From Salarchaeum sp. JOR-1 (lineage in GTDB: Archaea > Halobacteriota > Halobacteria > Halobacteriales > Halobacteriaceae), in the NCBI RefSeq assembly GCF_007833275.1, contig NZ_CP042241.1:1860001-1924000 (forward strand): a stretch of 64,000 nt of DNA. Reading direction: 5' to 3'. The notes under the pieces were generated by a model, which saw only the letters and a list, made by a program, of their open reading frames with translations, was not told the DNA's origin and searched no databases. Made by a program: the position numbers and the translations under genes. Shown piece after piece: positions 1 to 64,000 of the stretch. How positions within the stretch are numbered: the first letter of the stretch is position 1; each line of letters starts with the position of its first letter.

Positions 1-411
1 GACGTCGTGTTCGCTGCTGAGCCCTGGAAGCACATCCATCCCGGGTTCGGCGGTTGGATAGACGGCGTGGCGAGCGCGGCAGTCCTCGGTCGCCTCGTCG
101 CCGCGGAGGGACTCGAAGCGCTGCGCGCACCGGTGACGGAGCGCCCGTACCGGAAGGTGAGCGTGGACTGTCCCGACGGGAAGAAGGCGGCCGTGATGGG
201 CGCGCTCGAAACCGAGATGCCGGGCGCGTTTCCCGACGCTGCCATCGACACCGAGTACGGCGTGCGCGCGGAGTTCCCGGACGGGTCGTGGACGCTCGTC
301 CGACCGTCCGGCACTGAACCCTACGTCCGAGTGTACGCGGAAGCGGACGACGTGGACGCGCTCGTCGCCGAGGTGACGGCTCTCGTAGAGGACGCCGTGA
401 CGAACACCTAA
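1..411 (+). CDS. Phosphohexomutase-family protein (phosphomannomutase/phosphoglucomutase/phosphopentomutase), C-terminal part
   Basis: The gene runs in from the left edge; only about 136 C-terminal codons are visible and no start is present. The segment carries the RPSGTEP phosphate-binding loop of the alpha-D-phosphohexomutase superfamily about 30 residues from the end, followed by the usual C-terminal domain. Members move a phosphate between C1 and C6 (or C5) of sugars in the cytoplasm. The active-site serine and metal-binding loop lie outside the window, so substrate cannot be judged. It sits 81 bp upstream of a nucleoside-uptake operon on the same strand. That makes a phosphopentomutase role (ribose-1-phosphate to ribose-5-phosphate) an attractive but unproven reading. 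Confidence 0.88.
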   Translation, partial: DVVFAAEPWKHIHPGFGGWIDGVASAAVLGRLVAAEGLEALRAPVTERPYRKVSVDCPDGKKAAVMGALETEMPGAFPDAAIDTEYGVRAEFPDGSWTLVRPSGTEPYVRVYAEADDVDALVAEVTALVEDAVTNT

Positions 412-422
412 CATAGCATACA

Positions 423-466
423 CACATATGTGAACAAGTTTCGTATTCGAACGACGGGTTTATTCG
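423..466 (+). promoter_or_regulatory. Probable promoter region of the nucleoside-uptake operon, with a 10-bp palindrome
   Basis: A perfect palindrome CACATATGTG (423-432) lies upstream of a TTTATT box (about 458-463), which is 30-35 nt before the ATG at 493. The box fits an archaeal TATA element for a short-leader transcript. The palindrome is a possible regulator site, but it is short and only inferred. Confidence 0.4.
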
Positions 467-492
467 AGTACGCGGTATTTCTGTAGTCGATT

Positions 493-1563
493 ATGGTGGA
501 TAGCGACGAACGGCGGCGGCGGTTCCTCAAACTCTCGGGCGCGCTCGGAGTCGCGGGTCTCACGGGCCTCGCTGGCTGTTCGAGCGGCGGCGGGAGCGGG
601 GACGACGCGGCGGCAAACATCGGCATGGTGTACGCGACCGGCGGCCTCGGGGACGGATCGTTCAACGACCAGGCGCAGGCCGGCATCCAGCAGGCCGCGG
701 AGGACTTCGACATCGCGTACGAGGAGTCCCAGCCGGAGACGAACTCCGAGTTCCAGCCGACCCAGCGCCAGTACGCCCAGTCCGGCAACTACGACCTCGT
801 CTCCTGCATCGGGTACGCGCAGGCGGACGCGCTCTCAACGAACGCAGCCGCGTTCCCCGACCAGGACTGGGTCATCGTCGACTCCGTCGTCGACGAGCCG
901 AACGTCGCGAGCTACGGGTTCCGCGAGCACGAGGGGTCGTTCCTCGTCGGCTACATGGCGGGCATGCTCACCACGCGGGACTTCTCCGCCGGTGCGGGCA
1001 GCACGAGCGCCGACACGAAGACCGTCGGGTTCGTCGGCGGAACGGAGACACCCCTCATTCAGAAGTTCCAGGCCGGCTTCGAGGCGGGCGTCAACCACCA
1101 CGACGACTCCATCGAGGTCGTCACGTCCTACGTCGGGTCGTTCAACGACCCCGCGGCGGGCCAGGAGCAGGCGCGCTCGATGTACGACAGCGGTGCTGAC
1201 ATCGTCTACCACGCCTCGGGCGCGACCGGCGTCGGCGTGTTCCGCGCGGCCCAGGACATGGGCAAGTTCGCCATCGGCGTCGATAAAGACCAGTCCATCA
1301 CGCAGGCGTCCTTCGCCGACGTCATCCTCGCGAGCATGGTCAAGCGCGTCGACACCGCCGTCTACACGGCCGTCGAGAGCGTCGTGAACGACAACTTCGC
1401 GGGCGGCGAGCAGACGACGTTCGGGCTGAGCGACGACGGCGTCGAAGCCGTCTACGGCGACCAGCTCGGCAGTCAGATTCCCGAGGACGTGAAGTCGACG
1501 GTCGCGGACGCCCGAGAACAGATTATCGCGGGCGACATCACCGTCCCCTCGAAACCCCAGTAA
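493..1563 (+). CDS. BMP-family nucleoside-binding lipoprotein (ABC transporter substrate-binding protein)
   Basis: A 356-aa secreted lipoprotein. The N-terminus has a twin-arginine motif (RRRRFLK, residues 7-13), a hydrophobic stretch and a lipobox LAGC with the lipidated Cys at residue 29, so it should be Tat-exported and membrane-anchored. The mature part follows the basic-membrane-protein (BMP/PnrA) fold, beginning with the typical IGMVYATGGLGDGSFND strand-loop. PnrA-like proteins bind purine or pyrimidine nucleosides. It is followed by an ATPase and two permeases of the matching type, then by cytidine deaminase and a nucleoside phosphorylase, which supports nucleosides rather than sugars as ligand. 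The exact specificity is not visible. Confidence 0.9.
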   Translation: MVDSDERRRRFLKLSGALGVAGLTGLAGCSSGGGSGDDAAANIGMVYATGGLGDGSFNDQAQAGIQQAAEDFDIAYEESQPETNSEFQPTQRQYAQSGNYDLVSCIGYAQADALSTNAAAFPDQDWVIVDSVVDEPNVASYGFREHEGSFLVGYMAGMLTTRDFSAGAGSTSADTKTVGFVGGTETPLIQKFQAGFEAGVNHHDDSIEVVTSYVGSFNDPAAGQEQARSMYDSGADIVYHASGATGVGVFRAAQDMGKFAIGVDKDQSITQASFADVILASMVKRVDTAVYTAVESVVNDNFAGGEQTTFGLSDDGVEAVYGDQLGSQIPEDVKSTVADAREQIIAGDITVPSKPQ

Positions 1564-1589
1564 CACCACCACTACCCCCGCTTTACTGC

Positions 1590-3119
1590 ATGCCAGACGC
1601 ACTCACGCTGACGGACGTCACCAAGCGGTTCCCCGGCGTCGTCGCGAACGACGCTGTGTCGCTCTCTGTGGAGGCCGGGTCGGTTCACGCCCTGCTCGGG
1701 GAGAACGGCGCGGGGAAGACGACGCTGATGAACGTCCTCTACGGGCTGTACGACGCCGACGAGGGAACCATCGAAATCGACGGCACGCCCCGCGACTTCG
1801 ACAGTCCGCGGGACGCCATCGACGCCGGCATCGGGATGATCCACCAGCACTTCATGCTGGTGGACACGATGACGGTCGCCGAAAACGTCGTGCTCGGAGA
1901 CGAACCGACGACGTGGTTCGGGCTGCGGACGGACGCCGAGGCGGCGCGCGAGGCCGCCCGCGACCTCTCCGAGCGCTACGGGTTCGACGTGGATCCGGAC
2001 GCGCGCGTCGAGGACATCAGCGTCGGCGAGAAACAGCGCGTCGAGATTCTGAAAGCGCTCTACCGGGGCGCGGACACGCTCGTGCTCGACGAACCGACCG
2101 CGGTGCTCACGCCGCAGGAGGTCGAAGACCTGTTCGCGGTGTTCGAGGAACTCACCGCGGAGGGGAAGACCGTGTTGTTCATCACGCACAAGCTCGGCGA
2201 GGCGATGGCTGTCGCGGACGACATCACCGTCCTGCGGGACGGCGTGAACGTCGGCACCGTCGACGCAGCGAACACGACCCGGGAAGACCTCGCGGAGCGG
2301 ATGGTCGGCCGGGACGTGCTGTTCGAGGTCGAAAAAGACGACGTGACGCCGGGCGCGGTGTCGCTCGCCGCCGACGGCGTCACCGTCACCGACGCGGACG
2401 GCGTGGCGCGCGTGAACGACGTGGACTTCGACCTCAGGGAGGGCGAAATCCTCGGCATCGCCGGCGTGGACGGGAACGGACAGGCCGAACTCGTCGAGAC
2501 CATCACCGGCCTCCGCGAACCCGACGCGGGAACCGTCACCCTCCACGACGAGGACGTGACCGCGGCGTCCCGGCGCGACCACATCGACGCCGGCCTCGCC
2601 TACATCCCCGAAGACCGCCACGAGCGCGGACTCGTGATGGACTTCGACCTCGTGGAGAACGGCATCCTCGGCGCGCAGCACGGCGCGCCGTACGCCAGTC
2701 GGGGCGTGCTGGACTGGCGGACCGCCCGCACGCACGCCGAGGACATCGTGGACACGTACGACGTGCGGCCCGCGGACGCGGACGCGGACGCCGCCTCGTT
2801 CTCCGGCGGGAACCAGCAGAAGTTCATCGTCGGCCGCGAACTCGAACGCGACCCGAGCGTCGTCGTCGCCACCCACCCCACGCGGGGCGTGGACGTGGGC
2901 GCGACCGAGTTCATTCACGACGAACTCCTCGACCGCCGCGCGAGCGGGGACGCCGTCCTCCTCGTCTCCTCGAAACTCGACGAGGTGCGGAGCCTCTCCG
3001 ACCGCCTGGCGGTGATGTACGAGGGCGAGTTCGTCGCCGTCGTCGACCCCGAGGACGTGACGGAGGAAGAACTCGGCCTGCTGATGGCCGGCGAGTACCC
3101 GGAGGGGTTCGATGAGTAA
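1590..3119 (+). CDS. Nucleoside ABC transporter ATP-binding protein (two fused ATPase domains)
   Basis: A 509-aa protein with two tandem ABC ATPase domains, as in RbsA/NupO-type transporters. Domain 1 has a full Walker A (GENGAGKTT, residues 37-45), an ISVGEKQR signature and a Walker B ending in LDEPT. Domain 2 has a degenerate Walker A (GIAGVDGNGQ, no P-loop lysine), a normal FSGGNQQK signature and an altered Walker B (THPTRG). Such asymmetry is usual in this family, where one site is hydrolytically weak. It starts 26 bp after the lipoprotein gene and overlaps the next permease by 8 bp, so the subunits are probably translationally coupled. Confidence 0.92.
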   Translation: MPDALTLTDVTKRFPGVVANDAVSLSVEAGSVHALLGENGAGKTTLMNVLYGLYDADEGTIEIDGTPRDFDSPRDAIDAGIGMIHQHFMLVDTMTVAENVVLGDEPTTWFGLRTDAEAAREAARDLSERYGFDVDPDARVEDISVGEKQRVEILKALYRGADTLVLDEPTAVLTPQEVEDLFAVFEELTAEGKTVLFITHKLGEAMAVADDITVLRDGVNVGTVDAANTTREDLAERMVGRDVLFEVEKDDVTPGAVSLAADGVTVTDADGVARVNDVDFDLREGEILGIAGVDGNGQAELVETITGLREPDAGTVTLHDEDVTAASRRDHIDAGLAYIPEDRHERGLVMDFDLVENGILGAQHGAPYASRGVLDWRTARTHAEDIVDTYDVRPADADADAASFSGGNQQKFIVGRELERDPSVVVATHPTRGVDVGATEFIHDELLDRRASGDAVLLVSSKLDEVRSLSDRLAVMYEGEFVAVVDPEDVTEEELGLLMAGEYPEGFDE

Positions 3120-4311
3120 GTTCCGCAAGGCGCTCGAACGGCTCGTGGACGCGTCCGCGAAGGAACGCATCGCGGTGAGCGCCGCCGCGCTCGCGCTCTC
3201 CATCCTCGTCGGCGCGGCCGTCGTGTTCGTCTCCGGCATCGTCGCGACCTGCGCGTCGCCCGCGTTCAGCGTGCTCGGCGTCGGCGTCTGCTACGATCCC
3301 ATCAACGTCTTCACCGAACTGTTCCTCGGCGCGCTCGGCCACCCCGAACAGGGCGGCTGGTCGCCGACGAACTACCGCGTCGCCATCGCGCTCCAGCAGA
3401 CCACGCTCCTCGTCTTCACGGGCCTCGCCGTCGCGGTGTCGTTCCGCGCGGGCCTGTTCAACATCGGCGTGCAGGGCCAGCTCGTGTTCGGCGCGCTCGC
3501 CGCCGCAGTCGCCACCATCTGGGCGGGCGCAATCGCGCCGTCCGGCGTCCTCGGCACCGTCTTCCTCGTGCCGCTCGGACTGCTCGCCGGCGCCGTCGCT
3601 GGCGGGCTCTACGGCGCGCTCCCGGGCGCTCTCAAGGCGTACGGGGGCGCGAACGAAGTCATCACGACAATCATGTTGAACTTCATCGCGTCGAACGTCG
3701 CGTACGTCCTCGTCTCCTCTTTCCTCATGCCCGAGTCCAGCCAGCTCGTCCAGACCGCCGTCATCCCGGCGGCGGCGAAGATACCGAACGTCCCAGTTAT
3801 CGGGTTCGAGGCGCGGGACGCGTTCAGCCTCGTCGCGCTGGTCGGCGCGCTCGCGTTCATCACGGGCGTCGCCTACCTGCTCGCGAAGACCTCGTTCGGC
3901 TACGACATCCGCACGAGCGGCCTCCAGGAGCAGGCCGCCGCGTACAGCGGCGTGGACGCGAAGCGAACCACCGTCCTGAGCATGGCGCTCTCCGGCGCGC
4001 TCGCCGGCGTCGGCGGCGCCGTCTGGGTGCTGATGGTGAAGGGACGATTCCTCACCGGCCTCCCCTCGCTCGGGTTCGACGGCATCACCGTCAGCATCCT
4101 TGCGGGCAACAACCCGATCGGCGTCGGCGCGGCCGCGTTCCTCTTCGGCGTCCTCAAGTCCGGCACTATCGCCGTCGACTTCTCGACGGACGTCCCGGTC
4201 GAGCTCGTGGACGTGCTGCGCGGCCTCATCATCCTCTTCGTCGCGATGCCCGAGTTCTTCCGGCTCATCGGGAAGCGGTACCTCGGCCTCGGAGGTGAGC
4301 AGCGTGCGTAA
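3112..4311 (+). CDS. Nucleoside ABC transporter permease, first subunit
   Basis: A 399-aa polytopic membrane protein of the BPD_transp_2 (LivH/RbsC/NupP) family. After a hydrophobic N-terminal segment and a long external loop containing two Cys, the core shows the family pattern FRAGLFNIGVQGQL and later a glycine-rich ALAGVGGAVW segment that contacts the ATPase. Length matches NupP-type permeases. It overlaps the ATPase gene at its 5' end and the second permease gene at its 3' end by 8 bp each, which is typical of a tightly coupled transporter operon. It pairs with the downstream permease to form the channel. Confidence 0.9.
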   Translation: MSKFRKALERLVDASAKERIAVSAAALALSILVGAAVVFVSGIVATCASPAFSVLGVGVCYDPINVFTELFLGALGHPEQGGWSPTNYRVAIALQQTTLLVFTGLAVAVSFRAGLFNIGVQGQLVFGALAAAVATIWAGAIAPSGVLGTVFLVPLGLLAGAVAGGLYGALPGALKAYGGANEVITTIMLNFIASNVAYVLVSSFLMPESSQLVQTAVIPAAAKIPNVPVIGFEARDAFSLVALVGALAFITGVAYLLAKTSFGYDIRTSGLQEQAAAYSGVDAKRTTVLSMALSGALAGVGGAVWVLMVKGRFLTGLPSLGFDGITVSILAGNNPIGVGAAAFLFGVLKSGTIAVDFSTDVPVELVDVLRGLIILFVAMPEFFRLIGKRYLGLGGEQRA

Positions 4312-5344
4312 CGCGCTCCGCGCCGCCGTCGGCGTGTTCGCCGCGCTCGTCGTGCTCGGCGTCGCGTTCCCGAACTCCCTGTTCGGCCTCGTCACCGACA
4401 CCGGCACCGCGGAGGCCGCGCTCCGCCTCGCCGTCCCCATCACGCTCGCCGCGCTCGGCGGCATCTTCGCGGAGAAGTCCGGCGTCATCAACATCGGTCT
4501 CGAAGGCCTGCTCATCGTCTCCGCGTTCGCCGGTGTCGCCGCTGCGAAACTCCTCGGCACCGGCACGAGCGTCGGCCCCATTCCTTCGATATGGGTGGCG
4601 TTCCTCGTCGGCGTGCTCGCGAGCACCCTGCTCGCGCTGTTGTTCGCCATTGTCTGCATCGAGTTCGAGGCCGACCAGATCATCGCCGGTCTCGCCGTGT
4701 GGCTGGTCGCGCTCGGCATCGCGCCGTTCACTTCTGTGGTGCTCTTCGGCACCAAGAACGTCCAGGTGTCGACGCTCGCCGACGTCTCGATTCCCGTGCT
4801 CTCCACGATACCCTACCTCGGTGACGTGGTGTTCTCCGCGAACGTCATCGTCTACATGATGTTTGTCGCCGTCCCCGCGTGCTGGTACGTGCTCAACCGC
4901 ACCCAGTTCGGGCGGTGGGTCGAGGCGAGCGGAGAGAACCCGAGCGCGCTCGACACCGCTGGCGTGAGCGTCGACCGCGTCCGGTACGCGAGCGTCCTCA
5001 TCTCGGGCGTGCTCGCCGGCATCGGGGGCGCGGCGCTCTCCCTCGGGCACGTCGGCGCGTTCACCGCGGGCGGCGCGACGATGGTGAACGGCAAGGGATT
5101 CATCGCCATCGCCACCTACCTCTTCGGGAACTACAACCCGCTCGGGACGCTCGTCGCGACCCTGCTGTTCTCCGGGCTGGACTCGCTCCAGATCGGCCTC
5201 CAGCAGGCCGGTATCGCGATTCCGTCGGAGCTCGTGCAGACGATTCCGTACGTGACGGTCATCGTCGTGCTCGTGTTCGTCGGCCGCACCCGCATTCCCT
5301 CGGCGGCCGGCGAACACTACGACTCCGGCGAGGACTCCCGGTAG
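4304..5344 (+). CDS. Nucleoside ABC transporter permease, second subunit
   Basis: A 346-aa membrane permease of the same BPD_transp_2 family (NupQ-like). The EKSGVINIGLEG motif and the VLAGIGGAALSLG segment are diagnostic. I chose the GTG at 4304 because a clear Shine-Dalgarno-like GGAGGTG (4291-4297) sits 6 nt upstream, and the gene then overlaps the preceding permease by 8 bp; earlier in-frame codons would lie deep in that gene. Together with the first permease, the two-domain ATPase and the BMP lipoprotein it completes a nucleoside importer. Confidence 0.9.
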   Translation: MRNALRAAVGVFAALVVLGVAFPNSLFGLVTDTGTAEAALRLAVPITLAALGGIFAEKSGVINIGLEGLLIVSAFAGVAAAKLLGTGTSVGPIPSIWVAFLVGVLASTLLALLFAIVCIEFEADQIIAGLAVWLVALGIAPFTSVVLFGTKNVQVSTLADVSIPVLSTIPYLGDVVFSANVIVYMMFVAVPACWYVLNRTQFGRWVEASGENPSALDTAGVSVDRVRYASVLISGVLAGIGGAALSLGHVGAFTAGGATMVNGKGFIAIATYLFGNYNPLGTLVATLLFSGLDSLQIGLQQAGIAIPSELVQTIPYVTVIVVLVFVGRTRIPSAAGEHYDSGEDSR

Positions 5345-5347
5345 AAG

Positions 5348-5367
5348 CGAACCACCTTTTCGGTTCG
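5348..5367. promoter_or_regulatory. Small inverted repeat between the permease and cytidine deaminase genes
   Basis: CGAACC (5348-5353) and GGTTCG (5362-5367) flank an 8-nt loop ACCTTTTC. The element lies 3 nt after the permease stop and 18-37 nt before the cytidine deaminase ATG. The CCTTTTC in the loop sits where a TATA box for a leaderless deaminase transcript would be. It could be a weak terminator, an internal promoter or an operator; the sequence alone does not decide. Confidence 0.3.
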
Positions 5368-5384
5368 GACGCGGACGCCCGTGC

Positions 5385-5768
5385 ATGGACGACTTGATGC
5401 AGGCCGCACGCGACGCCTACGAGAACGCCTACGTGCCCTACTCCGACTACAAGGTCGGGGCGGCTATCGAAACCGCGGACGGAACCGTCTACACGGGCTG
5501 TAACGTCGAGAACGCGAACTACAGCAACAGTATGCACGCGGAGGAGGTCGCGGTCTCGCAGGCCGTCGCGGACGGCCACACGGAGTTCGAGCGCCTCGCG
5601 GTCTCCTCCGCTGCTCGCGACGGCGTCACGCCGTGCGGGATGTGCCGGCAGACGCTCGCGGAGTTCTGCGACGACGACTTCCCGGTCGCCGTGGACGGCG
5701 ACGACGGCGGCGTCTACGAACTCGGCGACCTCATTCCGAACACTATCACCCGGAGAATGCTCGACTGA
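5385..5768 (+). CDS. cdd: Cytidine deaminase
   Basis: A 127-aa enzyme of the small homotetrameric cytidine deaminase class, converting cytidine and deoxycytidine to uridine and deoxyuridine. The zinc site is complete: H51-A-E53 with E53 as proton shuttle, and PCGMC giving C84 and C87. The histidine in place of the first Cys of the Bacillus-type enzyme (HAE rather than CAE) is the form also found in dimeric enzymes and many archaeal ones. It lies 40 bp after the nucleoside transporter and before a nucleoside phosphorylase, so imported cytidine would be turned to uridine and then cleaved. Confidence 0.93.
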   Translation: MDDLMQAARDAYENAYVPYSDYKVGAAIETADGTVYTGCNVENANYSNSMHAEEVAVSQAVADGHTEFERLAVSSAARDGVTPCGMCRQTLAEFCDDDFPVAVDGDDGGVYELGDLIPNTITRRMLD

Positions 5769-5858
5769 GCCGTCGAAAGAGCACTCACCGGACAGCAGGT
5801 GTTCGCGTTCCGGCATCGAACGGGAAGACCCTTGTGCGCCGCCCGCCGACCCGTCGGT

Positions 5859-6680
5859 ATGCCCGGTGATTCGGAGGATCCGAACGAGGAGATCCAGTAC
5901 CACGTGGAACTCGCGGAGGGGGACGTCGCGGACACCGTGCTCCTGCCCGGCGACCCCGAGCGGGTCGAGAAGATTTCGGAGTTCTGGGACGACTACGAGG
6001 AGAAGGCATTCCACCGCGAGTACCGCACGCTCACCGGAACCTACGACGGCGCGCCTATCTCGGTGACCTCGACGGGTATCGGGAGTCCATCCGCGGCCAT
6101 CGCCGTGGAGGAGCTCGCGCGGGTGGGCGCAGACACGTTCATCCGCGTCGGGTCGTGCGGCGCGCTCTCCGCGGACATGGACGTGGGCGACCTCGTCATC
6201 TCCACGGGCGCGGTCCGTCAGGAGGGGACGAGCGACGAGTACGTCCGCGAGGACTATCCGGCGGTCGCGCACGACGAGGTCGTGAGCGCGCTCGTCGCGG
6301 CCGCGGAACGCCTCGGCCACGACTACCACGTCGGCGTGTCGATGAGCGCCGACGGCTTTTACACGGGTCAGGGCCGCCCCGGGTTCGGCGGCTACCGCGC
6401 GGTCGGGAGCGAAGACCTCATCGCGGAACTCGAAGCGGCGAACGTGAAGAACATCGAGATGGAGGCGTCCGCCATCCTCACCATCGCGAGCGTCTACGGT
6501 CTCCGGGCCGGCGCGGTCTGCTCCGTCTACGCGAACCGCGTCACGGGGGAGTTCCGAACCGAGGGCGAGTACCGGGCGTCCGAGACGGCGAGCCTCGCCG
6601 TGAAACTCCTCGCGAAGATGGACGAGAAGAAGCAAGAGGAGGGCGTCGACCGCTGGCACGCGGGAATGAGCCTCGACTGA
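5859..6680 (+). CDS. udp: Nucleoside phosphorylase, uridine-phosphorylase type
   Basis: A 273-aa member of the PNP/UDP family, splitting nucleosides with phosphate to a base and (deoxy)ribose-1-phosphate. Visible features include LPGDPERV near the N-terminus (phosphate site), the STGIGSPSAAI segment, the RVGSCGAL motif and NIEMEASAIL, where the Glu-Met-Glu contacts the ribose. The ATG at 5859 is chosen because the family N-terminus follows it directly. The gene closes a cassette of import, deamination and phosphorolysis. Base specificity is not certain: some haloarchaeal members act on purine nucleosides, so guanosine or another nucleoside is possible. Confidence 0.87.
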   Translation: MPGDSEDPNEEIQYHVELAEGDVADTVLLPGDPERVEKISEFWDDYEEKAFHREYRTLTGTYDGAPISVTSTGIGSPSAAIAVEELARVGADTFIRVGSCGALSADMDVGDLVISTGAVRQEGTSDEYVREDYPAVAHDEVVSALVAAAERLGHDYHVGVSMSADGFYTGQGRPGFGGYRAVGSEDLIAELEAANVKNIEMEASAILTIASVYGLRAGAVCSVYANRVTGEFRTEGEYRASETASLAVKLLAKMDEKKQEEGVDRWHAGMSLD

Positions 6681-6711
6681 CGCGAGCACAGCGAGCGCTT
6701 TTTCGTCCAAC

Positions 6712-6730
6712 GTCAGCGCGTTGCGCTGAC
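6712..6730. terminator. Hairpin with 3-nt loop downstream of the nucleoside phosphorylase gene
   Basis: GTCAGCGC and GCGCTGAC form an 8-bp perfect stem around a GTT loop. A CTTTTTC tract lies just before it (6699-6705), 19-25 nt after the phosphorylase stop. Archaeal termination uses T-tracts, so the tract may end the nucleoside operon and the hairpin may protect the 3' end. The stem has the same 3-nt-loop design as the array at 41.2-41.5 kb. Confidence 0.4.
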
Positions 6731-6814
6731 TGGCTCTCCCTCGATCACGGTCGTTCGCTCGCCGGAACAGAGTTTTGCTGGATGCGTGGTGAGCGTACTG
6801 GCGGAAGCCGGAAG

Positions 6815-6841
6815 TAATATCACTTGGTGGTATAACCTAGT
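6815..6841 (+). promoter_or_regulatory. Promoter and possible operator of thiC
   Basis: TAATATC (6815-6821) lies 26-32 nt before the ATG at 6847, as expected for a leaderless haloarchaeal transcript. Directly downstream, ACTTGGT (6822-6828) and ACCTAGT (6835-6841) make an imperfect inverted repeat (6 of 7 pairs) that would cover the transcription start, a plausible repressor position. No thiamine-pyrophosphate riboswitch core can be recognised in the 166-bp upstream region. Confidence 0.35.
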
Positions 6842-6846
6842 TATCC

Positions 6847-8304
6847 ATGGTTCGGACGCAACTCCAGCGCGCTCGAAACGGCGACGTGACCGACGCGATG
6901 GAACGGGTCGCCGAACGCGAGAACCGCGACCCCGAGTTCGTCAGAGAACAGGTCGCCGACGGCCAGGCCGTCATCCCGAACAATACGTCCCACGACGCGC
7001 TCGACCCGATGATCATCGGACGCGAGTTCGCCACGAAAGTCAACGCCAACATCGGGAACAGCGAGGAGACGAGCGACCGGGACGGCGAACTCGAAAAACT
7101 GCACGCGGCGGTTCACTACGGGGCCGACACCGTGATGGACCTCTCCACCGGTCCGAACCTCGACGCGATACGGGAGGCGAACATCGTGCACTCGCCGGTT
7201 CCGGTCGGCACGGTTCCGCTGTACGAGGCCGTCGCGCGCGTTGACGACCCCGCCGACATCACGCACGAACTCCTCCTCGACGTCATCGAAAAACAGGCCC
7301 GGCAGGGCGTCGACTACATGACGATTCACGCCGGCGTCCTGATGGAACACCTCCCGCTGACCGACGGCCGGAAAACGGGTATCGTCTCCCGGGGCGGGTC
7401 GATACTCGCGCAGTGGATGGAGGAGAACGCCATGCAGAACCCGCTGTACGCGACGTTCGAGGACATCTGCGAGATATTCGCTAAACACGACGTCACGTTC
7501 TCGCTCGGGGACGGCCTCCGACCGGGCTGTCTCGCGGACGCGAGCGACGACGCCCAGTTCGCGGAACTCGACACGCTCGGCGAACTCACGCGGACGGCCA
7601 GAGACCACGGCGTCCAGGTGATGGTGGAGGGGCCGGGCCACGTCCCGCTGAACGAAATCGCCGACAACGTCGAACGCCAACAGGACGTCTGCAACGGCGC
7701 GCCGTTTTACGTCCTCGGCCCGCTTGTCACCGACATCGCGCCCGGCTACGACCACATCACGAGCGCGATCGGCGCGGCCGAAGCGGGGCGAGCGGGCGCG
7801 GCGATGCTGTGCTACGTCACCCCGAAAGAACACCTCGGCCTCCCGGAACGCGAGGACGTTCGGGACGGATTGGCGGCGTACCGCATCGCCGCGCACGCCG
7901 CGGATGTGGCGAACAATCGGCCGGGCGCGCGCGATTGGGACGACGCGCTCTCGGAGGCGCGCTACGAGTTCGACTGGCGGCGGCAGTTCTCGCTCGCGCT
8001 CGACCCCGACCGCGCCCGCGAGTACCACGACCAGACGCTCCCCGGGGACAACTACAAGGACGCGCGATTCTGCTCGATGTGCGGCGTCGACTTCTGCTCG
8101 ATGCGGATAGATCAGGACGCCCGCGACGCCGACGGCGACATGAGTCGACTCGACGACGACACCGACCTGGACGCCTCGCCCGCCGCCGACGTGAACCGTC
8201 CACCCGTGGGGTCGCACGACGCGGCGGGGGTTCCGGACGAGGTGGAAATCGGCGGCGTCACGTTCACGCCGGCGGAGTCCTCGACCGACGAGTCGGCGGA
8301 CTAG
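6847..8304 (+). CDS. thiC: Phosphomethylpyrimidine synthase ThiC
   Basis: A 485-aa radical-SAM enzyme that rearranges 5-aminoimidazole ribotide into hydroxymethylpyrimidine phosphate for thiamine synthesis. The characteristic C-terminal CX2CX4C 4Fe-4S motif is present (C409, C412, C417), as are conserved blocks such as [13 protein letters not shown] and the [12 protein letters not shown] region. About 70 acidic residues follow the cluster motif, an extension typical of halophilic enzymes. The start codon matches the leaderless promoter spacing. No other thiamine genes are adjacent, so it is probably a single-gene unit, convergent with the acetyltransferase gene by a 4-bp overlap. Confidence 0.95.
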
Positions 8305-9494
8305 AAGCCCTCGCGGAGGAAGGTGGTGGTTTCCGGGAAGAGGTCGCGGAGAGTGTCGAGCGTGTCGTCGTCCGCGCGGAGGGCGCGGGTGCGCGCGAGG
8401 TCGCGGATGGTTCGGTGGCCGACGGCGAGCTGGGTGAGCGTGCCGACGTCGAGCGCGAGGTCGGCGTCAGCGGTCGTGCGTTCGATTTCGGGTGTGCCGT
8501 CGGTGACGGTGAGGCGGAAGCTGTCGTCGTTCCAGTCCGCGAGGGCGTCGCTGACGGAGATGGTGAGCGTGGCGTCCACGGGCGGGTAGTCGAACGCGGT
8601 GAGCGCGGCGGCCACGTCCACGAGTCGGACCATCGGGCCGGCGGAGACGGTGGTCTCGACCTCACCTGGGTCGTCCACGACGTCGAGGAGCGGGGAGTCG
8701 ACGGGGCCGCGGAGGCGGACGGTTTCGACCTGCGAGTCGTGGTCGGCGAGGAAACCGAGGATGGCGAGGTAGGCGTCGTAGTCTGTCCACGCAGCGTCCT
8801 GGACGGTGAGCGTCTTCCCGTCGTCCGACGCGACGCGGTAGACGACGTACGCGCGGTCGGTTCCGGTTGCGTCCCGCCAGCAGTAGACGTAGGGGTCGGT
8901 GTCCCAGCCGCGGAAGACGCGCTTTCGCCACCACTCCTCGGTGCGGTCGAGCGTGAGTTCGTAGCGCTCGCCGTGCGCGGCCAGCACGTCCGGGAGCCGG
9001 TTCCAGTCGTCGGCGTCGAGGCGGCTCCAGGTGCCGGGGAGTTCGGCGTCCCGGGCGAACGCGAGCGCGTCCGGTGGGCACTCGTGCGTGACGTACTCCG
9101 TGGCGGTCGCCCAGCCGAACTGCGCGTAGAACGGGTGTTTGAACGGCCAGAGCGCGCTCAGGTAGGTGTCGCGGTCGCGGTACTCGCGGAGAGATTCGGC
9201 GAGCATGTCGCGGACGAGGCCGCGCCGGCGGTTCTCGGGCGGCGTGGCGACGGCGGACAGGCCGGCCATCGGGTGGGTGTCGCCGCGGACGCGCGCCGTG
9301 AACCAGTAGTGCCGGCAGACGGCGAGCAAGTCGTCCCCGTCGAAGACGCCGTACGGGTCGCCGACCTGCGCGGGTTCTGGGGGTTCGTCGTCCTCGTCGG
9401 GGTCGTGCGGCCCCGATTCGGGGCGGAAGGCGTACGTGACGAACGACCGGAACTCCTCCGTGCGGTCGTCGGGGAGCGGGCGGTAATCGACCAT
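8301..9494 (-). CDS. Eis-like GNAT N-acetyltransferase with C-terminal SCP2-like domain
   Basis: A 397-aa protein built like the Eis/enhanced-intracellular-survival family: an N-terminal GNAT domain with the acetyl-CoA loop near [16 protein letters not shown] (about residues 85-100), a second degenerate GNAT-like middle domain, and a C-terminal sterol-carrier-like domain. In bacteria Eis proteins acetylate amines on aminoglycosides or proteins; the archaeal substrate is unknown. Two possible start codons are 6 bp apart (9500 and 9494); the second is used here. The gene is convergent with thiC and transcribed independently of it. Confidence 0.75.
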
Positions 9495-9533
9495 ACGCAC
9501 CTGCGTGACGCGAAGAATGAAGAACGTGCCGAG

Positions 9534-9797
9534 TCAGTACGCGGTGTCCCCGACTGTTTCGAGGTAGGTCGCGGTGCCGGTGTGGTCGGCGTCGTCGAAG
9601 GACTCCACGCGAACGCGAACTTTCGTGTGCACGCTGTCGCGGGGCGCGTCGGGAATCCGGAGACGGGAGTCCCCGATTCGCGCGATGGGTGTGTCGTCGT
9701 CGCTACCGGTGACGACGATCACGAACTCGTCGCCGGCGTCGAAGCTCGGCGTCGCGGTGCGGAATCCGATTCCCGCGAAGAACGCGTCGAGGTTCAT
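9534..9797 (-). CDS. Small conserved haloarchaeal protein, possible TRAM/OB-like fold
   Basis: An 87-aa protein with predominantly beta character: an FVIVVTGSD strand, an IARIGDSRLRI strand and a VRVRVESFD strand, a spacing that recalls the TRAM RNA-binding domain (G-x-ARIGD pattern). No Cys, no membrane segment. Its ATG overlaps the stop of the upstream NhaC antiporter gene (ATGA), so the two are translated from one message. The TRAM resemblance is my inference from pattern only; function is unknown. Confidence 0.65.
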   Translation of the reverse strand: MNLDAFFAGIGFRTATPSFDAGDEFVIVVTGSDDDTPIARIGDSRLRIPDAPRDSVHTKVRVRVESFDDADHTGTATYLETVGDTAY

Positions 9798-11356
9798 ACG
9801 CGCGCTACCTCCTCGGCCTCACGGTCGGTCGCGTACTCCAGGCCGTACCCGGTGATGGCGGCGGCGAGGAACACGAAGAACAGCAGCCAGCCGTGGAAGA
9901 CGTACGGCCAGACGTCCACGGGATTGACGAGCATCGACTGGACGCCGTACTCCTCGACCAGTGCGGGCATCTGTGAGTACCCGGCGAGCACGCCGCCGGC
10001 CCACGGGAAGATGTAGCCGAGTGCGCTCGTGTTCGCGTCGAGGATGTTCGCGCGGCGGTAGCCGTTGATGTTGAACTGTTCGCCGATGCGCGCGACGTAG
10101 GGCGCGATGGCGATTTCCGCGGCGGTGTTGATGGTGATCATCGCGTTGACGCCCGCGGTGCCGAGCACCATCGTGGTCTCGGCGCCCCGGACTTTCGTCG
10201 CGACGGTGGAGAGCAGGAAGTCCTGCACGGCCTCGAACCCGCCGCCCTGAATCATGATGCGGGCGGCGGCGACGATGAGGAGTGTGAGGACGATGAGCGG
10301 GAAGAAGCCGGCAGCGCCCGTGTAGAGGCTGCCGTGAACGCCCGCTGCGGGCGTGTTCGGCCCCGCAATCGTGAGGATCGGGAGCGCGGTGAACGCCTCC
10401 GCGAACGGTGCGGTCGCGGGTGCGACGAACTGGACGATGCTGTTCGCGGGCGCGAGACCGAGACCGACGTTGAACACGATGGCGGCGATGATTCCCCACG
10501 AGATTGCTTCGACGATGTGCCGGCCGTTCACCGCGGTCCAGATGACGAGCCCCATCGAGACCAGGTGGACGAGGCCGACGGCGTTCCCCGAGGGGAGGTC
10601 GTTCCCGGCCGTCGGATACGTCGCCATCACCTGGCCGGCGATGAGGTAGCCGACGAGCGCGAGCGCGGCCGCGACGAACGCGTACTTCAACCGGGAGGCG
10701 ACGACGCCACCGATGTCGGCGTCCTGCGTGACGGCACTCACGATGGTCGTGTCACTGACGGGCGCGAGGTTGTCCCCGAACACCGCGCCGGAGAGAATCG
10801 CGCCGAACATCAGGACGGGGTTCGCGCCGAGCAGCACGGTCGCCGGGAAGAACGTCGTGACGAACGTAATCGTCGTCCCGTACCCAGTGCCGATACCGGT
10901 CGCGAGCAGGGCCGCGAGCACGAACGTCAGCGCCGGCAGGAGGGTCGGAAGCACGGCTTCCGAGACGGGAACCGCGTTCGCGACCCAGATGAGGCCGTTC
11001 ACGAACCCGCCGTCCTGGAGGAGTTGCGCGAACATGCCCGCCCAGAGCCACGCGACGATGGCCGTCGCGGCGACTCGTTCGGTCATCCCGGCGAAGATGG
11101 CGTTCGCGTAGTGTTTCCAATCGCCCTTCACGAAGAACATCCCGACGACGAGCGAGACCAGCATCCCGATGACTAAGCCGGTCGTGTCGCTGATGCCGAA
11201 CAGGCCGCTCTGGACGATTGCCCACACCACGAACAGGCCGAGCGGAATCGCGCTCGCCGCCCGCCCGCCGTAGAACTCCAGCGTCGGCGCTGTGCGCGCT
11301 TCCTCGGCTTCGTCGAGTTCGGTCTGTACGTCGTCTACATCATCTGGACTTGACAT
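9794..11356 (-). CDS. NhaC-family Na+/H+ antiporter
   Basis: A 520-aa polytopic membrane protein with an acidic cytoplasmic N-terminus of about 30 residues and roughly a dozen hydrophobic helices. The GAVFGDNLAPVSDTTIVS segment is the NhaC family hallmark (Asp and Ser/Thr residues of the ion pathway), and a second repeat of similar type occurs late in the protein. NhaC proteins exchange cytoplasmic Na+ for external H+, relevant to a salt-in halophile. A second NhaC with a different sequence is encoded at 61.7-63.2 kb. The family also contains substrate-coupled exchangers (malate/lactate, arginine/ornithine), so the substrate is not certain. Confidence 0.85.
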   Translation of the reverse strand: MSSPDDVDDVQTELDEAEEARTAPTLEFYGGRAASAIPLGLFVVWAIVQSGLFGISDTTGLVIGMLVSLVVGMFFVKGDWKHYANAIFAGMTERVAATAIVAWLWAGMFAQLLQDGGFVNGLIWVANAVPVSEAVLPTLLPALTFVLAALLATGIGTGYGTTITFVTTFFPATVLLGANPVLMFGAILSGAVFGDNLAPVSDTTIVSAVTQDADIGGVVASRLKYAFVAAALALVGYLIAGQVMATYPTAGNDLPSGNAVGLVHLVSMGLVIWTAVNGRHIVEAISWGIIAAIVFNVGLGLAPANSIVQFVAPATAPFAEAFTALPILTIAGPNTPAAGVHGSLYTGAAGFFPLIVLTLLIVAAARIMIQGGGFEAVQDFLLSTVATKVRGAETTMVLGTAGVNAMITINTAAEIAIAPYVARIGEQFNINGYRRANILDANTSALGYIFPWAGGVLAGYSQMPALVEEYGVQSMLVNPVDVWPYVFHGWLLFFVFLAAAITGYGLEYATDREAEEVARV

Positions 11357-11466
11357 TCATCTCTCCCTCGTGACTGCTGATTAGTACCGCACTACATATA
11401 GTTCGGGGCATCGTCAAGGTTTCCGGCGGCGACGAAACTAAACCCGCCCGCGTCGTCGCTCCGGGC

Positions 11467-12747
11467 ATGAGTCAGTCGACACACGACCGCCTCGTGGCGC
11501 TCCGACGCGACCTCCACCGACACCCGGAACCCGCGTGGCGAGAGTTCTACACGACCGCGCGCATCGTCGAGGAAGTCGAACGCATCGGCGTGGACGAACT
11601 CTACGTCGGCCCGGACGCGCTGAACGCCGGCGAACGGATGGCCGTTCCGGAGGGCGACGTGCTGGGCGAGTGGTATGACCGCGCGCTCGACGCGGGCGCA
11701 GACCCCGACGTGCTCGGAGACCTCCGGGGTGGGTTCACGGGCGCGGTCGCCGTGCTCCGGACGGGCGACGGGCCGACGGTCGGCCTCCGCGTGGACATCG
11801 ACGGCCTCCCCCAGGCTGAATCCGACGACGACGACCACGTTCCGGCCCGGGAGGGCTTCCGCTCGGAGAACGAGGGTGCGATGCACGCCTGCGGGCACGA
11901 CGCGCACGCGACCTTCGGCCTCGGCGTGCTCGAACGCGTCAAGGAGAGCGACTTCGAGGGCACGCTCAAGGTGTTCTTCCAGCCGGCAGAGGAACGCGTC
12001 GGCGGCGGGCGCGCGATGGCGCGCTCCGGCCACCTCGACGACGTGGACTACCTGCTCGCCGTGCACGTCGGCCTCGACCACCCGACGGGCGAAGTCGTCG
12101 CGGGCATCGACGGATTCCTCGCGGTGTCGCACTTCCTCGCGGAGTTCGAGGGCGAACCAGCGCATGCCGGCGCGAAGCCCGAAGAGGGACGGAACACCGT
12201 GCAGGCGATGGCCACGGCTATCCAGAACCTCTACGGGATTCCGCGACACTCCGAGGGGGAGACGCGCGTGAACGCCGGCCTCGTCGGCGGCGGCACGGCG
12301 ACGAACGTCATCCCCGAAGAGTCGTTCGTGGAGGGCGAGGTTCGCGGCGAGACGACGGAGCTCAAGGACTACATGAAAGACCACGCACACCGCGTGCTCC
12401 GGAGCGCGGCCGAGATGCACGACGTGGACGTGGACATCCACACCGAGGGCGAAGCGCCGAGCGCCACGAGCGACCGCGCGCTCGCGGACATCGTCTACGA
12501 CGTGGCCAGTACCACGGACGGCGTGGACAGTCCCGTCAAGAGCGACAAGCTCGGCGGGAGCGAGGACGCGACGTTCCTGATGCAGGAGGTCCAGGACAAC
12601 GGTGGTCTCGCGTGCTACCTCGCGGTCGGCACCGACCACCCGGGCGGCCACCACACCGCGACGTTCGACGTGGACGAAACCAGCATCCCCATCGGTATCG
12701 ACGTGCTCACGGACTCGGTTCTCTCCATCGCGAAGAACCAGCCGTAG
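11467..12747 (+). CDS. M20-family amidohydrolase (AbgA/aminoacylase-like)
   Basis: A 426-aa zinc peptidase-like hydrolase. The N-terminal RRDLHRHPEPAW motif and the metal-binding HACGHDAHAT motif (about residues 139-148) are those of the M20D subfamily; the insertion between them resembles AbgA, a subunit of p-aminobenzoyl-glutamate hydrolase. The Glu pair in the FFQPAEE motif is present. It should cleave an N-acyl or N-aroyl amino acid in the cytoplasm. It is preceded by a 110-bp gap shared with the divergent NhaC gene, so it has its own promoter. Precise substrate cannot be read from sequence. Confidence 0.85.
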   Translation: MSQSTHDRLVALRRDLHRHPEPAWREFYTTARIVEEVERIGVDELYVGPDALNAGERMAVPEGDVLGEWYDRALDAGADPDVLGDLRGGFTGAVAVLRTGDGPTVGLRVDIDGLPQAESDDDDHVPAREGFRSENEGAMHACGHDAHATFGLGVLERVKESDFEGTLKVFFQPAEERVGGGRAMARSGHLDDVDYLLAVHVGLDHPTGEVVAGIDGFLAVSHFLAEFEGEPAHAGAKPEEGRNTVQAMATAIQNLYGIPRHSEGETRVNAGLVGGGTATNVIPEESFVEGEVRGETTELKDYMKDHAHRVLRSAAEMHDVDVDIHTEGEAPSATSDRALADIVYDVASTTDGVDSPVKSDKLGGSEDATFLMQEVQDNGGLACYLAVGTDHPGGHHTATFDVDETSIPIGIDVLTDSVLSIAKNQP

Positions 12748-12893
12748 CTCGATTGGGGGCGTTCACGACGGCCTCGGAGTTTCGCGCGCGGACGGCCGGC
12801 GGGGTTTCGCGAGTTCCGCGCGCGATGATAGTTACGACATACCGACCGCTGGCCTCGCTATCCTATTTGAACATTTATCAGATAAGCGAGTGT

Positions 12894-12912
12894 CGTCGCG
12901 CGGAGCGCGACG
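12894..12912. terminator. Hairpin with GGA loop between convergent genes
   Basis: CGTCGCGC and GCGCGACG form a perfect 8-bp stem around GGA. It has the same 3-nt-loop design as the hairpin array near 41.4 kb. A role in 3'-end stability or termination is an inference from its position between tail-to-tail genes. Confidence 0.35.
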
Positions 12913-12984
12913 TTCACCGCGCGAGTGGAACGAGCGCGGGCCAAGGAGCGACCAACGGGAGCGACGCCGTGCTTTTGTCGTAGC

Positions 12985-13019
12985 TTTTACCGAGCGAGCG
13001 AAGCGAGCGCAGAGTAAAA
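12985..13019 (-). terminator. Likely terminator of the geranylgeranyl reductase gene
   Basis: TTTTAC (12985-12990) pairs with GTAAAA (13014-13019) about 8 nt after the reductase stop codon. Read on the minus strand the element begins with a T-rich tract (GTTTTACTC), the archaeal termination signal, followed by a GC-rich loop and a second TAAAA stretch. Confidence 0.4.
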
Positions 13020-13026
13020 CGTACGT

Positions 13027-14397
13027 TCAGTACTTGGGGTCTGCGCCGGTGACGTCGTAGACGTCCGTCATGATGTCGTCGCGGCGGTTCTGCCAGGTGT
13101 CCAGGGCGTGGGGACTGTCGGGGTAGGACTCGTAGTGGTCGAGGAGGCGGTCGGCCTGGTTCTTGGTCTGGTAGAGGTTGTAGATGGTGCCCCAGTTCCC
13201 GAAGCTCTTGATGGCGGTCTGCACCTTGACGCCGAGGCTGAGTTCGGCGCTGCCGGCGTAGATGGCTTCGCTGAGTTTGCCCATGGGGAGGCTGGCGAGG
13301 AGGCCCATGAGGTTGTCCACGTCGACGGCGGTGGAGAGGATGTTGTAGACGTCGAGGCCGGCGTAGCGCGCGCCGAAGTGGTCCATGACGCGTTCGTTGT
13401 AGCGCCAGAGGTTCTCCTCGCTCACGTCGCCTTCCTCGATGGCTTTGACTGCTTGTTCGCCCGCGTACTTCCCGGAGTAGGCGGCGCCGGCGATGCCGCC
13501 GCCGGTGGTGGGGTTGACGAGGCCGGCGGCGTCGCCGACGGCGATGAAGCCGTTCGCGACGGCGGAGTCGTACGGGCGTCGAGTCGGGAGCGCCGCGCCG
13601 AGTTTGTCCTTGACCGTCGCGCCCTCGAACTCGGGGCGGTTCCGGAGGTCTTGCTTGAGGTCTTGCACCATCTGCATCGGCTCCTCGGTCATCTGGAACC
13701 CGAGGCCGGCGTTGATCTCGGTGCCGGTGCGCGGGAAGTACCAGAGGTAGCCGGCGGCGCGCTTGGTGGGTTTGAACACGAGCGCGTCCTTCCACTCGAC
13801 TTCCTCCTCGACCTCGACGATTTCGCGGTAGCCGCTGCAGAACTGGCTGTAGTTGACGTTCGTGTCGAAGTTCGTCCCGTCGAAGTCGGTGTTGTCCTGG
13901 AGGACGCTGAGCGACCCCGCGCCGTCCACGACGATGTCGGCGTCGAACTGGTGGACGTCGCCCCGGTGCTTCCCGCGGACGCCGGTGACGGTGCCGTCGT
14001 CGTCCTGGAGCACGTCGGTGACGACGACGTTGTAGTGGAAGTCGACGCCGCGGTCTTCCGCGCCGCCGATGACGCACTGGCCGTACTTCCAGCGGTCGAC
14101 CACGGCGAGTTCGCCGGGAACGGGAATGTCGAGGACGGTGTTCTCCTGCGGGATCTCGAAGCGGCCGTGGTCGACCTCGGTGTTGGTGATGGCTGGTTCG
14201 AGTTTCGACTTCGGGATGGCGTCGGGGAAGTTCGCCGCGCCCTTGAGGGCGTCCCCGCACGCGATGTGGCCGGCCTCCTGCTCCGTCTTTCGCTCGACGA
14301 TAGCGACCTCGTAGCCGGCCTTCGCTATCGTCGCGGCGGCGTAACAGCCGGAGGTGCCGGCGCCGACGACGACGGCGTCGTACTCGTGGGTAGTCAT
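13027..14397 (-). CDS. Geranylgeranyl reductase (digeranylgeranylglycerophospholipid reductase family)
   Basis: A 456-aa FAD enzyme that saturates the isoprenoid chains of archaeal lipids. It has the N-terminal dinucleotide-binding motif VVVGAGTSGCYAA (about residues 9-21), the characteristic YLWYFP motif of the family (near residue 218), and the C-terminal FAD motif GDAAGLVNPTTGGGIAGA. Length fits the family. The gene diverges from a 2Fe-2S ferredoxin; the two share mirror-image promoter boxes at equal distance from their start codons. Work on Methanosarcina showed that such reductases can need a ferredoxin as electron donor, so the neighbour is a good candidate partner. An alternative substrate such as a quinone or carotenoid side chain is possible. 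Confidence 0.88.
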   Translation of the reverse strand: MTTHEYDAVVVGAGTSGCYAAATIAKAGYEVAIVERKTEQEAGHIACGDALKGAANFPDAIPKSKLEPAITNTEVDHGRFEIPQENTVLDIPVPGELAVVDRWKYGQCVIGGAEDRGVDFHYNVVVTDVLQDDDGTVTGVRGKHRGDVHQFDADIVVDGAGSLSVLQDNTDFDGTNFDTNVNYSQFCSGYREIVEVEEEVEWKDALVFKPTKRAAGYLWYFPRTGTEINAGLGFQMTEEPMQMVQDLKQDLRNRPEFEGATVKDKLGAALPTRRPYDSAVANGFIAVGDAAGLVNPTTGGGIAGAAYSGKYAGEQAVKAIEEGDVSEENLWRYNERVMDHFGARYAGLDVYNILSTAVDVDNLMGLLASLPMGKLSEAIYAGSAELSLGVKVQTAIKSFGNWGTIYNLYQTKNQADRLLDHYESYPDSPHALDTWQNRRDDIMTDVYDVTGADPKY

Positions 14398-14422
14398 ACT
14401 CGCTCGATTGGAGGCGGGCGGG

Positions 14423-14433
14423 AAAACTCTTTA
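14423..14433 (-). promoter_or_regulatory. Promoter/operator box of the geranylgeranyl reductase gene
   Basis: Read on the minus strand this is TAAAGAGTTTT, ending exactly 25 nt before the reductase ATG. It is the perfect inverted copy of the box at 14471-14481. Position agrees with an archaeal BRE/TATA element for a leaderless transcript. Confidence 0.6.
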
Positions 14434-14470
14434 CTCCTCAATCCGTCGCCTGCGCGGGGACACGGCGGAA

Positions 14471-14481
14471 TAAAGAGTTTT
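14471..14481 (+). promoter_or_regulatory. Promoter/operator box of the ferredoxin gene
   Basis: TAAAGAGTTTT ends exactly 25 nt before the ferredoxin ATG at 14507. The identical 11-mer serves the divergent reductase gene at the same spacing, so both genes probably respond to the same transcription factor set. Confidence 0.6.
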
Positions 14482-14506
14482 ACCGGTCGTCGCAGAACGA
14501 GGGTGT

Positions 14507-14839
14507 ATGACGACGTACACGGTCGAGTTCGCCGGCCGCGACGAGACCATCGAGGTCTCCGAGAAGGAGACCATCTTGAAGGCGTGTTTCCGGGAGGGTA
14601 TCGCGCAGGAGTACTCGTGTCGAGTCGGCATGTGTCTGGCGTGCTCGGCGAAAATCGTGGAGGGCGAGGTTGCGCAGCCCGCGGCGCGCGGGTTCACTGA
14701 GGAGGAGGCGGAGGAGTACGCGCTGACGTGCATGGCGCGCCCGCAGTCCGACCTCGTGCTCGACCGGGGGCAGTACCCGCCGAGCATCGAGGAGGACGCG
14801 CCGGAGCCGAGCGGGCCGGTGACGGCGGACGACGACTAG
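14507..14839 (+). CDS. Plant-type 2Fe-2S ferredoxin
   Basis: A 110-aa ferredoxin with the classic C-X4-C-X2-C...C arrangement: C38, C43, C46 and C75. The fold begins at the N-terminus without the long acidic insertion seen in the major haloarchaeal ferredoxin (about 129 aa), so it is a smaller paralogue; the C-terminal 20 residues are acidic and probably disordered. It should carry single electrons in the cytoplasm. It diverges from the geranylgeranyl reductase with a matching promoter box, making it a candidate donor for lipid saturation. Its stop codon overlaps that of the convergent AbrB-PhoU gene on a CTAG. Confidence 0.9.
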   Translation: MTTYTVEFAGRDETIEVSEKETILKACFREGIAQEYSCRVGMCLACSAKIVEGEVAQPAARGFTEEEAEEYALTCMARPQSDLVLDRGQYPPSIEEDAPEPSGPVTADDD

Positions 14840-15840
14840 ACGCCGGGCGTGGGCGCTGCTTTCTGGAGTGCGGTTTCCGCGATGTTCCCGCCGTAGTCGG
14901 CACACCGGGAGAGTGAGTCGACGACGAGGCTCAACTGCTGTGCGTTCCGGGGGTCGAGGTCGCGGAGGTGTTCGTCGACGGCGCGCGTGCGGTCGTCGAT
15001 GTGGGGGATGCGTTCGCGTGCGTCGTTCGCGAGGTCGGTGGCGTCGCCGGTGTCGTCGGTGACGAGGGCGTCCATCGCCACGTCGACGATGCCGATGGCT
15101 TCCTCGTGGAGTTCGTCGAGGGCCTCCGCGACGTCGTCCGGGATGTCCTCGTCCATCTCGAGGGCGACGTTCGCCATCTTGGTGGCGTGGTCGGCGATGC
15201 GTTCGAGCTGGCGGGCGCTCGAGTGGTAGTCGAAGCAGACCTCGCGGGAGACGCCGATTTCGGTGGCGGCCTCGGGCGACCGGAGCGCGCCGCGGAAGAT
15301 GCGGGAGACGACGAACCAGAGGCGGTCGACGTCGTCGTCGCGTTGGGTCACGTCCTGCGCGAGGTCGTCGTCGTTCTCGACGATGGCGGTGACGGCGTCG
15401 TCCAGCATGGACGTGGAGATGAGCCGCATTCGGCGAACCGCGTTGTGAATGGAGAGTTCGCTGGAGTCGAGGAGATCCTGGATAACGACGCGGTCGCCGG
15501 TCTCTTCGAGGACTTCCAGGCCGACGAGGCTCTGTGTCGCGTTCCGGATGACGCGGCGCTGGTCGGCGGTGATGCGGTCGGCTTCGAGTTCGAGTACGTC
15601 GAACCCGGAGACGTACATCGTCATCACGGTCCGCATCAGGTGGTCGCCGTCGAGGCCGGTGATGTCGAACGTTCCCCGGACGGGGTCATCGCTCCCGACC
15701 GGCTGGACGAGGAGGCTCCGGCCGTCCTCGTGGAACGCCATCTCGTCGCCTGCTTCGACGTCGTTCTCGCGCGCCCAGTCCTTCGGAATCGAGACCGTGA
15801 ACGTCGACCCCCCGGTCACCTGCACCTTCCGTCGTTCCAT
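14836..15840 (-). CDS. AbrB-PhoU phosphate-uptake regulator
   Basis: A 334-aa protein with an N-terminal SpoVT/AbrB swapped-hairpin DNA-binding domain (ERRKVQVTGGSTFTVSIPKDW, residues 2-22 region) followed by PhoU-type helical repeats rich in Asp/Glu (about residues 110-330). This fusion is common in haloarchaea and is thought to couple DNA binding to phosphate status. It diverges from pstS across a 216-bp region containing two palindromes, so it is a good candidate regulator of the pst operon and of itself. The ATG at 15840 is preferred over a GTG 6 bp upstream because the AbrB domain begins directly after it. Confidence 0.85.
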   Translation of the reverse strand: MERRKVQVTGGSTFTVSIPKDWARENDVEAGDEMAFHEDGRSLLVQPVGSDDPVRGTFDITGLDGDHLMRTVMTMYVSGFDVLELEADRITADQRRVIRNATQSLVGLEVLEETGDRVVIQDLLDSSELSIHNAVRRMRLISTSMLDDAVTAIVENDDDLAQDVTQRDDDVDRLWFVVSRIFRGALRSPEAATEIGVSREVCFDYHSSARQLERIADHATKMANVALEMDEDIPDDVAEALDELHEEAIGIVDVAMDALVTDDTGDATDLANDARERIPHIDDRTRAVDEHLRDLDPRNAQQLSLVVDSLSRCADYGGNIAETALQKAAPTPGV

Positions 15841-15976
15841 ACCCACCGCTACGCGCCCAACAATAAATTACCTTCGGTCTATATACCCTCTCGCGGTAGC
15901 CGGTCTTGGATTCGATAAACCCGAGTATATCGCGCCCTCTCCCGGGAAAATGGGCCTTCACGGACAGCTGGATGAC

Positions 15977-15995
15977 ACTGAGACAACGTCTCAGT
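15977..15995. promoter_or_regulatory. Perfect 8-bp-arm inverted repeat, candidate phosphate operator
   Basis: ACTGAGAC (15977-15984) and GTCTCAGT (15988-15995) flank AAC. The element sits 62-80 nt upstream of pstS in the divergent regulator/pst control region. Its symmetry suits a dimeric DNA-binding protein such as the neighbouring AbrB-PhoU. Confidence 0.5.
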
Positions 15996-16000
15996 ATTGA

Positions 16001-16023
16001 CTGCTATATAGATATAATAGCAG
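16001..16023 (+). promoter_or_regulatory. pst operon promoter region with inverted repeat over the TATA element
   Basis: CTGCTAT (16001-16007) and ATAGCAG (16017-16023) surround the AT-rich core ATAGATATA. The AT-rich run is a strong TATA candidate 38-53 nt before the pstS ATG, so the leader would be short. Binding at the flanking arms would block TBP/TFB. A second AT-rich stretch, GTATTTATT, follows at about 16025-16033. Confidence 0.5.
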
Positions 16024-16056
16024 GGTATTTATTTGGATGTCGGCTTGTACCAGGTG

Positions 16057-17067
16057 ATGTCGGAACAAACCGAGCGGTTCGACCAGAAGACTCGGCGTGG
16101 ATTCCTCGCAGGCACCGGCGCGGCAGGCGCCGTCGCGCTCGCCGGCTGTACGAGCGGCCCCAGTGGAAGTGACGGTACCACCGGCACCGGAACGACCGCA
16201 GACCAGCTCTCCGGCGATATCAACATCACCGGGTCGAGTACGGTCTATCCGCTCGCGGCCGCCGTCGCCGAGAAGTTCATGGAGAAACACCCCAACGTGA
16301 ACATTAGCGTCACGCCCACGGGCTCTGGCGGCGGATTCTCGAACTACTTCTGCCTCGGCAAGTCTGACTTCAACAACGCCTCGCGCCCTATCACGAAGAA
16401 CGAAAAACAGCTCTGCAACGAGAACAACGTCGACTGGCACGAAATCACGGTTGCGACGGACGCGCTCACGGTCATCGTGAACAACCAGAACGACTGGGTG
16501 GACTGCATGACGCTCGACGAACTCGCCCAGATCTGGCGGGCCGACGGCGCGCAGAAGTGGTCGGACGTGAACAGCGAGTGGCCCGATGAGGAGATCAAGC
16601 GCTTCGGCGCCGCGGACACCTCCGGAACCTTCGACTACTTCAAGGAGGCCGTGCTCGGCGAGGAAGCGAACCACACGGGCGACTATCAGGCCACCGAGAA
16701 GGACAACCTCATCCTCTCCGGCGTCCAGCAGAACAAGTACGCCATCGGCTACTTCGGGTTCGCGTACTACCAGGGGAACGAGGAGAAGGTGAAGGCGCTC
16801 GCACTCAACGAGAGCGGAACGTGCGTGAAACCCACGCTCGCGAACGCGAAAGCCGGCGACTATCCGCTCTCCCGTCCGCTCTTCACGTACCCCGCGATGG
16901 ACTCCCTCCAGGAGGAGCAGGTTGCGGAGTTCGCGCGCTACTTCACGAAACAGAGCGCGAACGAGCAACTGGTCGCGAACGAGATCGGGTACGTTCCGCA
17001 GACCCAAGAGGACATGCAGGAAGAACTGGCGGAACTGAACGACGCCATCGCGCAGGCCCAGGAGTAA
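16057..17067 (+). CDS. pstS: Phosphate-binding lipoprotein PstS
   Basis: A 336-aa periplasm-equivalent binding protein. The N-terminus has a twin-arginine motif (TRRGFL, about residues 12-17) and a lipobox ALAGC with Cys at residue 31, so it should be Tat-exported and lipid-anchored. The mature protein starts with the PstS pattern NITGSSTVYPLAAAVAE and contains the phosphate-contact segment TGSGGGFSNYFC and later AADTSGTFDYF. The ATG at 16057 is chosen over an in-frame TTG at 16033, which would overlap the promoter. First gene of a five-gene phosphate uptake operon. Confidence 0.93.
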   Translation: MSEQTERFDQKTRRGFLAGTGAAGAVALAGCTSGPSGSDGTTGTGTTADQLSGDINITGSSTVYPLAAAVAEKFMEKHPNVNISVTPTGSGGGFSNYFCLGKSDFNNASRPITKNEKQLCNENNVDWHEITVATDALTVIVNNQNDWVDCMTLDELAQIWRADGAQKWSDVNSEWPDEEIKRFGAADTSGTFDYFKEAVLGEEANHTGDYQATEKDNLILSGVQQNKYAIGYFGFAYYQGNEEKVKALALNESGTCVKPTLANAKAGDYPLSRPLFTYPAMDSLQEEQVAEFARYFTKQSANEQLVANEIGYVPQTQEDMQEELAELNDAIAQAQE

Positions 17068-17122
17068 CAGCGCGGTTTCGAGCCCTTTTTGCAAGAATAC
17101 TGTCTACGCGCAGACGAGGACG

Positions 17123-18133
17123 ATGACTAGCGAGGGACAAACCCCGGATTTGAGCGGTGAACGGGGGTTCAGAACGGTACGCGAATCGATATACAAGTAC
17201 GCCCTGCTCGGGTGTGCAGTACTCTCTGTACTGACGACGTTCGCCATCATCGGCGTGCTCGTCGTGGACGCCGCGGCGTTCTTCGGAGAGGTGGGTCTCT
17301 TCACGTTCCTGACGGGCGCGCGCTGGAGTCCGAACCTCCAGCCCGTCCAGTTCGGGGTGCTCCCGCTCGTCCTCGGCACAGTTATGATCACGGTCGGTGC
17401 AGCGGTGATCGCGCTCCCGCTCGGCGTCCTGACCGCGATCTACCTCAGCGAGTACGCGAGTACGAAGGCGCGCTCGATCCTGAAACCGATGCTCGAAGTG
17501 CTCGCCGGCGTCCCGACGGTCGTCTACGGTTACTTCGCGCTCGTCTACATCACGCCCGCACTCAACGTGCTCATCGACGGCGTGAACGGCGTTCTCGGCC
17601 TCTCACTCCCGAATCTCGGCCTGTTCAACGGCCTGTCGGCGTCGATCGTCGTCGGGATCATGATCATTCCGATGGTCTCGTCGATCAGCGAGGACGCGAT
17701 GAGCGCAGTCCCCGACTCGCTCCGCCAAGCGGGCTACGGCCTGGGGGCGACGAAGTTCAACGTCTCGACTACAATCGTCGTTCCCGCTGCCGTCTCGGGG
17801 ATCGCGTCGTCGTTCATCCTCGCGATCTCGCGAGCCATCGGGGAGACGATGGCCGTCACCCTCGCCGCCGGCTCCCAGCCGCCCGACATCCCGCCCGTTC
17901 ACACGCTCTTCGGCCTCCCCTACTTCGCGCCGAGCGACCTGCTCGCCCTGTACGCGGACAGCATGAGCACGATGACCGTCGCGATGATCAACATCGCGAG
18001 CGGCGACATCTCCGGGGGGTCGATCGCCTACCAGTCCCTGTTCGCCATCGGCATCACGCTGTTCGTCATCACGCTCACCATGAACGTCATCAGTAACGTC
18101 ATCGCGGGCCGGTATCGAGAGGTGTACGAATAA
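17123..18133 (+). CDS. pstC: Phosphate ABC transporter permease PstC
   Basis: A 336-aa six-helix permease. The EAA-like cytoplasmic loop [15 protein letters not shown], followed by VPAAVSGI and the [17 protein letters not shown] segment, is diagnostic of PstC. A first transmembrane segment follows about 25 polar N-terminal residues. The stop codon overlaps the PstA start (TAATG). It forms the transmembrane channel with PstA. Confidence 0.92.
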
Positions 18134-19770
18134 TGGCCGACTCGAACGCGGAGTTCGGGGAGGTCAGCCGGCTCAAGGGCGTCGTCTTCGAGTACGTCTC
18201 GCTCGCCGCGTCCGTCGTCGGCATTCTCTCGCTCGGCGTCCTCCTCGCGTACGTCGCGTGGGACGCGTTCGGACTTGCGAGCGCGGGCGTCGGCTGGTAC
18301 GCCACGTACGCGGCCACGCTCGTCCTCCCCTTCGTGGCGTTCGTCTGGTACGCTCGCACGCGGCCCGCAGTCGCCGCGGGCGCGTTCGAACTGTTCAGCC
18401 TCACCCTCGCGGGCGTCCTCGGCGCGACCGCCACGGTCATCGTCCTCTCCATCATCGCGGGCCCGACAGTCTGGTTCGCGTACTTCCTCACCGTCTTCGG
18501 TCCCGCCGGCGCGCTCTGGGTGTACGGCCAGTACGACCGCGAGGCGACCTGGGTGGGGTTGGGGATTCTCGCCACCCTCGTCATCGGCCCTATCGTCGGA
18601 ACCGCCTTCCTTGGCGTTCTCACGTCCCTCGGAGCGCTGCTCGGCGCACCCGGAATCTACTTCCTCACGCTCGTCCTCCCGGGTGCAGGCGTCGTCCTCT
18701 ATCTCGCGGACGACCGGTACGGGGCGGCGCGACGACCGAGCGTGTACGCAGCGATCGGGTTCGTGGTTCTCGCGTTCGTCGGCGTCCCCGTCGTTGACTC
18801 CCTCCCCTCGGTGAGTCGATCCGTCTGGTTCATCGCGCTCGTCATGTTCGGCCTACCGGCGGGCGTCGCCGTCGCAAACACCGCTCTCGACCGGACGCGG
18901 TGGCCCGCGTTCGCACTCCCCGTCATCGCCGTCGGCGGCTTCCTCCTCGGCGAACTCGTCGTCGGCGCGATCGGTGCGACGGCGCCCTCGCCCTGGCTCG
19001 ACTGGCAGTACCTCACCAGCGGCCCGTCCATCCTCTCCGCGGAGGAGGCCGGTCTCTATCCCGCGATCATCGGCTCAATCTTCATGATCGTGCTCGTGAG
19101 CGTGTTCACGTTCGTGTTCGGGTTCGGAACCGCAATCTACCTCGAGGAGTACGCGCCACAGACGGGCGTGCTCGGTACCGTCACCCGCATCGTGAACATC
19201 AACGTCTCGAACCTCGCCGGTGTTCCCTCCGTCGTGTACGGCCTCCTCGGGCTCGGTATCTTCGTCAACATTCAAGCCAGCCTCGGCCCGATTACGTACA
19301 CCGGATTCGGCGTCGGAACCGTCTTGACGGCGGCGCTCACGCTCTCGCTCCTCATTCTCCCCATCGTCGTCATCTCCGCACAGGAGTCACTTCGCTCGGT
19401 TCCGGACTCCCTCCGGCAGGCGTCCTACGGAATGGGGGCGACGCGCTGGCAGACCACGCGGAACGTCGTTCTCCCGCGCGCGCTCCCCGGCACGCTCACC
19501 GGAACCATCCTCGCGCTCGGTCGCGCGATCGGTGAGACCGCGCCGCTCATCATGATCGGCGCGGCGACGACGAAGTTCACACCGCCCGGCGGGCTGTTCA
19601 GCATGCTGACCGCGATGCCCATGCAGATCTACGCGTGGGCGTTCCAGCCCGACGAAGCGTTCCGCCACGGGGTCGTCGCAGCGGGCGTCGTCACGCTCCT
19701 CATCGTCCTTCTGACGATGAACTCGGTCGCAATACTCGTACGCAACAAATACCAACAGGAGAGCAACTAA
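18133..19770 (+). CDS. pstA: Phosphate ABC transporter permease PstA, with large N-terminal membrane insertion
   Basis: A 545-aa permease, nearly twice the roughly 280-300 aa of bacterial PstA. The canonical core starts near residue 285 ([13 protein letters not shown]) and includes [17 protein letters not shown] and the [16 protein letters not shown] motif. In front of it, after what looks like the normal first helix (about 20-45), residues 55-280 add around seven hydrophobic segments. No frameshift is seen, so the extension is part of the protein. Translationally coupled to pstC and pstB through TAATG junctions. The extra helices may be a sensor or packing module; that is inference. Confidence 0.9.
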
Positions 19771-20636
19771 TGGTTGATAACATGGACAGCGGCACGGAAT
19801 CGGAATCGGACGGGTCGCTCCTCGAGACCGACCCCGGACAGGGCGGCCTCGAGGAGAACCCGACCCGCGGAACCACGTCTCGGGCCCCGACGGTCATCGA
19901 AGCCCGCGACCTCGACGTCTACTACGGCGAAACGCAGGCGCTCGACGACATCTCACTCGAGATTCCCGAGAAGAACGTCACCGCGATGATCGGGCCATCC
20001 GGCTGTGGGAAGTCAACGTTCCTCCGGTGTATCAATCGGATGAACGACCTCATCGACTCCGCGCGCGTCGAGGGCGAACTCTACTTCGAGGGCAAAGACG
20101 TCTACGACGACGACGTCGACCCGGTCGCGCTCCGCCGCCGAATCGGGATGGTGTTCCAGCACCCGAACCCGTTCCCCAAGAGCATCTACGACAACGTCGC
20201 GTACGGCCTCCGAATCCAGGGGAAGACGGAAGACTTGGACGGGGAGGTCGAGCACGCGCTGAAGCGCGCGGCGCTCTGGGACGAAGTGTCGGATCAGTTG
20301 GACAAGAACGCGCTCAACCTCTCCGGCGGTCAACAGCAACGCCTCTGTATCGCGCGCGCCATCGCCGTCGACCCGGAGGTGATTCTGATGGACGAGCCGG
20401 CGAGCGCCCTCGACCCGGTCGCGACCAGTCAGATCGAGGATCTCATCGAAGAGCTCGCGGAGGACTACACGGTCGTCATCGTCACCCACAACATGCAGCA
20501 GGCCGCTCGCATCAGCGACAAGACCGCGGTCTTCCTCACGGGCGGCGAGCTCGTGGAGTACGGCGACACCGACCAGATCTTCGAGAACCCCGAGAGCCAG
20601 CGCGTCGAAGACTACATTACGGGCAAGTTCGGGTAA
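19770..20636 (+). CDS. pstB: Phosphate ABC transporter ATP-binding protein PstB
   Basis: A 288-aa ATPase with Walker [10 protein letters not shown] (residues 75-83), signature [16 protein letters not shown] and Walker [13 protein letters not shown]. The roughly 40-residue N-terminus before the ABC domain is acidic and low-complexity, an extension beyond the usual 250-260 aa. The ATG overlaps the pstA stop (TAATG), which fixes the start. Energises phosphate import by PstS-PstC-PstA. Confidence 0.94.
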
Positions 20637-20642
20637 CACAGT

Positions 20643-21323
20643 ATGCCACGAGAATCCTATCAGGAGAAACTCGAAGCGTTACGCAACGACGTGCTCTACA
20701 TGAGCGAACTCGTCACGGATCGCCTGCGGATGGCGCTCGAAGCCATGCAGCAGTCCGACGAGGAACTCGCGAAGGACGTCATCGCGGGCGACGACGAGGT
20801 GAACGACCTCTATCTCGACCTCGAACAGAACTGCATCGACCTGTTCGCGCTCCAGCAGCCCGTCGCCGGCGACCTCCGCCTCATCGCGTCCTCGTTCAAG
20901 ATCATCACCGACCTCGAACGCATCGCCGACCTCGCCGTCAACCTCGGCGAATACACGCTGGACGCCGAACACGAGATGTTCCCCGAAGTCAACATCCACG
21001 CCATCGGCCAGGAAACCGTCGACATGGTCGAGGACGCCATGAACGCCTACGCGAACCAGGACGCCGACGCCTGCTTCGCCCTCGCCGAGCGCGACGACGA
21101 CATCGACGCGATGTGCGAGGACGCCAGCCAGACGGTCGTCCTCGACCTCATCGAAACCGAAGTCGAAGACGACACCACCGAGGAAGAGATCGAACGCCTC
21201 ATGCAGGACGTCTCCCGCATGCTCCTCACCATCCGCGACCTCGAACGCATCGGCGACCACGCCGTCAACATCTCCGCCCGCACCCTCTACATGGTCGAGA
21301 ACGACGACGAACTCATCTACTGA
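20643..21323 (+). CDS. phoU: Phosphate signalling regulator PhoU
   Basis: A 226-aa helical protein with two PhoU repeats, each with the E/D-rich motif pattern (DLERIADLAVNLGEY about residues 97-111, and DLERIGDHAVNIS near 199-211). PhoU proteins bind metal clusters and dampen PstSCAB activity when phosphate is plentiful. It is the last gene of the pst operon, 6 bp after pstB. Unlike the two other PhoU-type proteins in the window it has no AbrB DNA-binding domain. Confidence 0.92.
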   Translation: MPRESYQEKLEALRNDVLYMSELVTDRLRMALEAMQQSDEELAKDVIAGDDEVNDLYLDLEQNCIDLFALQQPVAGDLRLIASSFKIITDLERIADLAVNLGEYTLDAEHEMFPEVNIHAIGQETVDMVEDAMNAYANQDADACFALAERDDDIDAMCEDASQTVVLDLIETEVEDDTTEEEIERLMQDVSRMLLTIRDLERIGDHAVNISARTLYMVENDDELIY

Positions 21324-21330
21324 ACGCACG

Positions 21331-21383
21331 TTTTTCCGGTTCGGGTCACCTTCGGCGACCACTCACCGCAAAAACCCGCACTA
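21331..21383 (+). terminator. Terminator-like dispersed element, copy A (after phoU)
   Basis: Starts with TTTTT 8 nt after the phoU stop, continues through CTTCGGCGAC and ends with CCGCAAAAA...CACTA. Its ends (TTTTTCCGG and CCGCAAAAA) are nearly complementary. A closely similar 54-bp element lies 5 nt after the osmC-family gene at 34173-34226. The T-tract at its start would act as an archaeal terminator. Confidence 0.55.
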
Positions 21384-21393
21384 AAAACAGCCA

Positions 21394-21412
21394 CGAGCGC
21401 CGACGGCGCTCG
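21394..21412. repeat. Perfect GC-rich inverted repeat
   Basis: CGAGCGCCG and CGGCGCTCG are separated by a single A, giving a long palindrome directly between the terminator-like element and the 18-bp tandem repeats. Confidence 0.5.
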
Positions 21413-21428
21413 CGGTACTCGGCGTCCG

Positions 21429-21536
21429 CGACCGCCGCGACGCAAGCGACCGCCGCGACGCAAGCGACCGCCGCGACGCAAGCGACCGCCGCGACGCAAG
21501 CGACCGCCGCGACGCAAGCGACCGCCGCGACGCAAC
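21429..21536. repeat. 18-bp tandem repeat (minisatellite), six units
   Basis: Five perfect copies of CGACCGCCGCGACGCAAG start at 21429, 21447, 21465, 21483 and 21501; a sixth unit (21519-21536) differs only in its last base. Each unit contains CGACCGC and CGACGCAAG halves. Units are adjacent with no spacer, so this is not a CRISPR array. Copy number is likely variable between strains. Confidence 0.9.
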
Positions 21537-21636
21537 TGCGACCACCTCCGCACCGCGACCGTGTTCGGCGGTGTGTCGCGCGGTCTTGTTTCACCGCGCT
21601 CCCCACGTTTATTCTCACCGCGGACGGGGTTCGGGT

Positions 21637-22305
21637 ATGCGAATCAAGCCTTCTCTGAAGAGCGACTTCCTGGCGGGACTGGTACTGGTCGCGCCGCTGC
21701 TCGCGACGCTCGTCATCCTCCAGTTCGTGTTCTCGTGGGTGACCGGATTCCTCGCGCCGCTCGTCGAGGGGTCGCGGCTCGCGACGCTCACCGCGAACAA
21801 CGTCCTGCTCGCGCAACTGCTCGCGCTCGTGTTGTTCGTCGCGGTCGTCACGGCGGTCGGCGCGGTCGCCCAGTGGTCGGTCGGCAAACGGCTGTTCGGG
21901 CGGACGGGGCGCGTCGTGACGTTCATCCCCGTGTTTCGAACCATCTACGGGAGCATCCGCGGAATGGTGTCGTCGGTGACGACGCGGAGCTCCGACTTCG
22001 AGTCCGTGGTGTACGTCGAGTGGCCGCAGGACGGCGTCTACCGACTCGGCCTGAAGACCGGTGAAAGCCCGGCCGACATGGCGGAGGTGGCGGGTGAGAC
22101 GGCGTACAACGTGTTCGTTCCGGGGAGTCCGAACCCGACGCAGGGATCGCTGGTTCTCGTGCCGGAGAGCCAGGCGTACGAGTCCGAGTTGAGCGTGCGC
22201 GCGGCCATCCGGCTGCTGATGACGACGGGGATGGCGGAGTCCGAGGAGGAGTCCGTGATCCAGCTCTCGGACGCGGAGTTGGACGAGGCCGTTTCCACAC
22301 CTTGA
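21637..22305 (+). CDS. DUF502-family membrane protein
   Basis: A 222-aa protein with two transmembrane segments near the N-terminus (about residues 14-36 and 58-82) and a soluble C-terminal beta-rich domain, the layout of DUF502. The segment with FIPVFRTIYGSIRGMVSS followed by VVYVEWPQDGVYRLGL is typical. The ATG at 21637 begins MRIKPSLKSDFLAG, directly before the first helix. Family function is not established; members occur widely in bacteria, plants (LCV-like) and haloarchaea. It is followed by a small kinase gene on the same strand. Confidence 0.82.
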   Translation: MRIKPSLKSDFLAGLVLVAPLLATLVILQFVFSWVTGFLAPLVEGSRLATLTANNVLLAQLLALVLFVAVVTAVGAVAQWSVGKRLFGRTGRVVTFIPVFRTIYGSIRGMVSSVTTRSSDFESVVYVEWPQDGVYRLGLKTGESPADMAEVAGETAYNVFVPGSPNPTQGSLVLVPESQAYESELSVRAAIRLLMTTGMAESEEESVIQLSDAELDEAVSTP

Positions 22306-22337
22306 TTAGTTCGCCGGCCCCTCGACGTACTCGTACG

Positions 22338-22862
22338 ATGAGTGCGCGATCGGACGGCGACAGACCCGAGTTGGTGGTCGTGTGCGGGCTGCCGGGCGTC
22401 GGGAAGACGACGGTGGCCGAGACGATTCGGGAGCGTGCGGACGGAGACGCGACCCTCCTGCGAACCGATATCGTTCGGACGGACGTGGTCGACGACCCCG
22501 AGTACACGGAGGAGGAACTCCGCCGGGTGTACGACGAACTGTTCTCGCGGGCGAACGACTGCCTCGCGCGCGCGGAGTCCGTCGTGGTGGACGGGACGTT
22601 TAAGCGCGCGGTTCACCGGGAGCGCGCCCGCGACCTCGCCGCCGACCACGACGCACAGGCCCGCCTCGTGCGCGTGGAGTGCGACGAGGAGACCGTGCGA
22701 GAGCGCATCAGCGCGCGAACCGAGGACGCGAGCGACGCGGACTTCGACGTGTACAAGCTCTACAAGGAGGAGTTCGAGCCAATCGAGGACTCCTGCATCA
22801 CGATCGACAATTCGGGGAGTACCGCACAGACCAGAGAACGCGTTATCGACGCGCTCTACTGA
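22338..22862 (+). CDS. P-loop kinase (zeta-toxin/AAA_33-like)
   Basis: A 174-aa single-domain P-loop protein. Walker A is GLPGVGKTT (residues 17-25), an RTDIVRTDV segment follows where small-molecule kinases bind substrate, and a VVVDGTF strand acts as Walker B-like element. This pattern belongs to the AAA_33/predicted kinase group that phosphorylates small molecules or nucleotides. No antitoxin-like partner is adjacent, so a toxin role is unlikely. The start at 22338 gives a normal N-terminus. Its 3' end overlaps the convergent downstream gene by 7 bp. Confidence 0.75.
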   Translation: MSARSDGDRPELVVVCGLPGVGKTTVAETIRERADGDATLLRTDIVRTDVVDDPEYTEEELRRVYDELFSRANDCLARAESVVVDGTFKRAVHRERARDLAADHDAQARLVRVECDEETVRERISARTEDASDADFDVYKLYKEEFEPIEDSCITIDNSGSTAQTRERVIDALY

Positions 22863-23263
22863 CCCGATTCGACGATTTCGTCGTACTGTTCGAATAGCAG
22901 TCGCGCCCGTTCGCTTTCCTCTTCGGTCGCTTCGATTCCCTCCTCGACCTCGCCGAACGACTCCTCGCGGTGGCCGACCCACTCGCGGAGGTCGTCGTTC
23001 GCCTCGGCGGCGAGGTCGTCAGCCTCTCCGACGGTGCCGTACGATTCGCGGAAGACGGTCTGCCAGCCCTCTTGTGCCACGTCGTAGCCGACGCCGTAGA
23101 CGGTGTCGCCGGTGACGAGCACGAGCGCGGAGACCAATCGGGTGTCCCGACCGCGTTTCGAGGACGCGGACGCGGGAGCAGCCATCCGGAACGTGTCGGA
23201 GCGGTGCAGCGCGCGCCCCTCCGGAACCGTGAGTGGTCGCGGTGGGAGCGAGTCGAGACTCAT
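22856..23263 (-). CDS. Conserved haloarchaeal protein of unknown function
   Basis: A 135-aa acidic protein. The N-terminal half has hydrophobic beta strands (RLVSALVLVTGDTVYGVGYDV) and the C-terminal half is helical and Glu-rich (about residues 75-130). No metal site or membrane helix. I start at the ATG at 23263, which begins MSLDSLPPRPL; an upstream ATG is possible. I do not recognise the family. Confidence 0.65.
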   Translation of the reverse strand: MSLDSLPPRPLTVPEGRALHRSDTFRMAAPASASSKRGRDTRLVSALVLVTGDTVYGVGYDVAQEGWQTVFRESYGTVGEADDLAAEANDDLREWVGHREESFGEVEEGIEATEEESERARLLFEQYDEIVESGQ

Positions 23264-23346
23264 ACTCGGTAGTGTGCACCCCACGATGAAGAACGAACCG
23301 AACGGGAACCCGCAAACAAAAATACCCGCCCCTCGAATCGTGGCGT

Positions 23347-23523
23347 ATGGTCACGGACGAAAGTGGGTTCGCCGTCCCTGCAGGTATCATGGTTTTCATA
23401 ACGATAGCCGCCGCCGTCCCGGTGGTTCTTCCGGGCGGGTTCTGGCCGCTCCTCCTCGTCGGCCTGTTCGCGGGGGCCGTGTCGGGCGGGCTGGCGTACT
23501 GGCTCGTGGAACGACTCTACTGA
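23347..23523 (+). CDS. Small two-helix membrane protein
   Basis: A 58-aa open frame with ATG at 23347 and TGA at 23523. It encodes a short polar N-terminus, two hydrophobic helices (about residues 13-29 and 33-52) separated by a PGG turn, and a short charged tail. Third positions are mostly G/C, as in the neighbouring genes. It lies between two real genes with normal spacing (60 bp before the dehydrogenase gene). Function unknown. Confidence 0.65.
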   Translation: MVTDESGFAVPAGIMVFITIAAAVPVVLPGGFWPLLLVGLFAGAVSGGLAYWLVERLY

Positions 23524-23583
23524 CTCCGGTTCGTTTTTCGGGGGAAGCGGAGCGTTTTTGCGGGACGGCGCGAGGGAGAGCGT

Positions 23584-24540
23584 ATGTCCGAGAAGTGGAC
23601 AGTGCTCCTGCCGGCGACCATCGACCCGAGCGGCCCCGACGAACTCCGCGACTTCGCGTCCTTCGTCTCCATCGACGAGTACGCGGATGAGGCTGCGCTG
23701 GTCGCCGACGCCGACCGGTTCGACGCGGCCATCACGCGCACGGTACCACTGACGGCGGCGTTCTTCGACGCCGCGGACTGCCTCCGCGTGGTGGTGAAGC
23801 ACGGCGCGGGCGTCGACCACGTGGACATCGACGCGGCGACCCGGAACGGCGTGCTCGTGGCGAACACGCCGGGGAAGAACACGAACGCCGTCGCGGAGCA
23901 CGCGCTCACGCTCCTGCTCGCCGCGAAGCGCCAGGTCGTTCGCGCGGACGCCGCGACCCGCCAGGCCGACTGGCGACGCCACGACTTCGAGGGACACGAA
24001 CTCTCGGGGCGAACGGTCGGTCTGGTCGGCGCGGGGAACGCCGGCCGACGGTTCGCCGTCCTCCTCACCGGGTTCGGCGTCTCTTGCGTCGCCTACGACC
24101 CCTACGTCGACCCCGAGGGACTCCCGGAACGCGTCGAACTCGTGGACTCGGTTCGGGCGGTGTTCGAGGCGGCGGACGACGCGAGCGTGCACGTCCCGCT
24201 CACCGAGGACACTCGGCACGCCGTCGGCCGCGAGGAACTCCAACTGCTCCCCGCCGACGGCGTGCTCGTGAACACCGCGCGCGGCGGCGTCGTGGACGAG
24301 GCCGCGCTTGTGGACGCGCTCGACGCGGGCGACATCGCGGGCGCTGGCGTTGACGTGTACGAGACGGAACCGCCGACCGCGGACGACCCGCTCCTGACCC
24401 AGGAGCGCGCGGTGTTCACTCAGCACAACGCCGGCCTCACGGCGGAAGCGGCGCGCGCCGTCAGCCTCGCCGCCGCCGACCACGTCCGCACCGTCTACGG
24501 GGGCGGGCGGCCCGACACGACGCTCAACGACCCGGTCTAG
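23584..24540 (+). CDS. D-2-hydroxyacid dehydrogenase (phosphoglycerate dehydrogenase-like)
   Basis: A 318-aa NAD-dependent dehydrogenase. The Rossmann motif GAGNAG is at residues 149-154; the catalytic triad Arg-Glu-His is visible as R233 (TARGG), E262 (YETEPP) and H281 (FTQHNAG). It lacks the C-terminal ACT regulatory domain of haloarchaeal SerA (over 500 aa), so a broad 2-hydroxyacid role is more likely than serine synthesis. Its stop codon shares a CTAG with the convergent histidine kinase gene. Confidence 0.88.
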   Translation: MSEKWTVLLPATIDPSGPDELRDFASFVSIDEYADEAALVADADRFDAAITRTVPLTAAFFDAADCLRVVVKHGAGVDHVDIDAATRNGVLVANTPGKNTNAVAEHALTLLLAAKRQVVRADAATRQADWRRHDFEGHELSGRTVGLVGAGNAGRRFAVLLTGFGVSCVAYDPYVDPEGLPERVELVDSVRAVFEAADDASVHVPLTEDTRHAVGREELQLLPADGVLVNTARGGVVDEAALVDALDAGDIAGAGVDVYETEPPTADDPLLTQERAVFTQHNAGLTAEAARAVSLAAADHVRTVYGGGRPDTTLNDPV

Positions 24541-26228
24541 GGTTCGTCGCGGCGGTCGCGGAGCGTGACGGTGACGACGTTCCCGTCGTCGTACGCGAAC
24601 TCGAGGGATGCGCCGAGCGCGTCCGCGCACCACGTCGCGACCCAGAGGCCGACGCCGCTCCCGTGATTGAGCGGGGTTTCGGTGCCCGCGCGCAACGGCG
24701 CGAGTTCGGCGTCCGAAATCCGGTTGTTGTCGTCCCGCACGTCGACCGCCACCCGGCCGTCGGCGGCGTCACGGACGCGAACGACCGCGCTGGGGTTGTC
24801 GTCGGCGTGTGCGACGGCGTTCTCTACGAGGTTCGACAGAAGCAGTTCGAGAACCGCGCGGTCCGTCCGGACACGAGCGTCGTCAGCCTCGATCGCAGTA
24901 TCGATGCGTGCGTCCGGCCAGTCCGCCAGTACGTCCTCGCGAACGCTGCGGACAACTGCCGCGAGGTCGACGCGCGCGGAGTCGCGGTCGCGCTCCCGGA
25001 CGCGCCGGAACTCCTGCGCGGTCTCCGCGACCGCGAGCAAGTCGTCCCCCGACTCAACGATGGCATCGACCTGGGATTCGAGGTGGTCGTCGCTCAGGTC
25101 AGCGCGGATCGACTGGGCGTGCCCGCGGATTACGGTCATCTTGTTCCGGAGGTTGTGACGGAGTACGCGGTTCAACACGGTGAGTTCTTGTTCGCGCTGG
25201 CGTTCGCCCGAGATGTCGTAGAGGATGACGGTTCCGCCGACCGACCCACCGCGGGAGTCGGTGAGCGGCGTGTACGACACTGCGAACACGCCCCCACTCG
25301 GCCCGTCCGTGGACAGTTCATCCGTCTCACGCGCTTCGTCGAGCGACTGTCCCGTCACAGTCTCGAACGCCACCGGGAGTCCGTCCGCCGACGGAACGCC
25401 GAACGCCGCGCGCGCACGGCCGTTCGCCTCCACCACGCGGTCGTCCGCGTCCAGCACCAGCACAGGTTCGTCGAGGTCGTTGAGCGCGTTCCGCTCCGCC
25501 GCGCGTCGCGTCACCGGATTCGTCTCGAACATGTGCGTCCCGCCGAAGGCGTACGCGTCGAACGCGACGTGCACCACGAGTAACACCACGATGAAGTTCA
25601 GTGCCGGCCACGGTCTCGCGCCCGTTATCCAGTGCACGAACCCGAGCGCTGGCGGAACCGTGCTAAGCACGACGGCGATCGTCTCTCGACGGTAGAGCGG
25701 GCCGTACGCCAGCATCGCCTCCACGAGCAACAACACCGCGACCGCGACCGCAGCCAGACACACCAGTATCGCCGCGTATCCCGCGGGCTGAATCGCGTAC
25801 GTTGCGCCCGCGAGCCCCAGCGTCTCCACCACCCGGAACTCCCGCCACAACAACGCGTGCCCCGGATGCGTCAACGCGAGCGCCGACCCCGCCGCCGTCG
25901 CCGCCACCACCCCTCGAAACGCCCACGTTTCCAGCACCCCACTCCGACCCGTGTATTCGAGCGCGAACGCCAGGAAGAACGGCCCTATCCAGATGAACAC
26001 CCCGAGGAACCACGCCTCCGCGAACGCCCGCCAGAACGAATCGAACACCAACAGCCCGACACTGTATCCGAGCGCTGCCACGCCCTGCGCGGCCAGCGCC
26101 CCCATGAACCAGGACGCCCCGCCCCGTCCACGATGCCGTCGCAGGAACGCGCCGAGGCCGAGCGAACTCATCCCACCCGCGAGCACGCACCCCAACACGA
26201 CGACCCCCAGTACTGAAACCACGAACAC
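24537..26228 (-). CDS. Membrane histidine kinase with N-terminal 7TM sensor, PAS and kinase domains
   Basis: A 563-aa sensor. Residues 1-230 hold about seven transmembrane helices of the histidine-kinase-7TM type; 250-340 form a PAS domain; a short helix leads to the H-box VLRHNLRNKM with phospho-acceptor H358. The N-box (LLSNLVENAVAHA) and G2 box (GSGVGLWV) are intact, but the G1 region reads DDNNRIS in place of the usual D-x-G-x-G, which is degenerate although N-x-x-I is tolerated in several haloarchaeal kinases. There is no receiver domain in the protein and no response regulator beside it, so it is an orphan. Ligand unknown. Confidence 0.85.
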   Translation of the reverse strand: MFVVSVLGVVVLGCVLAGGMSSLGLGAFLRRHRGRGGASWFMGALAAQGVAALGYSVGLLVFDSFWRAFAEAWFLGVFIWIGPFFLAFALEYTGRSGVLETWAFRGVVAATAAGSALALTHPGHALLWREFRVVETLGLAGATYAIQPAGYAAILVCLAAVAVAVLLLVEAMLAYGPLYRRETIAVVLSTVPPALGFVHWITGARPWPALNFIVVLLVVHVAFDAYAFGGTHMFETNPVTRRAAERNALNDLDEPVLVLDADDRVVEANGRARAAFGVPSADGLPVAFETVTGQSLDEARETDELSTDGPSGGVFAVSYTPLTDSRGGSVGGTVILYDISGERQREQELTVLNRVLRHNLRNKMTVIRGHAQSIRADLSDDHLESQVDAIVESGDDLLAVAETAQEFRRVRERDRDSARVDLAAVVRSVREDVLADWPDARIDTAIEADDARVRTDRAVLELLLSNLVENAVAHADDNPSAVVRVRDAADGRVAVDVRDDNNRISDAELAPLRAGTETPLNHGSGVGLWVATWCADALGASLEFAYDDGNVVTVTLRDRRDEP

Positions 26229-26758
26229 CCAAAGACAGACGGCGATCCGGGATGTGTCTTCGGGTCACAGACGGACTGAGCGCGGACACGGCCACCAGTA
26301 CGACGACAGCACGAACGCCCGACCACCGCCGATGCCGGACAGGAGCGGTGTTTCGAGGCAGACGCCGGCGAGGCCGCCGGAGCGCCGCGCACGCACTTCC
26401 AGCGGGGACACGCCTCCAGTATGGCCACCCGCGCAGCCGATCCCAGACAGATCACGGTCGGTCATCGCAGAAACGACTGGCGCGAGGTAAGCACTCACCG
26501 ACCGCGTCGAAGATCCTGAGGGGACGCAGTGGCGCGCGACACCACTCGGGGGTCGGATCCCGGAGCAGGTGCTCGAAGTAGCGGAACGCGCGTGGGACAG
26601 CCAGTGAGTAGTACTAAGTGATCTCCTCGGAATCACGGGGACGCGTCGACCCGAACAGGGCCACCCGAGGGACTCACACCGCGGCCACTCGAGTCACACC
26701 CGCGCACCCCGACGCCATACCGGGGATAGTGGGGACTCGGGAAGAAGTGGTCTGGTAG
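26229..26758. other. 530-bp region without a recognisable gene
   Basis: The longest gap without a gene in the window. Short open frames exist on both strands, but their predicted products are Arg/Ser-rich, lack the acidic bias of every real protein here, and have no recognisable domain. It separates the histidine kinase start from the 3' end of tRNA-Lys. It may hold a non-coding RNA, a decayed gene or only regulatory sequence. I see no classic RNase P or 7S RNA motif. Confidence 0.6.
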
Positions 26759-26832
26759 CGGGCCGGGCGCGATTTGAACACGCGACCGTCTGATTAAGAG
26801 TCAGACGCTCTGCCGAACTGAGCTACCGGCCC
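26759..26832 (-). tRNA. tRNA-Lys (anticodon CTT)
   Basis: Read on the minus strand the 74-nt sequence folds as a full cloverleaf: acceptor GGGCCGG/CCGGCCC with G discriminator, D arm GCTC/GAGC, anticodon stem TCTGA/TCAGA with loop CTCTTAA (anticodon CTT, decoding AAG), and T arm GCGTG-TTCAAAT-CGCGC. No intron. CCA is not encoded (the next bases are CTA) and must be added. Confidence 0.96.
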
Positions 26833-26858
26833 TGTGATTCCTCGTATCCGCGGGACGG

Positions 26859-26865
26859 TAAAATA
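26859..26865 (-). promoter_or_regulatory. TATA box of the tRNA-Lys gene
   Basis: TATTTTA on the minus strand lies 27-33 nt upstream of the tRNA 5' end, the normal archaeal spacing for transcription starting at or near the mature end. Confidence 0.65.
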
Positions 26866-26917
26866 GGTTTCCTTCTGGGGGTCGCGTGTGGGTTGTTCTC
26901 GAGGTCTGTCGAGAGGA

Positions 26918-26924
26918 CTAAGTA
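26918..26924 (+). promoter_or_regulatory. TATA-like box of the RCK-DHH gene
   Basis: CTAAGTA lies 25-31 nt before the ATG at 26949, which fits a leaderless transcript and supports that start over a second in-frame ATG 27 bp downstream. Confidence 0.45.
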
Positions 26925-26948
26925 CGGCCGGGGGGTACGCGTTCGTAC

Positions 26949-28403
26949 ATGAGTAGCCGGGCTACGATTTCGTCGATGTCCACGTACGCGATTCTCGGCT
27001 GCGGGAGCGTCGGGCACTCCGTCGCGGAGGAGCTCGTCGAACGGGGGAAGGACGTGCTCATCGTGGACAAGGACGAGTCGCGCGTCGAGGCGTTGCGCGA
27101 TCAAGATTTGAACGCGCAAGCCGCCGACATCCGGGACGACGAGGTCGCGGAGCTCGTCGACGAACGGGACGTGGTGCTCATCATGTCCTCGGACATCGAG
27201 GCGAACGAGGCCGCAGTGGAGAACATCCGGGGGCGGAACGAAGACCAGTTCGTGGTCGCGCGCGCGAGCGACCCGGTGACGGCGGACGAACTCACCGAGC
27301 TGGGTGCGGACGTGGTGATCAATCCGTCGAACGTCATCGCGGACGCGGCGCTCAGGGCGCTCGAATCCGGCGAGCTGGAGTACAAGGCCCGCCAGCTCGC
27401 GGACGTCATCACGGCGTCGACGAGCAAGCTCGCGATACTGACGCACGACAACCCCGACCCGGACTCCATCGCGTCCGCGGCGGCGTTGCGATCCATCGCG
27501 GAACACCTCGGCGCGGAGGCGGACATCCTCTACTTCGGCGACATCGGCCACCAGGAGAACCGGGCGTTCGTGAATCTGCTCGAACTCGAACTCACGGCGT
27601 ACGACAGCGTGGACATCTCGGAGTACGACACGGTCGCGCTCATCGACCCGGCGAAAGCCGGGGAGTTACAGGTCGGTGTGGACGTGGACATCTACATCGA
27701 CCACTACGAGACGGAGGGCGAGGTCGAGGCGGAGTTCGTGGACGTTCGGCCGAACGTCTCCTCGACCTCTACGATCCTCACGAAGTACATCCAGGAGTTC
27801 GACCTGAGCGTCGATCAGGCGGTCGCCACGGCCCTGCTGTACGGGATTCGAACCGAGACGCTCGACTTCCGGCGGGACACCACGCCCGCGGACTTGACGG
27901 CTGCGGCGTATCTGTATCCGTTCGCCGACCACGACACGCTCGAGCAGGTCGAGAGTCCGAACATGAGCCCGGAGACGCTGGACGTGCTCGCGGAAGCCAT
28001 CACGAACCGCGAAGTCCGGGGAAGCCACCTCGTGAGTGACGCGGGATTCATTCGAGACCGGGACGCGCTCGCGCAGGCCGCCCAGCAACTCCTCAATCTG
28101 GAGGGAATCACGACGACGGCGGTGTTCGGCATCGTGGACGACACCATCTATCTCGCGGCGCGCTCGAAGGACATCCGTCTGAACATCGGGAAGGTTCTGC
28201 AGGACGCGTTCACCGACATTGGAGAGGCCGCGGGACACTCGACGCAAGCGTCCGCGGAGATACCGCTCGGCATCTTCACGGGCATCGAGTCCTCCGAGGA
28301 GAACCGCGAGACGCTCCTGACGCTGACGGAGGAGGCGGTGAAGCGAAAACTGTTCGACGCGATGGGTGTCGAACAGGAGACGGGCGCGCAGAACGGCGGT
28401 TAG
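26949..28403 (+). CDS. RCK (TrkA-N) and DHH-DHHA1 domain phosphoesterase
   Basis: A 484-aa protein combining an N-terminal Rossmann RCK/TrkA-N domain (AILGCGSVGHSVAEEL, about residues 13-28) with a DHH phosphoesterase domain (motif THDNPDPDSIASA near 164-176, LIDPA, and DHY at about 246-248 where the family name motif is DHH) and a C-terminal DHHA1 domain. DHH-DHHA1 enzymes degrade cyclic dinucleotides, nanoRNAs or similar phosphodiesters with Mn2+. The RCK domain usually senses nucleotides in K+ channels. The fusion suggests a nucleotide-sensing phosphodiesterase, perhaps linked to c-di-AMP and osmotic control; this is inference. The Tyr in place of the second His is worth noting. Confidence 0.85.
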   Translation: MSSRATISSMSTYAILGCGSVGHSVAEELVERGKDVLIVDKDESRVEALRDQDLNAQAADIRDDEVAELVDERDVVLIMSSDIEANEAAVENIRGRNEDQFVVARASDPVTADELTELGADVVINPSNVIADAALRALESGELEYKARQLADVITASTSKLAILTHDNPDPDSIASAAALRSIAEHLGAEADILYFGDIGHQENRAFVNLLELELTAYDSVDISEYDTVALIDPAKAGELQVGVDVDIYIDHYETEGEVEAEFVDVRPNVSSTSTILTKYIQEFDLSVDQAVATALLYGIRTETLDFRRDTTPADLTAAAYLYPFADHDTLEQVESPNMSPETLDVLAEAITNREVRGSHLVSDAGFIRDRDALAQAAQQLLNLEGITTTAVFGIVDDTIYLAARSKDIRLNIGKVLQDAFTDIGEAAGHSTQASAEIPLGIFTGIESSEENRETLLTLTEEAVKRKLFDAMGVEQETGAQNGG

Positions 28404-28912
28404 TCCTTCCGCTTGACCATGTCGCCGAGGGTGAGACCGGATCCCCCACTCTCGGACTCCCAGTCGTCGTCGGTGCTCGACGACTCGGTGAGCGTGATCG
28501 AGAGGCGTTTTTCGAGTTTCTTCTGGACGCTGTCGCTCGGGAGCATCGCGCCGCGTTCGAGCTTCCGAACCAGACTGGCTTTCTCGCTGATTTCCTTCGC
28601 GAGTTCCTCCTGACTGAGGCCGGCGGACTCGCGGGCGTTCCGGATGCGGTCGTCGTAGTCGGACGCGACCTCCTCCATCTCGTCGAACATGTCACGGCGG
28701 CGCGTCTTCGAGGAGCCGCCGGCGGAGCCGCCGGAGCCGCCGGACGAGCTGCTGGAGGACGTGGAGTACTTGGTGGACGTAGAAGAGGACGACTCCGTCT
28801 TCACTTCGGTGCCGAAGTCGGCGCAGTCGTCACAGACGTCGAGTTCAGCGCCCTCGACCTTGATGGTCTTGGGGGACGCTGTCTCCGCGCCACACATCTC
28901 GCATTGAACCAT
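28400..28912 (-). CDS. Archaeal MBF1-type transcription factor (zinc ribbon plus HTH)
   Basis: A 170-aa protein with an N-terminal zinc ribbon (C4, C7, C27, C30), a long Ser/Gly-rich linker (about residues 39-70) and a cro/C1-type helix-turn-helix (about 80-135, ARESAGLSQEELAKEI). This is the architecture of archaeal multiprotein bridging factor 1, which binds general transcription factors or ribosomes. It is convergent with the RCK-DHH gene, overlapping by 4 bp, and has its own leaderless promoter. Confidence 0.9.
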   Translation of the reverse strand: MVQCEMCGAETASPKTIKVEGAELDVCDDCADFGTEVKTESSSSTSTKYSTSSSSSSGGSGGSAGGSSKTRRRDMFDEMEEVASDYDDRIRNARESAGLSQEELAKEISEKASLVRKLERGAMLPSDSVQKKLEKRLSITLTESSSTDDDWESESGGSGLTLGDMVKRKD

Positions 28913-28936
28913 ACAGAATCTAGCCGGGGGAGCGGC

Positions 28937-28942
28937 TTAAAA
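28937..28942 (-). promoter_or_regulatory. TATA box of the MBF1 gene
   Basis: TTTTAA on the minus strand lies 25-30 nt upstream of the ATG at 28912, as expected for a leaderless haloarchaeal mRNA. Confidence 0.55.
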
Positions 28943-28955
28943 CGCACGCCGCCGG

Positions 28956-29564
28956 TTACCGGAGATCGCGCCACGCGCCGCGGAATCGCTGGAGGGCGGT
29001 GAGGTGTCCGACGAGGGCGAACAGGCCGAGCAGCCACGCGACCACGCTCACGTTCGCGACCACGGGGACGACCACGGAGATGCCGCCGGTGAGGCAGACG
29101 AGCGCGAGGCGATCCGCGCGGCCGAGGAGACCGCCGTACTGTCGTTCGAGGCCGACGGCTTCGGTCTGCGTGCCGAGGTACGAAGTCATCAGAACGCCGG
29201 TGACCGCGGCGAACCCGAGCGCGTACTGTCCGATTCCCGCCGCGAGGCCGGCGAGGATGACGATGTCCGCGTAGCGGTCGAGGACGTGGTCGAGGAGGTC
29301 GCCGGCGGGGCTGTCCGTGTCGAGTTCGCGCGCGACGGCGCCGTCGAGCAGATCGAGCAGTCCGTTGAGGAGGACGAGCACGGCGCCGACGCCGTACCAC
29401 CAGTCGGGACCGGGGCCGGCCCGATAGAACGCGCCCGCGGCGAGAACCGCGAGGGCGAACGCGGCGACGCTGATGCCGTCCGGAGTGAAGTTGAGGCGGA
29501 CGGAGAGGCGGACGAACGGCCGGAGGATGCGGGAGGCGAGCGAGCGGTACTGGTCGAGCGTCAT
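28956..29564 (-). CDS. CDP-alcohol phosphatidyltransferase-family membrane enzyme
   Basis: A 202-aa membrane protein with the full signature D-G-x2-A-R-x8-G-x3-D-x3-D (within LLDGAVARELDTDSPAGDLLDHVLD). These enzymes replace CMP of a CDP-alcohol lipid with a polar alcohol, so it likely makes an archaeal phospholipid headgroup or its precursor. The ATG at 29564 overlaps the adenylate-kinase stop (ATGA), giving a coupled operon with that kinase and hisC. The headgroup alcohol (glycerol phosphate, inositol phosphate or other) cannot be told from sequence. Confidence 0.87.
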   Translation of the reverse strand: MTLDQYRSLASRILRPFVRLSVRLNFTPDGISVAAFALAVLAAGAFYRAGPGPDWWYGVGAVLVLLNGLLDLLDGAVARELDTDSPAGDLLDHVLDRYADIVILAGLAAGIGQYALGFAAVTGVLMTSYLGTQTEAVGLERQYGGLLGRADRLALVCLTGGISVVVPVVANVSVVAWLLGLFALVGHLTALQRFRGAWRDLR

Positions 29565-30067
29565 AGGTAGTCGGTGAAGTCGAGGTCGCCGGCGCTCGGG
29601 TCGCGGTCGCCCGCGATAGCGGCTTCCACGTCGCTTGCGACCTCTTCGGGCGGTCGGTTCGACGTGTCTATCTCGTACACGCGCCCCTCGCCGAACTCCG
29701 CGACGGCCTCGGCGAGGATCACGTCGAGCGCCTCGGATTCCGCGTTCTCCCGGGCCTTCGGTTCTGGTTCGCCGCGCTCCCGGAGCCGCTGGTCGAGTTC
29801 GCGCGGGTGACAGCGCAGCACGATGCACACGTCCGCGTCGAAGTAGTGCGCGAGGTGGCTGTCAACGAGCACGTCGTCCCGGCCGTCCAGCCACTCCCGG
29901 GCGGCGTCCACGTCCACGACGAGGCTGTCGCGTTCCTCGTCGCGTTCGGTGTAGAGGCCGCGGTCGCGGATTTCGTCGTTCAGGTGAACCACGTCGAGGT
30001 CGGTGTCCACGAGGTCGGTGACCGTCGTCTTCCCGGTTCCGGGGGTTCCGGTGACGGCGACTCTCAC
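29561..30067 (-). CDS. Adenylate kinase AK6/Fap7-type NTPase
   Basis: A 168-aa P-loop protein with Walker A GTPGTGKTT (residues 7-15), a short lid and a DSHLAHYF segment, the features of archaeal/eukaryotic AK6 (Fap7). The family has adenylate kinase and ATPase activity and in eukaryotes and archaea helps small-subunit ribosome maturation. I use the GTG at 30067: it overlaps the hisC stop (GTGA), and the P-loop then sits at the usual distance from the N-terminus. Middle gene of the hisC-AK6-CDP-alcohol transferase operon. Confidence 0.87.
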   Translation of the reverse strand: MRVAVTGTPGTGKTTVTDLVDTDLDVVHLNDEIRDRGLYTERDEERDSLVVDVDAAREWLDGRDDVLVDSHLAHYFDADVCIVLRCHPRELDQRLRERGEPEPKARENAESEALDVILAEAVAEFGEGRVYEIDTSNRPPEEVASDVEAAIAGDRDPSAGDLDFTDYL

Positions 30068-31182
30068 TCCGCGAGCACCTCGTTCAGTTCCTCGACGGCC
30101 GTCTCCGTCTCCGCCTTCGTACCGCACGTGATGCGGATGCAGTCGTCCAATCCGAAGCTCGTGCAGTCGCGCACGATGACGCCGCGGTGCTTGAGCGCCT
30201 CCGCGACCGCCGCGGCGTCCCCGACGTCGACGAGCACGAAGTTCCCGTGGCTCTCGAACACGCGGGCGTCGATGTGCTCCGTCATGTACTCGCGCGCCCA
30301 CGCCGCGGCCTCGACCGTGCGCTCGACGTGTTCGTCGTCCTCCAGCGCTGCGAGGCCGGCGCGACACGCGACGAGGCTCGCCGCGAACGGCGTGTTCACC
30401 CGCCGGTACGCCGCAGCCCACTCTTCGGGCACTATCGCGTACCCGAGGCGGAGACCCGCGAGTCCGTAGGCCTTCGAGAACGTCCGTAGCAGCACAACAT
30501 CGTCACGCGGAGCGTGACTGGCCGCCGGGTTCGACCCGGCGACGTCGTCGCGGGTTCGGACGAGGTCGATTGCGCTCGGCGCGTCGGTGAACTCGCCGTA
30601 CGCCTCGTCCACGACGACGAGCGTCTCCTCGTCGGTCGCGTCCGCGATTTCCTCGACGGCGTCGAGGGTGAACCGCCCGCCGCTGGGGTTGTGGGGGCTG
30701 GTGAGGAAGACGACGCGCTCGCCGTCGTACGCGTCGAGCACGGCGTCGGCGGTGAGCGAGAAGCCGTCGTCGCGTTCGACGGGGTAGGTTTCGACGTCGC
30801 CGTGGTGGAAGCGCGCGGTCATCCCGTAGTAGGAGAATCCGGGAGAGGGAACCAGGACGCTGTCGTCGGGTTCGAGGGTGGCGCGCGCGAGGTAGTCGAG
30901 CGCGCCGTCGCCGCCGTTCGCGAGCCAGACCTGGTCGTCCGTCACCCCCCACTTTTCGGCGATGCGCGCCACGAGGTCGGCGTGGTCGGCGGTCGGATAG
31001 TGGTGGACGTCGGTCGCGCTCTCGCGGACGGCCTCAGCCCCGAGCGGGCTCGGGCCGAACATGTTCTCGTTCGACGCGAGTTTGACGAACTCCGAGGGGT
31101 CGCGGTCGAGCTCGCGCGCGACCTCCTCGATTCCCCGACCCGCCTGGTACTCGACGTGGTCGGAGAGGTCCCGTAGATGCAT
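30064..31182 (-). CDS. hisC: Histidinol-phosphate aminotransferase
   Basis: A 372-aa fold-type I PLP enzyme converting imidazole-acetol phosphate to histidinol phosphate. Typical features are KLASNENMFGPSP near the N-terminus, the VVDEAYGEF motif (Asp holding the PLP pyridine nitrogen) and the PLP-lysine segment RTFSKAYGLAGLRLGY. The start at 31182 gives the standard HisC N-terminus. It is first in an operon with an AK6-type kinase and a CDP-alcohol transferase; no other his genes are nearby. Confidence 0.93.
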   Translation of the reverse strand: MHLRDLSDHVEYQAGRGIEEVARELDRDPSEFVKLASNENMFGPSPLGAEAVRESATDVHHYPTADHADLVARIAEKWGVTDDQVWLANGGDGALDYLARATLEPDDSVLVPSPGFSYYGMTARFHHGDVETYPVERDDGFSLTADAVLDAYDGERVVFLTSPHNPSGGRFTLDAVEEIADATDEETLVVVDEAYGEFTDAPSAIDLVRTRDDVAGSNPAASHAPRDDVVLLRTFSKAYGLAGLRLGYAIVPEEWAAAYRRVNTPFAASLVACRAGLAALEDDEHVERTVEAAAWAREYMTEHIDARVFESHGNFVLVDVGDAAAVAEALKHRGVIVRDCTSFGLDDCIRITCGTKAETETAVEELNEVLAE

Positions 31183-31302
31183 GGGTGAACCGAGCGCCCG
31201 GGCGGCCTTAAGCCTCCCTACAGCCAGTCGGCGACGGAGACGGCTCGCCCCCGGTACGCGAGTCCCGGCGGGTTTCAAGTCGCCGCCGCTCCATCGGGCG
31301 AT

Positions 31303-31758
31303 ATGGCACTCACCGAGACAGCCCTGTACGCGTTCCACCTGGTGTTCGCCTCGCTCTGGACGGGCAGCGTCCTGTTCGCGGCGTACGCAGTCGTCCCGCT
31401 CGGCCGCGCCGGCGACGCCTCGCCCGGCGTGCTCGCCGCCGTCGCGGGGAAGCTCAGCCTCGTCAACCGCCTATCGAGCGCGCTGATGCTGCTCTCCGGC
31501 CTCGGCCTCTGGGTCGTTCTCGACTACACGAGCCGGTTCCCGGACGACCCGAGCAGCCACCTCGTCCTCACGATGGTCGTCCTCTGGGTCGTCCTCACCG
31601 GCCTCGTCGAAGTCGGGGTCGCTCGACTGACGGACGCGAGCGACTCCGGAAAGGTTCGCACGCCCGCGGAGAACGCGCGACCGTTCCTCCTCGGGGCCGC
31701 GCTCGTCGGCGTCCTCCTGCTGCTCGACGCCGCCGCGCTCGCCGGCAACCTCGTTTAA
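31303..31758 (+). CDS. Four-helix membrane protein, CopD-like
   Basis: A 151-aa protein with four transmembrane helices. The first helix pair (HLVFASLWTGSVLFAAY, then a loop and RLSSALMLLSGLGLW) resembles CopD/DUF2269-type membrane proteins with a conserved His and Trp that could bind haem or copper; this is only suggestive. The ATG at 31303 is 120 bp from the divergent hisC start. Followed by another small membrane protein on the same strand. Confidence 0.7.
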   Translation: MALTETALYAFHLVFASLWTGSVLFAAYAVVPLGRAGDASPGVLAAVAGKLSLVNRLSSALMLLSGLGLWVVLDYTSRFPDDPSSHLVLTMVVLWVVLTGLVEVGVARLTDASDSGKVRTPAENARPFLLGAALVGVLLLLDAAALAGNLV

Positions 31759-31783
31759 GTAGCGGGCCGCCGTTTACCCGCAC

Positions 31784-32152
31784 ATGACCTCGCTCACGAG
31801 CGGTCTCGTCCTGTTCGTCGTCAGTCTCCTCGTCGGCGGGTTCGGCCTCTACGTCGGCGGGCGCGTCGTCGCCGGCGTCGACGACTACAGCCACGCCGTC
31901 GTCACCGCGCTGGTCGGCGCAGTCGTCTGGGCGATAACCGCGACGTTCCTCGGCTGGATCCCCCTCCTCGGCCCTGTCCTCGTGTTCCTCACCTACCTCT
32001 GGGTCGTCAAACACCGGTATCCCGGCGGCTGGGTGAACGCCGCGCTCATCACGCTCGTCGCGTGGCTCACGCTGGTCGTCGTGCTCGCGTTCGCCGAGTC
32101 CGTCGGTACGTTCGAGAAGGAGTTCGACGCGTTCGGCGTCCCCGGCATCTAA
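31784..32152 (+). CDS. Small membrane protein of unknown function
   Basis: A 122-aa protein of four predicted transmembrane helices with few charged residues and an acidic C-terminal tail. Glycine-rich helix ends ([16 protein letters not shown]) suggest close packing. It follows the CopD-like gene by 25 bp, so the two are probably cotranscribed. It is 1 bp from the stop of the convergent fumarylacetoacetate hydrolase-family gene. Confidence 0.75.
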
Positions 32153-32153
32153 C

Positions 32154-32882
32154 TCAGGCGCGCTCGACGGTGTGTTCGAGGGTGCCGACGCCCTCGATTT
32201 CGACCGCCACGCGGTCGCCGTCGGTGAGTTCGTTCACGCCCTCGGGCGTCCCCGTGATGACGACGTCGCCGGGTTCGAGCGTGAGGTAGCTCGTGATTTC
32301 CTCGATGAGCTCCGGAACATCGAAGATGAAGTGCTCGATACTCGACTCCTGCCGGGTCTCGCCGTTCACGCGGAGCGAAATCGAGGCGTCGTCGGGGAGG
32401 TGTTCGGGGTCGGCGAGCACGGGGCCGAGCGGGCACGCGCCGTCGAACGCCTTCCCGCGCACCCAGTTCGTCTCCGCGTCCTGGTCGTCCCGGTTCGACA
32501 CGTCGTCAGCGACGGTGTAGCCCGCGATGTACTCCTCGGCGTCCGCGGCGGCGACGTTCTTCGCCTCCTTCTCGATGACGACCGCGAGCTCGGCCTCGTG
32601 CTCGCAGTACTTGCCCTCGGGGAGGGTGACGGTCGCGCCCGGGCCGGTGACGGCGTTCGGCGGCTTCAGGAAGAGGAGGGGGCGGTCGGGGACGTCCTCG
32701 CCGCGCTCCTCGGCGTGCTTCGCGTAGTTCCGGCCGACGCAGACGACCTTCGAGGGGTCGGTCGGCGGAAGAACCTCTACGTCGTCGATGTCGTAGGTGC
32801 GGCCGCCGAAGGACACGTCGTCGCCGTGGTACTCGCCGTCTCGGACTGCGCCCGCGGGGTCGCGGAATCGGACGTGATGCAT
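32154..32882 (-). CDS. Fumarylacetoacetate hydrolase-family protein
   Basis: A 242-aa enzyme of the FAH superfamily (YcgM/FAHD1-like). The metal-binding Glu triad can be seen in the segment [12 protein letters not shown] with a later Asp in ADDVSNRD, and the core starts at [12 protein letters not shown]. Archaeal members are acylpyruvase, oxaloacetate decarboxylase or 2-keto-3-deoxy-sugar dehydratase-like, so the substrate is open. Single gene, convergent with the membrane protein upstream in the window. Confidence 0.85.
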
Positions 32883-32948
32883 ACCTACGGGTTCGAGACG
32901 CGCGGCGTAAGCGTTGTGGAAACGACGGACTCCGAGTCGGCGGTACGA

Positions 32949-32954
32949 TTTATG
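32949..32954 (+). promoter_or_regulatory. TATA box of the UPF0173 hydrolase gene
   Basis: TTTATG lies 28-33 nt before the ATG at 32982. An upstream in-frame ATG at 32952 falls inside this box, which argues against its use. Confidence 0.5.
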
Positions 32955-32981
32955 GGCCGGACGTTCGTATCAACAGACGCA

Positions 32982-33692
32982 ATGGAACTCACCTGGTACG
33001 GCCACGCGACATGGGGCGTCGAAGTCGGCGACACGACCCTCCTCGTCGACCCGTTCTTCGACAACCCGAAGACGGACACGGATCCCGAGGAACTCGACCC
33101 CGACTACGTTCTCGTCACGCACGGGCACGCAGACCACATCGCGGACGCAGACCGGTTCCGCGGCGCGCACTTCGTCGCGACGCCCGAAATCATCAGCTAT
33201 CTCACCGACGAGTACGGCGTCGAGGACGGCACCGGGATGAACCTCGGCGGCACCTTCGAGGCCGGCGACGCGTTCGTCACGATGGTTCGCGCCGACCACT
33301 CGAACGGCATCGACACCGACTACGGCGCCACCGGCGGGATGCCCGCCGGGTTCGTGATTTCGGACACGAAACCCACGCAGGTCGCCGACGCGGACTCCAC
33401 GACGTTCTACCACGCCGGCGACACCAGCCTGCACTCCGAGATGAAGGACGTCATCGCGCCCTACCTCGAACCCGACGCCGCCGCCGTCCCCGCCGGCGAC
33501 CACTTCACCATGGGGCCCTGGCAGGCCGCCGTCGCCGTCGACTGGCTGGACGTCGACCACGCGTTCCCGATGCACTACGACACCTTCCCCCCCATCGAAA
33601 TCGACACCGACGACTTCGTGAAGGAGGTCAAGGCAACGGGGAGCGACACCGACGTGCACGTGCTCGACGGCGACGAAACCTTCACCCTCTAA
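32982..33692 (+). CDS. UPF0173 metal-dependent hydrolase (metallo-beta-lactamase fold)
   Basis: A 236-aa protein of the UPF0173/YtkL family. The metal motif THGHADH (HxHxDH) is at about residues 46-52, with further ligands in VRADHSNG, the YHAGDTSL segment and the final His of PMHYDTFPP. The family is conserved in archaea and bacteria, but the physiological substrate is unknown. Start chosen from the leaderless promoter spacing. Confidence 0.9.
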
Positions 33693-33736
33693 GGCTCGCG
33701 TCGCGAGTGCAGGCCGTGCGTACCGAAGGGACAACG

Positions 33737-33748
33737 CTTACCTATTTT
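33737..33748 (+). promoter_or_regulatory. TATA-like region of the OsmC-family gene
   Basis: CTTACCTATTTT lies 22-33 nt before the ATG at 33770, consistent with a leaderless transcript. Confidence 0.5.
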
Positions 33749-33769
33749 CCGGGCGACCACTCGAACGCA

Positions 33770-34168
33770 ATGACGGACATCGACATCACCAGTACCTCCG
33801 AGGAAGGCTTCGTCACGCGCTCGCGAATCGGCGACTTCGAACTCACCGTCGACGCCACCGGCGAGGAAGGCCCCGACCCGAACTCCACCCTCGTCGCGGA
33901 CTACGCGTCCTGCTACATCCCCGCGTTCCGCGTCGGCGGCCAGCAGCGTGACTACGACGACCTCGGCAAGATCGAGATCGACGCCGACGCCGACCTCGAC
34001 GACGACGACGACCTCGAAGCCATCCGCTTCCACATCAAGGTCGAAGCCGACGTCCCCGAGGACGACCTCGACGACCTCATCGCACGCGGCGAGGACATCT
34101 GTCACGTCCACTCCGCCGTCCGCGAGGAACTCCGCGCGGACATCACGGCAGAAGCGGACGCCTTCTAA
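33770..34168 (+). CDS. OsmC-family protein (peroxide-reducing thiol protein)
   Basis: A 132-aa OsmC/Ohr-fold protein. Two cysteines in family positions, C48 (ADYASCYIPAF) and C111 (GEDICHVHSAV), form the reactive pair that reduces organic hydroperoxides. A very acidic loop (about residues 68-84) reflects halophilic adaptation. The gene stands alone, followed by a terminator-like repeat. Whether it acts on organic peroxides or has another redox role is not decided. Confidence 0.87.
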   Translation: MTDIDITSTSEEGFVTRSRIGDFELTVDATGEEGPDPNSTLVADYASCYIPAFRVGGQQRDYDDLGKIEIDADADLDDDDDLEAIRFHIKVEADVPEDDLDDLIARGEDICHVHSAVREELRADITAEADAF

Positions 34169-34480
34169 CGCCTTTTTGCGGCCCGGGGTCGGCTTCGGCG
34201 ACTCGCTCGCCGCAAAACCCCCACTAATCGCGAGACGCGTTGCGTTCTGGCGGTGAAAACTCGCGGCTCTGCCCCGAGTGAATCGGACGAACTACCGGGT
34301 TCCCGAACCACTCGTTCGTCCGCCCGCTATTGTCGAAACCGCCCGCCGTTTCCGGTACAGAGACGCTGTGCGGAGCGTCAGCGACCACTGCGACTCGTGG
34401 ATGACGACCGCCGTTTCGCGGTGCTATCGAATTCGGTTGACCGCACCCTCCCCACGTGTGGGGTCGGGACGTCGTGAGGA
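34169..34480. other. 312-bp intergenic region after the OsmC-family gene
   Basis: Begins with the terminator-like dispersed element (34173-34226). The rest, up to the stop of the convergent S10-like gene, shows no frame with haloarchaeal amino-acid bias. It contains a short palindrome CCCCAC-GT-GTGGGG (34450-34463), which could act in 3'-end formation of the S10-like mRNA. No RNA gene recognised. Confidence 0.5.
34173..34226 (+). terminator. Terminator-like dispersed element, copy B (after the OsmC-family gene)
   Basis: TTTTTGCGG...CTTCGGCGAC...CCGCAAAACCCCCACTA. TTTTGCGG and CCGCAAAA pair perfectly as outer arms, and GTCG/CGAC pair inside. It matches copy A after phoU (21331-21383) in order, spacing and most bases. 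Confidence 0.6.
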
Positions 34481-34816
34481 TTATGCCGTGGAGCCGACCG
34501 CTTGGATGCGTTCGATGTCCGCTTCCATGCGGATGCTGGCGGGGAGGTCGCGCTCCATCACGCGGCGCGCGAGGTCGTCGTGGCCGTGGATTTCGAGGCG
34601 GCGCTGGTAGACGGTGTAGTTCCACGCGCCGTACTGCTCGGACTCGTCTCCGTCGAGGGATTTGTACTGGGAGACGTAGTAGTTCTCGGGCGTGTCCGAG
34701 TGCGGGCCCTTGATTTCTGCGCCTTTCCGTCGTACGTTGTCGCGGATGTCCCGGACGACCCGTTCGAGGGTGTCTCGGTCCCCGCTCGTGAACGTGAGCT
34801 TAGTTACGAAGGTCAT
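34481..34816 (-). CDS. uS10-like ribosomal protein paralogue
   Basis: A 111-aa protein whose C-terminal half reads like ribosomal protein S10: YTVYQRRLEIHGHDD followed by ARRVMERDLPASIRMEADIERI, where S10 has its RLIDIHDP and LPAGVDVEI segments. The N-terminal half (VVRDIRDNVRRKGAEIKGPHSD) also follows the S10 helix and the KGP turn. The true haloarchaeal S10 is about 102 aa and lies in a translation-factor operon, so this is a paralogue. It could be an alternative ribosomal subunit or an RNA-binding regulator. Start at 34816 chosen because the S10-like strand begins at once. Confidence 0.75.
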   Translation of the reverse strand: MTFVTKLTFTSGDRDTLERVVRDIRDNVRRKGAEIKGPHSDTPENYYVSQYKSLDGDESEQYGAWNYTVYQRRLEIHGHDDLARRVMERDLPASIRMEADIERIQAVGSTA

Positions 34817-34912
34817 GGCTGGAACTGGGTAGTACGGTACGATGCAGTCCACCGTAAAAAGTCGTGTGCCTTCGCCGTCGCGTGCCACGCACTCGCGCGG
34901 GTCCGACATTCA

Positions 34913-34917
34913 CTTAA
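34913..34917 (+). promoter_or_regulatory. TATA-like box of the Nudix gene
   Basis: CTTAA in a CACTTAACCC context lies 25-29 nt before the ATG at 34942, consistent with a leaderless transcript. Confidence 0.4.
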
Positions 34918-34941
34918 CCCGGAGTCCAGTAACATTACGTA

Positions 34942-35418
34942 ATGACGGTTGAAGCAACCAGCGCCGGTGCGATCCTCTTTCGGGATACGCGAGGCCGGCG
35001 CGAATACCTCCTCCTCAAGAGCCGACCCGGCGATTGGGAGTTTCCCAAGGGCGGCGTCGAGGGGGACGAAGAACTCCAGCAGACGGCCATCCGTGAGGTT
35101 CAGGAGGAAGCCGGTATCGAGGACTTCAGACTCCTCGACGGCTTCCGCGACGACTACGACTACGTGTTCGAGGCAGGTGGCGACCGCATCCACAAGACCG
35201 TTCACCTCTTCATCGCGAAGTCGTACGAGGCCTCGGCAGAACTGTCGAGCGAACACTCCGACCTCCAGTGGCGCGACTACGAACAGGCAGTGAACACTAT
35301 CACGCAGGACGGCCCGCGCGACATCCTCCGGGACGCCCACGAGTTCATCGACGAGGAACTGGTGGACGACGCCGACGCCGACGCCGAGGGCGAGGCCGGC
35401 GTCGGACAGGAAGGGTAG
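34942..35418 (+). CDS. Nudix hydrolase (Ap4A-hydrolase-like)
   Basis: A 158-aa Nudix protein. The full Nudix box GX5EX7REUXEEXGU is at residues 37-59, ending REVQEEAGI. The N-terminus (SAGAILFRDTRGRREYLLLKS) and the segment after the box resemble bis(5'-nucleosyl)-tetraphosphatases. Acidic Asp/Glu-Ala-rich tail of about 20 residues. One base separates its stop from the GTG start of the next gene, so the two are cotranscribed. Confidence 0.88.
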   Translation: MTVEATSAGAILFRDTRGRREYLLLKSRPGDWEFPKGGVEGDEELQQTAIREVQEEAGIEDFRLLDGFRDDYDYVFEAGGDRIHKTVHLFIAKSYEASAELSSEHSDLQWRDYEQAVNTITQDGPRDILRDAHEFIDEELVDDADADAEGEAGVGQEG

Positions 35419-35419
35419 C

Positions 35420-36403
35420 GTGCCCGCGGAGTTCAGTTTCGAACTCCGCGTGTGCGCCGCGCTCGAAGCCGACTGGCCGCTCGACGACCGCGACACCGCG
35501 TCCTTCGTCGCGCGCCAGCTCGGGACGCAGCGGCGGCGCTGGGACACCCTGATTCTCGAAGTCGACCCCGAGGGGTTCGCGGCGCGCGCTCGGTTCGGCG
35601 GGAAGCGCCTCGACCCGAACCTGTTGTTCGTGTGCCGGCACGCGCCCGCGGACTGGCAGTACTACCGGGACGCGCTCCCGGCGGACGAGGTGCCGTGGCG
35701 GTACGTCCGCGAGACCATCCACCGCGGCGCGGCCCGCGGCGTGCTCGAAAAGCGAAAGCGCGGCGGCCGCATCGAACTCCGCCGGAAACACGCGTATCCG
35801 GACTGGGTGGAGCGCATCGTCGCGGTGGAGAACAAGCCCGACCTGGACGCGTCGGCGGCGCGCGCGCTCTCCGACCAACTGGAGCGGGACGTGGCGCTCG
35901 GGCTCGCGGACGAGGTCTGGGTGGCCACCGAGTCCGGAGAGCGCGTACTCTCCGAGGAGATGCCGGTCGAAGCGGGCATCCTCGTGTTCGAGGGCGGCGA
36001 GCCGGACGTGCGCTGGTACCCGCGCGCGCTCGGCCCCGAGCGTCCCGGCACCAGAATCCTCGACCGGGGGAGCGGCGCCTGCGAGTTCGAGTACGTGTCC
36101 GCCGAGCGGAAGGCGAAGCTCCGGTCGTGGCTCGCGGAGCGCGCGTACGAGCGAGGCTGGCGGTCGTACGCGGACACGATGCGGCCCGACTGCCGTTACT
36201 TCGACGTCCGGCGGGCGGGCGACGGCTACGTGCCGTACTGTCACGCGAAGGGGCGCGAACAGACCGCGAGCGAATGCGCGGGGTCGTGCGCGGAGTTCTC
36301 GCCGGAGCCGCCGGGGTGGCGACAACTGGGCTGGCCCATCGAGGGCGGGCCCGGGCAGACCGTCAAGCGCGTGCTGGACGACCGCAGAGCGCGGGAACGT
36401 TAG
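35420..36403 (+). CDS. Haloarchaeal DUF5787-type protein, possible Cys-rich PD-(D/E)XK nuclease
   Basis: A 327-aa protein with GTG start directly after the Nudix stop. Residues 125-170 look like a PD-(D/E)XK nuclease core: YPDWVERIVAVENKPDLD, with acidic D128, E137 and K139 in E-x-K spacing, then a helix with Q153, and the strand ADEVWVAT. Cysteines occur at 12, 72, 221, 258, 274, 286 and 290; the last four, in a C-x15-C-x11-C-x3-C pattern, could hold Zn or an Fe-S cluster as in Cas4/AddB nucleases. The nuclease reading is inference from motif pattern. Function unproven; no CRISPR genes are near. Confidence 0.7.
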   Translation: MPAEFSFELRVCAALEADWPLDDRDTASFVARQLGTQRRRWDTLILEVDPEGFAARARFGGKRLDPNLLFVCRHAPADWQYYRDALPADEVPWRYVRETIHRGAARGVLEKRKRGGRIELRRKHAYPDWVERIVAVENKPDLDASAARALSDQLERDVALGLADEVWVATESGERVLSEEMPVEAGILVFEGGEPDVRWYPRALGPERPGTRILDRGSGACEFEYVSAERKAKLRSWLAERAYERGWRSYADTMRPDCRYFDVRRAGDGYVPYCHAKGREQTASECAGSCAEFSPEPPGWRQLGWPIEGGPGQTVKRVLDDRRARER

Positions 36404-36879
36404 TCCGTGAGTTCGACGGCGTCACGGGCGACGGCGAGGCGGAACGTCGGGACGGTTCGATAGATGAGTTCGGCGACGCCCTTGCGTTCGAGCGTGCGGA
36501 GCGCGCGCCGTACCTCGCCGGTGTCGAAGTCGTCGTCGAACTCGTTTTCGAGGTCGTGGAGGACGCTGACGACGCTCTGTGAGCGCTCGTCGGGGCCGGC
36601 GAGCACGCCCAGAATCTGTTGTTCGAGGTCGCTGAGGTGGACGCGGAGCGGGTCGTCTTCCCCGACTTCCTCGCCGGTGACGATAGCGCGGGCCTCCGCC
36701 GTCGCGCGGATGAGGCTGTCCTCGTCGCGGTAGTAGTAGTCCTTGAGTTCGCCCTCGAGGAACTGGTGGACCTCGCTCCCCGACCCCATCCCCCAGCGCT
36801 CCTGGAGGGTCTTGTTCTTCGTGGGCTGGAGCTCCACGATGTCGGCGAGGCGCTCTCGGGCCTCCTCGGAGAGACTCAT
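36400..36879 (-). CDS. Haloarchaeal DUF5797-type winged-helix protein
   Basis: A 159-aa protein. The C-terminal 70 residues (QSVVSVLHDLENEF...GEVRRALRTLERKGVAELI) read as a winged helix; the N-terminal part has a second helical motif with QERWGMGSGSEVHQFLEGEL. The acidic middle contains a linker. Start at 36879 (MSLSEEARERL). It is convergent with the nuclease-like gene with a 4-bp overlap. Probably a DNA-binding regulator; target unknown. Confidence 0.72.
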   Translation of the reverse strand: MSLSEEARERLADIVELQPTKNKTLQERWGMGSGSEVHQFLEGELKDYYYRDEDSLIRATAEARAIVTGEEVGEDDPLRVHLSDLEQQILGVLAGPDERSQSVVSVLHDLENEFDDDFDTGEVRRALRTLERKGVAELIYRTVPTFRLAVARDAVELTD

Positions 36880-36964
36880 ACCCGAAGTCTCGCCGCGGGG
36901 GTATTTCGGCCTTCTGAAAGCCCCGAACCCAACCGTTATGCAGTCCGTCGCCGTGCTGCGAGGT

Positions 36965-37735
36965 ATGAGCGACCTCGTCGAACTCGACGTGTCGGAGGGC
37001 GTAGCGACGGTGACCGTGACTCGCCCGGAGAGCCTGAACAGCGTGGACGCGCCGACGCTAGACGCGCTCGCGGACGCGTTCGCGGACGCCGCGCGCCGGG
37101 ACGCCCGCGCGGTCGTACTCACGGGAGCGGGCGAGAAGGCGTTCGTCGCGGGCGCGGACATCGAGTACATGTCGGACATCGCGACGGCTGAAGCCGAGGC
37201 GTACGCGCGGAAGGGCCACGACCTCACGCGCGCCATCGAGGAGTTCCCCGCGCCCGTGGTCGCGGCTATCAACGGCTACGCGTTCGGCGGCGGGCTCGAA
37301 CTCGCGCTCGCCTGCGACCTCCGCGTCGCCTCCGAGCGCGCCGTGCTCGGGCAGACCGAAATCGACCTCGGCGTGATTCCGGGCTGGGGCGGCACCCAGC
37401 GTCTCCCCCGCCTCGTCGGCGACGAGACCGCGCGCCGCATGATTTACTTCGGCGACCGCATCGACGCGACCGACGCCTACGAGGAAGGCCTCGTCGGCGA
37501 CGTCGTCGCCCACGACGAGCTCCGCGAACACGCCCACAGCCTCGCCCGCGACCTCGCGGAGCAACCGGGGTTCGCGTTGGCCGCCGCGAAGGAAGCGATC
37601 AACGAAAGCCACCGCACCACGCTCGACGCCGGACTGGACTTCGAACGCCGCACCTGGGCGGGCCTGTTCGGCACGCCCGACCAGCGCGAGGGCATGGCGG
37701 CGTTCCTCGAAGACCGCGACCCCGACTTCGACTAA
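36965..37735 (+). CDS. Enoyl-CoA hydratase/isomerase-family protein
   Basis: A 256-aa crotonase. The oxyanion-hole segments are AFVAGADIEYM (about residues 59-69) and NGYAFGGGLELALACDLRVAS (about 103-123), and both catalytic Glu positions (GGLELA and GQTEIDLGVIPGWGG) are present, so true enoyl-CoA hydration of short or medium chains is likely. It starts 85 bp from the divergent regulator gene, and its 3' neighbours are unrelated. Confidence 0.9.
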   Translation: MSDLVELDVSEGVATVTVTRPESLNSVDAPTLDALADAFADAARRDARAVVLTGAGEKAFVAGADIEYMSDIATAEAEAYARKGHDLTRAIEEFPAPVVAAINGYAFGGGLELALACDLRVASERAVLGQTEIDLGVIPGWGGTQRLPRLVGDETARRMIYFGDRIDATDAYEEGLVGDVVAHDELREHAHSLARDLAEQPGFALAAAKEAINESHRTTLDAGLDFERRTWAGLFGTPDQREGMAAFLEDRDPDFD

Positions 37736-37766
37736 GAACTAAGGCGGATGCGCGCGACCGTCCAGT

Positions 37767-38024
37767 ATGGCAACTCGTATCAAGCTGAACGAACTCGACG
37801 ACGCGCTCGACGGGCTTCCGTACCCGCTCACGCACGGCGGCGCGGTCGAGGAACTCGACGGCTACGTCCTCCAGTACGCGGACGGCGAGGAACCGCTCGC
37901 TGACGTGGTCGAGCGTTCCGACGAGGACGTGTTCGACGACCCGAGCATGCTCGACGCCGAGATTCGGAACAACCTCCCGACGGAGGCCGTCGGCGAACCC
38001 GGGCAGTCCGAAGGAGAGGGCTGA
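37767..38024 (+). CDS. Small haloarchaeal DUF5789-type protein
   Basis: An 85-aa acidic protein: an N-terminal strand (RIKLNELDDALDGLPYP), a central helix-strand region and an acidic disordered tail. The pattern belongs to a family seen only in haloarchaea. It is 31 bp after the hydratase gene and 38 bp before tfs, on the same strand. Function unknown. Confidence 0.72.
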   Translation: MATRIKLNELDDALDGLPYPLTHGGAVEELDGYVLQYADGEEPLADVVERSDEDVFDDPSMLDAEIRNNLPTEAVGEPGQSEGEG

Positions 38025-38062
38025 ATCCGGGGGCTTAACTGACGACGCCCGCTAGGGCGGGC

Positions 38063-38374
38063 ATGGAATTCTGCGACGACTGCGGCTCGATGATGCACGC
38101 GGAGGACGACCTCTGGGTGTGTGACTCCTGCGGGCACAAGCAGCCGAAGGATCCAGACGCGAACTACGTGCTCTCCGAGGAACAGGAAGCCAGCGACGTC
38201 ATCGAGACGGACGGCGAGAACAACGGCCTTCCGACCACGGACGCGCGCTGCCCGGAGTGCGGGAACGACGAGGCCTACTGGTACATGCAGCAGATTCGGG
38301 CGGCCGACGAGTCCGAGACGCGCTTCTTCGTCTGCACCGAGTGCGAGCACACCTGGCGCGAAGACGACAACTGA
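38063..38374 (+). CDS. tfs: Transcription elongation factor S (archaeal TFS)
   Basis: A 103-aa RNA-cleavage-stimulating factor of RNA polymerase. It has two zinc ribbons: C4, C7, C20, C23 at the N-terminus (Rpb9-like) and C63, C66, C91, C94 at the C-terminus (TFIIS-like). The catalytic Asp-Glu pair D82-E83 (RAADESETRF) is intact, so it should rescue stalled polymerase. Length is standard for TFS. Confidence 0.95.
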   Translation: MEFCDDCGSMMHAEDDLWVCDSCGHKQPKDPDANYVLSEEQEASDVIETDGENNGLPTTDARCPECGNDEAYWYMQQIRAADESETRFFVCTECEHTWREDDN

Positions 38375-38400
38375 GCGCCGCGTTCCGCGCGCCGGCGCCG

Positions 38401-38856
38401 TTACTCGGCGTGTTCTTTCTTGAGTGAGAGCGCAGTTCGGTCGAACTCGCAGACGACCTCGTCGTCCTGATTCAGGGCTTCGACGTGCATCGTGACGATG
38501 CCGCGTTCCCCGTCGCTGGTCTCGCGCTTGTCCGTCACGGTGCTTCGAGCGGTGATGGTGTCACCGTGGAAGACGGGCTGGGGGTGTTCGACGTTGTCGT
38601 AGGAGAGGTTCGCGACGATGGTGCCGTCGGTCGTGTCGGGGATGGTGAGGCCGACGGCGAGGCTCATCGTGTAGAGGCCGTTGACCAGGCGTTCGCCGAA
38701 CTCGGTGTCGTCGGCGAACTCGGCGTCGAGGTGGAGCGGCTGCTGGTTCATCGTCATGTCGCAGAACCGCTGGTTGTCGGACTCGCTGACGGTGCGGGAC
38801 TTCCGGTGTTCGATGGTTTCGCCGACCTCGAACTCCTCGTAGTACTTCCCGGCCAT
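38401..38856 (-). CDS. MaoC-family dehydratase, candidate mesaconyl-CoA hydratase
   Basis: A 151-aa single hot-dog-fold hydratase. It has the MaoC active-site Asp/His helix region (RFCDMTMNQQPLHLDAEFA) and the NGLYTMSLAVGL helix. In haloarchaea, short MaoC proteins next to CitE-like lyases act as mesaconyl-CoA hydratase in the methylaspartate cycle; here a CitE-like lyase starts 200 bp away on the other strand and glutamate dehydrogenase follows it. R-specific enoyl-CoA hydratase is the main alternative. Sequence alone does not settle the substrate. Confidence 0.78.
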   Translation of the reverse strand: MAGKYYEEFEVGETIEHRKSRTVSESDNQRFCDMTMNQQPLHLDAEFADDTEFGERLVNGLYTMSLAVGLTIPDTTDGTIVANLSYDNVEHPQPVFHGDTITARSTVTDKRETSDGERGIVTMHVEALNQDDEVVCEFDRTALSLKKEHAE

Positions 38857-39055
38857 ACCGGAGTGGTCGCGAGTCGGGGAGAAAAACCCCGGCGGTTCGA
38901 ACGGCAGCCACCCGTTCCGGCGTCAGAACTCCAGTATCTGGGCGTGCTGTCTCTCGACGCGCACGAGCGCCCCGCTCGGCGCGCCGGTCGCGGCACTCGC
39001 TGTCGCGCTGCTCGCGCGCCGCGACAACTAAGCCGCCTCGGCGTCTGTTCGCGGT

Positions 39056-39901
39056 ATGGTTCGACGCAGTCTCCTGTTCACGCCCGGCGACCGGCCGGAG
39101 ATGATGCGGAAAGCTCCAGAGTCAGGTTCTGACGTGGTCGTGTTCGACCTCGAAGACGCGGTCGCGCCCGACGAGAAGGACGTGGCGCGCGCGACAGTCT
39201 CGGACGTGCTTACCGCGCCGGGGTTCCACCCCGACTGCGAGGTGTGCGTGCGCGTGAACTCGATCGGCGTCGCGGCGGACGACGACGTGGCGGCGCTCGA
39301 ATCCGCCGACGACCACGTCGATTCGGTGATGCTGCCGAAGGTGGCGGACGCGGACGACGTGCGGACGCTCGGACGCCTGCTGGACGAGCACGGCGTCGAC
39401 GCGGACGTGATTGCGCTCGTGGAGTCCGCGGCGGGCGTGCTGAACGCGCAGGAGATAGCGGCGGCGGATGCGGCGACGGCGGTCGCGTTCGGCGCGGAAG
39501 ACCTCTCGGCCGACATCGGTGCGACCCGCACCGACGAGGGAACGGAAGTCCTGCACGCGCGCGAGCACGTCGTTCTCGCCGCGGCGGCGGCGGGCGTGGA
39601 CGCCATCGACACCGTCTACACGGACATCGATGACGCCGACGGCATGCGCGAGGAGACGGCGTTCGCGGCGGGACTGGGGTACGACGGGAAGCTGGCCATC
39701 CATCCGGCGCAGATCGAACCAATTCACGACGCGTTCCGTCCCGACCCCGACGATGTCGAGTGGGCGGAGCGCGTGCTGGCGGCGAAGTCCGAGGCGGACG
39801 CCGAGGGCCGCGGCGTGTTCCGGGTTGACGGCGAGATGGTGGACGCACCACTCGTCGCGCAGGCGGAGCGCATCGTCGCCCGCGCCAACGCGGAGGATTA
39901 A
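39056..39901 (+). CDS. CitE-like lyase (HpcH/HpaI aldolase family), candidate beta-methylmalyl-CoA lyase
   Basis: A 281-aa TIM-barrel lyase with RRSLLFTPGDRPEMM at the N-terminus, the metal-site segment VVVFDLEDAVAPDEK (Glu/Asp Mg2+ ligands), and the KLAIHPAQIEPIHDAF ending typical of CitE-like proteins. There are no citrate-lyase alpha or gamma subunits nearby, so a citrate lyase role is unlikely. Together with the MaoC hydratase and glutamate dehydrogenase it fits the malyl-CoA-forming end of the methylaspartate cycle (beta-methylmalyl-CoA to glyoxylate and propionyl-CoA). Confidence 0.83.
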   Translation: MVRRSLLFTPGDRPEMMRKAPESGSDVVVFDLEDAVAPDEKDVARATVSDVLTAPGFHPDCEVCVRVNSIGVAADDDVAALESADDHVDSVMLPKVADADDVRTLGRLLDEHGVDADVIALVESAAGVLNAQEIAAADAATAVAFGAEDLSADIGATRTDEGTEVLHAREHVVLAAAAAGVDAIDTVYTDIDDADGMREETAFAAGLGYDGKLAIHPAQIEPIHDAFRPDPDDVEWAERVLAAKSEADAEGRGVFRVDGEMVDAPLVAQAERIVARANAED

Positions 39902-39940
39902 ACGCCGTACATAAACTGGTACCATACGAAAGCCACCACG

Positions 39941-39948
39941 CTTATTCT
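39941..39948 (+). promoter_or_regulatory. TATA box of the glutamate dehydrogenase gene
   Basis: CTTATTCT lies 24-31 nt before the ATG at 39972. It would be only a few nt from an alternative upstream GTG at 39951, so the ATG is the better start. Confidence 0.6.
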
Positions 39949-39971
39949 CGGTGGGGAAATCGGTTCAATCG

Positions 39972-41228
39972 ATGAGCGAGTCCAATCCGTTCGAGAACCT
40001 GCAGGAGCAGATAGAGGACGCCGCCGCCCACCTACCCGACGGCGTCGGCGACGACGTGATCGAACGCATCAAGAACCCCGAGCGCGTGCTGGAGATGAAC
40101 CTCACCGTCGACCTGGACGACGGCAGCATCGAGACATTCCGCGCCTACCGCTCGCAGTTCAACGGCGACCGCGGTCCCTACAAGGGCGGCATCCGCTACC
40201 ACCCCGGCGTCACTCGAGACGAGGTAAAAGCCCTCTCCGGGTGGATGGTGTACAAGTGCGCCGTCGTCGACATCCCCTACGGCGGCGGGAAGGGCGGCAT
40301 CGTCGTCGACCCCAGCGAGTACTCTACGAGCGAACTCGAACGCCTCACGCGGTCGTTCGCGAAGGAGCTCCGACCGTTCATCGGCGAGGACAAGGACATC
40401 CCCGCGCCCGACGTGAACACCGGCCAGCGCGAGATGAACTGGATCAAGGACACCTACGAGAAACTCGAAAACACCACCGAACCCGGCGTCATCACCGGGA
40501 AGTCCATCGAGAACGGCGGGAGCGAGGGGCGCGTCGAAGCCACCGGCCGCTCTACGATGCTCGCCGCGCGCGAGGTCTTCGACTACCTCGATAAAGACCT
40601 CGACGGCGCCACCGTCGCCGTCCAGGGATACGGGAACGCCGGCTGGATAGCCGCGAAACTCCTCGACGAACAGGGCGCGTCGGTCGTCGCCGTCAGCGAC
40701 TCCAGCGGCGGTATTCACGACCCCGAGGGTATCGACCCCGTCGCAGTCAAGGAGTTCAAGAACGACACCGGGAACGTCACCGGCTACAGCGACACCGAGG
40801 AACTCACCAACCGCGACCTCCTCACGCTCGACGTCGACCTCCTCGTGCCCGCCGCCCTCGAAAACGCAATCGACGAAGCCATCGCCCGCGACGTCCGGGC
40901 GGACGTCGTCGTCGAAGCCGCCAACGGCCCCCTCACCCCTGACGCCGACGACGTCCTCCAGAACTCCGACGTCGCCGTCGTCCCCGACATCCTCGCGAAC
41001 GCCGGCGGCGTGACGGTGAGCTACTTCGAATGGGTGCAGAACCGCCAGCGCTTCTCCTGGACGGAAGACCGCGTCAACGACGAGCTCGAACGCGTCATCA
41101 CCGACGCCTTCGACGAACTCACCCACGCCTACGAAACCCTCGACCTCCCCAGCCTCCGCATCGCCGCCTACGTCGTCGCCATCCAGCGCGTCGTGGACGC
41201 CTACACGGGCAACGGGAACTGGCCCTGA
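39972..41228 (+). CDS. Glutamate dehydrogenase
   Basis: A 418-aa hexameric-type Glu/Leu/Phe/Val dehydrogenase. The catalytic region includes [11 protein letters not shown] and [17 protein letters not shown] (substrate and catalytic Lys), and the Rossmann motif is [14 protein letters not shown]. Length and motifs match archaeal GDH. It interconverts glutamate and 2-oxoglutarate plus ammonia; in the methylaspartate cycle glutamate is the entry point, which fits the two preceding genes. It is followed by the hairpin array. Confidence 0.94.
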
Positions 41229-41607
41229 AAGTCGTCGCGAGACCGAAGGTCTCGCTGGATCCCGAAAATCTCCGATTTTCGAGGACCCTCAGCCCGACGC
41301 GGAGCGTCGGGCTGACCTGCCTGGCAGACGCTTCGCGTCTGCCTGCATCGTCCAGAATCTCTGATTCTGGAGACCTTTTCATGCCGGGACGAGTCGCGGA
41401 GCGACTCTCCCGGCGCAGGGAATCTCCGATTCTCGGTCGTCCCACCCTGGCCAGTCGTCGGAGCGGTGCTCCGACGTGCTCGCGTTCGCTTCGCTCACGC
41501 GAACGTCGGCGGACGCAAGCGGGCGACTGCGTCGCCCGCGGCATCGCGACGAACGAAACCGCACCGCCAACCGCGCCGCGACCGCCACCGTACCCCGGCC
41601 GTTTTGG
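41229..41607. other. 379-bp convergent intergenic region made almost wholly of hairpins
   Basis: No coding frame with normal composition. Between 41237 and 41539 ten inverted repeats follow one another with gaps of 1-42 bp; see the repeat entry. The remaining 70 bp before the aldo-keto reductase stop are GC-rich without clear structure. Flanking genes are convergent, so any promoter role is unlikely unless the region is itself transcribed as an RNA. Confidence 0.8.
41237..41539. repeat. Array of ten consecutive inverted repeats with mostly 3-nt loops
   Basis: Positions and loops: 41237-41255 (8-bp stem, GAA), 41263-41281 (8 bp, TCC), 41289-41315 (12 bp, GGA), 41323-41343 (9 bp, TTC), 41351-41371 (9 bp, TCT), 41383-41414 (14 bp with one bulged C, GGA), 41418-41434 (7 bp with one G-T, TCC), 41456-41476 (9 bp, GGT), 41483-41505 (7 bp, 9-nt loop), 41519-41539 (9 bp, TGC). 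Stem sequences differ from one another, so it is repetition of structure, not of sequence. Two such hairpins of the same design occur singly elsewhere (6712-6730, 12894-12912). Confidence 0.9.
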
Positions 41608-42585
41608 TTACTGGTGGCCGCTGACGGGCACGGGCTGGTAGGGTTCTTCGAGGTAGTCGATGTCGGAGTCGCTCAGTTTGATGTCGAGGGCTTCGACGGC
41701 GTCTTCAAGGTGTTCGACGCTGGTGGTTCCGACGATGGGGGCGTCCACCCAGTCCTTGTGGAGCACCCACGCGAGGCTGATCTGGGCCATCGTCACGCCC
41801 TTCTCTGCGGCGAGTTCTTCGACGCGTTCGTTGATTTCGAGGCCGCCGCCCTCCCGATAGGGGTGTTCGTACATGTGTTCTTCCGTCTCGCCACGCGTGG
41901 TGGCGTCGATGTCCTCGTGGGGGCGGGTGAGGAAGCCGCGCGCGAGCGGACTCCACGGCAGCACGCCGACGCCTTTCTTCTGCGTGTAGGGCAGCATCTC
42001 GCGCTCCTCCTCGCGGTACGCGAGGTTGTAGTGGTTCTGCATCGTCGCGAACCGTTCGAGGTCGAGCGCGTCGCTCGTGTGCAGCGCGTCGGCGAACTGG
42101 TGCGTCCACATCGAGGACGCGCCGACGTACCGCGCGTCCCCGCGGCGGACGGCGTCGTCGAGCGCGCGCAGCGTCTGCTCGATGGGCGTGTCGTAGTCCC
42201 AGCGGTGAATCTGGTAGAGGTCGACGGTATCCATGCCCAGTCGGTCGAGGGAGTTCGAGAGCTCCTGCTCGACGGCTTTCCGGCTGAGACCGCCCGCGTT
42301 CGGATTGTCGTCGTCCATCTGGAAGAATGCCTTCGTCGCGACGACCTGCGAATCCCGATCATACTCGGAGAGTACGTCCCCAAGCACGCGCTCGGACTCG
42401 CCGTTCGAGTACATGTTCGCGGTGTCGAAGAAGTTGATGCCGAGGTCGATTGCGCGCTCGATGATCTCCCGGGATTCCTCCTCGTCGAGCACCCACTCGC
42501 GCCACTCCGGGGTGCCGAAGCTCATGCAACCGAGGCAGATGCGGCTGACGTCCATGCCCGTGTCGCCGAGGGTCGTGTACTCCAT
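41608..42585 (-). CDS. Aldo/keto reductase
   Basis: A 325-aa TIM-barrel oxidoreductase. The catalytic tetrad is visible: Asp in INFFDTANMYSNG, Tyr in the same segment, Lys in VVATKAFF, and His in LYQIHRWDYDTP. NADPH-binding segments near the C-terminus (IVGTTSVEHLEDAVEALD) are present. Resembles the YajO/PdxI and Kv-beta-like group. Start at 42585 gives MEYTTLGDTGMDVSRICLG, the family N-terminus. Substrate unknown. Confidence 0.9.
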   Translation of the reverse strand: MEYTTLGDTGMDVSRICLGCMSFGTPEWREWVLDEEESREIIERAIDLGINFFDTANMYSNGESERVLGDVLSEYDRDSQVVATKAFFQMDDDNPNAGGLSRKAVEQELSNSLDRLGMDTVDLYQIHRWDYDTPIEQTLRALDDAVRRGDARYVGASSMWTHQFADALHTSDALDLERFATMQNHYNLAYREEEREMLPYTQKKGVGVLPWSPLARGFLTRPHEDIDATTRGETEEHMYEHPYREGGGLEINERVEELAAEKGVTMAQISLAWVLHKDWVDAPIVGTTSVEHLEDAVEALDIKLSDSDIDYLEEPYQPVPVSGHQ

Positions 42586-42682
42586 ACGCGAGTGTCTCGC
42601 GCCGCCGTCAAGAAGCCTTCCGCGTCCCGGCAAGCGCGTCCGTCGCGCGTGGACTTTTGGGGGCGAGCGTCGAGAGGCAGGT

Positions 42683-44302
42683 ATGGAGTTCGAGTACCCC
42701 TGGGCGTTCGAGTCGCGGCGGTCGGCCGTGCACGCGCGAAACGGGATGGTGGCGACCAGTCATCCCGTCGCCGCGCAGGCCGGCCTGTCCGTGCTTCAGG
42801 ACGGCGGGAACGCGGCGGACGCGGCGGTCGCGACCGCGGCCGTGTTGAACGTCGTGGAACCGAACATGACGGGTGTCGGCGGGGACGCGTTCGCGCTCAC
42901 GCAGTTCGGCGACGAGTACCAGGCGCTGAACGCGAGCGGCCCCGCGCCCGCCGCCGCGGACGTCGAGACGTACCGCGAGCGCACCGACGCCACCGACGAG
43001 AGCGGCGACCCGGCGATGCCCGAGGACGGCGGCCTCCCCGTCACGGTTCCCGGCGCGCTCGCGGGCTGGGACGCGCTCGCGGAGCGCTACGGCACCCGCA
43101 GCCTCGCCGCGCTCCTCGGACCCGCAGTCGAGTACGCTCGCGAGGGCGTGCCCGTGAGCGAGTTCGTCGCCCGCCAGTTCGCGCAGGCCGCCCCCCGAAT
43201 CCGGGCGTACGACGAGACCGCGGACACCTTCCTCGACGAAGAGGGAGAGCCGTACGAGGCCGGCGACACCCTCCGAAACCCCGCGTTCGCTGACACCCTC
43301 GAACGAATCCAGGACGAGGGAATCGACGCGCTCTACGGCGGCCCTATCGGTGAAGATGTCGTGGAGACCGTGCGCGAACACGGCGGCGAACTCGCCGTCT
43401 CTGACCTCGAATCCTACCGTCCGGAGTGGACCGACCCAATCAGCACCGAGTACGGCGGCCTGGAAGTCCTCGAACACCCCCCGAACGGCCAGGGAACGGT
43501 CGCGCTCGAAGCGCTCAACGTCGCGAGCGAGTTCGACCTCCCCGACGACCCGACGAACCCCGACCGCCTCCACCACCTCATCGAGGCCGTCAAGATAGCG
43601 TTCGCGGACGGCCACGAGCACATCACCGACCCCGACAACTACGACGTTCCGCTGGAGACGATGCTCTCCCGGGAGTACGCGGCGGAGCGAGCCGGCGAAA
43701 TCGGCCACCGCGCGAGCGTCCGCGAAGCGAAGGCGGGCGACCACGCCGACACCGTCTACCTCACCGTCGTGGACGGCGACGGCAACGCCGTCTCGTTCAT
43801 CAACTCCATCTACATGAACTTCGGGAGCGCGCTCACCACGGGCGGATTCGCGCTCCAGAACCGCGGCCACTCGTTCAGCCTCGACCCCGACCACGCGAAC
43901 AGCCTCGAACCCGGCAAGCGCCCGTTCCACACCATCATCCCCGCGATGCTCCGCGAGGACGGCGAGTTCCGCGCGTCCTGGGGCGTGATGGGAGGCTCGA
44001 TGCAGCCGCAGGGCCACCTCCAGGTCGTCGCGAACCTCGACGCGAGCATGAACCCGCAGACGGCGCTCGACGCGCCCCGGTTCCGGTGGCTGGAGAACAA
44101 TCAGGTCGCCCTCGAAACGAACCGGATTCCCGAGGCGGTGGTGACCGACCTCGAAGGCCGCGGCCACCGCGTCATCGAGGAGGACGAGTTCTTCGAGGCG
44201 GGCGGCCACTGGGGCGGCGGACAGGTCGTCTGGCGGGACGACGACGGCACGCTCGTCGGCGGGTCGGATCCGAGAAAGGACGGGCAGGCGGTCGGGTTCT
44301 AA
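42683..44302 (+). CDS. ggt: Gamma-glutamyltransferase
   Basis: A 539-aa Ntn-hydrolase precursor. The autoprocessing site is at T357 in HADTVYLTVVD, which aligns with the catalytic Thr of bacterial GGT, giving a large and small subunit. SALTTGGFALQNR and the GGSMQPQGHLQV segment of the small subunit are present. No signal peptide is seen, so the enzyme may be cytoplasmic; many bacterial GGTs are exported. Haloarchaea use gamma-glutamylcysteine rather than glutathione, so the physiological substrate may be that thiol or another gamma-glutamyl compound. Confidence 0.9.
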   Translation: MEFEYPWAFESRRSAVHARNGMVATSHPVAAQAGLSVLQDGGNAADAAVATAAVLNVVEPNMTGVGGDAFALTQFGDEYQALNASGPAPAAADVETYRERTDATDESGDPAMPEDGGLPVTVPGALAGWDALAERYGTRSLAALLGPAVEYAREGVPVSEFVARQFAQAAPRIRAYDETADTFLDEEGEPYEAGDTLRNPAFADTLERIQDEGIDALYGGPIGEDVVETVREHGGELAVSDLESYRPEWTDPISTEYGGLEVLEHPPNGQGTVALEALNVASEFDLPDDPTNPDRLHHLIEAVKIAFADGHEHITDPDNYDVPLETMLSREYAAERAGEIGHRASVREAKAGDHADTVYLTVVDGDGNAVSFINSIYMNFGSALTTGGFALQNRGHSFSLDPDHANSLEPGKRPFHTIIPAMLREDGEFRASWGVMGGSMQPQGHLQVVANLDASMNPQTALDAPRFRWLENNQVALETNRIPEAVVTDLEGRGHRVIEEDEFFEAGGHWGGGQVVWRDDDGTLVGGSDPRKDGQAVGF

Positions 44303-44309
44303 CCCCGAC

Positions 44310-44356
44310 AGGCCGAGTTCGCGACCCAGAACCACGTGCTGGATTTCGCTCGTTCC
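44310..44356. repeat. 47-bp direct repeat, first copy (duplicated end of the acyl-CoA dehydrogenase gene)
   Basis: Identical over 47 bp to 44412-44458, which is the 3' end of the acyl-CoA dehydrogenase coding sequence. On the minus strand this copy would encode the last residues VVLGRELGL but is detached from the gene by 55 bp. Confidence 0.9.
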
Positions 44357-44411
44357 CTCGCAAGCCCTCGCTCACTCCGTTCGCTCGCCCTTGCAGAGTC
44401 CACCAGGTCAG
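44357..44411. other. Spacer with hairpin between the 47-bp repeats
   Basis: Contains GCAAG (44360-44364) and CTTGC (44390-44394) arms around a CTCGCTCACTCCGTTCGCTCG run typical of haloarchaeal intergenic DNA. The last bases include the acyl-CoA dehydrogenase stop (44408-44410). Confidence 0.5.
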
Positions 44412-45550
44412 AGGCCGAGTTCGCGACCCAGAACCACGTGCTGGATTTCGCTCGTTCCTTCCCCAATCTCCATGAGTTTGGCGTCGCGGTAGAAGCGCTG
44501 GGGGGCGAAGTCGGTGGTGTAGCCGTAGCCGCCGAGGGTCTGGACGGCGTCCTCGGCGTTCTTCCGCGCGGCCTCGGACGCGTCGAGTTTCGCGAGCGCG
44601 GACTCCGTGCTCACGCTGTTGCCCTTGTCGTACTCGGTCGCGGCCTTGTGCGTGAGGAGGCGGGCGCGTTCGGTGCGGCGGTACATGTTCACGATTTTGT
44701 CGCGGATGGCGTCGAACTTCGAAATCGGCTTGCCGAACTGCTCGCGCTCCTGCGCGTAGGAGTGCGCGGCCTGGTACGCGCCTTCGGCGAGGCCGGTGGA
44801 GAGCGCGGCGATGGAGATACGGCCGCCGTCGAGCGTCTTCATCGTCTGCTTCCACCCCTCGCCTTCCTCGCCGAGCAGTCGGTCGTCGGGAACGTAGAGG
44901 TCGTCGAGGAGGATTTCGCAGGTCGGAGAGGCGTTGAGCCCCATCTTCTCCCACTCGGTCGTGACCTCGAACCCGTCGTCCTCGTCGGGGTCGACGATGA
45001 ACGTGGAGATGCCGTCGTAGCCCGCCCCGGGATCCGTCACGGCCTTCACGAGCACCGACCCGGCGACCGAGGCGTTCGTGATGAACTGCTTCGTTCCGTT
45101 GAGAACGTAGCCGTCACCGTCGCGTTCGGCGGTGGTGTCCATGTCGCTCGCGTCGCTCCCGCTTCCGGGTTCGGTGAGCGCCCACGACCCGAGGTAGTCG
45201 CCCTCCGCGAGCGGGCGGAGCCAGCGCTCCTTCTGCTCGTCGGTGCCGAACAGCTCGATGGGCTTCGATGCGAGGCTGGTGTGCGCGACGTAGGACAATC
45301 CGATAGAGCCGGAGACGCGGCCGAGCTCCTCTGCGACGAGCGAATACGTGAGGTAGTCCGCACCCAATCCCCCATAGTCCTCGGAGACGGGAACGCCGAG
45401 CATGTCGAGGTCGGCGAGCGCGTCGAATATCTCCGCGGGGAAGCGGTGCTCGTCCTCGATGTCTTGTGCGATGGGTTCGATTTCCTCCTCGCAGAACTCG
45501 CGGACGGTGTCCCGAATCATCCGGTGTTCGTCGGGGATGCTGAAATCCAT
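44408..45550 (-). CDS. Acyl-CoA dehydrogenase
   Basis: A 380-aa FAD flavoenzyme catalysing alpha-beta dehydrogenation of acyl-CoA. The ALTEPGSGSDASDM signature (FAD/substrate), the TNASVAGSVLVKAV strand region and the C-terminal catalytic Glu in IGEGTSEIQHV are all present, matching short/branched-chain type enzymes. It ends in a 47-bp stretch that is duplicated downstream. A TATA box 24-29 nt upstream supports the ATG at 45550. An electron-transfer flavoprotein is not encoded nearby. Confidence 0.92.
   Translation of the reverse strand: MDFSIPDEHRMIRDTVREFCEEEIEPIAQDIEDEHRFPAEIFDALADLDMLGVPVSEDYGGLGADYLTYSLVAEELGRVSGSIGLSYVAHTSLASKPIELFGTDEQKERWLRPLAEGDYLGSWALTEPGSGSDASDMDTTAERDGDGYVLNGTKQFITNASVAGSVLVKAVTDPGAGYDGISTFIVDPDEDDGFEVTTEWEKMGLNASPTCEILLDDLYVPDDRLLGEEGEGWKQTMKTLDGGRISIAALSTGLAEGAYQAAHSYAQEREQFGKPISKFDAIRDKIVNMYRRTERARLLTHKAATEYDKGNSVSTESALAKLDASEAARKNAEDAVQTLGGYGYTTDFAPQRFYRDAKLMEIGEGTSEIQHVVLGRELGL
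44412..44458. repeat. 47-bp direct repeat, second copy (inside acyl-CoA dehydrogenase 3' end)
   Basis: Identical to 44310-44356; the start-to-start distance is 102 bp. This copy encodes the authentic C-terminus of the dehydrogenase. Confidence 0.9.
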
Positions 45551-45573
45551 GTGTCAAAATTTGCCAGCAGGAG

Positions 45574-45579
45574 TATAAA
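45574..45579 (-). promoter_or_regulatory. TATA box of the acyl-CoA dehydrogenase gene
   Basis: TTTATA on the minus strand lies 24-29 nt upstream of the ATG at 45550, a strong match to the haloarchaeal consensus for a leaderless mRNA. Confidence 0.65.
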
Positions 45580-45637
45580 CACACCGGACAGTCGGGCGAG
45601 GCGGGAAGCATATGGGCAACGCGGGCCAGGTAGGGAT

Positions 45638-46435
45638 ATGAGCGTTCGGCGGTTCGTCCGCGGCACGGTTTCCTGGAACCGGCTGGAATCGCTCGCCCGC
45701 GAGCTGGGCGAGCGCTACGGCGAACCGCAGGTTCGCGTGGAGTTCCTGAACGCCGAGAACTGGTTCTCGACGCCGTTCGTGGTCAACGACGAGTACTTCG
45801 TGAAGGTTGTGACGCCCCAGAACGCGACCGTGCACGCGCTATTCACGGGAATGCGGAACCTCGGCGTGTTCTCCTCGGGCACGGAGGGCTTTTTCGAGCA
45901 GTTCGAGGACGCGTACGCGATGGCCGCCTACGAGTACGACGCCGCAGAACGCATGCGGGAGTCGGGCCTGAACGTCCCGGAGCCCGTGGACGTGTTCGAG
46001 TTCGACGGACTCGGCGTGCTCGTCCTCGAATACCTCCCCGAGTTCACGCCGCTCGACGACCTCCCCGAGGCGGACATCGAAGCGTACGCCCCCGAGTTGT
46101 TCGCGGGCCTCCGCGCGATGCACGACTGCGGCATCGCGCACGGCGACCTCCGCGGAGAGAACGTCCTCGTCTCCGACGGCGAGCTCTACTTCATCGACGC
46201 GACGAACGTCCGCGAGGGCCGAGAGGCCGCGGCGCGCGCGTACGACCTCGCCTGTGCGCTCGCCGTGCTCGAACCGCTCGTCGGCGCGACGGTCGCCGTC
46301 GCGGCCGCCCGCGAGCACTACGACGCCAGCGACCTCCTCGACGCCTGGGAGTTCCTCGACTTCGTGAACATCCGGCCCGACCACGACTTCGACGCGGGCG
46401 CGCTGAAAGGCGAAATCGAGGCCGCCGCCGAGTAG
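45638..46435 (+). CDS. RIO-like atypical protein kinase
   Basis: A 265-aa protein with a compact kinase fold. The catalytic loop HGDLRGENVLV (about residues 167-177) and the metal-binding FIDATN strand (DFG equivalent, Asp near 187) are RIO/ABC1-like rather than Hanks-type; a nucleotide-binding Lys lies in YFVKVVTPQ (about 54-56). The N-terminal region lacks a RIO1/RIO2 domain label that I can assign. RIO-type kinases in archaea act in ribosome maturation; a different role is possible. Start at 45638; an upstream ATG at 45611 is out of frame. Confidence 0.8.
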   Translation: MSVRRFVRGTVSWNRLESLARELGERYGEPQVRVEFLNAENWFSTPFVVNDEYFVKVVTPQNATVHALFTGMRNLGVFSSGTEGFFEQFEDAYAMAAYEYDAAERMRESGLNVPEPVDVFEFDGLGVLVLEYLPEFTPLDDLPEADIEAYAPELFAGLRAMHDCGIAHGDLRGENVLVSDGELYFIDATNVREGREAAARAYDLACALAVLEPLVGATVAVAAAREHYDASDLLDAWEFLDFVNIRPDHDFDAGALKGEIEAAAE

Positions 46436-46483
46436 GGTGAAGTCCCTATCTTTTTACTCCCAGACCGCGCAGGTTTTGCCGAG

Positions 46484-48001
46484 ATGAGTACCTACAAACA
46501 CTACATCGACGGCGAGTGGGTGTCGGGCGACGGCGCGGAGACGTTCGCGAGCACGAACCCCGCGACCGGCGAAACACTCGGCGAGTTCGACCGCGCCACC
46601 GACGCCGACGTGGACGCCGCCATCGACGCCGCAAACAACGCCGAAAACACGTGGCAGGCGCTCTCCTACATCGACCGCGCCGAATACCTCTGGGACATCT
46701 ACCACGAACTCCGCGACCGCCACCACGAACTCGGCCAAATCGTCACCAAAGAATGCGGAAAAGAGATCTCCGAGGGAAAAGCGGACGTCACCGAAGCCTG
46801 GCATATGGTCGAGTGGGCCGCCGGCAACGCCCGCCACCCACACGGCGACGTCGTCCCCTCCGAAATCCCGTCGAAGGACGCCTACATGCGCCGCAAACCC
46901 CGCGGCACCGTCGGCTGCATCACCCCCTGGAACTTCCCCGTCGCCATCCCCTTCTGGCACATGGCCGTCAGCCTCGTCGAAGGCAACACCGTCGTCTGGA
47001 AACCCGCCGAACAAACCCCCTGGTGCGGCCAAATCATCGCCGAAATGTTCGACGACGCCGATATTCCCGACGGCGTGTTCAACATGGTGCAGGGCTTCGG
47101 CGACGCCGGCGCGCGCATCGTCGACGACAACGGCATCGACACCGTCCTCTTCACCGGAAGCGCCGAGGTCGGCCACGAAATCGCCTCCAAAGTCGGCGGT
47201 GAACCCGGCAAACTCGCCGCCTGCGAAATGGGTGGAAAAAACGGCATCGTCATCACCGAAAAAGCAGACCTCGACGTCGCCGTGCACTCCGCGGTGATGA
47301 GTTCGTTCAAGACCACCGGCCAGCGCTGCGTCTCCAGCGAACGCCTCATCGTCCACGAGGACGTCTACGAGGAGTTCAAAGAGCGGTTTGTCGAGCAAGC
47401 GAAACAGGTCGCGGTCGGCGATCCGCTCGACGACGCGACGTTCATGGGGCCCGCCATCGAATCCGAGCACGTCGAGAAAATCAAGACGGGGAACGAGCGC
47501 GCGCGCGAGGAGGGCGCGCGCGTGCTCGTCGACCGCACCAGCCTTGACGCCGCGGAGATTCCGGATGGCCACGAGGACGGGAACTGGGTGGGGCCGTTCG
47601 TCTACGAAATCGATTACGCGCCGGATCTCGAGTGTATTCGGGAGGAAGTGTTCGGGCCGCACGTGGCGCTGATCGAATACTCGGGTGGTATCGAGCGCGG
47701 GGTTGAAATCCACAACGACACGCCCTACGGATTGGCGGGCGCGGTGATCAGTGAGGACTACCGCCAGATCAACTACTTCCGCGATAACGCCGAGGTTGGA
47801 TTGGCGTACGGGAACTTGCCGTGTATTGGGGCGGAAGTTCATCTGCCGTTCGGCGGGGTGAAGAAGTCGGGGAACGGGTATCCGAGCGCCCGGGAAGTTA
47901 TTGAGGCCGTCACTGAACGCACCGCCTGGACGCTCAACAATTCGAAGGATATCGAGATGGCCCAGGGGCTCTCAGCGGACATCAAAACCGAAGACGACTA
48001 A
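46484..48001 (+). CDS. Aldehyde dehydrogenase
   Basis: A 505-aa NAD(P)-dependent aldehyde dehydrogenase. Key motifs: TPWNFPVAIPFWHMA with the catalytic Asn, the FTGSAEVGHEIASK nucleotide loop, CEMGGKNGIVI with the general-base Glu, and TTGQRCVSSER with the catalytic Cys. The YSGGIERGVEIHNDTPYGLAGAV segment and the C-terminal dimer helix are present. Similar to 2,5-dioxovalerate or succinate-semialdehyde dehydrogenases; substrate not resolvable. The third codon position shifts from C-rich before about 47300 to more T/G-rich afterwards, a small composition change inside the gene. Confidence 0.92.
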   Translation: MSTYKHYIDGEWVSGDGAETFASTNPATGETLGEFDRATDADVDAAIDAANNAENTWQALSYIDRAEYLWDIYHELRDRHHELGQIVTKECGKEISEGKADVTEAWHMVEWAAGNARHPHGDVVPSEIPSKDAYMRRKPRGTVGCITPWNFPVAIPFWHMAVSLVEGNTVVWKPAEQTPWCGQIIAEMFDDADIPDGVFNMVQGFGDAGARIVDDNGIDTVLFTGSAEVGHEIASKVGGEPGKLAACEMGGKNGIVITEKADLDVAVHSAVMSSFKTTGQRCVSSERLIVHEDVYEEFKERFVEQAKQVAVGDPLDDATFMGPAIESEHVEKIKTGNERAREEGARVLVDRTSLDAAEIPDGHEDGNWVGPFVYEIDYAPDLECIREEVFGPHVALIEYSGGIERGVEIHNDTPYGLAGAVISEDYRQINYFRDNAEVGLAYGNLPCIGAEVHLPFGGVKKSGNGYPSAREVIEAVTERTAWTLNNSKDIEMAQGLSADIKTEDD

Positions 48002-48064
48002 CGGTTCTCTCGACGGTTTTCTTCTTTCGCTGGTTCGACAAACCCCGGTGTCGAACACCAGCGC

Positions 48065-48364
48065 ATGATTGCGCGTGTCTGGTACGGGTACACGGCGCCG
48101 GAGTCGGCGGACGAGTACGAGGCGTTCGTGACCGAGGAGGTGCTTCCGAACGCGGAATCCGGTATCGCGGGCTGTCTCGGCGGCGAGGTGTTGCGGCGGT
48201 CGCTGGACGGGGAGGTGGAGTTCGTGACGGTGATTCGGTTCGCGGACTACGACGCCGTCGAGTCGTTCGCGGGCGAGGAGTACGAGACAGCGCACGTTCC
48301 CGAGCGGGCGCGAGCGCTACTGTCCCGGTGGGACGAGGAAGTGGCGCACTACGAAGTTGTGTGA
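48065..48364 (+). CDS. Antibiotic-biosynthesis-monooxygenase-like (dimeric alpha-beta barrel) protein
   Basis: A 99-aa protein with the ferredoxin-like ABM fold pattern: IARVWYGYTAPES strand, a helix with YEAFVTEEVLPN, then EVEFVTVIRFADYDAVESFAG. A conserved His (AHVP) near the end is typical. Such proteins are small monooxygenases or haem-handling dimers; the exact role is unknown. Confidence 0.75.
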   Translation: MIARVWYGYTAPESADEYEAFVTEEVLPNAESGIAGCLGGEVLRRSLDGEVEFVTVIRFADYDAVESFAGEEYETAHVPERARALLSRWDEEVAHYEVV

Positions 48365-48384
48365 GTGGCGGGAGGAGGTGGGGG

Positions 48385-48410
48385 GTTCCCGGCGGGTGGA
48401 CGCCGGGAAC
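48385..48410. terminator. Hairpin between convergent genes
   Basis: GTTCCCGGCG (48385-48394) and CGCCGGGAAC (48401-48410) form a 10-bp perfect stem with loop GGTGGA, 21 nt after the ABM-like gene stop. Farther on, GTGCCGAC and GTCGGCAC (near 48449-48495) form a longer-range pair before the convergent nitrilase gene. Confidence 0.45.
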
Positions 48411-48521
48411 GGGGTGGACGCGGTGTGGCGGACGTGGACGCCAATTTGTGCCGACACGTCGGCGAGAAAAGCGCCTGTGCGTCGGCACGCGACAGTTGGT
48501 CGTCCTCCCGTATAAGGTTGT

Positions 48522-49319
48522 TTACCGGCGACGGTCGCGCAGGGCGGGGAACTCCGCGCGGGTTTCCGCGACGTGATCGCGTGAGACCTCCGCGGTGACG
48601 ATGTCGGGGTCGTCGTCGGTGGTGGCTATCGGGGTGCCCCAGGGGTCGTAGACGGTGGAGCGCCCGAGAAGCGAGGCGTCGTCGAAACTGCCGCTGCCGT
48701 TGATTGTGGCGACGTACGCGAGATTCTCGATGGCGCGCGCCCGGGGGAGCGTCTTCCAGTGTTCGACGCGGGGGTACGGCCACGCGCTCGGGACGAGCAC
48801 GACGTCTGTGCCGTCGTCCGCGAGGTCGCGGTAGAGTTCGGGAAAGCGGAGGTCGTAACACGTCGTCACGCCGACTGTAACGCCGTCGAGGTCGGCGGTC
48901 GGCACGTCCTCGCCGGGGACGAGCATGCGGGCCTCCGCGGATTCGTACCCGAACAGGTGGTGTTTCCGGTACGCGAGCAGGCGGTCGCCCGACGAGTCGA
49001 AGAGGACGCTCGTGTTCGCGAGGCCGTCGTCCGCGGGGCCGCCGTCCGTCGCGCTCAAGTCTTCGACGACGCTCCCGGCGAGCACGGCCACGTCGTTCTC
49101 GCGCGCGGCGTCCCGAATCCGGGTGAGCGTCGGGCCGTCGAGCGCTTCGGCCTCCCGCCCATAGGCGTCGAACGCGAAGTACCCGACGTTGAAGATCTCG
49201 GGGAGCGCGACGAGATCAGCGCCCTCGCCTGCGGCCGTTTCGATGGCGCTGACGGCGCGTTCCGTGTTCGCGTCCACGGCCGCCGCTTCGATCTCGAGCT
49301 GGGCGAGCGCGAGTCTCAT
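48522..49319 (-). CDS. Carbon-nitrogen hydrolase (nitrilase superfamily)
   Basis: A 265-aa hydrolase with the full Glu-Lys-Cys triad: E41 (LVALPEIFN), K119 (YRKHHLFG) and C154 (TTCYDLRFPE). The pattern is closest to omega-amidase/NIT2-like and nitrilase-1-like enzymes, so it likely hydrolyses an amide, perhaps repairing deaminated or damaged metabolites. The start codon overlaps the stop of the SRPBCC gene (ATGA), so the two are cotranscribed. Confidence 0.9.
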   Translation of the reverse strand: MRLALAQLEIEAAAVDANTERAVSAIETAAGEGADLVALPEIFNVGYFAFDAYGREAEALDGPTLTRIRDAARENDVAVLAGSVVEDLSATDGGPADDGLANTSVLFDSSGDRLLAYRKHHLFGYESAEARMLVPGEDVPTADLDGVTVGVTTCYDLRFPELYRDLADDGTDVVLVPSAWPYPRVEHWKTLPRARAIENLAYVATINGSGSFDDASLLGRSTVYDPWGTPIATTDDDPDIVTAEVSRDHVAETRAEFPALRDRRR

Positions 49320-49720
49320 CCGTCCAGTCGCTCCTTCAGGTTGTCCAGTTCCTCGTCGAGGTTCCGCTTGAAGAACCGCTCGACGCCGGGGAGCCGGCCG
49401 TCCACGACGAACTCGTTGTGGAGACGCGTACCGCCTCCCTCCCGGGATTCGATGCGGTGCTCGCCGGTGACGCGGAGAACCTTGGACTTCCCGACGAACT
49501 TCACGTACTCGCCCTCCTCGCGCTCCACGTCACGAGTCTCGACGGGAATCGTGCGATTCACCACGGGGACGCGAACGTGCCAGATAGTCACGTCGCCGTC
49601 CTGTTCGAAGGAGTCGACGACGCTGATAGCGCTCGCGCGGCGCGTCGGATCCGCGATGAACGCCCACACGTCCTCGGGCGGCGCGTCGAGGTCGAACGTC
49701 CGCTCGACACGTACGGTCAT
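49316..49720 (-). CDS. SRPBCC (START/Bet v1-like) protein
   Basis: A 134-aa protein with the helix-grip pattern of SRPBCC/CoxG-type proteins: VERTFDLDAPPEDVWAFIADP at the N-terminus and a long C-terminal helix with FFKRNLDEELDNLKERL. It likely binds a hydrophobic ligand. Translationally coupled to the downstream nitrilase gene. Ligand unknown. Confidence 0.82.
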   Translation of the reverse strand: MTVRVERTFDLDAPPEDVWAFIADPTRRASAISVVDSFEQDGDVTIWHVRVPVVNRTIPVETRDVEREEGEYVKFVGKSKVLRVTGEHRIESREGGGTRLHNEFVVDGRLPGVERFFKRNLDEELDNLKERLDG

Positions 49721-49757
49721 ACGTCTACATCGAGCGGTCGAGAGAAAAACCCGCCGA

Positions 49758-49982
49758 TCACTGCGGTTCGACCTTCCACGTGGTCGACCGGGAGCGACCC
49801 CACTTCTCGATGTCCACGTCCTCGGACTTCTCCGCGAGCCGCGGCAGCCGCACGCCCACCTGTTTCGCGGTGAGTCCGATGGCGTCCGCGATGGTTTTCG
49901 CGCGGAAGTACCGCTCGCCGGTGGCCACGCTCTCTCGGAGGTAGTCCACGATTTCGCGTTCCTCCTCGGTATAGTCGGCCAT
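49758..49982 (-). CDS. Small winged-helix DNA-binding protein
   Basis: A 74-aa protein with a helix-turn-helix pattern (IVDYLRESVATGERYFRAKTI followed by IGLTAKQVGVRLPRLAEK) and a C-terminal strand pair. It resembles conserved haloarchaeal DUF7123-type proteins. No other domain. It probably binds DNA as a dimer; target unknown. Confidence 0.75.
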   Translation of the reverse strand: MADYTEEEREIVDYLRESVATGERYFRAKTIADAIGLTAKQVGVRLPRLAEKSEDVDIEKWGRSRSTTWKVEPQ

Positions 49983-50025
49983 CAGGACGATACTAGGGGT
50001 TTCGAGCGCTTAATGGTTCTGCTGA

Positions 50026-50217
50026 TCACTGCGCGTCGGGACTGCCCAGCACCTCGTCGAGCACCCAGAGGGCGGCGACGACGGGGAGAAGTGGGAGGAA
50101 GAGGAACAGCATCGCGGTGAGTACCATCAGGCCGACAAGCGTCATAAACGGGTCGTCAGAGCTGACCGGGCTGAAGAGGAACGAGAGGACGCGATCCGTT
50201 TTCGATGTCGTGGGCAT
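50026..50217 (-). CDS. Small membrane protein
   Basis: A 63-aa protein with one long hydrophobic region (about residues 24-53, LVGLMVLTAMLFLFLPLLPVVAALWVL) that may form one or two helices, and polar ends. Start at 50217 (MPTTSKTD). No known family recognised. Codon bias is as in its neighbours. Confidence 0.65.
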   Translation of the reverse strand: MPTTSKTDRVLSFLFSPVSSDDPFMTLVGLMVLTAMLFLFLPLLPVVAALWVLDEVLGSPDAQ

Positions 50218-50265
50218 ACTCGGTGGTTGTGGGAGTACCCGCAAAAACGCATCGCCCCCGCGGCG

Positions 50266-50439
50266 TCAGTCGTAGACGTGGAACGCCCCGATGGCGAGGA
50301 CGCCGAGGGTGACTGCGGCGGCGAACGCCCACGCGGTGTTCACCTGACTCTGCGCGACGTACATTCCGAGCGCGCCGGCGACGCTGAGCGCGCCGAGAAG
50401 CACGCCCCCGCCGATGCTCGCGTCAGTTTCGGTTGCCAT
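50266..50439 (-). CDS. Small membrane protein with two helices
   Basis: A 57-aa protein with two hydrophobic segments (about residues 9-28 and 36-54) and short polar ends. The start at 50439 gives MATETDASIG; an upstream ATG at 50478 is possible but would add Arg/Lys-rich sequence. Family unknown to me. Confidence 0.65.
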   Translation of the reverse strand: MATETDASIGGGVLLGALSVAGALGMYVAQSQVNTAWAFAAAVTLGVLAIGAFHVYD

Positions 50440-50517
50440 AACCGAGCCGTGCCGTGCGAGTGACTTAATCACTTCCATGCCGACAAGGATTAACGACGGG
50501 ACGTTCGTTCACGACGT

Positions 50518-51756
50518 ATGGACGTTCGGTCGCTGTTGTTCGGAAGCACTATCCGCATCGCACTCACCGTCGTGCTCGGCGTGGGCGTCGTGGCGGGGGG
50601 AGCGGTCGTGACGGGAGTCGTCGGCGTGCCGAGCGTCGCCTCGATGGACAACGACTTCGGAGCGGTTACGAGCGAGACGACGGCCGTGAACACCGAACTC
50701 GTCGTGCACAACCCGAACCCGATCGGGGTTCGGCTCGGCGACACGACGGTGAGCTACAGCGTCGTGATGAACGACGTGACGATGGCTACCGGCTCCGAGT
50801 CCGGGTTCGATATCGACACCGGAAACACGTCTCTCAACCTCACGACGTACCTGCGTAACGACCGGATTCCGGACTGGTGGGTGACCCACATCCGGAACGA
50901 CGAGACCACGTCGCTCGTCGTGAACGCGGACATCCACTCCGGGCTGCTCGGCCGCACGTTCAACTACCAGACGGGCGGGCAGACCGTCTCGACGGACATC
51001 ATCAGTCAGTTCAATTCGAGCGAGACGCGCGCCGTCGACTCCGGGAGCGTGCTCGTCGACGACCCCCTGTTCTACGTGAATCGCACGAACGCCTCGTGGG
51101 GCGCGGTGTCGTCCGCGGAGACGCCCATCGACATGGAGTTCCTCGTGTACAACCCGAAGGACGTCCCGCTCGGCGTCTCGAAAATCGGGTACGCGATCAC
51201 GATGAACAACGTCTCGATGGGGAGCGGGGAACTCGACAACGGCGTCGTCGTCCCGCCACACACGGCAACAGAAGTGGACGCGACCACGGCCATCCGGAAC
51301 CAGCGTCTCGACGAGTGGTGGGTATCCCATCTGCGGAACGACCAGGTGACGACTCTCACCATCGACTTCTACGCGGTCATCGAACCGCCGGTTGAGGGCG
51401 CCGGTGAGATGCGTATCCCCCTGCGCGGCCTCACGTACACCCGCACCATCGAGACGACCATCTTCCAGGACGCCGGCGAGAGCGGTGCGTCGAACGACGC
51501 GTCGAACGGGACGGAGACGACACCGGAAACGACCACGTCGAACGACACTACCGAAGGAACGAGCACGGACGGTACGACAGCCGGAACGGCGGACGCGACC
51601 ACGACGGAGTCCGGCACGGAGACGGGCGGCGAGACGACGACTGACGACGGCGGGCTTCTCTCCGTCAGTCACGGGAGTACGTTTATGAGCGAGGAGGACT
51701 CTGTGTCACGTATGGCACGGAGTACTCAGTCTCCTGGTCGCGTTCTCCGCGCGTGA
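50518..51756 (+). CDS. Membrane-anchored protein with two WHy/LEA14-like domains
   Basis: A 412-aa protein with one N-terminal transmembrane anchor (about residues 12-34). Two homologous domains follow: residues 50-155 (VNTELVVHNPNPIGVRL...VTHIRNDETTSLVVNADIH) and 195-310 (IDMEFLVYNPKDVPLGV...VSHLRNDQVTTLTIDFYAVI), each with the N-P/hydrophobic pattern of WHy (water stress and hypersensitive response)/LEA14 domains. A Thr/Ser/Glu-rich stretch (about 320-380) may be glycosylated. The last 25 residues (from SVSHGSTF on) look foreign, and the frame runs into the start of the next gene, so the 3' end may be frameshifted. Likely an exported, stress-related or surface protein. Confidence 0.75.
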   Translation: MDVRSLLFGSTIRIALTVVLGVGVVAGGAVVTGVVGVPSVASMDNDFGAVTSETTAVNTELVVHNPNPIGVRLGDTTVSYSVVMNDVTMATGSESGFDIDTGNTSLNLTTYLRNDRIPDWWVTHIRNDETTSLVVNADIHSGLLGRTFNYQTGGQTVSTDIISQFNSSETRAVDSGSVLVDDPLFYVNRTNASWGAVSSAETPIDMEFLVYNPKDVPLGVSKIGYAITMNNVSMGSGELDNGVVVPPHTATEVDATTAIRNQRLDEWWVSHLRNDQVTTLTIDFYAVIEPPVEGAGEMRIPLRGLTYTRTIETTIFQDAGESGASNDASNGTETTPETTTSNDTTEGTSTDGTTAGTADATTTESGTETGGETTTDDGGLLSVSHGSTFMSEEDSVSRMARSTQSPGRVLRA

Positions 51757-52159
51757 TGAGATTTCAGTCGACGGCGAGGGCGAATCGGTCGTCGTCACGA
51801 TAGGCGGCGAAACGGTCGAACTCTCCCGTGACGCCGCCGAGGAACTGAAAGACGGCGTCGGGGACGCACTCACGCGCCGCGAGTCCTTCTTCCGCACCGC
51901 CTGCGTGTACCGCGAGGACGGGAGTTACGTCGTCGAACGGCGGAACGCGGACTCCACGGGGAACTCCGCGGTGTTCGAGGCGTTCCGGGAAGTCAGGCGG
52001 CTGTTCGACCGCCTCCCGGAGACGTTCGACGCGGACGACCTCGCGAAGGCGGGGTTGACCGGGTCGCGGCGCCACATGATGGTGCGGCACTTCGCGGAAC
52101 ACCCAGGGTTCGCGTGCGAACTCGACAGCAGGAGTCCGATACGCGCGAAAAAACTCTAG
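51685..52159 (+). pseudogene. Small conserved protein gene with a broken start or frameshift
   Basis: In the frame ending at 52159 a normal haloarchaeal protein is encoded from about 51755 (DEISVDGEGESVVVTIGGE..., then REDGSYVVERRNADSTGNSA and GSRRHMMVRHFAEHPGF), but the only in-frame start before this homologous part is lacking; the first GTG is at 51905, inside the conserved region. An ATG at 51685 (MSEEDSVSR) is in another frame, that of the WHy gene. The best explanation is a single-base indel between about 51690 and 51755, real or a sequencing error; a non-standard start is the alternative. Family unknown to me. Confidence 0.55.
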
Positions 52160-52163
52160 ACGG

Positions 52164-53210
52164 TCAGTTGATGGTGGTGTGGTCGGACTGCTCGTTGAGC
52201 GCGAGGTTCGCGGCGATTTCGGCGTTCCGCATCGCGTACTGTGCAGTCTGCTGGAGGCTGACGAGGACTTCGCGGACGCGGAGGAGTTTCTCGTTCTCCA
52301 TCTCGGGGAGGTCGGCGAGGATTTCCTCCTCGCGGTCTTCGATGTCCTTGAACAGCTTCCGAACCTCGACCGTGGCGTCGTAGTCGCGGGTCACGACGGC
52401 TTCGACGGAGAGCTTCGTGATTTCGTCGACCTGGTCGGTGAACTCGCGGATGCGGCGGAGTATCTTCGAGTCGATGTCGAGCGTGTGGCCCTCGGTTTCG
52501 AGAACGATTTCGCCGATGTCCTCGGCGTTGTCGGCGGTGAGTTCGAGGTTCTTCACGACGCTCCGGTAGCCGATGAGGGGGAACCCGCCGTCCAGCCCGA
52601 CGGCGCGCGCGAGGTTCGGGTTCTGGTAGGCGGTGAAGATGAGGCGGAGGCAGAGGACGAAGATCTTGTTCGCCTGTCGTTCGCGGTTGAGCGCGCGCTG
52701 CGCGATATCGGGGTTGCCGTGCGCGAGCGCCTTCACGGCCTCGCCGCGCATCGTACTGCCGGTGTTTTCGAGGCGCTGCAGGAGGTTGTCGAGGTCGAAG
52801 TCCTCGGGGTCGACCGAACAGCGGATGGTGATGCGTTCGGGCGTCTCCTCGATGACGCCGAGACCCATGAGCTGGGTTTCGGCCTTGTAGACGGCGTTGA
52901 TGTGCGCGGAGTCGAGCGCGCCGTCGCTCTCGACGTGGATGATGCGGCGGCCGAGCACGTACTGGCCGACGATGGCGCGCTCGACGGCGTCGACGCTATC
53001 GGGGGCGTCGGCGGCGAACGACTCGACGTGAATCGTGGCTTCGGTGTCCTCCTCGCGGGCGGACTCGGGCGTGATGGTGAGCGTCCCCTTCCCGCTCTCG
53101 CGAACCGTTATCTCCTCGCCCTTTTCCACGTTCTGCGCGCGCGCCCACTCCGCGGGCAGCGTCATCGCGAGCGTGGAGGGGCCGAGGCGTTGAACCTTTC
53201 GGGTGTCCAT
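52164..53210 (-). CDS. AbrB-PhoU phosphate-type regulator, second copy
   Basis: A 348-aa protein with an N-terminal AbrB/SpoVT hairpin (TRKVQRLGPSTLAMTLPAEW, residues 3-22) and a PhoU-like helical domain with two Glu/Asp repeats. It is similar in plan to the regulator beside pstS (14836-15840) but differs strongly in sequence, and no transporter gene is next to it. It may regulate another uptake system. The convergent 5-bp gap to the preceding broken gene suggests separate transcription. Confidence 0.85.
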   Translation of the reverse strand: MDTRKVQRLGPSTLAMTLPAEWARAQNVEKGEEITVRESGKGTLTITPESAREEDTEATIHVESFAADAPDSVDAVERAIVGQYVLGRRIIHVESDGALDSAHINAVYKAETQLMGLGVIEETPERITIRCSVDPEDFDLDNLLQRLENTGSTMRGEAVKALAHGNPDIAQRALNRERQANKIFVLCLRLIFTAYQNPNLARAVGLDGGFPLIGYRSVVKNLELTADNAEDIGEIVLETEGHTLDIDSKILRRIREFTDQVDEITKLSVEAVVTRDYDATVEVRKLFKDIEDREEEILADLPEMENEKLLRVREVLVSLQQTAQYAMRNAEIAANLALNEQSDHTTIN

Positions 53211-53304
53211 ACCCGGAGAGAGTGACCAATCGGACTTAATCTTGTCTCTCGAACCTTATATTGACCTTAGGGTGTCGGGTGGTAACTCGCGTTTCCGTCG
53301 CCGC

Positions 53305-54372
53305 TTAAACGACCTTGACGAGTCGGCGCTCGAAGCGACCCGTCCGCACCTGCAGCCAACCGCGGAGTGACTCGTCCACGTCCTCGTCGCCCGTATCGAC
53401 GCGGAGCGCGCCGATGTCGTCGAGTTTCCGCCGGGACGCGACGACCTCGACCTCGCTCCGTCGGATGACGTCGGGGCTTATCTGGTGGTTCCCCCGGCCG
53501 AACACGAACCCCTGCCCGCCGATGGGAGACACGACGACGACGTTCTCCTCGCCGAGCTCCGCCAGAATCTCGTCCGCCGTGGCGTCCCGGACGAGCACCT
53601 CGCCGTCCCGCCACACGTCGACGCCGAGCGGCGACCCCGAAAACCCGAGCGCGTCCTTCACCGCGCCGACGGTGCTCCCGGGGCCGAGCACGTACGTCAC
53701 ACCCTCCTCCACCTCCTCCGCGACGCCCTCCGCGAGCGCCTCCACTGTGCCGCCAGCGAGCTGCTTGCTCGACTGGAGCGGCTCCGCGACCGGAACCTCG
53801 ACGACGGCCTTCAGTTCCGCACGCACCTCGCCCTCCCGGTAGGCGTCCTCGTCGATGTCGTTCACCTCTCTCCCTTCGGTGCGCTCGAAGGACGCCGCGA
53901 TTCGACCCGCGGCCTCCGGACGCACCGCGAACACCGCCGAGTACACCTTCACGCCCGCCGGCACCCCGAGCATCGGCGTGTCCGCGTCGAGGTCGTTCAG
54001 CGTTTCCGCGACGTCCACGGCGGTTCCGTCCCCGCCGACGAACAACACGAGGTCGGCGTCCGCGTCCACGAACGCCTCGACGGCGGCGCGGGTGTCGGCG
54101 GCGGTCGTCTCGTCGCCCGCTGGCTGCCCGACGACCTCGGGATCGAACCCGGCCTCGTACGCCTCGTCCGCGCCCATTCGACCGCCGTACGCGAGGACGC
54201 GAACGTCCGGGTCGGCGTCGCGGAGCGCGCGCAGCGCCTTCCGCGCGCGGTCGGGCGCTCGCGGCTCCGCGCCCCTGCGGCGGGCCTCCTCGACGACGCC
54301 GTCGGTTCCCTTCAGGCCGACGCGTCCCCCCATGCCCGCGATGGGGTTCACGACGACTCCGATAGTGCGCAT
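53305..54372 (-). CDS. ATP-NAD kinase-like/AcoX-like protein
   Basis: A 355-aa protein of the NAD-kinase/diacylglycerol-kinase superfamily with VVNPIAGMGGRVGLKG at the N-terminus and the GGDGT motif at residues 113-117. The domain organisation follows the AcoX/NadK-like group (DUF, about 350-375 aa). True NAD kinase activity is not certain, since haloarchaea have another NadK. It is preceded by a 38-aa ORF on the other strand. Confidence 0.8.
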   Translation of the reverse strand: MRTIGVVVNPIAGMGGRVGLKGTDGVVEEARRRGAEPRAPDRARKALRALRDADPDVRVLAYGGRMGADEAYEAGFDPEVVGQPAGDETTAADTRAAVEAFVDADADLVLFVGGDGTAVDVAETLNDLDADTPMLGVPAGVKVYSAVFAVRPEAAGRIAASFERTEGREVNDIDEDAYREGEVRAELKAVVEVPVAEPLQSSKQLAGGTVEALAEGVAEEVEEGVTYVLGPGSTVGAVKDALGFSGSPLGVDVWRDGEVLVRDATADEILAELGEENVVVVSPIGGQGFVFGRGNHQISPDVIRRSEVEVVASRRKLDDIGALRVDTGDEDVDESLRGWLQVRTGRFERRLVKVV

Positions 54373-54457
54373 ACCCGGCGTAGGAGCGGCGGGGTAAAGT
54401 GCGGACGGGTCGCGGCGACTCGAAAAACACTAAGCCGGCGGGGCGAGAGAACCTGGT

Positions 54458-54574
54458 ATGAACGCACTCGTCGCGGAAACCGCGGGCAGCCTGCCAATCG
54501 ACCTCGCGAGCTACGCCGTCCTCGCCGTCGGCGTCCTGTTCGTCGTCGCGTGGGTCGCGTCCATCCTCCGCTAG
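54458..54574 (+). CDS. Very small single-helix membrane protein
   Basis: A 38-aa frame from ATG at 54458 to TAG at 54574. A 22-residue hydrophobic segment (about residues 15-37, ASYAVLAVGVLFVVAWVASIL) follows a short polar N-terminus. The start is preceded by a TAAG box about 25 nt upstream. Its stop overlaps the convergent CinA-like gene on CTAG, a pattern repeated for real genes here, which supports coding. Function unknown. Confidence 0.55.
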   Translation: MNALVAETAGSLPIDLASYAVLAVGVLFVVAWVASILR

Positions 54575-55248
54575 ACGCGCTCGCGGAGCCACGCGGCCGC
54601 CGCGGACGCCGTCGCCGGGTCGTGGCTTCCGACGCGAATGCGGACGCCGTCGCCGGGATAGCTCCCGACAGTCACGTCGAACTGTTCCTGTACCTCCGTC
54701 AGCGTGTCCACGAGCGCCGACTCCGGCTTCTCGGAGTGGACGACTTCGACGTGCGTGCGCTCGCCCTCGAACTCGGACTCCACCGCCTCGAACATCGCCT
54801 TCATCTCGGCCGGCACGCCGGGGAGGACGTAGACGTTCTCCACGACCGCCCCCGGCGCGACCCCCGCTTCGTTCGGGAGGAGGCGAGCGCCCTCCGGGAG
54901 GAACGTCGTCCCCTCCGCCAGATCGTCGTTGTGGTAGCCGTCGCGCTCCTCGAACCACGCGACCGCCTCGGAATGTTCGACCACCTGCCGGTCGAACGCC
55001 GCCGCGACGCCGTCCATCGTCACGTCGTCGTGCGTCGGCCCCAACCCGCCGGTGACGATGACGGCGTCGTAGCGCTCGGCGAGCCGCCGCGTCTCCGTCG
55101 CTATTTCGCCCACCTCGTCCGGCGCGACGACCGTGCGGTCGACGGTGACACCGCGCTCCGCGAGCCTGCGGCCGAGCCAGGACGCGTTCGTGTTCTCCGT
55201 CTCGCCGGAGAGCAGTTCGTCGCCGACAGTGACGATACCGACCTTCAT
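54571..55248 (-). CDS. CinA-like/MoaB-fold protein (molybdopterin-binding domain)
   Basis: A 225-aa protein matching the N-terminal COG1058 half of CinA: GIVTVGDELLSGETENTNASWLG and the VTGGLGPTHDDVTMDGVAAAF motif of the MoaB/MogA fold. The C-terminal nicotinamide-nucleotide amidase domain of full CinA is absent, as in many archaeal members, which may be ADP-ribose pyrophosphatases or related. Start at 55248. It is 31 bp after the DUF5803-type lipoprotein gene in transcription order. Confidence 0.87.
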   Translation of the reverse strand: MKVGIVTVGDELLSGETENTNASWLGRRLAERGVTVDRTVVAPDEVGEIATETRRLAERYDAVIVTGGLGPTHDDVTMDGVAAAFDRQVVEHSEAVAWFEERDGYHNDDLAEGTTFLPEGARLLPNEAGVAPGAVVENVYVLPGVPAEMKAMFEAVESEFEGERTHVEVVHSEKPESALVDTLTEVQEQFDVTVGSYPGDGVRIRVGSHDPATASAAAAWLRERV

Positions 55249-55279
55249 ACCGGACGAACGTGCGCCGCCGACAAAAACG

Positions 55280-55981
55280 CTATTCGACGTCGAGGCCGGC
55301 GTCCTCCCGGTACTGGCGGAGCCGCCGAACCTGGTTTCGAAGGTAGAACGCACCCGCCACGCCAATCAGCGCGGCGAGCACGATGACGCCCGCGAAGATA
55401 TAGACGTCCTGCTGGTAGTAGTAGTTCACTTCGATGTGACCGCCGTCGTACGACTCCCAGCTGAGGTGGACGCGTCCGTCCTCGACGGAGCGCTCGTAGC
55501 CGCCGGGGTCGACGTGGCCGAGCACGGGAATCACCACGTCCATCCCGCCGGGAAGCACGACCTCGTAGGAGCCGTCGACGGGCGTGGAGACGGTGACGGT
55601 GCGCTGTCCCGCGGGCGCGGTGAACGCCACCTGTCCGGTGTCGTTCGGGAGGGACACGACGGTTGCGGAGCGCGTCTCCGACACGTCGACCACGGACTCG
55701 TTCACTACCGTGCCGTTCGGATACTGGAACTTCACGGCCGACAGGGAGATCGGCTGGTCGCCCGTGAGCTCCGTCGGCATCGAGAACGAGAGTTCCGTGG
55801 TGTTGTTCACGCGGTAGACCGCCTGGTAGGAACCCGTGGCTACGTCGACGGAGACGGTCGCGGACGTGTTCCAGTCGTAGGAGACCTCCTCGGTGTCCGC
55901 GCCCGAAAACCCCATACCCGCACAGCCGGCGGTGACGGCGAGGAGCGCGACCGCGAGAACCGCGACCAGCCGACGCCTCAT
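55280..55981 (-). CDS. Haloarchaeal DUF5803-type membrane lipoprotein
   Basis: A 233-aa protein with a Sec-like signal and lipobox VTAGC (Cys at about residue 20), an external beta-rich domain (VSYDWNTSATVSVDV...), and one C-terminal transmembrane helix (about 195-217) with a basic cytoplasmic tail. The ATG overlaps the stop of the DUF2110 gene (ATGA). Members are confined to haloarchaea; function unknown. Confidence 0.78.
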   Translation of the reverse strand: MRRRLVAVLAVALLAVTAGCAGMGFSGADTEEVSYDWNTSATVSVDVATGSYQAVYRVNNTTELSFSMPTELTGDQPISLSAVKFQYPNGTVVNESVVDVSETRSATVVSLPNDTGQVAFTAPAGQRTVTVSTPVDGSYEVVLPGGMDVVIPVLGHVDPGGYERSVEDGRVHLSWESYDGGHIEVNYYYQQDVYIFAGVIVLAALIGVAGAFYLRNQVRRLRQYREDAGLDVE

Positions 55982-56643
55982 GGAACGACAGCGAGGAGTT
56001 CGGCGGGCAGGTACTCGCCGATGCTGGAGAGCAGGCCGGGCGCGTCCGTGTCCTCCCGGCAGATGATGCTCTGTTCGAGCAGGCCGAGACGTTCGACAGT
56101 GACGATGTCGTGCGCGTGGCCCGCGCGGTTCACGGTCGCCCGCGTCTCCCCGCGGGTCGCGCTGTTCACGTTCACGCGGCCGGTGCCGCGCGTCCACTCG
56201 AACAGGCGGTCGCGCTCCGCCTCTGCGAGCGAACACGGCTCGCCGTACACGAACCGGAGGGGGACGTGCTGGACGAGCCCGAAGCGCTTCCGGACCTGCT
56301 CGGGCGTCCCGGGGCCGAGGCCGAGTTCGTCCGCGGGAATCCGCACCTCCTCGCCCGCGTCGAGCACGAACCCGTCTTCGTCCCAGGATTCGAGCGTGCC
56401 CGTGTAGGTCTCGCCCGCCTGGAACTGGGGCGTGATGACGCCCCACTCCTCGCGCAGGGCGTTCCGCGCGACCTCCTCGTCCGGCCCGGAGAGCGTCACT
56501 GACGGGAAGCCGTCGTGGCGAACGCCGATGTCGAACTCCACGTCGAGGTCGCCGACCGTGTTCCGGATGAGGGAGCGCAGGCCGTCGAGCGCGCGTTCGC
56601 GGGCGTCGCCGCCGACGTACACTTTGGTTGCGAGGACGACCAT
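55978..56643 (-). CDS. Archaeal DUF2110-family protein
   Basis: A 221-aa protein. Its N-terminal segment VLATKVYVGGDARERAL and the FGLVQHVPLRFVYGE region are those of DUF2110, a family found only in archaea and very often beside the transcription factor TFE. The ATG overlaps the tfe stop (TAATG), so the two are coupled. The middle region (GTLESWDEDGFVLDAG) reads like a small OB or beta domain. Function is unknown; RNA or transcription-related work is the usual guess from context. Confidence 0.85.
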   Translation of the reverse strand: MVVLATKVYVGGDARERALDGLRSLIRNTVGDLDVEFDIGVRHDGFPSVTLSGPDEEVARNALREEWGVITPQFQAGETYTGTLESWDEDGFVLDAGEEVRIPADELGLGPGTPEQVRKRFGLVQHVPLRFVYGEPCSLAEAERDRLFEWTRGTGRVNVNSATRGETRATVNRAGHAHDIVTVERLGLLEQSIICREDTDAPGLLSSIGEYLPAELLAVVP

Positions 56644-57158
56644 TATGCCGCGTTCAACTCCGATTCGAGCGCGCTGATTCGGTCGTCGATGGACGACAGC
56701 ATGTCCGTGTTCTCCATCGACTCCAGGGGCGACCCGCACTCGGGGCACTCGAACCCGAAGTCCATCGCCTCACCGAACTCGAACCGAATGGAGTCCACCT
56801 CGCAGAGGTAGAACTCGTTCTCCAGTTCGTACTCGCGGCGCTCCCGCAGCGCCTCCAGGAGCCGATCCATCTCCTCCGCGAGGTTCTCCGGGATGTTGTC
56901 GTACTCGAACGTCCAGAGGTAGGTGAGCCAGCCCGAGTCCTCGTCGCGGACCCGGCGGTAGGTCGCCAGGTCGTTCTCGTAGAGGATGAAGAGCGCCCGA
57001 CGCACGTCGTTCAGTTCCAGTCCGAGGCGCTCCGCGAGCTCCTCGTCCGTCACCTCGCCGTCCGGCGGCGCGGCCGCCACCGGCATCCCCGTCGGCCCGA
57101 CGAGTTCGTGGAGGTACTTCTGCACCACCGGGTCGTCGAGTAAGTCCTCAAAAGCCAT
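56643..57158 (-). CDS. tfe: Transcription initiation factor E alpha subunit (TFE)
   Basis: A 171-aa protein with an N-terminal extended winged helix (VTDEELAERLGLELNDVRRALFILYENDLA, about residues 35-65 region) and a C-terminal zinc ribbon of which CPECGSP is clear; the first Cys pair is replaced by a single Cys (EFYLCEVD), so the ribbon may be incomplete, as in several halophiles. It stabilises open promoter complexes. First gene of the cluster with DUF2110, a DUF5803-type lipoprotein and a CinA-like protein. Confidence 0.92.
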   Translation of the reverse strand: MAFEDLLDDPVVQKYLHELVGPTGMPVAAAPPDGEVTDEELAERLGLELNDVRRALFILYENDLATYRRVRDEDSGWLTYLWTFEYDNIPENLAEEMDRLLEALRERREYELENEFYLCEVDSIRFEFGEAMDFGFECPECGSPLESMENTDMLSSIDDRISALESELNAA

Positions 57159-57389
57159 TTGTGTGTAACTCCGGGCCGAACGACCCTTAATACCATCGGG
57201 TACGCGGCACGCGGAGCCGAGCCACGGCGAGGCTCCGCGGAACGTGCGAGCGGCGAGCGAAGCGAACCGCGAGCCGCGGAAGCGCCGCACACCACACGCC
57301 CGCACCGCGGTGCGGCGGGCTGGTGCGCGCAGCGGTGCTTCGGGGTCGGTAGTGACGGGGTTTTTGGGGGTCGGCGGGGAATCCCGCGT
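57159..57389. other. Palindrome-rich intergenic region
   Basis: A 231-bp divergent region between tfe and the next gene. It contains CGCGGAGCC/GGCTCCGCG (57210-57239, 12-nt loop) and a perfect 14-bp palindrome CGCACCGCGGTGCG (57301-57314). The tfe promoter lies within it next to the start (CTTAA near 57186-57190). The GC-rich middle is without a gene. Confidence 0.5.
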
Positions 57390-58001
57390 ATGACGTTCGA
57401 CGCGAAGTCTATCGGTGTTCGCGCGGTGGAGGCCGCGGTGTTCGCGGTGCTCCTCTGGGGGTTCACCGGGATCGAACTGAGAGTGCTCGCGGGGGTGACG
57501 GCCGCCGTGTTCTCGCTCGGCGTGGCGAGCGACGCCGCCGAGGAGTACGTGGGAGACTACGCGGGGAACGTCCTGCTCGGCGTGCTGGTCGCTGTCGTGG
57601 CGGTCGCCGCGTCCGCGCTCGGCACGGTTCACGCCGCGGTCACCGCGCTCGGCGGTCTCGCCGGCGGATGGCTCGTGTTCGACGGCGTTCAACACCTCCG
57701 ACACGGTATCGAACGGCCGAAGCGGACGAAGAACCCGTTCGCCGCCGCCGAGGACACGAAACGCGTCGCAGCGGTCTTCCGCGCGATCGACGACGAACCG
57801 CGGACGCGCGGCGAACTCGCCGCCGACCTCGACCTCGACGGGGAAGCGATCTCGGGCGCGCTCGACTACCTCGAAACGTCCGGCCGCGTGGAGCGCGACG
57901 GCGACACGTACCGCGTGAACGAGGAGTTCTCGCGGTCGTCGTCCCTCCGCTCCTCGCCGCGCCGCTTACTCGCGCGCGTCCTCGAACCCTTCCGACTCTA
58001 G
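57390..58001 (+). CDS. Membrane protein with C-terminal winged-helix domain
   Basis: A 203-aa protein with about four hydrophobic helices in residues 8-105 and a cytoplasmic winged-helix domain (VAAVFRAIDDEPRTRGELAADL...ISGALDYLETSGRVERDGDTYRV, about 128-182). A membrane-tethered transcription regulator is the simplest reading. The 3' end overlaps the convergent aTrm56 gene by 36 bp. Family unknown to me. Confidence 0.75.
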   Translation: MTFDAKSIGVRAVEAAVFAVLLWGFTGIELRVLAGVTAAVFSLGVASDAAEEYVGDYAGNVLLGVLVAVVAVAASALGTVHAAVTALGGLAGGWLVFDGVQHLRHGIERPKRTKNPFAAAEDTKRVAAVFRAIDDEPRTRGELAADLDLDGEAISGALDYLETSGRVERDGDTYRVNEEFSRSSSLRSSPRRLLARVLEPFRL

Positions 58002-58529
58002 GGACTCGACAGTCTTCCCGGTTCCCTCGGGGATCACGCGGCGCTGCGCGCCCTCCCACTCGCGGTCGAGTTCGCGGCCGTCGAAGAGGCGGTCGAGAAA
58101 GACGGCGAGACCCGCGACTTCTGAGTGGGGTTGGTTCGTCACGCCCACGTTCCAGTCCGCGTGCTCGTAGACCGTGAACGGGACTTTCTCCCCGCCGACG
58201 ACGACCAGGAGGTCGTCCGCCCCGTGCGCCTCCCGGATCTCGTCCTCGACGTCCTGTACGCGTTCGCCGTACATGGTGAGGTGGACGATGTCCCCGTTCC
58301 AGTTCCGGATGAGTGCGTCCTGTTCGTCGGTGAGTTCGACGCTGAACGGGCCGCCGAATCGGCCCGTGATGTCGCGGACGGTTTCGGCGGATTGGCCGGC
58401 GTTCGCGGGGAACACGACGCGATCCGCGCCGAGCGCGCGCGCCGTCAAACCCACGTGCGTCGTCATGCGGTCGTCGCGTCCGGGACGGTGCCCGTACCGG
58501 CACACGACGACGTTACGTTCTCCCTGCAT
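57966..58529 (-). CDS. trm56: tRNA (cytidine(56)-2'-O)-methyltransferase
   Basis: A 187-aa SPOUT-class methyltransferase of the archaeal aTrm56 family. The family pattern VVVCRYGHRPGRDDRMTTHVGLTARALG at the N-terminus and the knot segment LLVVVGGEKVPFTVYEHADWNVGVTNQPHSEVAGLAVFLD are present. It methylates the ribose of C56 in the T-loop of tRNA with SAM. Overlaps the previous gene by 36 bp tail-to-tail. Confidence 0.95.
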   Translation of the reverse strand: MQGERNVVVCRYGHRPGRDDRMTTHVGLTARALGADRVVFPANAGQSAETVRDITGRFGGPFSVELTDEQDALIRNWNGDIVHLTMYGERVQDVEDEIREAHGADDLLVVVGGEKVPFTVYEHADWNVGVTNQPHSEVAGLAVFLDRLFDGRELDREWEGAQRRVIPEGTGKTVESLESEGFEDARE

Positions 58530-58719
58530 ACCGTGACGGAGCGGCCGCGGCGGGTAACGCGTTTCGGAACCGAGCGTTCAAATACCGAGAGGCGGCCAGC
58601 CGGTGGCGTGACCTAACCGTCGCCGCGCGGGCCTCGCCGCGGAGTGCGCGACACACGCCCGCGCGACCCAGTCGTGTCGCCGAACGCCCCTTTTTGTTGC
58701 GGGGAGTCATAGTCCGCGT

Positions 58720-59625
58720 ATGAGCGACTACCGCCCCGAAATCGGTGCAGGCGTCGAGAACGTCTGTCTCGACGGAACGACTGTTCTCGTCACTGGCGCG
58801 ACCGACGGCGTCGGCCGGGAGACGGCGCTCGCGCTCGCCCGCCTCGGCGCGAACGTTCTCCTCCACGGACGTGACCGAGCGAAGGGAGAACGCGTTCTGG
58901 ACGCCGTACGCGAGCACGCGACGGGAGAGCTCTATCTCGCTGACTACACCAGTCAGCGCGCCGTCCGAGAGTTCGCGTGCGCCGTCCGGGAGCGCCACGA
59001 CGCGCTCGACGTGGTGCTCCACAACGCGGGCACGCACTTCAACGACGGCCGGCTCACGGAGGACGGCGTGGAGGCGACGTTCGCTGTGAACCACCTCGCG
59101 CCGTTCCTTCTCACGCACGAACTCATGGACGTGCTCGCCGAGGACGGCCGCGTCGTCACAGTCGCGAGCGACGCTCACCGCGGCGGGACGATCGACTTCG
59201 AGCGGTTTCGTTCCGTCGAAGGATACGACGGCCTCGCCGCTTACCGGCTGTCGAAGCTCGCGAACATCCTGTTCACACGTGAGCTCGCGGCGCGCCTGGA
59301 CGGCCCAACCGCGAACGCGCTCCACCCCGGGTTCGTTCCCGGGAGCGGGCTGTGGCGGAACGCGAGCCTCCCCGTCCGCCTCGGCGTCGGAGCGGCGACC
59401 CGCCTCCCGGACGCCCTGACCGGCGGCGTGATCTCGACGCCCGCGGAGGCCGCAACTACGTCGGTCTACCTCGCGGCGTCCCCCGACGTCGCGGAGACGA
59501 CTGGTCAGTACTTCGCGGAGTGCGAACGAGTGACGCCGGACGACGCCGCGCTCGACGCGGACACGCAGCGGCGGCTGTGGACGGCGAGCGCCGCGCTCAC
59601 TGGTTCGAACCCGACCGTCCCGTAG
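58720..59625 (+). CDS. Short-chain dehydrogenase/reductase (retinol-dehydrogenase-like)
   Basis: A 301-aa SDR. The cofactor motif TGATDGVGRE (about residues 26-35), the NAGTH segment, catalytic Ser near TVASDAH, and YRLSKLAN with the catalytic Tyr and Lys are in order. It resembles the retinol dehydrogenase 11-14 group. Substrate unknown. A TTTTTG stretch 25-30 nt upstream may be the promoter. The following epimerase gene is 39 bp away on the same strand. Confidence 0.9.
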   Translation: MSDYRPEIGAGVENVCLDGTTVLVTGATDGVGRETALALARLGANVLLHGRDRAKGERVLDAVREHATGELYLADYTSQRAVREFACAVRERHDALDVVLHNAGTHFNDGRLTEDGVEATFAVNHLAPFLLTHELMDVLAEDGRVVTVASDAHRGGTIDFERFRSVEGYDGLAAYRLSKLANILFTRELAARLDGPTANALHPGFVPGSGLWRNASLPVRLGVGAATRLPDALTGGVISTPAEAATTSVYLAASPDVAETTGQYFAECERVTPDDAALDADTQRRLWTASAALTGSNPTVP

Positions 59626-59664
59626 GATCGGAAGGCACTTCTCCCGGCCGCCGACAGTCCGCGT

Positions 59665-60597
59665 ATGGAACTCACGGGACAGCGAGTCGTCGTCACGGGT
59701 GCCGCCGGATTGGTGGGCTCGCACCTTGCCGCCCACCTCGCGGGCGAGAACGACGTGCTCGCCGTGGACAACCTCTCGAAGGGAACGCGCGACCGCGTCC
59801 CAGACGGCGTCGAGTTCGAGAAGGCCGACCTCCGCGACGAGCACGACGTGGCCGAGGTTATCACCGCGGACGTCGACATCGTGTTCCACTTCGCTGCGTA
59901 CACGGACACGAACTACTCGAACCCCCGAAAGTTGTTCGAGGAGAACGGCGAGATGACGTACAACGTCCTCGAACGCATGAACGAGGTCGGAGTGGACAAG
60001 CTCGCGTTCACGTCGTCGTCGACGGTGTACGGAGAAGCGCCGATGCCGACGCCGGAGGACTACGCGCCCCTCGAACCCATCAGCATCTACGGCGCGTCGA
60101 AGCTCGCGGACGAGGGACTGGTGTCGACGTACGCGCACAGCCACGGCATCCAGTCATGGATGTACCGCTTCGCGAACATCGTCGGCCCCCGGCAGCGCGG
60201 GAACGTCATCCCGGACTTCATCGAGAAGCTGCTCGACGACCCGGAGACGCTTACAATCCTCGGGAACGGCCGACAGGAGAAGTCGTACATGCACGTCGAG
60301 GAGTGCGTGGACGCGATGTGTCACGTCGTCGAACACGCGGACGGCGACCTGAACACGTACAACCTCGGGACGCGAACGACGACGAGCGTGAACACAATCG
60401 CGGACATTGTCGCGGACGTGCTCGACGTAACCCCGGAGTACGAGTACACGGGCGGCGACCGCGGGTGGACGGGTGACGTGCCGAAGATGCGGCTGTCAAT
60501 CGAGAAGCTGTCCGCGCTCGGCTGGGAGCCCGCTCAGTCGAGCGACGACGCGGTGCGTCGGGCGGCCCGACAGCTCGCGGACGAACTCCGCGAGTAG
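59665..60597 (+). CDS. NAD-dependent nucleotide-sugar epimerase/dehydratase
   Basis: A 310-aa extended SDR like UDP-glucose 4-epimerase. It has TGAAGLVGSHLAAH (residues 10-23), the SSSTVYGEAP catalytic Ser/Thr region and YGASKLADEG with the catalytic Tyr and Lys. Length and motifs suit GalE-like epimerases used in N-glycan or polysaccharide synthesis. No glycosyltransferase genes are next to it, so the pathway is open. Confidence 0.9.
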   Translation: MELTGQRVVVTGAAGLVGSHLAAHLAGENDVLAVDNLSKGTRDRVPDGVEFEKADLRDEHDVAEVITADVDIVFHFAAYTDTNYSNPRKLFEENGEMTYNVLERMNEVGVDKLAFTSSSTVYGEAPMPTPEDYAPLEPISIYGASKLADEGLVSTYAHSHGIQSWMYRFANIVGPRQRGNVIPDFIEKLLDDPETLTILGNGRQEKSYMHVEECVDAMCHVVEHADGDLNTYNLGTRTTTSVNTIADIVADVLDVTPEYEYTGGDRGWTGDVPKMRLSIEKLSALGWEPAQSSDDAVRRAARQLADELRE

Positions 60598-60642
60598 ACG
60601 GATATTCTTTTGACGGCCAGGCTCAAACACTCGAGTAGTTCG

Positions 60643-61284
60643 ATGTTCGATGTCGGCTCGGCGCTTCCTGCCGACCGGGTGCCCGAGGGGACGAACCTCC
60701 TCGTGGGCGGTCCGGCGATGAGTCGGAAGCGCGAAATCGCCCGGTCGCTCGTTGCGGACGGGATATCTCGCGGCGAAGGCGCGGTCGTAGTGACGACGCG
60801 GGACAGCGCTGACCGCTTGCTCGACCGGTCTCCCTCGATTCGCACGGCGACGATGGAGGGCCGCGCGGGCGTCATCGACTGCGTGACGCGCGAGCGCGGC
60901 GGCGATTACCGAGAGCGGGAGAACGTCCGATACGTCTCGTCACCGGGCGACCTCACCGACATCGGAATCCGCGCAGCCGGGTTCTTCAAGCGGTTCAGCG
61001 ACGAGGGCCGTCCGGTTCGGTTCGCGCTCGCGTCGCTCTCGACGATGTTGATGTACGCGGACACTCGGCGGGTGTTCCGGTTCATGAACGTGCTCACGGG
61101 CCGCGTTCAGCAGCACGGCTGGTTTGGCGCGACGGTGCTGGAGACGGACGACCGGACGGCGTTCGATACGTTCGCGCCGCTGTTCGACGGGATGGTGCAG
61201 ACGCGGCACAACGAGAACGAGGGCCGCATCGAGGTCCGCGTCCTCGGACTTGACGGCGCGCCGACGAACTGGCAGCCGTTCTAG
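60643..61284 (+). CDS. RecA/KaiC-superfamily-like protein with degenerate P-loop (haloarchaeal RAD55-type)
   Basis: A 213-aa protein with the strand order of a KaiC-like/RAD55 domain: LLVGGPAMSRKREIARSLV where a Walker A should be (the GxGKT is lost), GAVVVTTRDSADRLL, then a RFALASLSTMLMY strand for Walker B. It lacks the nucleotide-binding Lys, so ATP binding is doubtful; it may act as a signal or scaffold protein. I start at the second ATG (60643, MFDVGSALP). Its stop overlaps the convergent gene on CTAG. Confidence 0.72.
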   Translation: MFDVGSALPADRVPEGTNLLVGGPAMSRKREIARSLVADGISRGEGAVVVTTRDSADRLLDRSPSIRTATMEGRAGVIDCVTRERGGDYRERENVRYVSSPGDLTDIGIRAAGFFKRFSDEGRPVRFALASLSTMLMYADTRRVFRFMNVLTGRVQQHGWFGATVLETDDRTAFDTFAPLFDGMVQTRHNENEGRIEVRVLGLDGAPTNWQPF

Positions 61285-61703
61285 GAGAAGTGTTCTTCTG
61301 CGGCGGCTTCGGAGGAGGCGTCCTCGCGGAGTTCGGTGTCGACGTACGAGAGGAGGTCGTTCACGAGTTCGCCGTAGTCGTCGAGGGAGTCGCGGTCGAA
61401 GCTCAGCATGACGCCCTCCCATTCGCCGAGCGGAATCTGGACGAGGATGACTTCGTTGAACCAGCGCGCGGTCACGTCGAGCGTCCCCCAGCGGTTGAAC
61501 TCGCTCTGCTCGGGGACGTCGTCGAGCGCTTTGAGGATGGCGTTTTTCGCCATCTCCTCGAACTCCTCGGCGGTGAACTCGGCGGTGATGTCGTCTCGCT
61601 TGTAGAGTATGTCGTGTGTGTCCCCCTCGTAGTGGAGCGCGACGCGGAGCGTGTCGCGCTCGCTGACTTCGGAGAGAAAACCGTCGAGTACGTCATCAGT
61701 CAT
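61281..61703 (-). CDS. Conserved haloarchaeal protein of unknown function
   Basis: A 140-aa acidic protein with a mixed alpha-beta pattern: LRVALHYEGDTHDILYKRDDI, a helix with EEMAKNAILKALDDVPEQ, the strand DVTARWFNEVILVQIPLGEWEG, and a helical C-terminus. The alternation resembles a roadblock or profilin-like fold seen with RAD55-type ATPases, and the neighbouring gene encodes such a protein convergently. That is speculation; the family is not known to me. Confidence 0.7.
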   Translation of the reverse strand: MTDDVLDGFLSEVSERDTLRVALHYEGDTHDILYKRDDITAEFTAEEFEEMAKNAILKALDDVPEQSEFNRWGTLDVTARWFNEVILVQIPLGEWEGVMLSFDRDSLDDYGELVNDLLSYVDTELREDASSEAAAEEHFS

Positions 61704-61742
61704 GGGGTTTTCTTCGACACCGCGAACCGTTAACCTTCCCCC

Positions 61743-63203
61743 TCAGGCGTCTGATTTCGCGACGAACCCGTAGCCGGTCGCGGCCATGACGAACAGGGCG
61801 AGCGGGCTGAAGAACGCGAACGCGTAGTAGGGCGCGTACCCGCCGATGGATGCGGAGAGGTTCGCGAGGTCGATGCTTCCGGTGAGCGTGGGCACGCCGA
61901 AGACGCCGGACATGTAGACCGCGCCCGCGTGCCACGGGATGAGCGCGCCGGTCGGGGTGCCGACGGCTTCGACGGCGCGGGAGAGATTGCGTGAGTCGAG
62001 GTCGTGCTCGTCGTAGGCGTTCCGGAGGCTGACGCCGGGGAGGACGATGCTCATGTACTGCTGGGCGCTGAAGGCGTTCGTGACGAACGCGGCGATACCG
62101 GTGCCGGCGACGAGGCTGTTCTCGCTCCAGACGAGGTCGAGGAGTTCGTCGGCGAGCACGGCGAGGACACCGATGCCTTCGAGGAGGCCGCCGAGGGAGA
62201 GCGCGAGGGCGACGACGGTGACGGTCCACGCGGATCCGGAGAGCCCGCCGGTGACGAGCAGGCCGTTCACGAGTTCGACGCCCGTCTCGGGGCTGGTGCC
62301 GTTGAGGAAGACGTTCCAGGCGGTGGTGAACTGCGCGCCCTGGAGGAGGATCGTGGTGAATGCGCCGGCGAAGACGCCGGTGACGAGCGTGGGGAGAGCG
62401 GGGACGCCGTAGAGCGCGAGGCCGAAGGTGACGACGAGCGGCAGGAAGACGAACGGGGTCGTGGCGTAGGTGCCGGCGAGCGCGCCGCGGATGCTCTCGA
62501 CCTGTCCGGCGGGGATCGCGCCGCCTGCGCGGAGTCCGAGGACGGCGTAGACGAGGACGGAGAGGCCGAGCGCGAGCGCGGTGCCGACCTTCATCGCGTC
62601 GATGTGGTCGTAGAGGTCGGTGTTGGTGACGGCGGCGGCGAGGTTGGTGGTGTCGCTGAGCGGGCTCTGTTTGTCGCCGGCGTACGCGCCGGAGAGGATG
62701 GCGCCGGCGGTCATCGGCGCGGGGATCCCGAGGCCGGATCCGATGCCGATGAAGGCGACGCCGAGCGTGCCGGCGGTCGTCCAGGAGCTCCCGATGGAGA
62801 ACGCGACGACGGCGGCGAGCAGCGCGGTTATCGGGAGGAAGATTTCGGGCGTGAGTATGCCGAGGCCGTAGTACATGAGTCCGGGGATGGTTCCGGCGCT
62901 GACCCAGGTGGCGATGAGTGCGTAGATGGTGAAGAGTATGAGGAGCGCCTGCAGGCCCATGATGAGGCCGTTCGAGACGGCGTCGTAGAGGTCGGCGTAC
63001 GTGAGTTCGAGGCGGACGAGACCGACGAGGCCGGCGAAGACGATGCTCCAGAGGAGGGGTGCGTGCGGTGCGAGTCCGAGGTAGCCGGAGCCGACACCGA
63101 GGAAGACGACGACGCCGAGGATTGGGAGAAGCGCCTCTCCGATCGAAGGCCGGCGTTCGGGCGGGATGTCGCTGAGGGTCTTGGGTTCGAAGTCGGAATC
63201 CAT
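61743..63203 (-). CDS. NhaC-family Na+/H+ antiporter, second copy
   Basis: A 486-aa polytopic membrane protein. It shows the NhaC motifs GAILSGAYAGDKQSPLSDTTNLAAAV and a second-half counterpart (TNAFSAQQYMSIVLPG). It has a shorter acidic N-terminus than the antiporter at 9.8-11.4 kb and is clearly divergent from it. The ATG at 63203 follows a GTG at 63206; an AT-rich box at 63227-63235 fits the ATG. It may differ in substrate or affinity from the first NhaC. Confidence 0.86.
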   Translation of the reverse strand: MDSDFEPKTLSDIPPERRPSIGEALLPILGVVVFLGVGSGYLGLAPHAPLLWSIVFAGLVGLVRLELTYADLYDAVSNGLIMGLQALLILFTIYALIATWVSAGTIPGLMYYGLGILTPEIFLPITALLAAVVAFSIGSSWTTAGTLGVAFIGIGSGLGIPAPMTAGAILSGAYAGDKQSPLSDTTNLAAAVTNTDLYDHIDAMKVGTALALGLSVLVYAVLGLRAGGAIPAGQVESIRGALAGTYATTPFVFLPLVVTFGLALYGVPALPTLVTGVFAGAFTTILLQGAQFTTAWNVFLNGTSPETGVELVNGLLVTGGLSGSAWTVTVVALALSLGGLLEGIGVLAVLADELLDLVWSENSLVAGTGIAAFVTNAFSAQQYMSIVLPGVSLRNAYDEHDLDSRNLSRAVEAVGTPTGALIPWHAGAVYMSGVFGVPTLTGSIDLANLSASIGGYAPYYAFAFFSPLALFVMAATGYGFVAKSDA

Positions 63204-63226
63204 CACCCCGGTATATCACTGTGGGG

Positions 63227-63235
63227 AATTAAATA
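63227..63235 (-). promoter_or_regulatory. TATA-like box of the second NhaC gene
   Basis: Read on the minus strand, TATTTAATT lies 24-32 nt upstream of the ATG at 63203, as expected for a leaderless transcript. Confidence 0.6.
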
Positions 63236-63319
63236 CTGTTGATTCATGTCTATTGGGAATCAGACGGGGGCGTACCGACACCCCAACGTTCAGTAAGCAC
63301 GACGGCTTTCCCTCCATCA

Positions 63320-63721
63320 ATGCGCATGGAACTCCGGGTCTGCAAGCACTGCCACGACGGGGAACACGGGAACCCCGAGAAGACAGCGGTCACGCGGGAC
63401 ATGGTGCGCTGCGCGAAACGCGTCCGCGAGTACAAAGACCTCATCGGCCTCGACAGCCTCTACATCACCATGGTGGAGGAAGGAGAACCCGGCGGCGCCG
63501 AAGCCCTCCCCGCCATCGTCGCGTCCATCCAAGACGACCAGATATCGCTCTCGGACACCCAGCTCGTCATGGAGGACGACGACGGCAACATGCTCGTCTA
63601 CCCCGAGCCCGAGGACATCCTCGAAGTCCTCACGCGGAACATCGACCAGCTCTCAGAACAGACGCGCCAGGACGTGACGGTCGAGCTCTCCGAAGAAGGC
63701 TCGGAGATGCTGACGCGCTAG
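63320..63721 (+). CDS. Conserved haloarchaeal protein with N-terminal CxxC motif
   Basis: A 133-aa protein beginning MRMELRVCKHCHDGEHG, with C8, C11 and C31 as possible metal ligands, then a mixed alpha-beta domain with acidic surface (IVASIQDDQISLSDTQLV). A second ATG is 6 bp downstream. Function unknown. Its stop overlaps that of the convergent small membrane protein on CTAG. Confidence 0.65.
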   Translation: MRMELRVCKHCHDGEHGNPEKTAVTRDMVRCAKRVREYKDLIGLDSLYITMVEEGEPGGAEALPAIVASIQDDQISLSDTQLVMEDDDGNMLVYPEPEDILEVLTRNIDQLSEQTRQDVTVELSEEGSEMLTR

Positions 63722-63897
63722 ACGACCGAGACGACGACGAGCGCCAGGAAGACGCTCACCGCGATGGCGCGCAGCAAGTCGGCAGTGCTGTTCTGTGGAT
63801 CCGCCTCCTCGCGGGAGACCGCCCAGATACCGAACACGAGCGCCGCGCCCGCGAGCAACGCGACCACGGCGTACACGAGGTCGAGGAGCGCGCTCAT
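63718..63897 (-). CDS. Small two-helix membrane protein
   Basis: A 59-aa protein with helices at about residues 5-26 and 42-59 joined by an acidic loop with an REEADPQN segment. Its ATG overlaps the stop of the partial upstream gene (ATGA), and its stop shares CTAG with the convergent gene; both patterns support that it is real. It is too short for confident family assignment. Confidence 0.65.
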   Translation of the reverse strand: MSALLDLVYAVVALLAGAALVFGIWAVSREEADPQNSTADLLRAIAVSVFLALVVVSVV

Positions 63898-64000
63898 TCC
63901 TCCACCTCCCCGCCGTCGGCGGCGGTAGTTCGCCCTTCTTCACGCTGCTGCTTCTCGAAGCGAGCGCGGAGGAGGTTCCCGTAGACGGACAGCACGATCC
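63894..64000 (-). CDS. Unidentified gene, C-terminal end only
   Basis: The last 35 codons of a gene that enters from the right edge. The visible end (VLSVYGNLLRARFEKQQ, then an acidic tail) looks like the end of a membrane protein followed by a charged cytoplasmic tail. It overlaps the small membrane protein gene (ATGA), so the two form an operon. Identity cannot be judged. Confidence 0.5.
   Translation of the reverse strand, partial: IVLSVYGNLLRARFEKQQREEGRTTAADGGEVEE

Follow-up and report, generated by a model that had tools for sequence, protein, structure and literature searches.

The row of ten hairpins behind the glutamate dehydrogenase (GDH) gene of Salarchaeum sp. JOR-1 is very probably a composite, in which three copies of a small double-hairpin element (DHE) were inserted into an older gene-end element in the GDH 3' region. 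The array was analyzed within a window of 64,000 nucleotides, by which we mean the whole stretch of DNA examined and to whose first letter the coordinates refer. The GDH gene, a 425-amino-acid ORF for which 58 of 59 related genomes have a relative, occupies positions 39951 to 41228 of the plus strand (stop codon at 41226 to 41228), and an aldo/keto reductase ORF on the minus strand ends at 41608, leaving a convergent gap between the two. A comparison of GDH 3' ends across relatives found no conserved array behind this gene; the sister species G001 has an unrelated gap at the locus, and no strain pair differing at the GDH locus itself was found. A scan of the window with Rfam 15 returned a single tRNA and no match to the array above the gathering score.

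An earlier note on this DNA had counted ten hairpins in 303 bp and judged chance an implausible source, and both statements were borne out. Eight of the hairpins are perfect and have 3-nt loops (41237 to 41255, 41263 to 41281, 41289 to 41315, 41323 to 41343, 41351 to 41371, 41391 to 41407, 41456 to 41476, and 41519 to 41539), a ninth with a 3-nt loop (41418 to 41434) carries one G·T pair, and the remaining one (41483 to 41505) has a 9-nt loop; the hairpin at 41391 to 41407 can be extended to 41383 to 41414 across a bulged C. Shuffles of the 64-kb window contained 9 to 18 perfect 3-nt-loop hairpins with arms of at least 7 per 64 kb, giving an expectation of ~0.06 for the array span against the 8 observed. 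The array is the densest such cluster in the 464 kb sampled out of the 2.52-Mb genome, the runner-up having 4, and its plus strand folds as RNA with a z score of -8.75 relative to shuffles. The gaps between hairpins are short, as had been described, and those separating hairpins 1 to 5 are also uniform, at exactly 7 nt each. The accompanying statement that the stems share no sequence did not hold: hairpins 2, 5, and 7 have AATC-TCY-GATT in common, C-G closes all nine 3-nt loops, and in seven of these nine loops one of the two strands reads GNA.

Among hairpins with arms of at least 8 in the sampled intergenic DNA of this genome, 34 have 3-nt loops versus 2 with 2-nt and 5 with 4-nt loops, in a count that used rough gene calls of our own and included the hairpins of the array; C-G closes 29 of these 34 hairpins, and the loop is GNA or its complement in 17. 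Coding DNA showed no preference for 3-nt loops in the same count, and by the same loop counting some relatives, G010 among them, gave no evident intergenic excess. Elsewhere in the genome, apparently related triloop clusters at L148 (6642 to 6765) and L147 (14355 to 14438) comprise four and two perfect hairpins, respectively, with different stems and pairing kept, and an intergenic stretch of the window (21428 to 21535) contains six perfect 18-bp tandem repeats of GCGACCGCCGCGACGCAA.

The older component, here called family A, is present in two parts, both on the plus strand. Its upstream part (41286 to 41317) consists of CCC, a hairpin with a 12-bp stem and a 3-nt loop (41289 to 41315, the third of the array), and CC, and other loci in this genome, in G001, and in the relative G006 have equal flanks around differing, fully paired stems. 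The general layout, TGAAAGCC(C) followed by stem, 3 nt, stem, CCCC, and a short T tract, recurs behind several genes in this genome and in G006, with 12-bp stems whose sequence varies among loci while their pairing stays complete. The downstream half (41440 to 41545) contains the hairpins at 41456 to 41476, 41483 to 41505, and 41519 to 41539 and can be aligned to the region 3' of GDH in G006; motifs judged by eye to resemble it are present at L020, at L021, and in Halarchaeum acidiphilum (L060). An uninterrupted family A element follows a different gene in this genome and, in a relative, follows GDH. The complete element at the 3' end of GDH would have read TGAAAG-CCC, the 12-bp triloop hairpin, CCCC, TTTTCATG, and TCCCACCCTGGCC, followed by further hairpins, and for this older element only, a role as a bidirectional terminator is possible. 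A second type of gene-end palindrome, GTTTTT...CCGCAAAAA around a triloop hairpin and often followed by another hairpin, was seen at 21324 to 21404 of the window, L147 (14295 to 14438), L017, and L155, and looks like a bidirectional terminator.

The loops of family A hairpins differ between loci that share a stem. Locus C2:902162 of this genome has the stem of array hairpin 3 with the loop GAA instead of GGA, and behind sucD the loop is TCC in one and GGA, its exact inversion, in the other of the two sister species G001 (L205) and Salarchaeum sp. JOR-1 (G000, L238), with identical stems. The sucD difference is consistent with palindrome-mediated inversion, a process that would explain why loops are seen as GNA or its complement.

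Hairpins 1 and 2, 4 and 5, and 6 and 7 of the array make up three DHE units of two hairpins each, all on the plus strand: M1 (41232 to 41285, 54 nt, hairpins at 41237 to 41255 and 41263 to 41281), M2 (41318 to 41373, 56 nt, hairpins at 41323 to 41343 and 41351 to 41371), and M3 (41384 to 41439, 56 nt, boundaries ±1 nt, hairpins at 41383 to 41414 and 41418 to 41434). Removing M2 in silico restores CC|CCTTTTCATG of family A, and removing M3 restores its TTTTCATG|TCCCACCCTGGCC; with all three units taken out, the flanks join as TGAAAG|CCC, CC|CCTTTT, and CATG|TCCC, with zero bases lost or doubled. The array without M1 to M3 matches the GDH 3' end of G006 at 206 of 246 positions, gene end included, and is nearly identical to locus C2:902162 over TGAAAGCCC, the hairpin, and CCCCTTTTCATGTCCCACCC. 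Along 61 nt, M1 is also 95% identical to a DHE that G001 carries behind sucD. A covariance model, R1, built from nine plasmid copies together with M1 (ten sequences), scored M1 at 72.7 bits, a value that is partly by construction; M2 and M3, which lie outside the training set, scored 23.7 bits (E value of 2e-6 in the window) and a weak 15.1 bits. Given these weak R1 scores, the assignment of M2 and M3 comes mainly from the restored older sequence and from the presence of two hairpins within 56 nt. BLAST searches with the whole array gave short matches only, which pointed to the plasmid copies, and a search of plasmids with M2 alone gave no relevant match. Matches in Enterococcus and Rhizobium were set aside, and the single Enterococcus locus inspected resembles an ordinary terminator hairpin. 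The suggestion that the tract consists of transposed or copied single hairpins was right in kind, except that the mobile unit is a hairpin pair of 54 to 56 nt. Such pairs account for six of the ten hairpins, the others belonging to the older gene-end element, and R1 has no match at 6712 or 12894, where single hairpins of this design had been pointed out.

Across genomes, DHEs are 53 to 56 nt long and read from left to right as a tag (consensus TCGTY), a hairpin of ~8 bp with a 3-nt loop, a spacer of 6 to 7 nt (consensus TGATCA), a second hairpin, and a right end of RRCGA, RACCA, AGGA, or AGCA. In many copies the short ends form an inverted pair (GTCGTY/RACGAC); M1 and others end in AGGA or AGCA. 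Filled and empty versions of the same site were recovered at several loci. Behind sucD, G001 has 54 nt between the stop codon and the CCC of a family A 12-bp hairpin that are precisely missing in the genome studied here. The tnpA gene of Haloferax larsenii carries a 54-nt in-frame insertion with flanks identical to uninterrupted tnpA at 98 of 106 and 101 of 106 positions, and in a tnpA copy of Natrinema versiforme this same insertion contains a stop codon; in tnpB of Natribaculum breve the insertion is 53 nt (flanks, 100/107 and 103/107). The end palindrome of an IS605-type element likewise exists with and without 54 nt (flanks, 69/73), arranged as CCTCGGGG|DHE|CTTGACCCCGAGG, most cleanly at L206 and L209 and less clearly in others, with many copies elsewhere. 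No target duplication was found at the sucD, tnpA, tnpB, or IS605-type-end pairs. A filled and an empty site alone give no direction of change, and it is the lone filled copies within genes having several uninterrupted relatives that favor insertion. DHEs often lie within or adjoining tnpA and tnpB. Those at L200 (1501 to 1556), L210, L216, and L284 coincide with the 3' ends of ORFs resembling tnpB, the usual place of the sequence for TnpB guide RNAs, and the L200 ORF terminates within the element.

R1 found matches in 53 of the 59 related genomes; among genomes sampled across the phylum, it matched 40 of 43 Halobacteriales versus 6 of 204 others, and some of these 6 have the two-triloop layout of DHEs by inspection. 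Per-genome match counts list both strands and overstate loci, such that about 90 matches in each of G035 and G036 represent roughly 45 double-hairpin loci per genome. Outside Halobacteriales, double triloop hairpins with the DHE layout were observed at L276 to L281 (G099, G083, G092, and G197), some apparently in or beside tnpB. A search of the open-access full-text literature, which omits many subscription papers, found no description of DHEs. The DHE is a small palindromic mobile element that is widespread in haloarchaea and has been missed by annotation.

The pairing of DHE stems was assessed in 62 distinct copies, where 992 stem pairs comprise 969 Watson-Crick pairs, 9 G·T pairs, and 14 unpaired positions; the copies were collected with a structure model, so these counts lean toward pairing, and they leave out MAFFT alignments of 9-bp stems and of family A, which were misregistered. 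Loops are 3 nt long in 120 of 124 cases, 119 of the 120 being closed by C-G and 89 (74%) reading GNA or TNC, compared to 12.5% for random letters. The earlier note had named a lack of compensatory changes as grounds for abandoning its idea, and such changes proved abundant: two-sided stem changes numbered 386, compared to 117 for shuffled sequence and no more than 17 after sliding of the partners, in a count where some rows represent both strands of one locus. Because G·T pairs are rare and loops occur as GNA or its complement, these data suggest that stem pairing is maintained at the level of DNA rather than RNA.

These observations bear on whether the array might instead be one functional RNA, or a bidirectional terminator block serving GDH and the aldo/keto reductase gene, with hairpins under RNA selection. 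Its position in a convergent gap, the folding score, and the CCTTTTCATG tract are all in keeping with such a role, as are reports that one tested hairpin in Haloferax volcanii terminates transcription (59%; PMC7237163) and that hairpin clusters in bacteria have been proposed as terminators (PMC8355165). We nevertheless consider this very unlikely, and the proposal of one structured noncoding RNA is likewise unsupported, in that the array has no Rfam match, six of the ten hairpins belong to units missing from the aligned element elsewhere and similar units occur inside tnpA and tnpB. G·T pairs, at only 9 of 992, are also below what we would expect of a fold under RNA selection, and the alternation of loops between GNA and its complement favors neither strand. 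It is still more improbable that the hairpins arose in place through template switching that perfects imperfect inverted repeats. Perfect arms, few G·T pairs, and the exact inversion of the sucD loop (TCC versus GGA) between identical stems agree with that process, but it leaves unexplained both the discrete 53- to 56-nt units, whose ends and spacer are related throughout the order, and the clean filled and empty sites, which count against it; template switching may instead serve in the upkeep of perfect stems after DHE insertion.

Under the composite reading, M1 would have landed 3 nt before the old hairpin, M2 2 nt after it, and M3 just past the T tract, each insertion being precise and without target duplication, and any effect on GDH or its neighbor, e.g., on termination, would be secondary. 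With a confidence somewhat short of even, we propose that a Y1 (HUH) transposase of the IS200/IS605 type, acting in trans, moves DHEs in the form of folded single-stranded DNA; precise, duplication-free insertion, hairpins near the ends, and frequent placement in or near tnpA and tnpB are all reminiscent of IS200/IS605 elements. In those elements, single-stranded DNA bearing hairpins at its ends is the substrate of the Y1 transposase (PMC3119063 and PMC6006769), and the IS200 type is the sole Y1 TnpA subclass reported in archaea (PMC6006769). This genome has one match to a Y1 TnpA gene, whose connection to DHEs is hypothetical. Recognition would be largely by shape, from a C-GNA-G triloop and an outer tag. 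An origin of DHEs as terminal-only remnants of IS605-type transposons, i.e., palindrome-associated transposable elements (PATEs) that have lost their core, would be compatible with three insertions at GDH. PATEs carry palindromes close to their ends and do not duplicate the target, and their terminal-only forms of 52 bp seem mobile (PMC3119063); the frequent placement of DHEs in or beside tnpA and tnpB also fits. We regard this origin as doubtful, with perhaps one chance in a few, because the DHE is extra sequence in tnpA, tnpB, and the IS605-type end, where uninterrupted versions exist, and because an inverted arrangement (TCGTY/RRCGA) is common at its ends, M1 and others with AGGA or AGCA aside, where PATEs by definition lack one.

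Insertions beside hairpins were seen for M1, for M2, behind sucD, and in the IS605-type end. A tentative generalization, which we think possible but would not yet bet on, is that DHEs form a family set by DNA shape, with a pair of C-(GNA)-G triloop hairpins within ~54 nt and interchangeable stems, which moves as folded single-stranded DNA and lands preferentially at other hairpins in haloarchaea and some related archaea. On the composite reading, a row of odd hairpins becomes a readable series of insertion events, and the persistence of pairing and triloop while stems change offers a natural test of a transposase that chooses its substrate by DNA fold. A note of caution also follows, as intergenic DNA of haloarchaeal genomes may owe its dense hairpins and strong folding scores to mobile DNA and not to structured RNA.

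Several known elements resemble DHEs. Rickettsia palindromic elements form hairpins and lie in frame inside genes, as one DHE does in Haloferax larsenii tnpA, but they are bacterial and unlike DHEs in sequence and structure; they are named in PMC3733652. Double-hairpin elements of Allomyces mitochondria (Paquin 2000), as cited in PMC2800124, are also two adjacent hairpins that are mobile without target duplication, and that account sets them apart as elements of fungal mitochondria for which an RNA-mediated route is suggested. SMR-A of Haloquadratum walsbyi is, like the DHE, haloarchaeal, noncoding, and free of target duplication (for DHEs at sucD, tnpA, tnpB, and the IS605-type end), and it occurs in near-terminal palindromes of IS605-type elements, one such end also holding a DHE (PMC3119063). 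According to its description, SMR-A is ~110 bp long, its inverted terminal repeats are prominent, and its copies are highly identical (PMC3119063), whereas DHE insertions are 53 to 56 nt with two triloop hairpins and divergent stems. PATEs share with DHEs near-terminal palindromes, no target duplication, a noncoding size, and a link to IS605-type elements, and PATE versions as short as 52 bp are known (PMC3119063). Palindromes are present near DHE ends; the terminal-only HqIRS46 keeps one palindrome (PMC3119063), whereas a DHE has two and can itself be added to the end of an IS605-type element. Like DHEs, REPINs and CGTC-tagged REP dimers pair small hairpins with 8- to 9-bp stems and a CGTC-like tag at gene ends and sometimes inside genes (PMC3116915 and PMC3733652). 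CGTC-REP loops are 4 to 5 nt and dimer spacers mostly 20 to 100 bp (PMC3116915 and PMC3733652); DHEs have a similar tag, loops of 3 nt in 120 of 124 cases, and spacers of 6 to 7 nt. We therefore file the DHE as a variant among small palindromic mobile elements, set apart from SMR-A by its length and from CGTC-REPs by the length of its loops.
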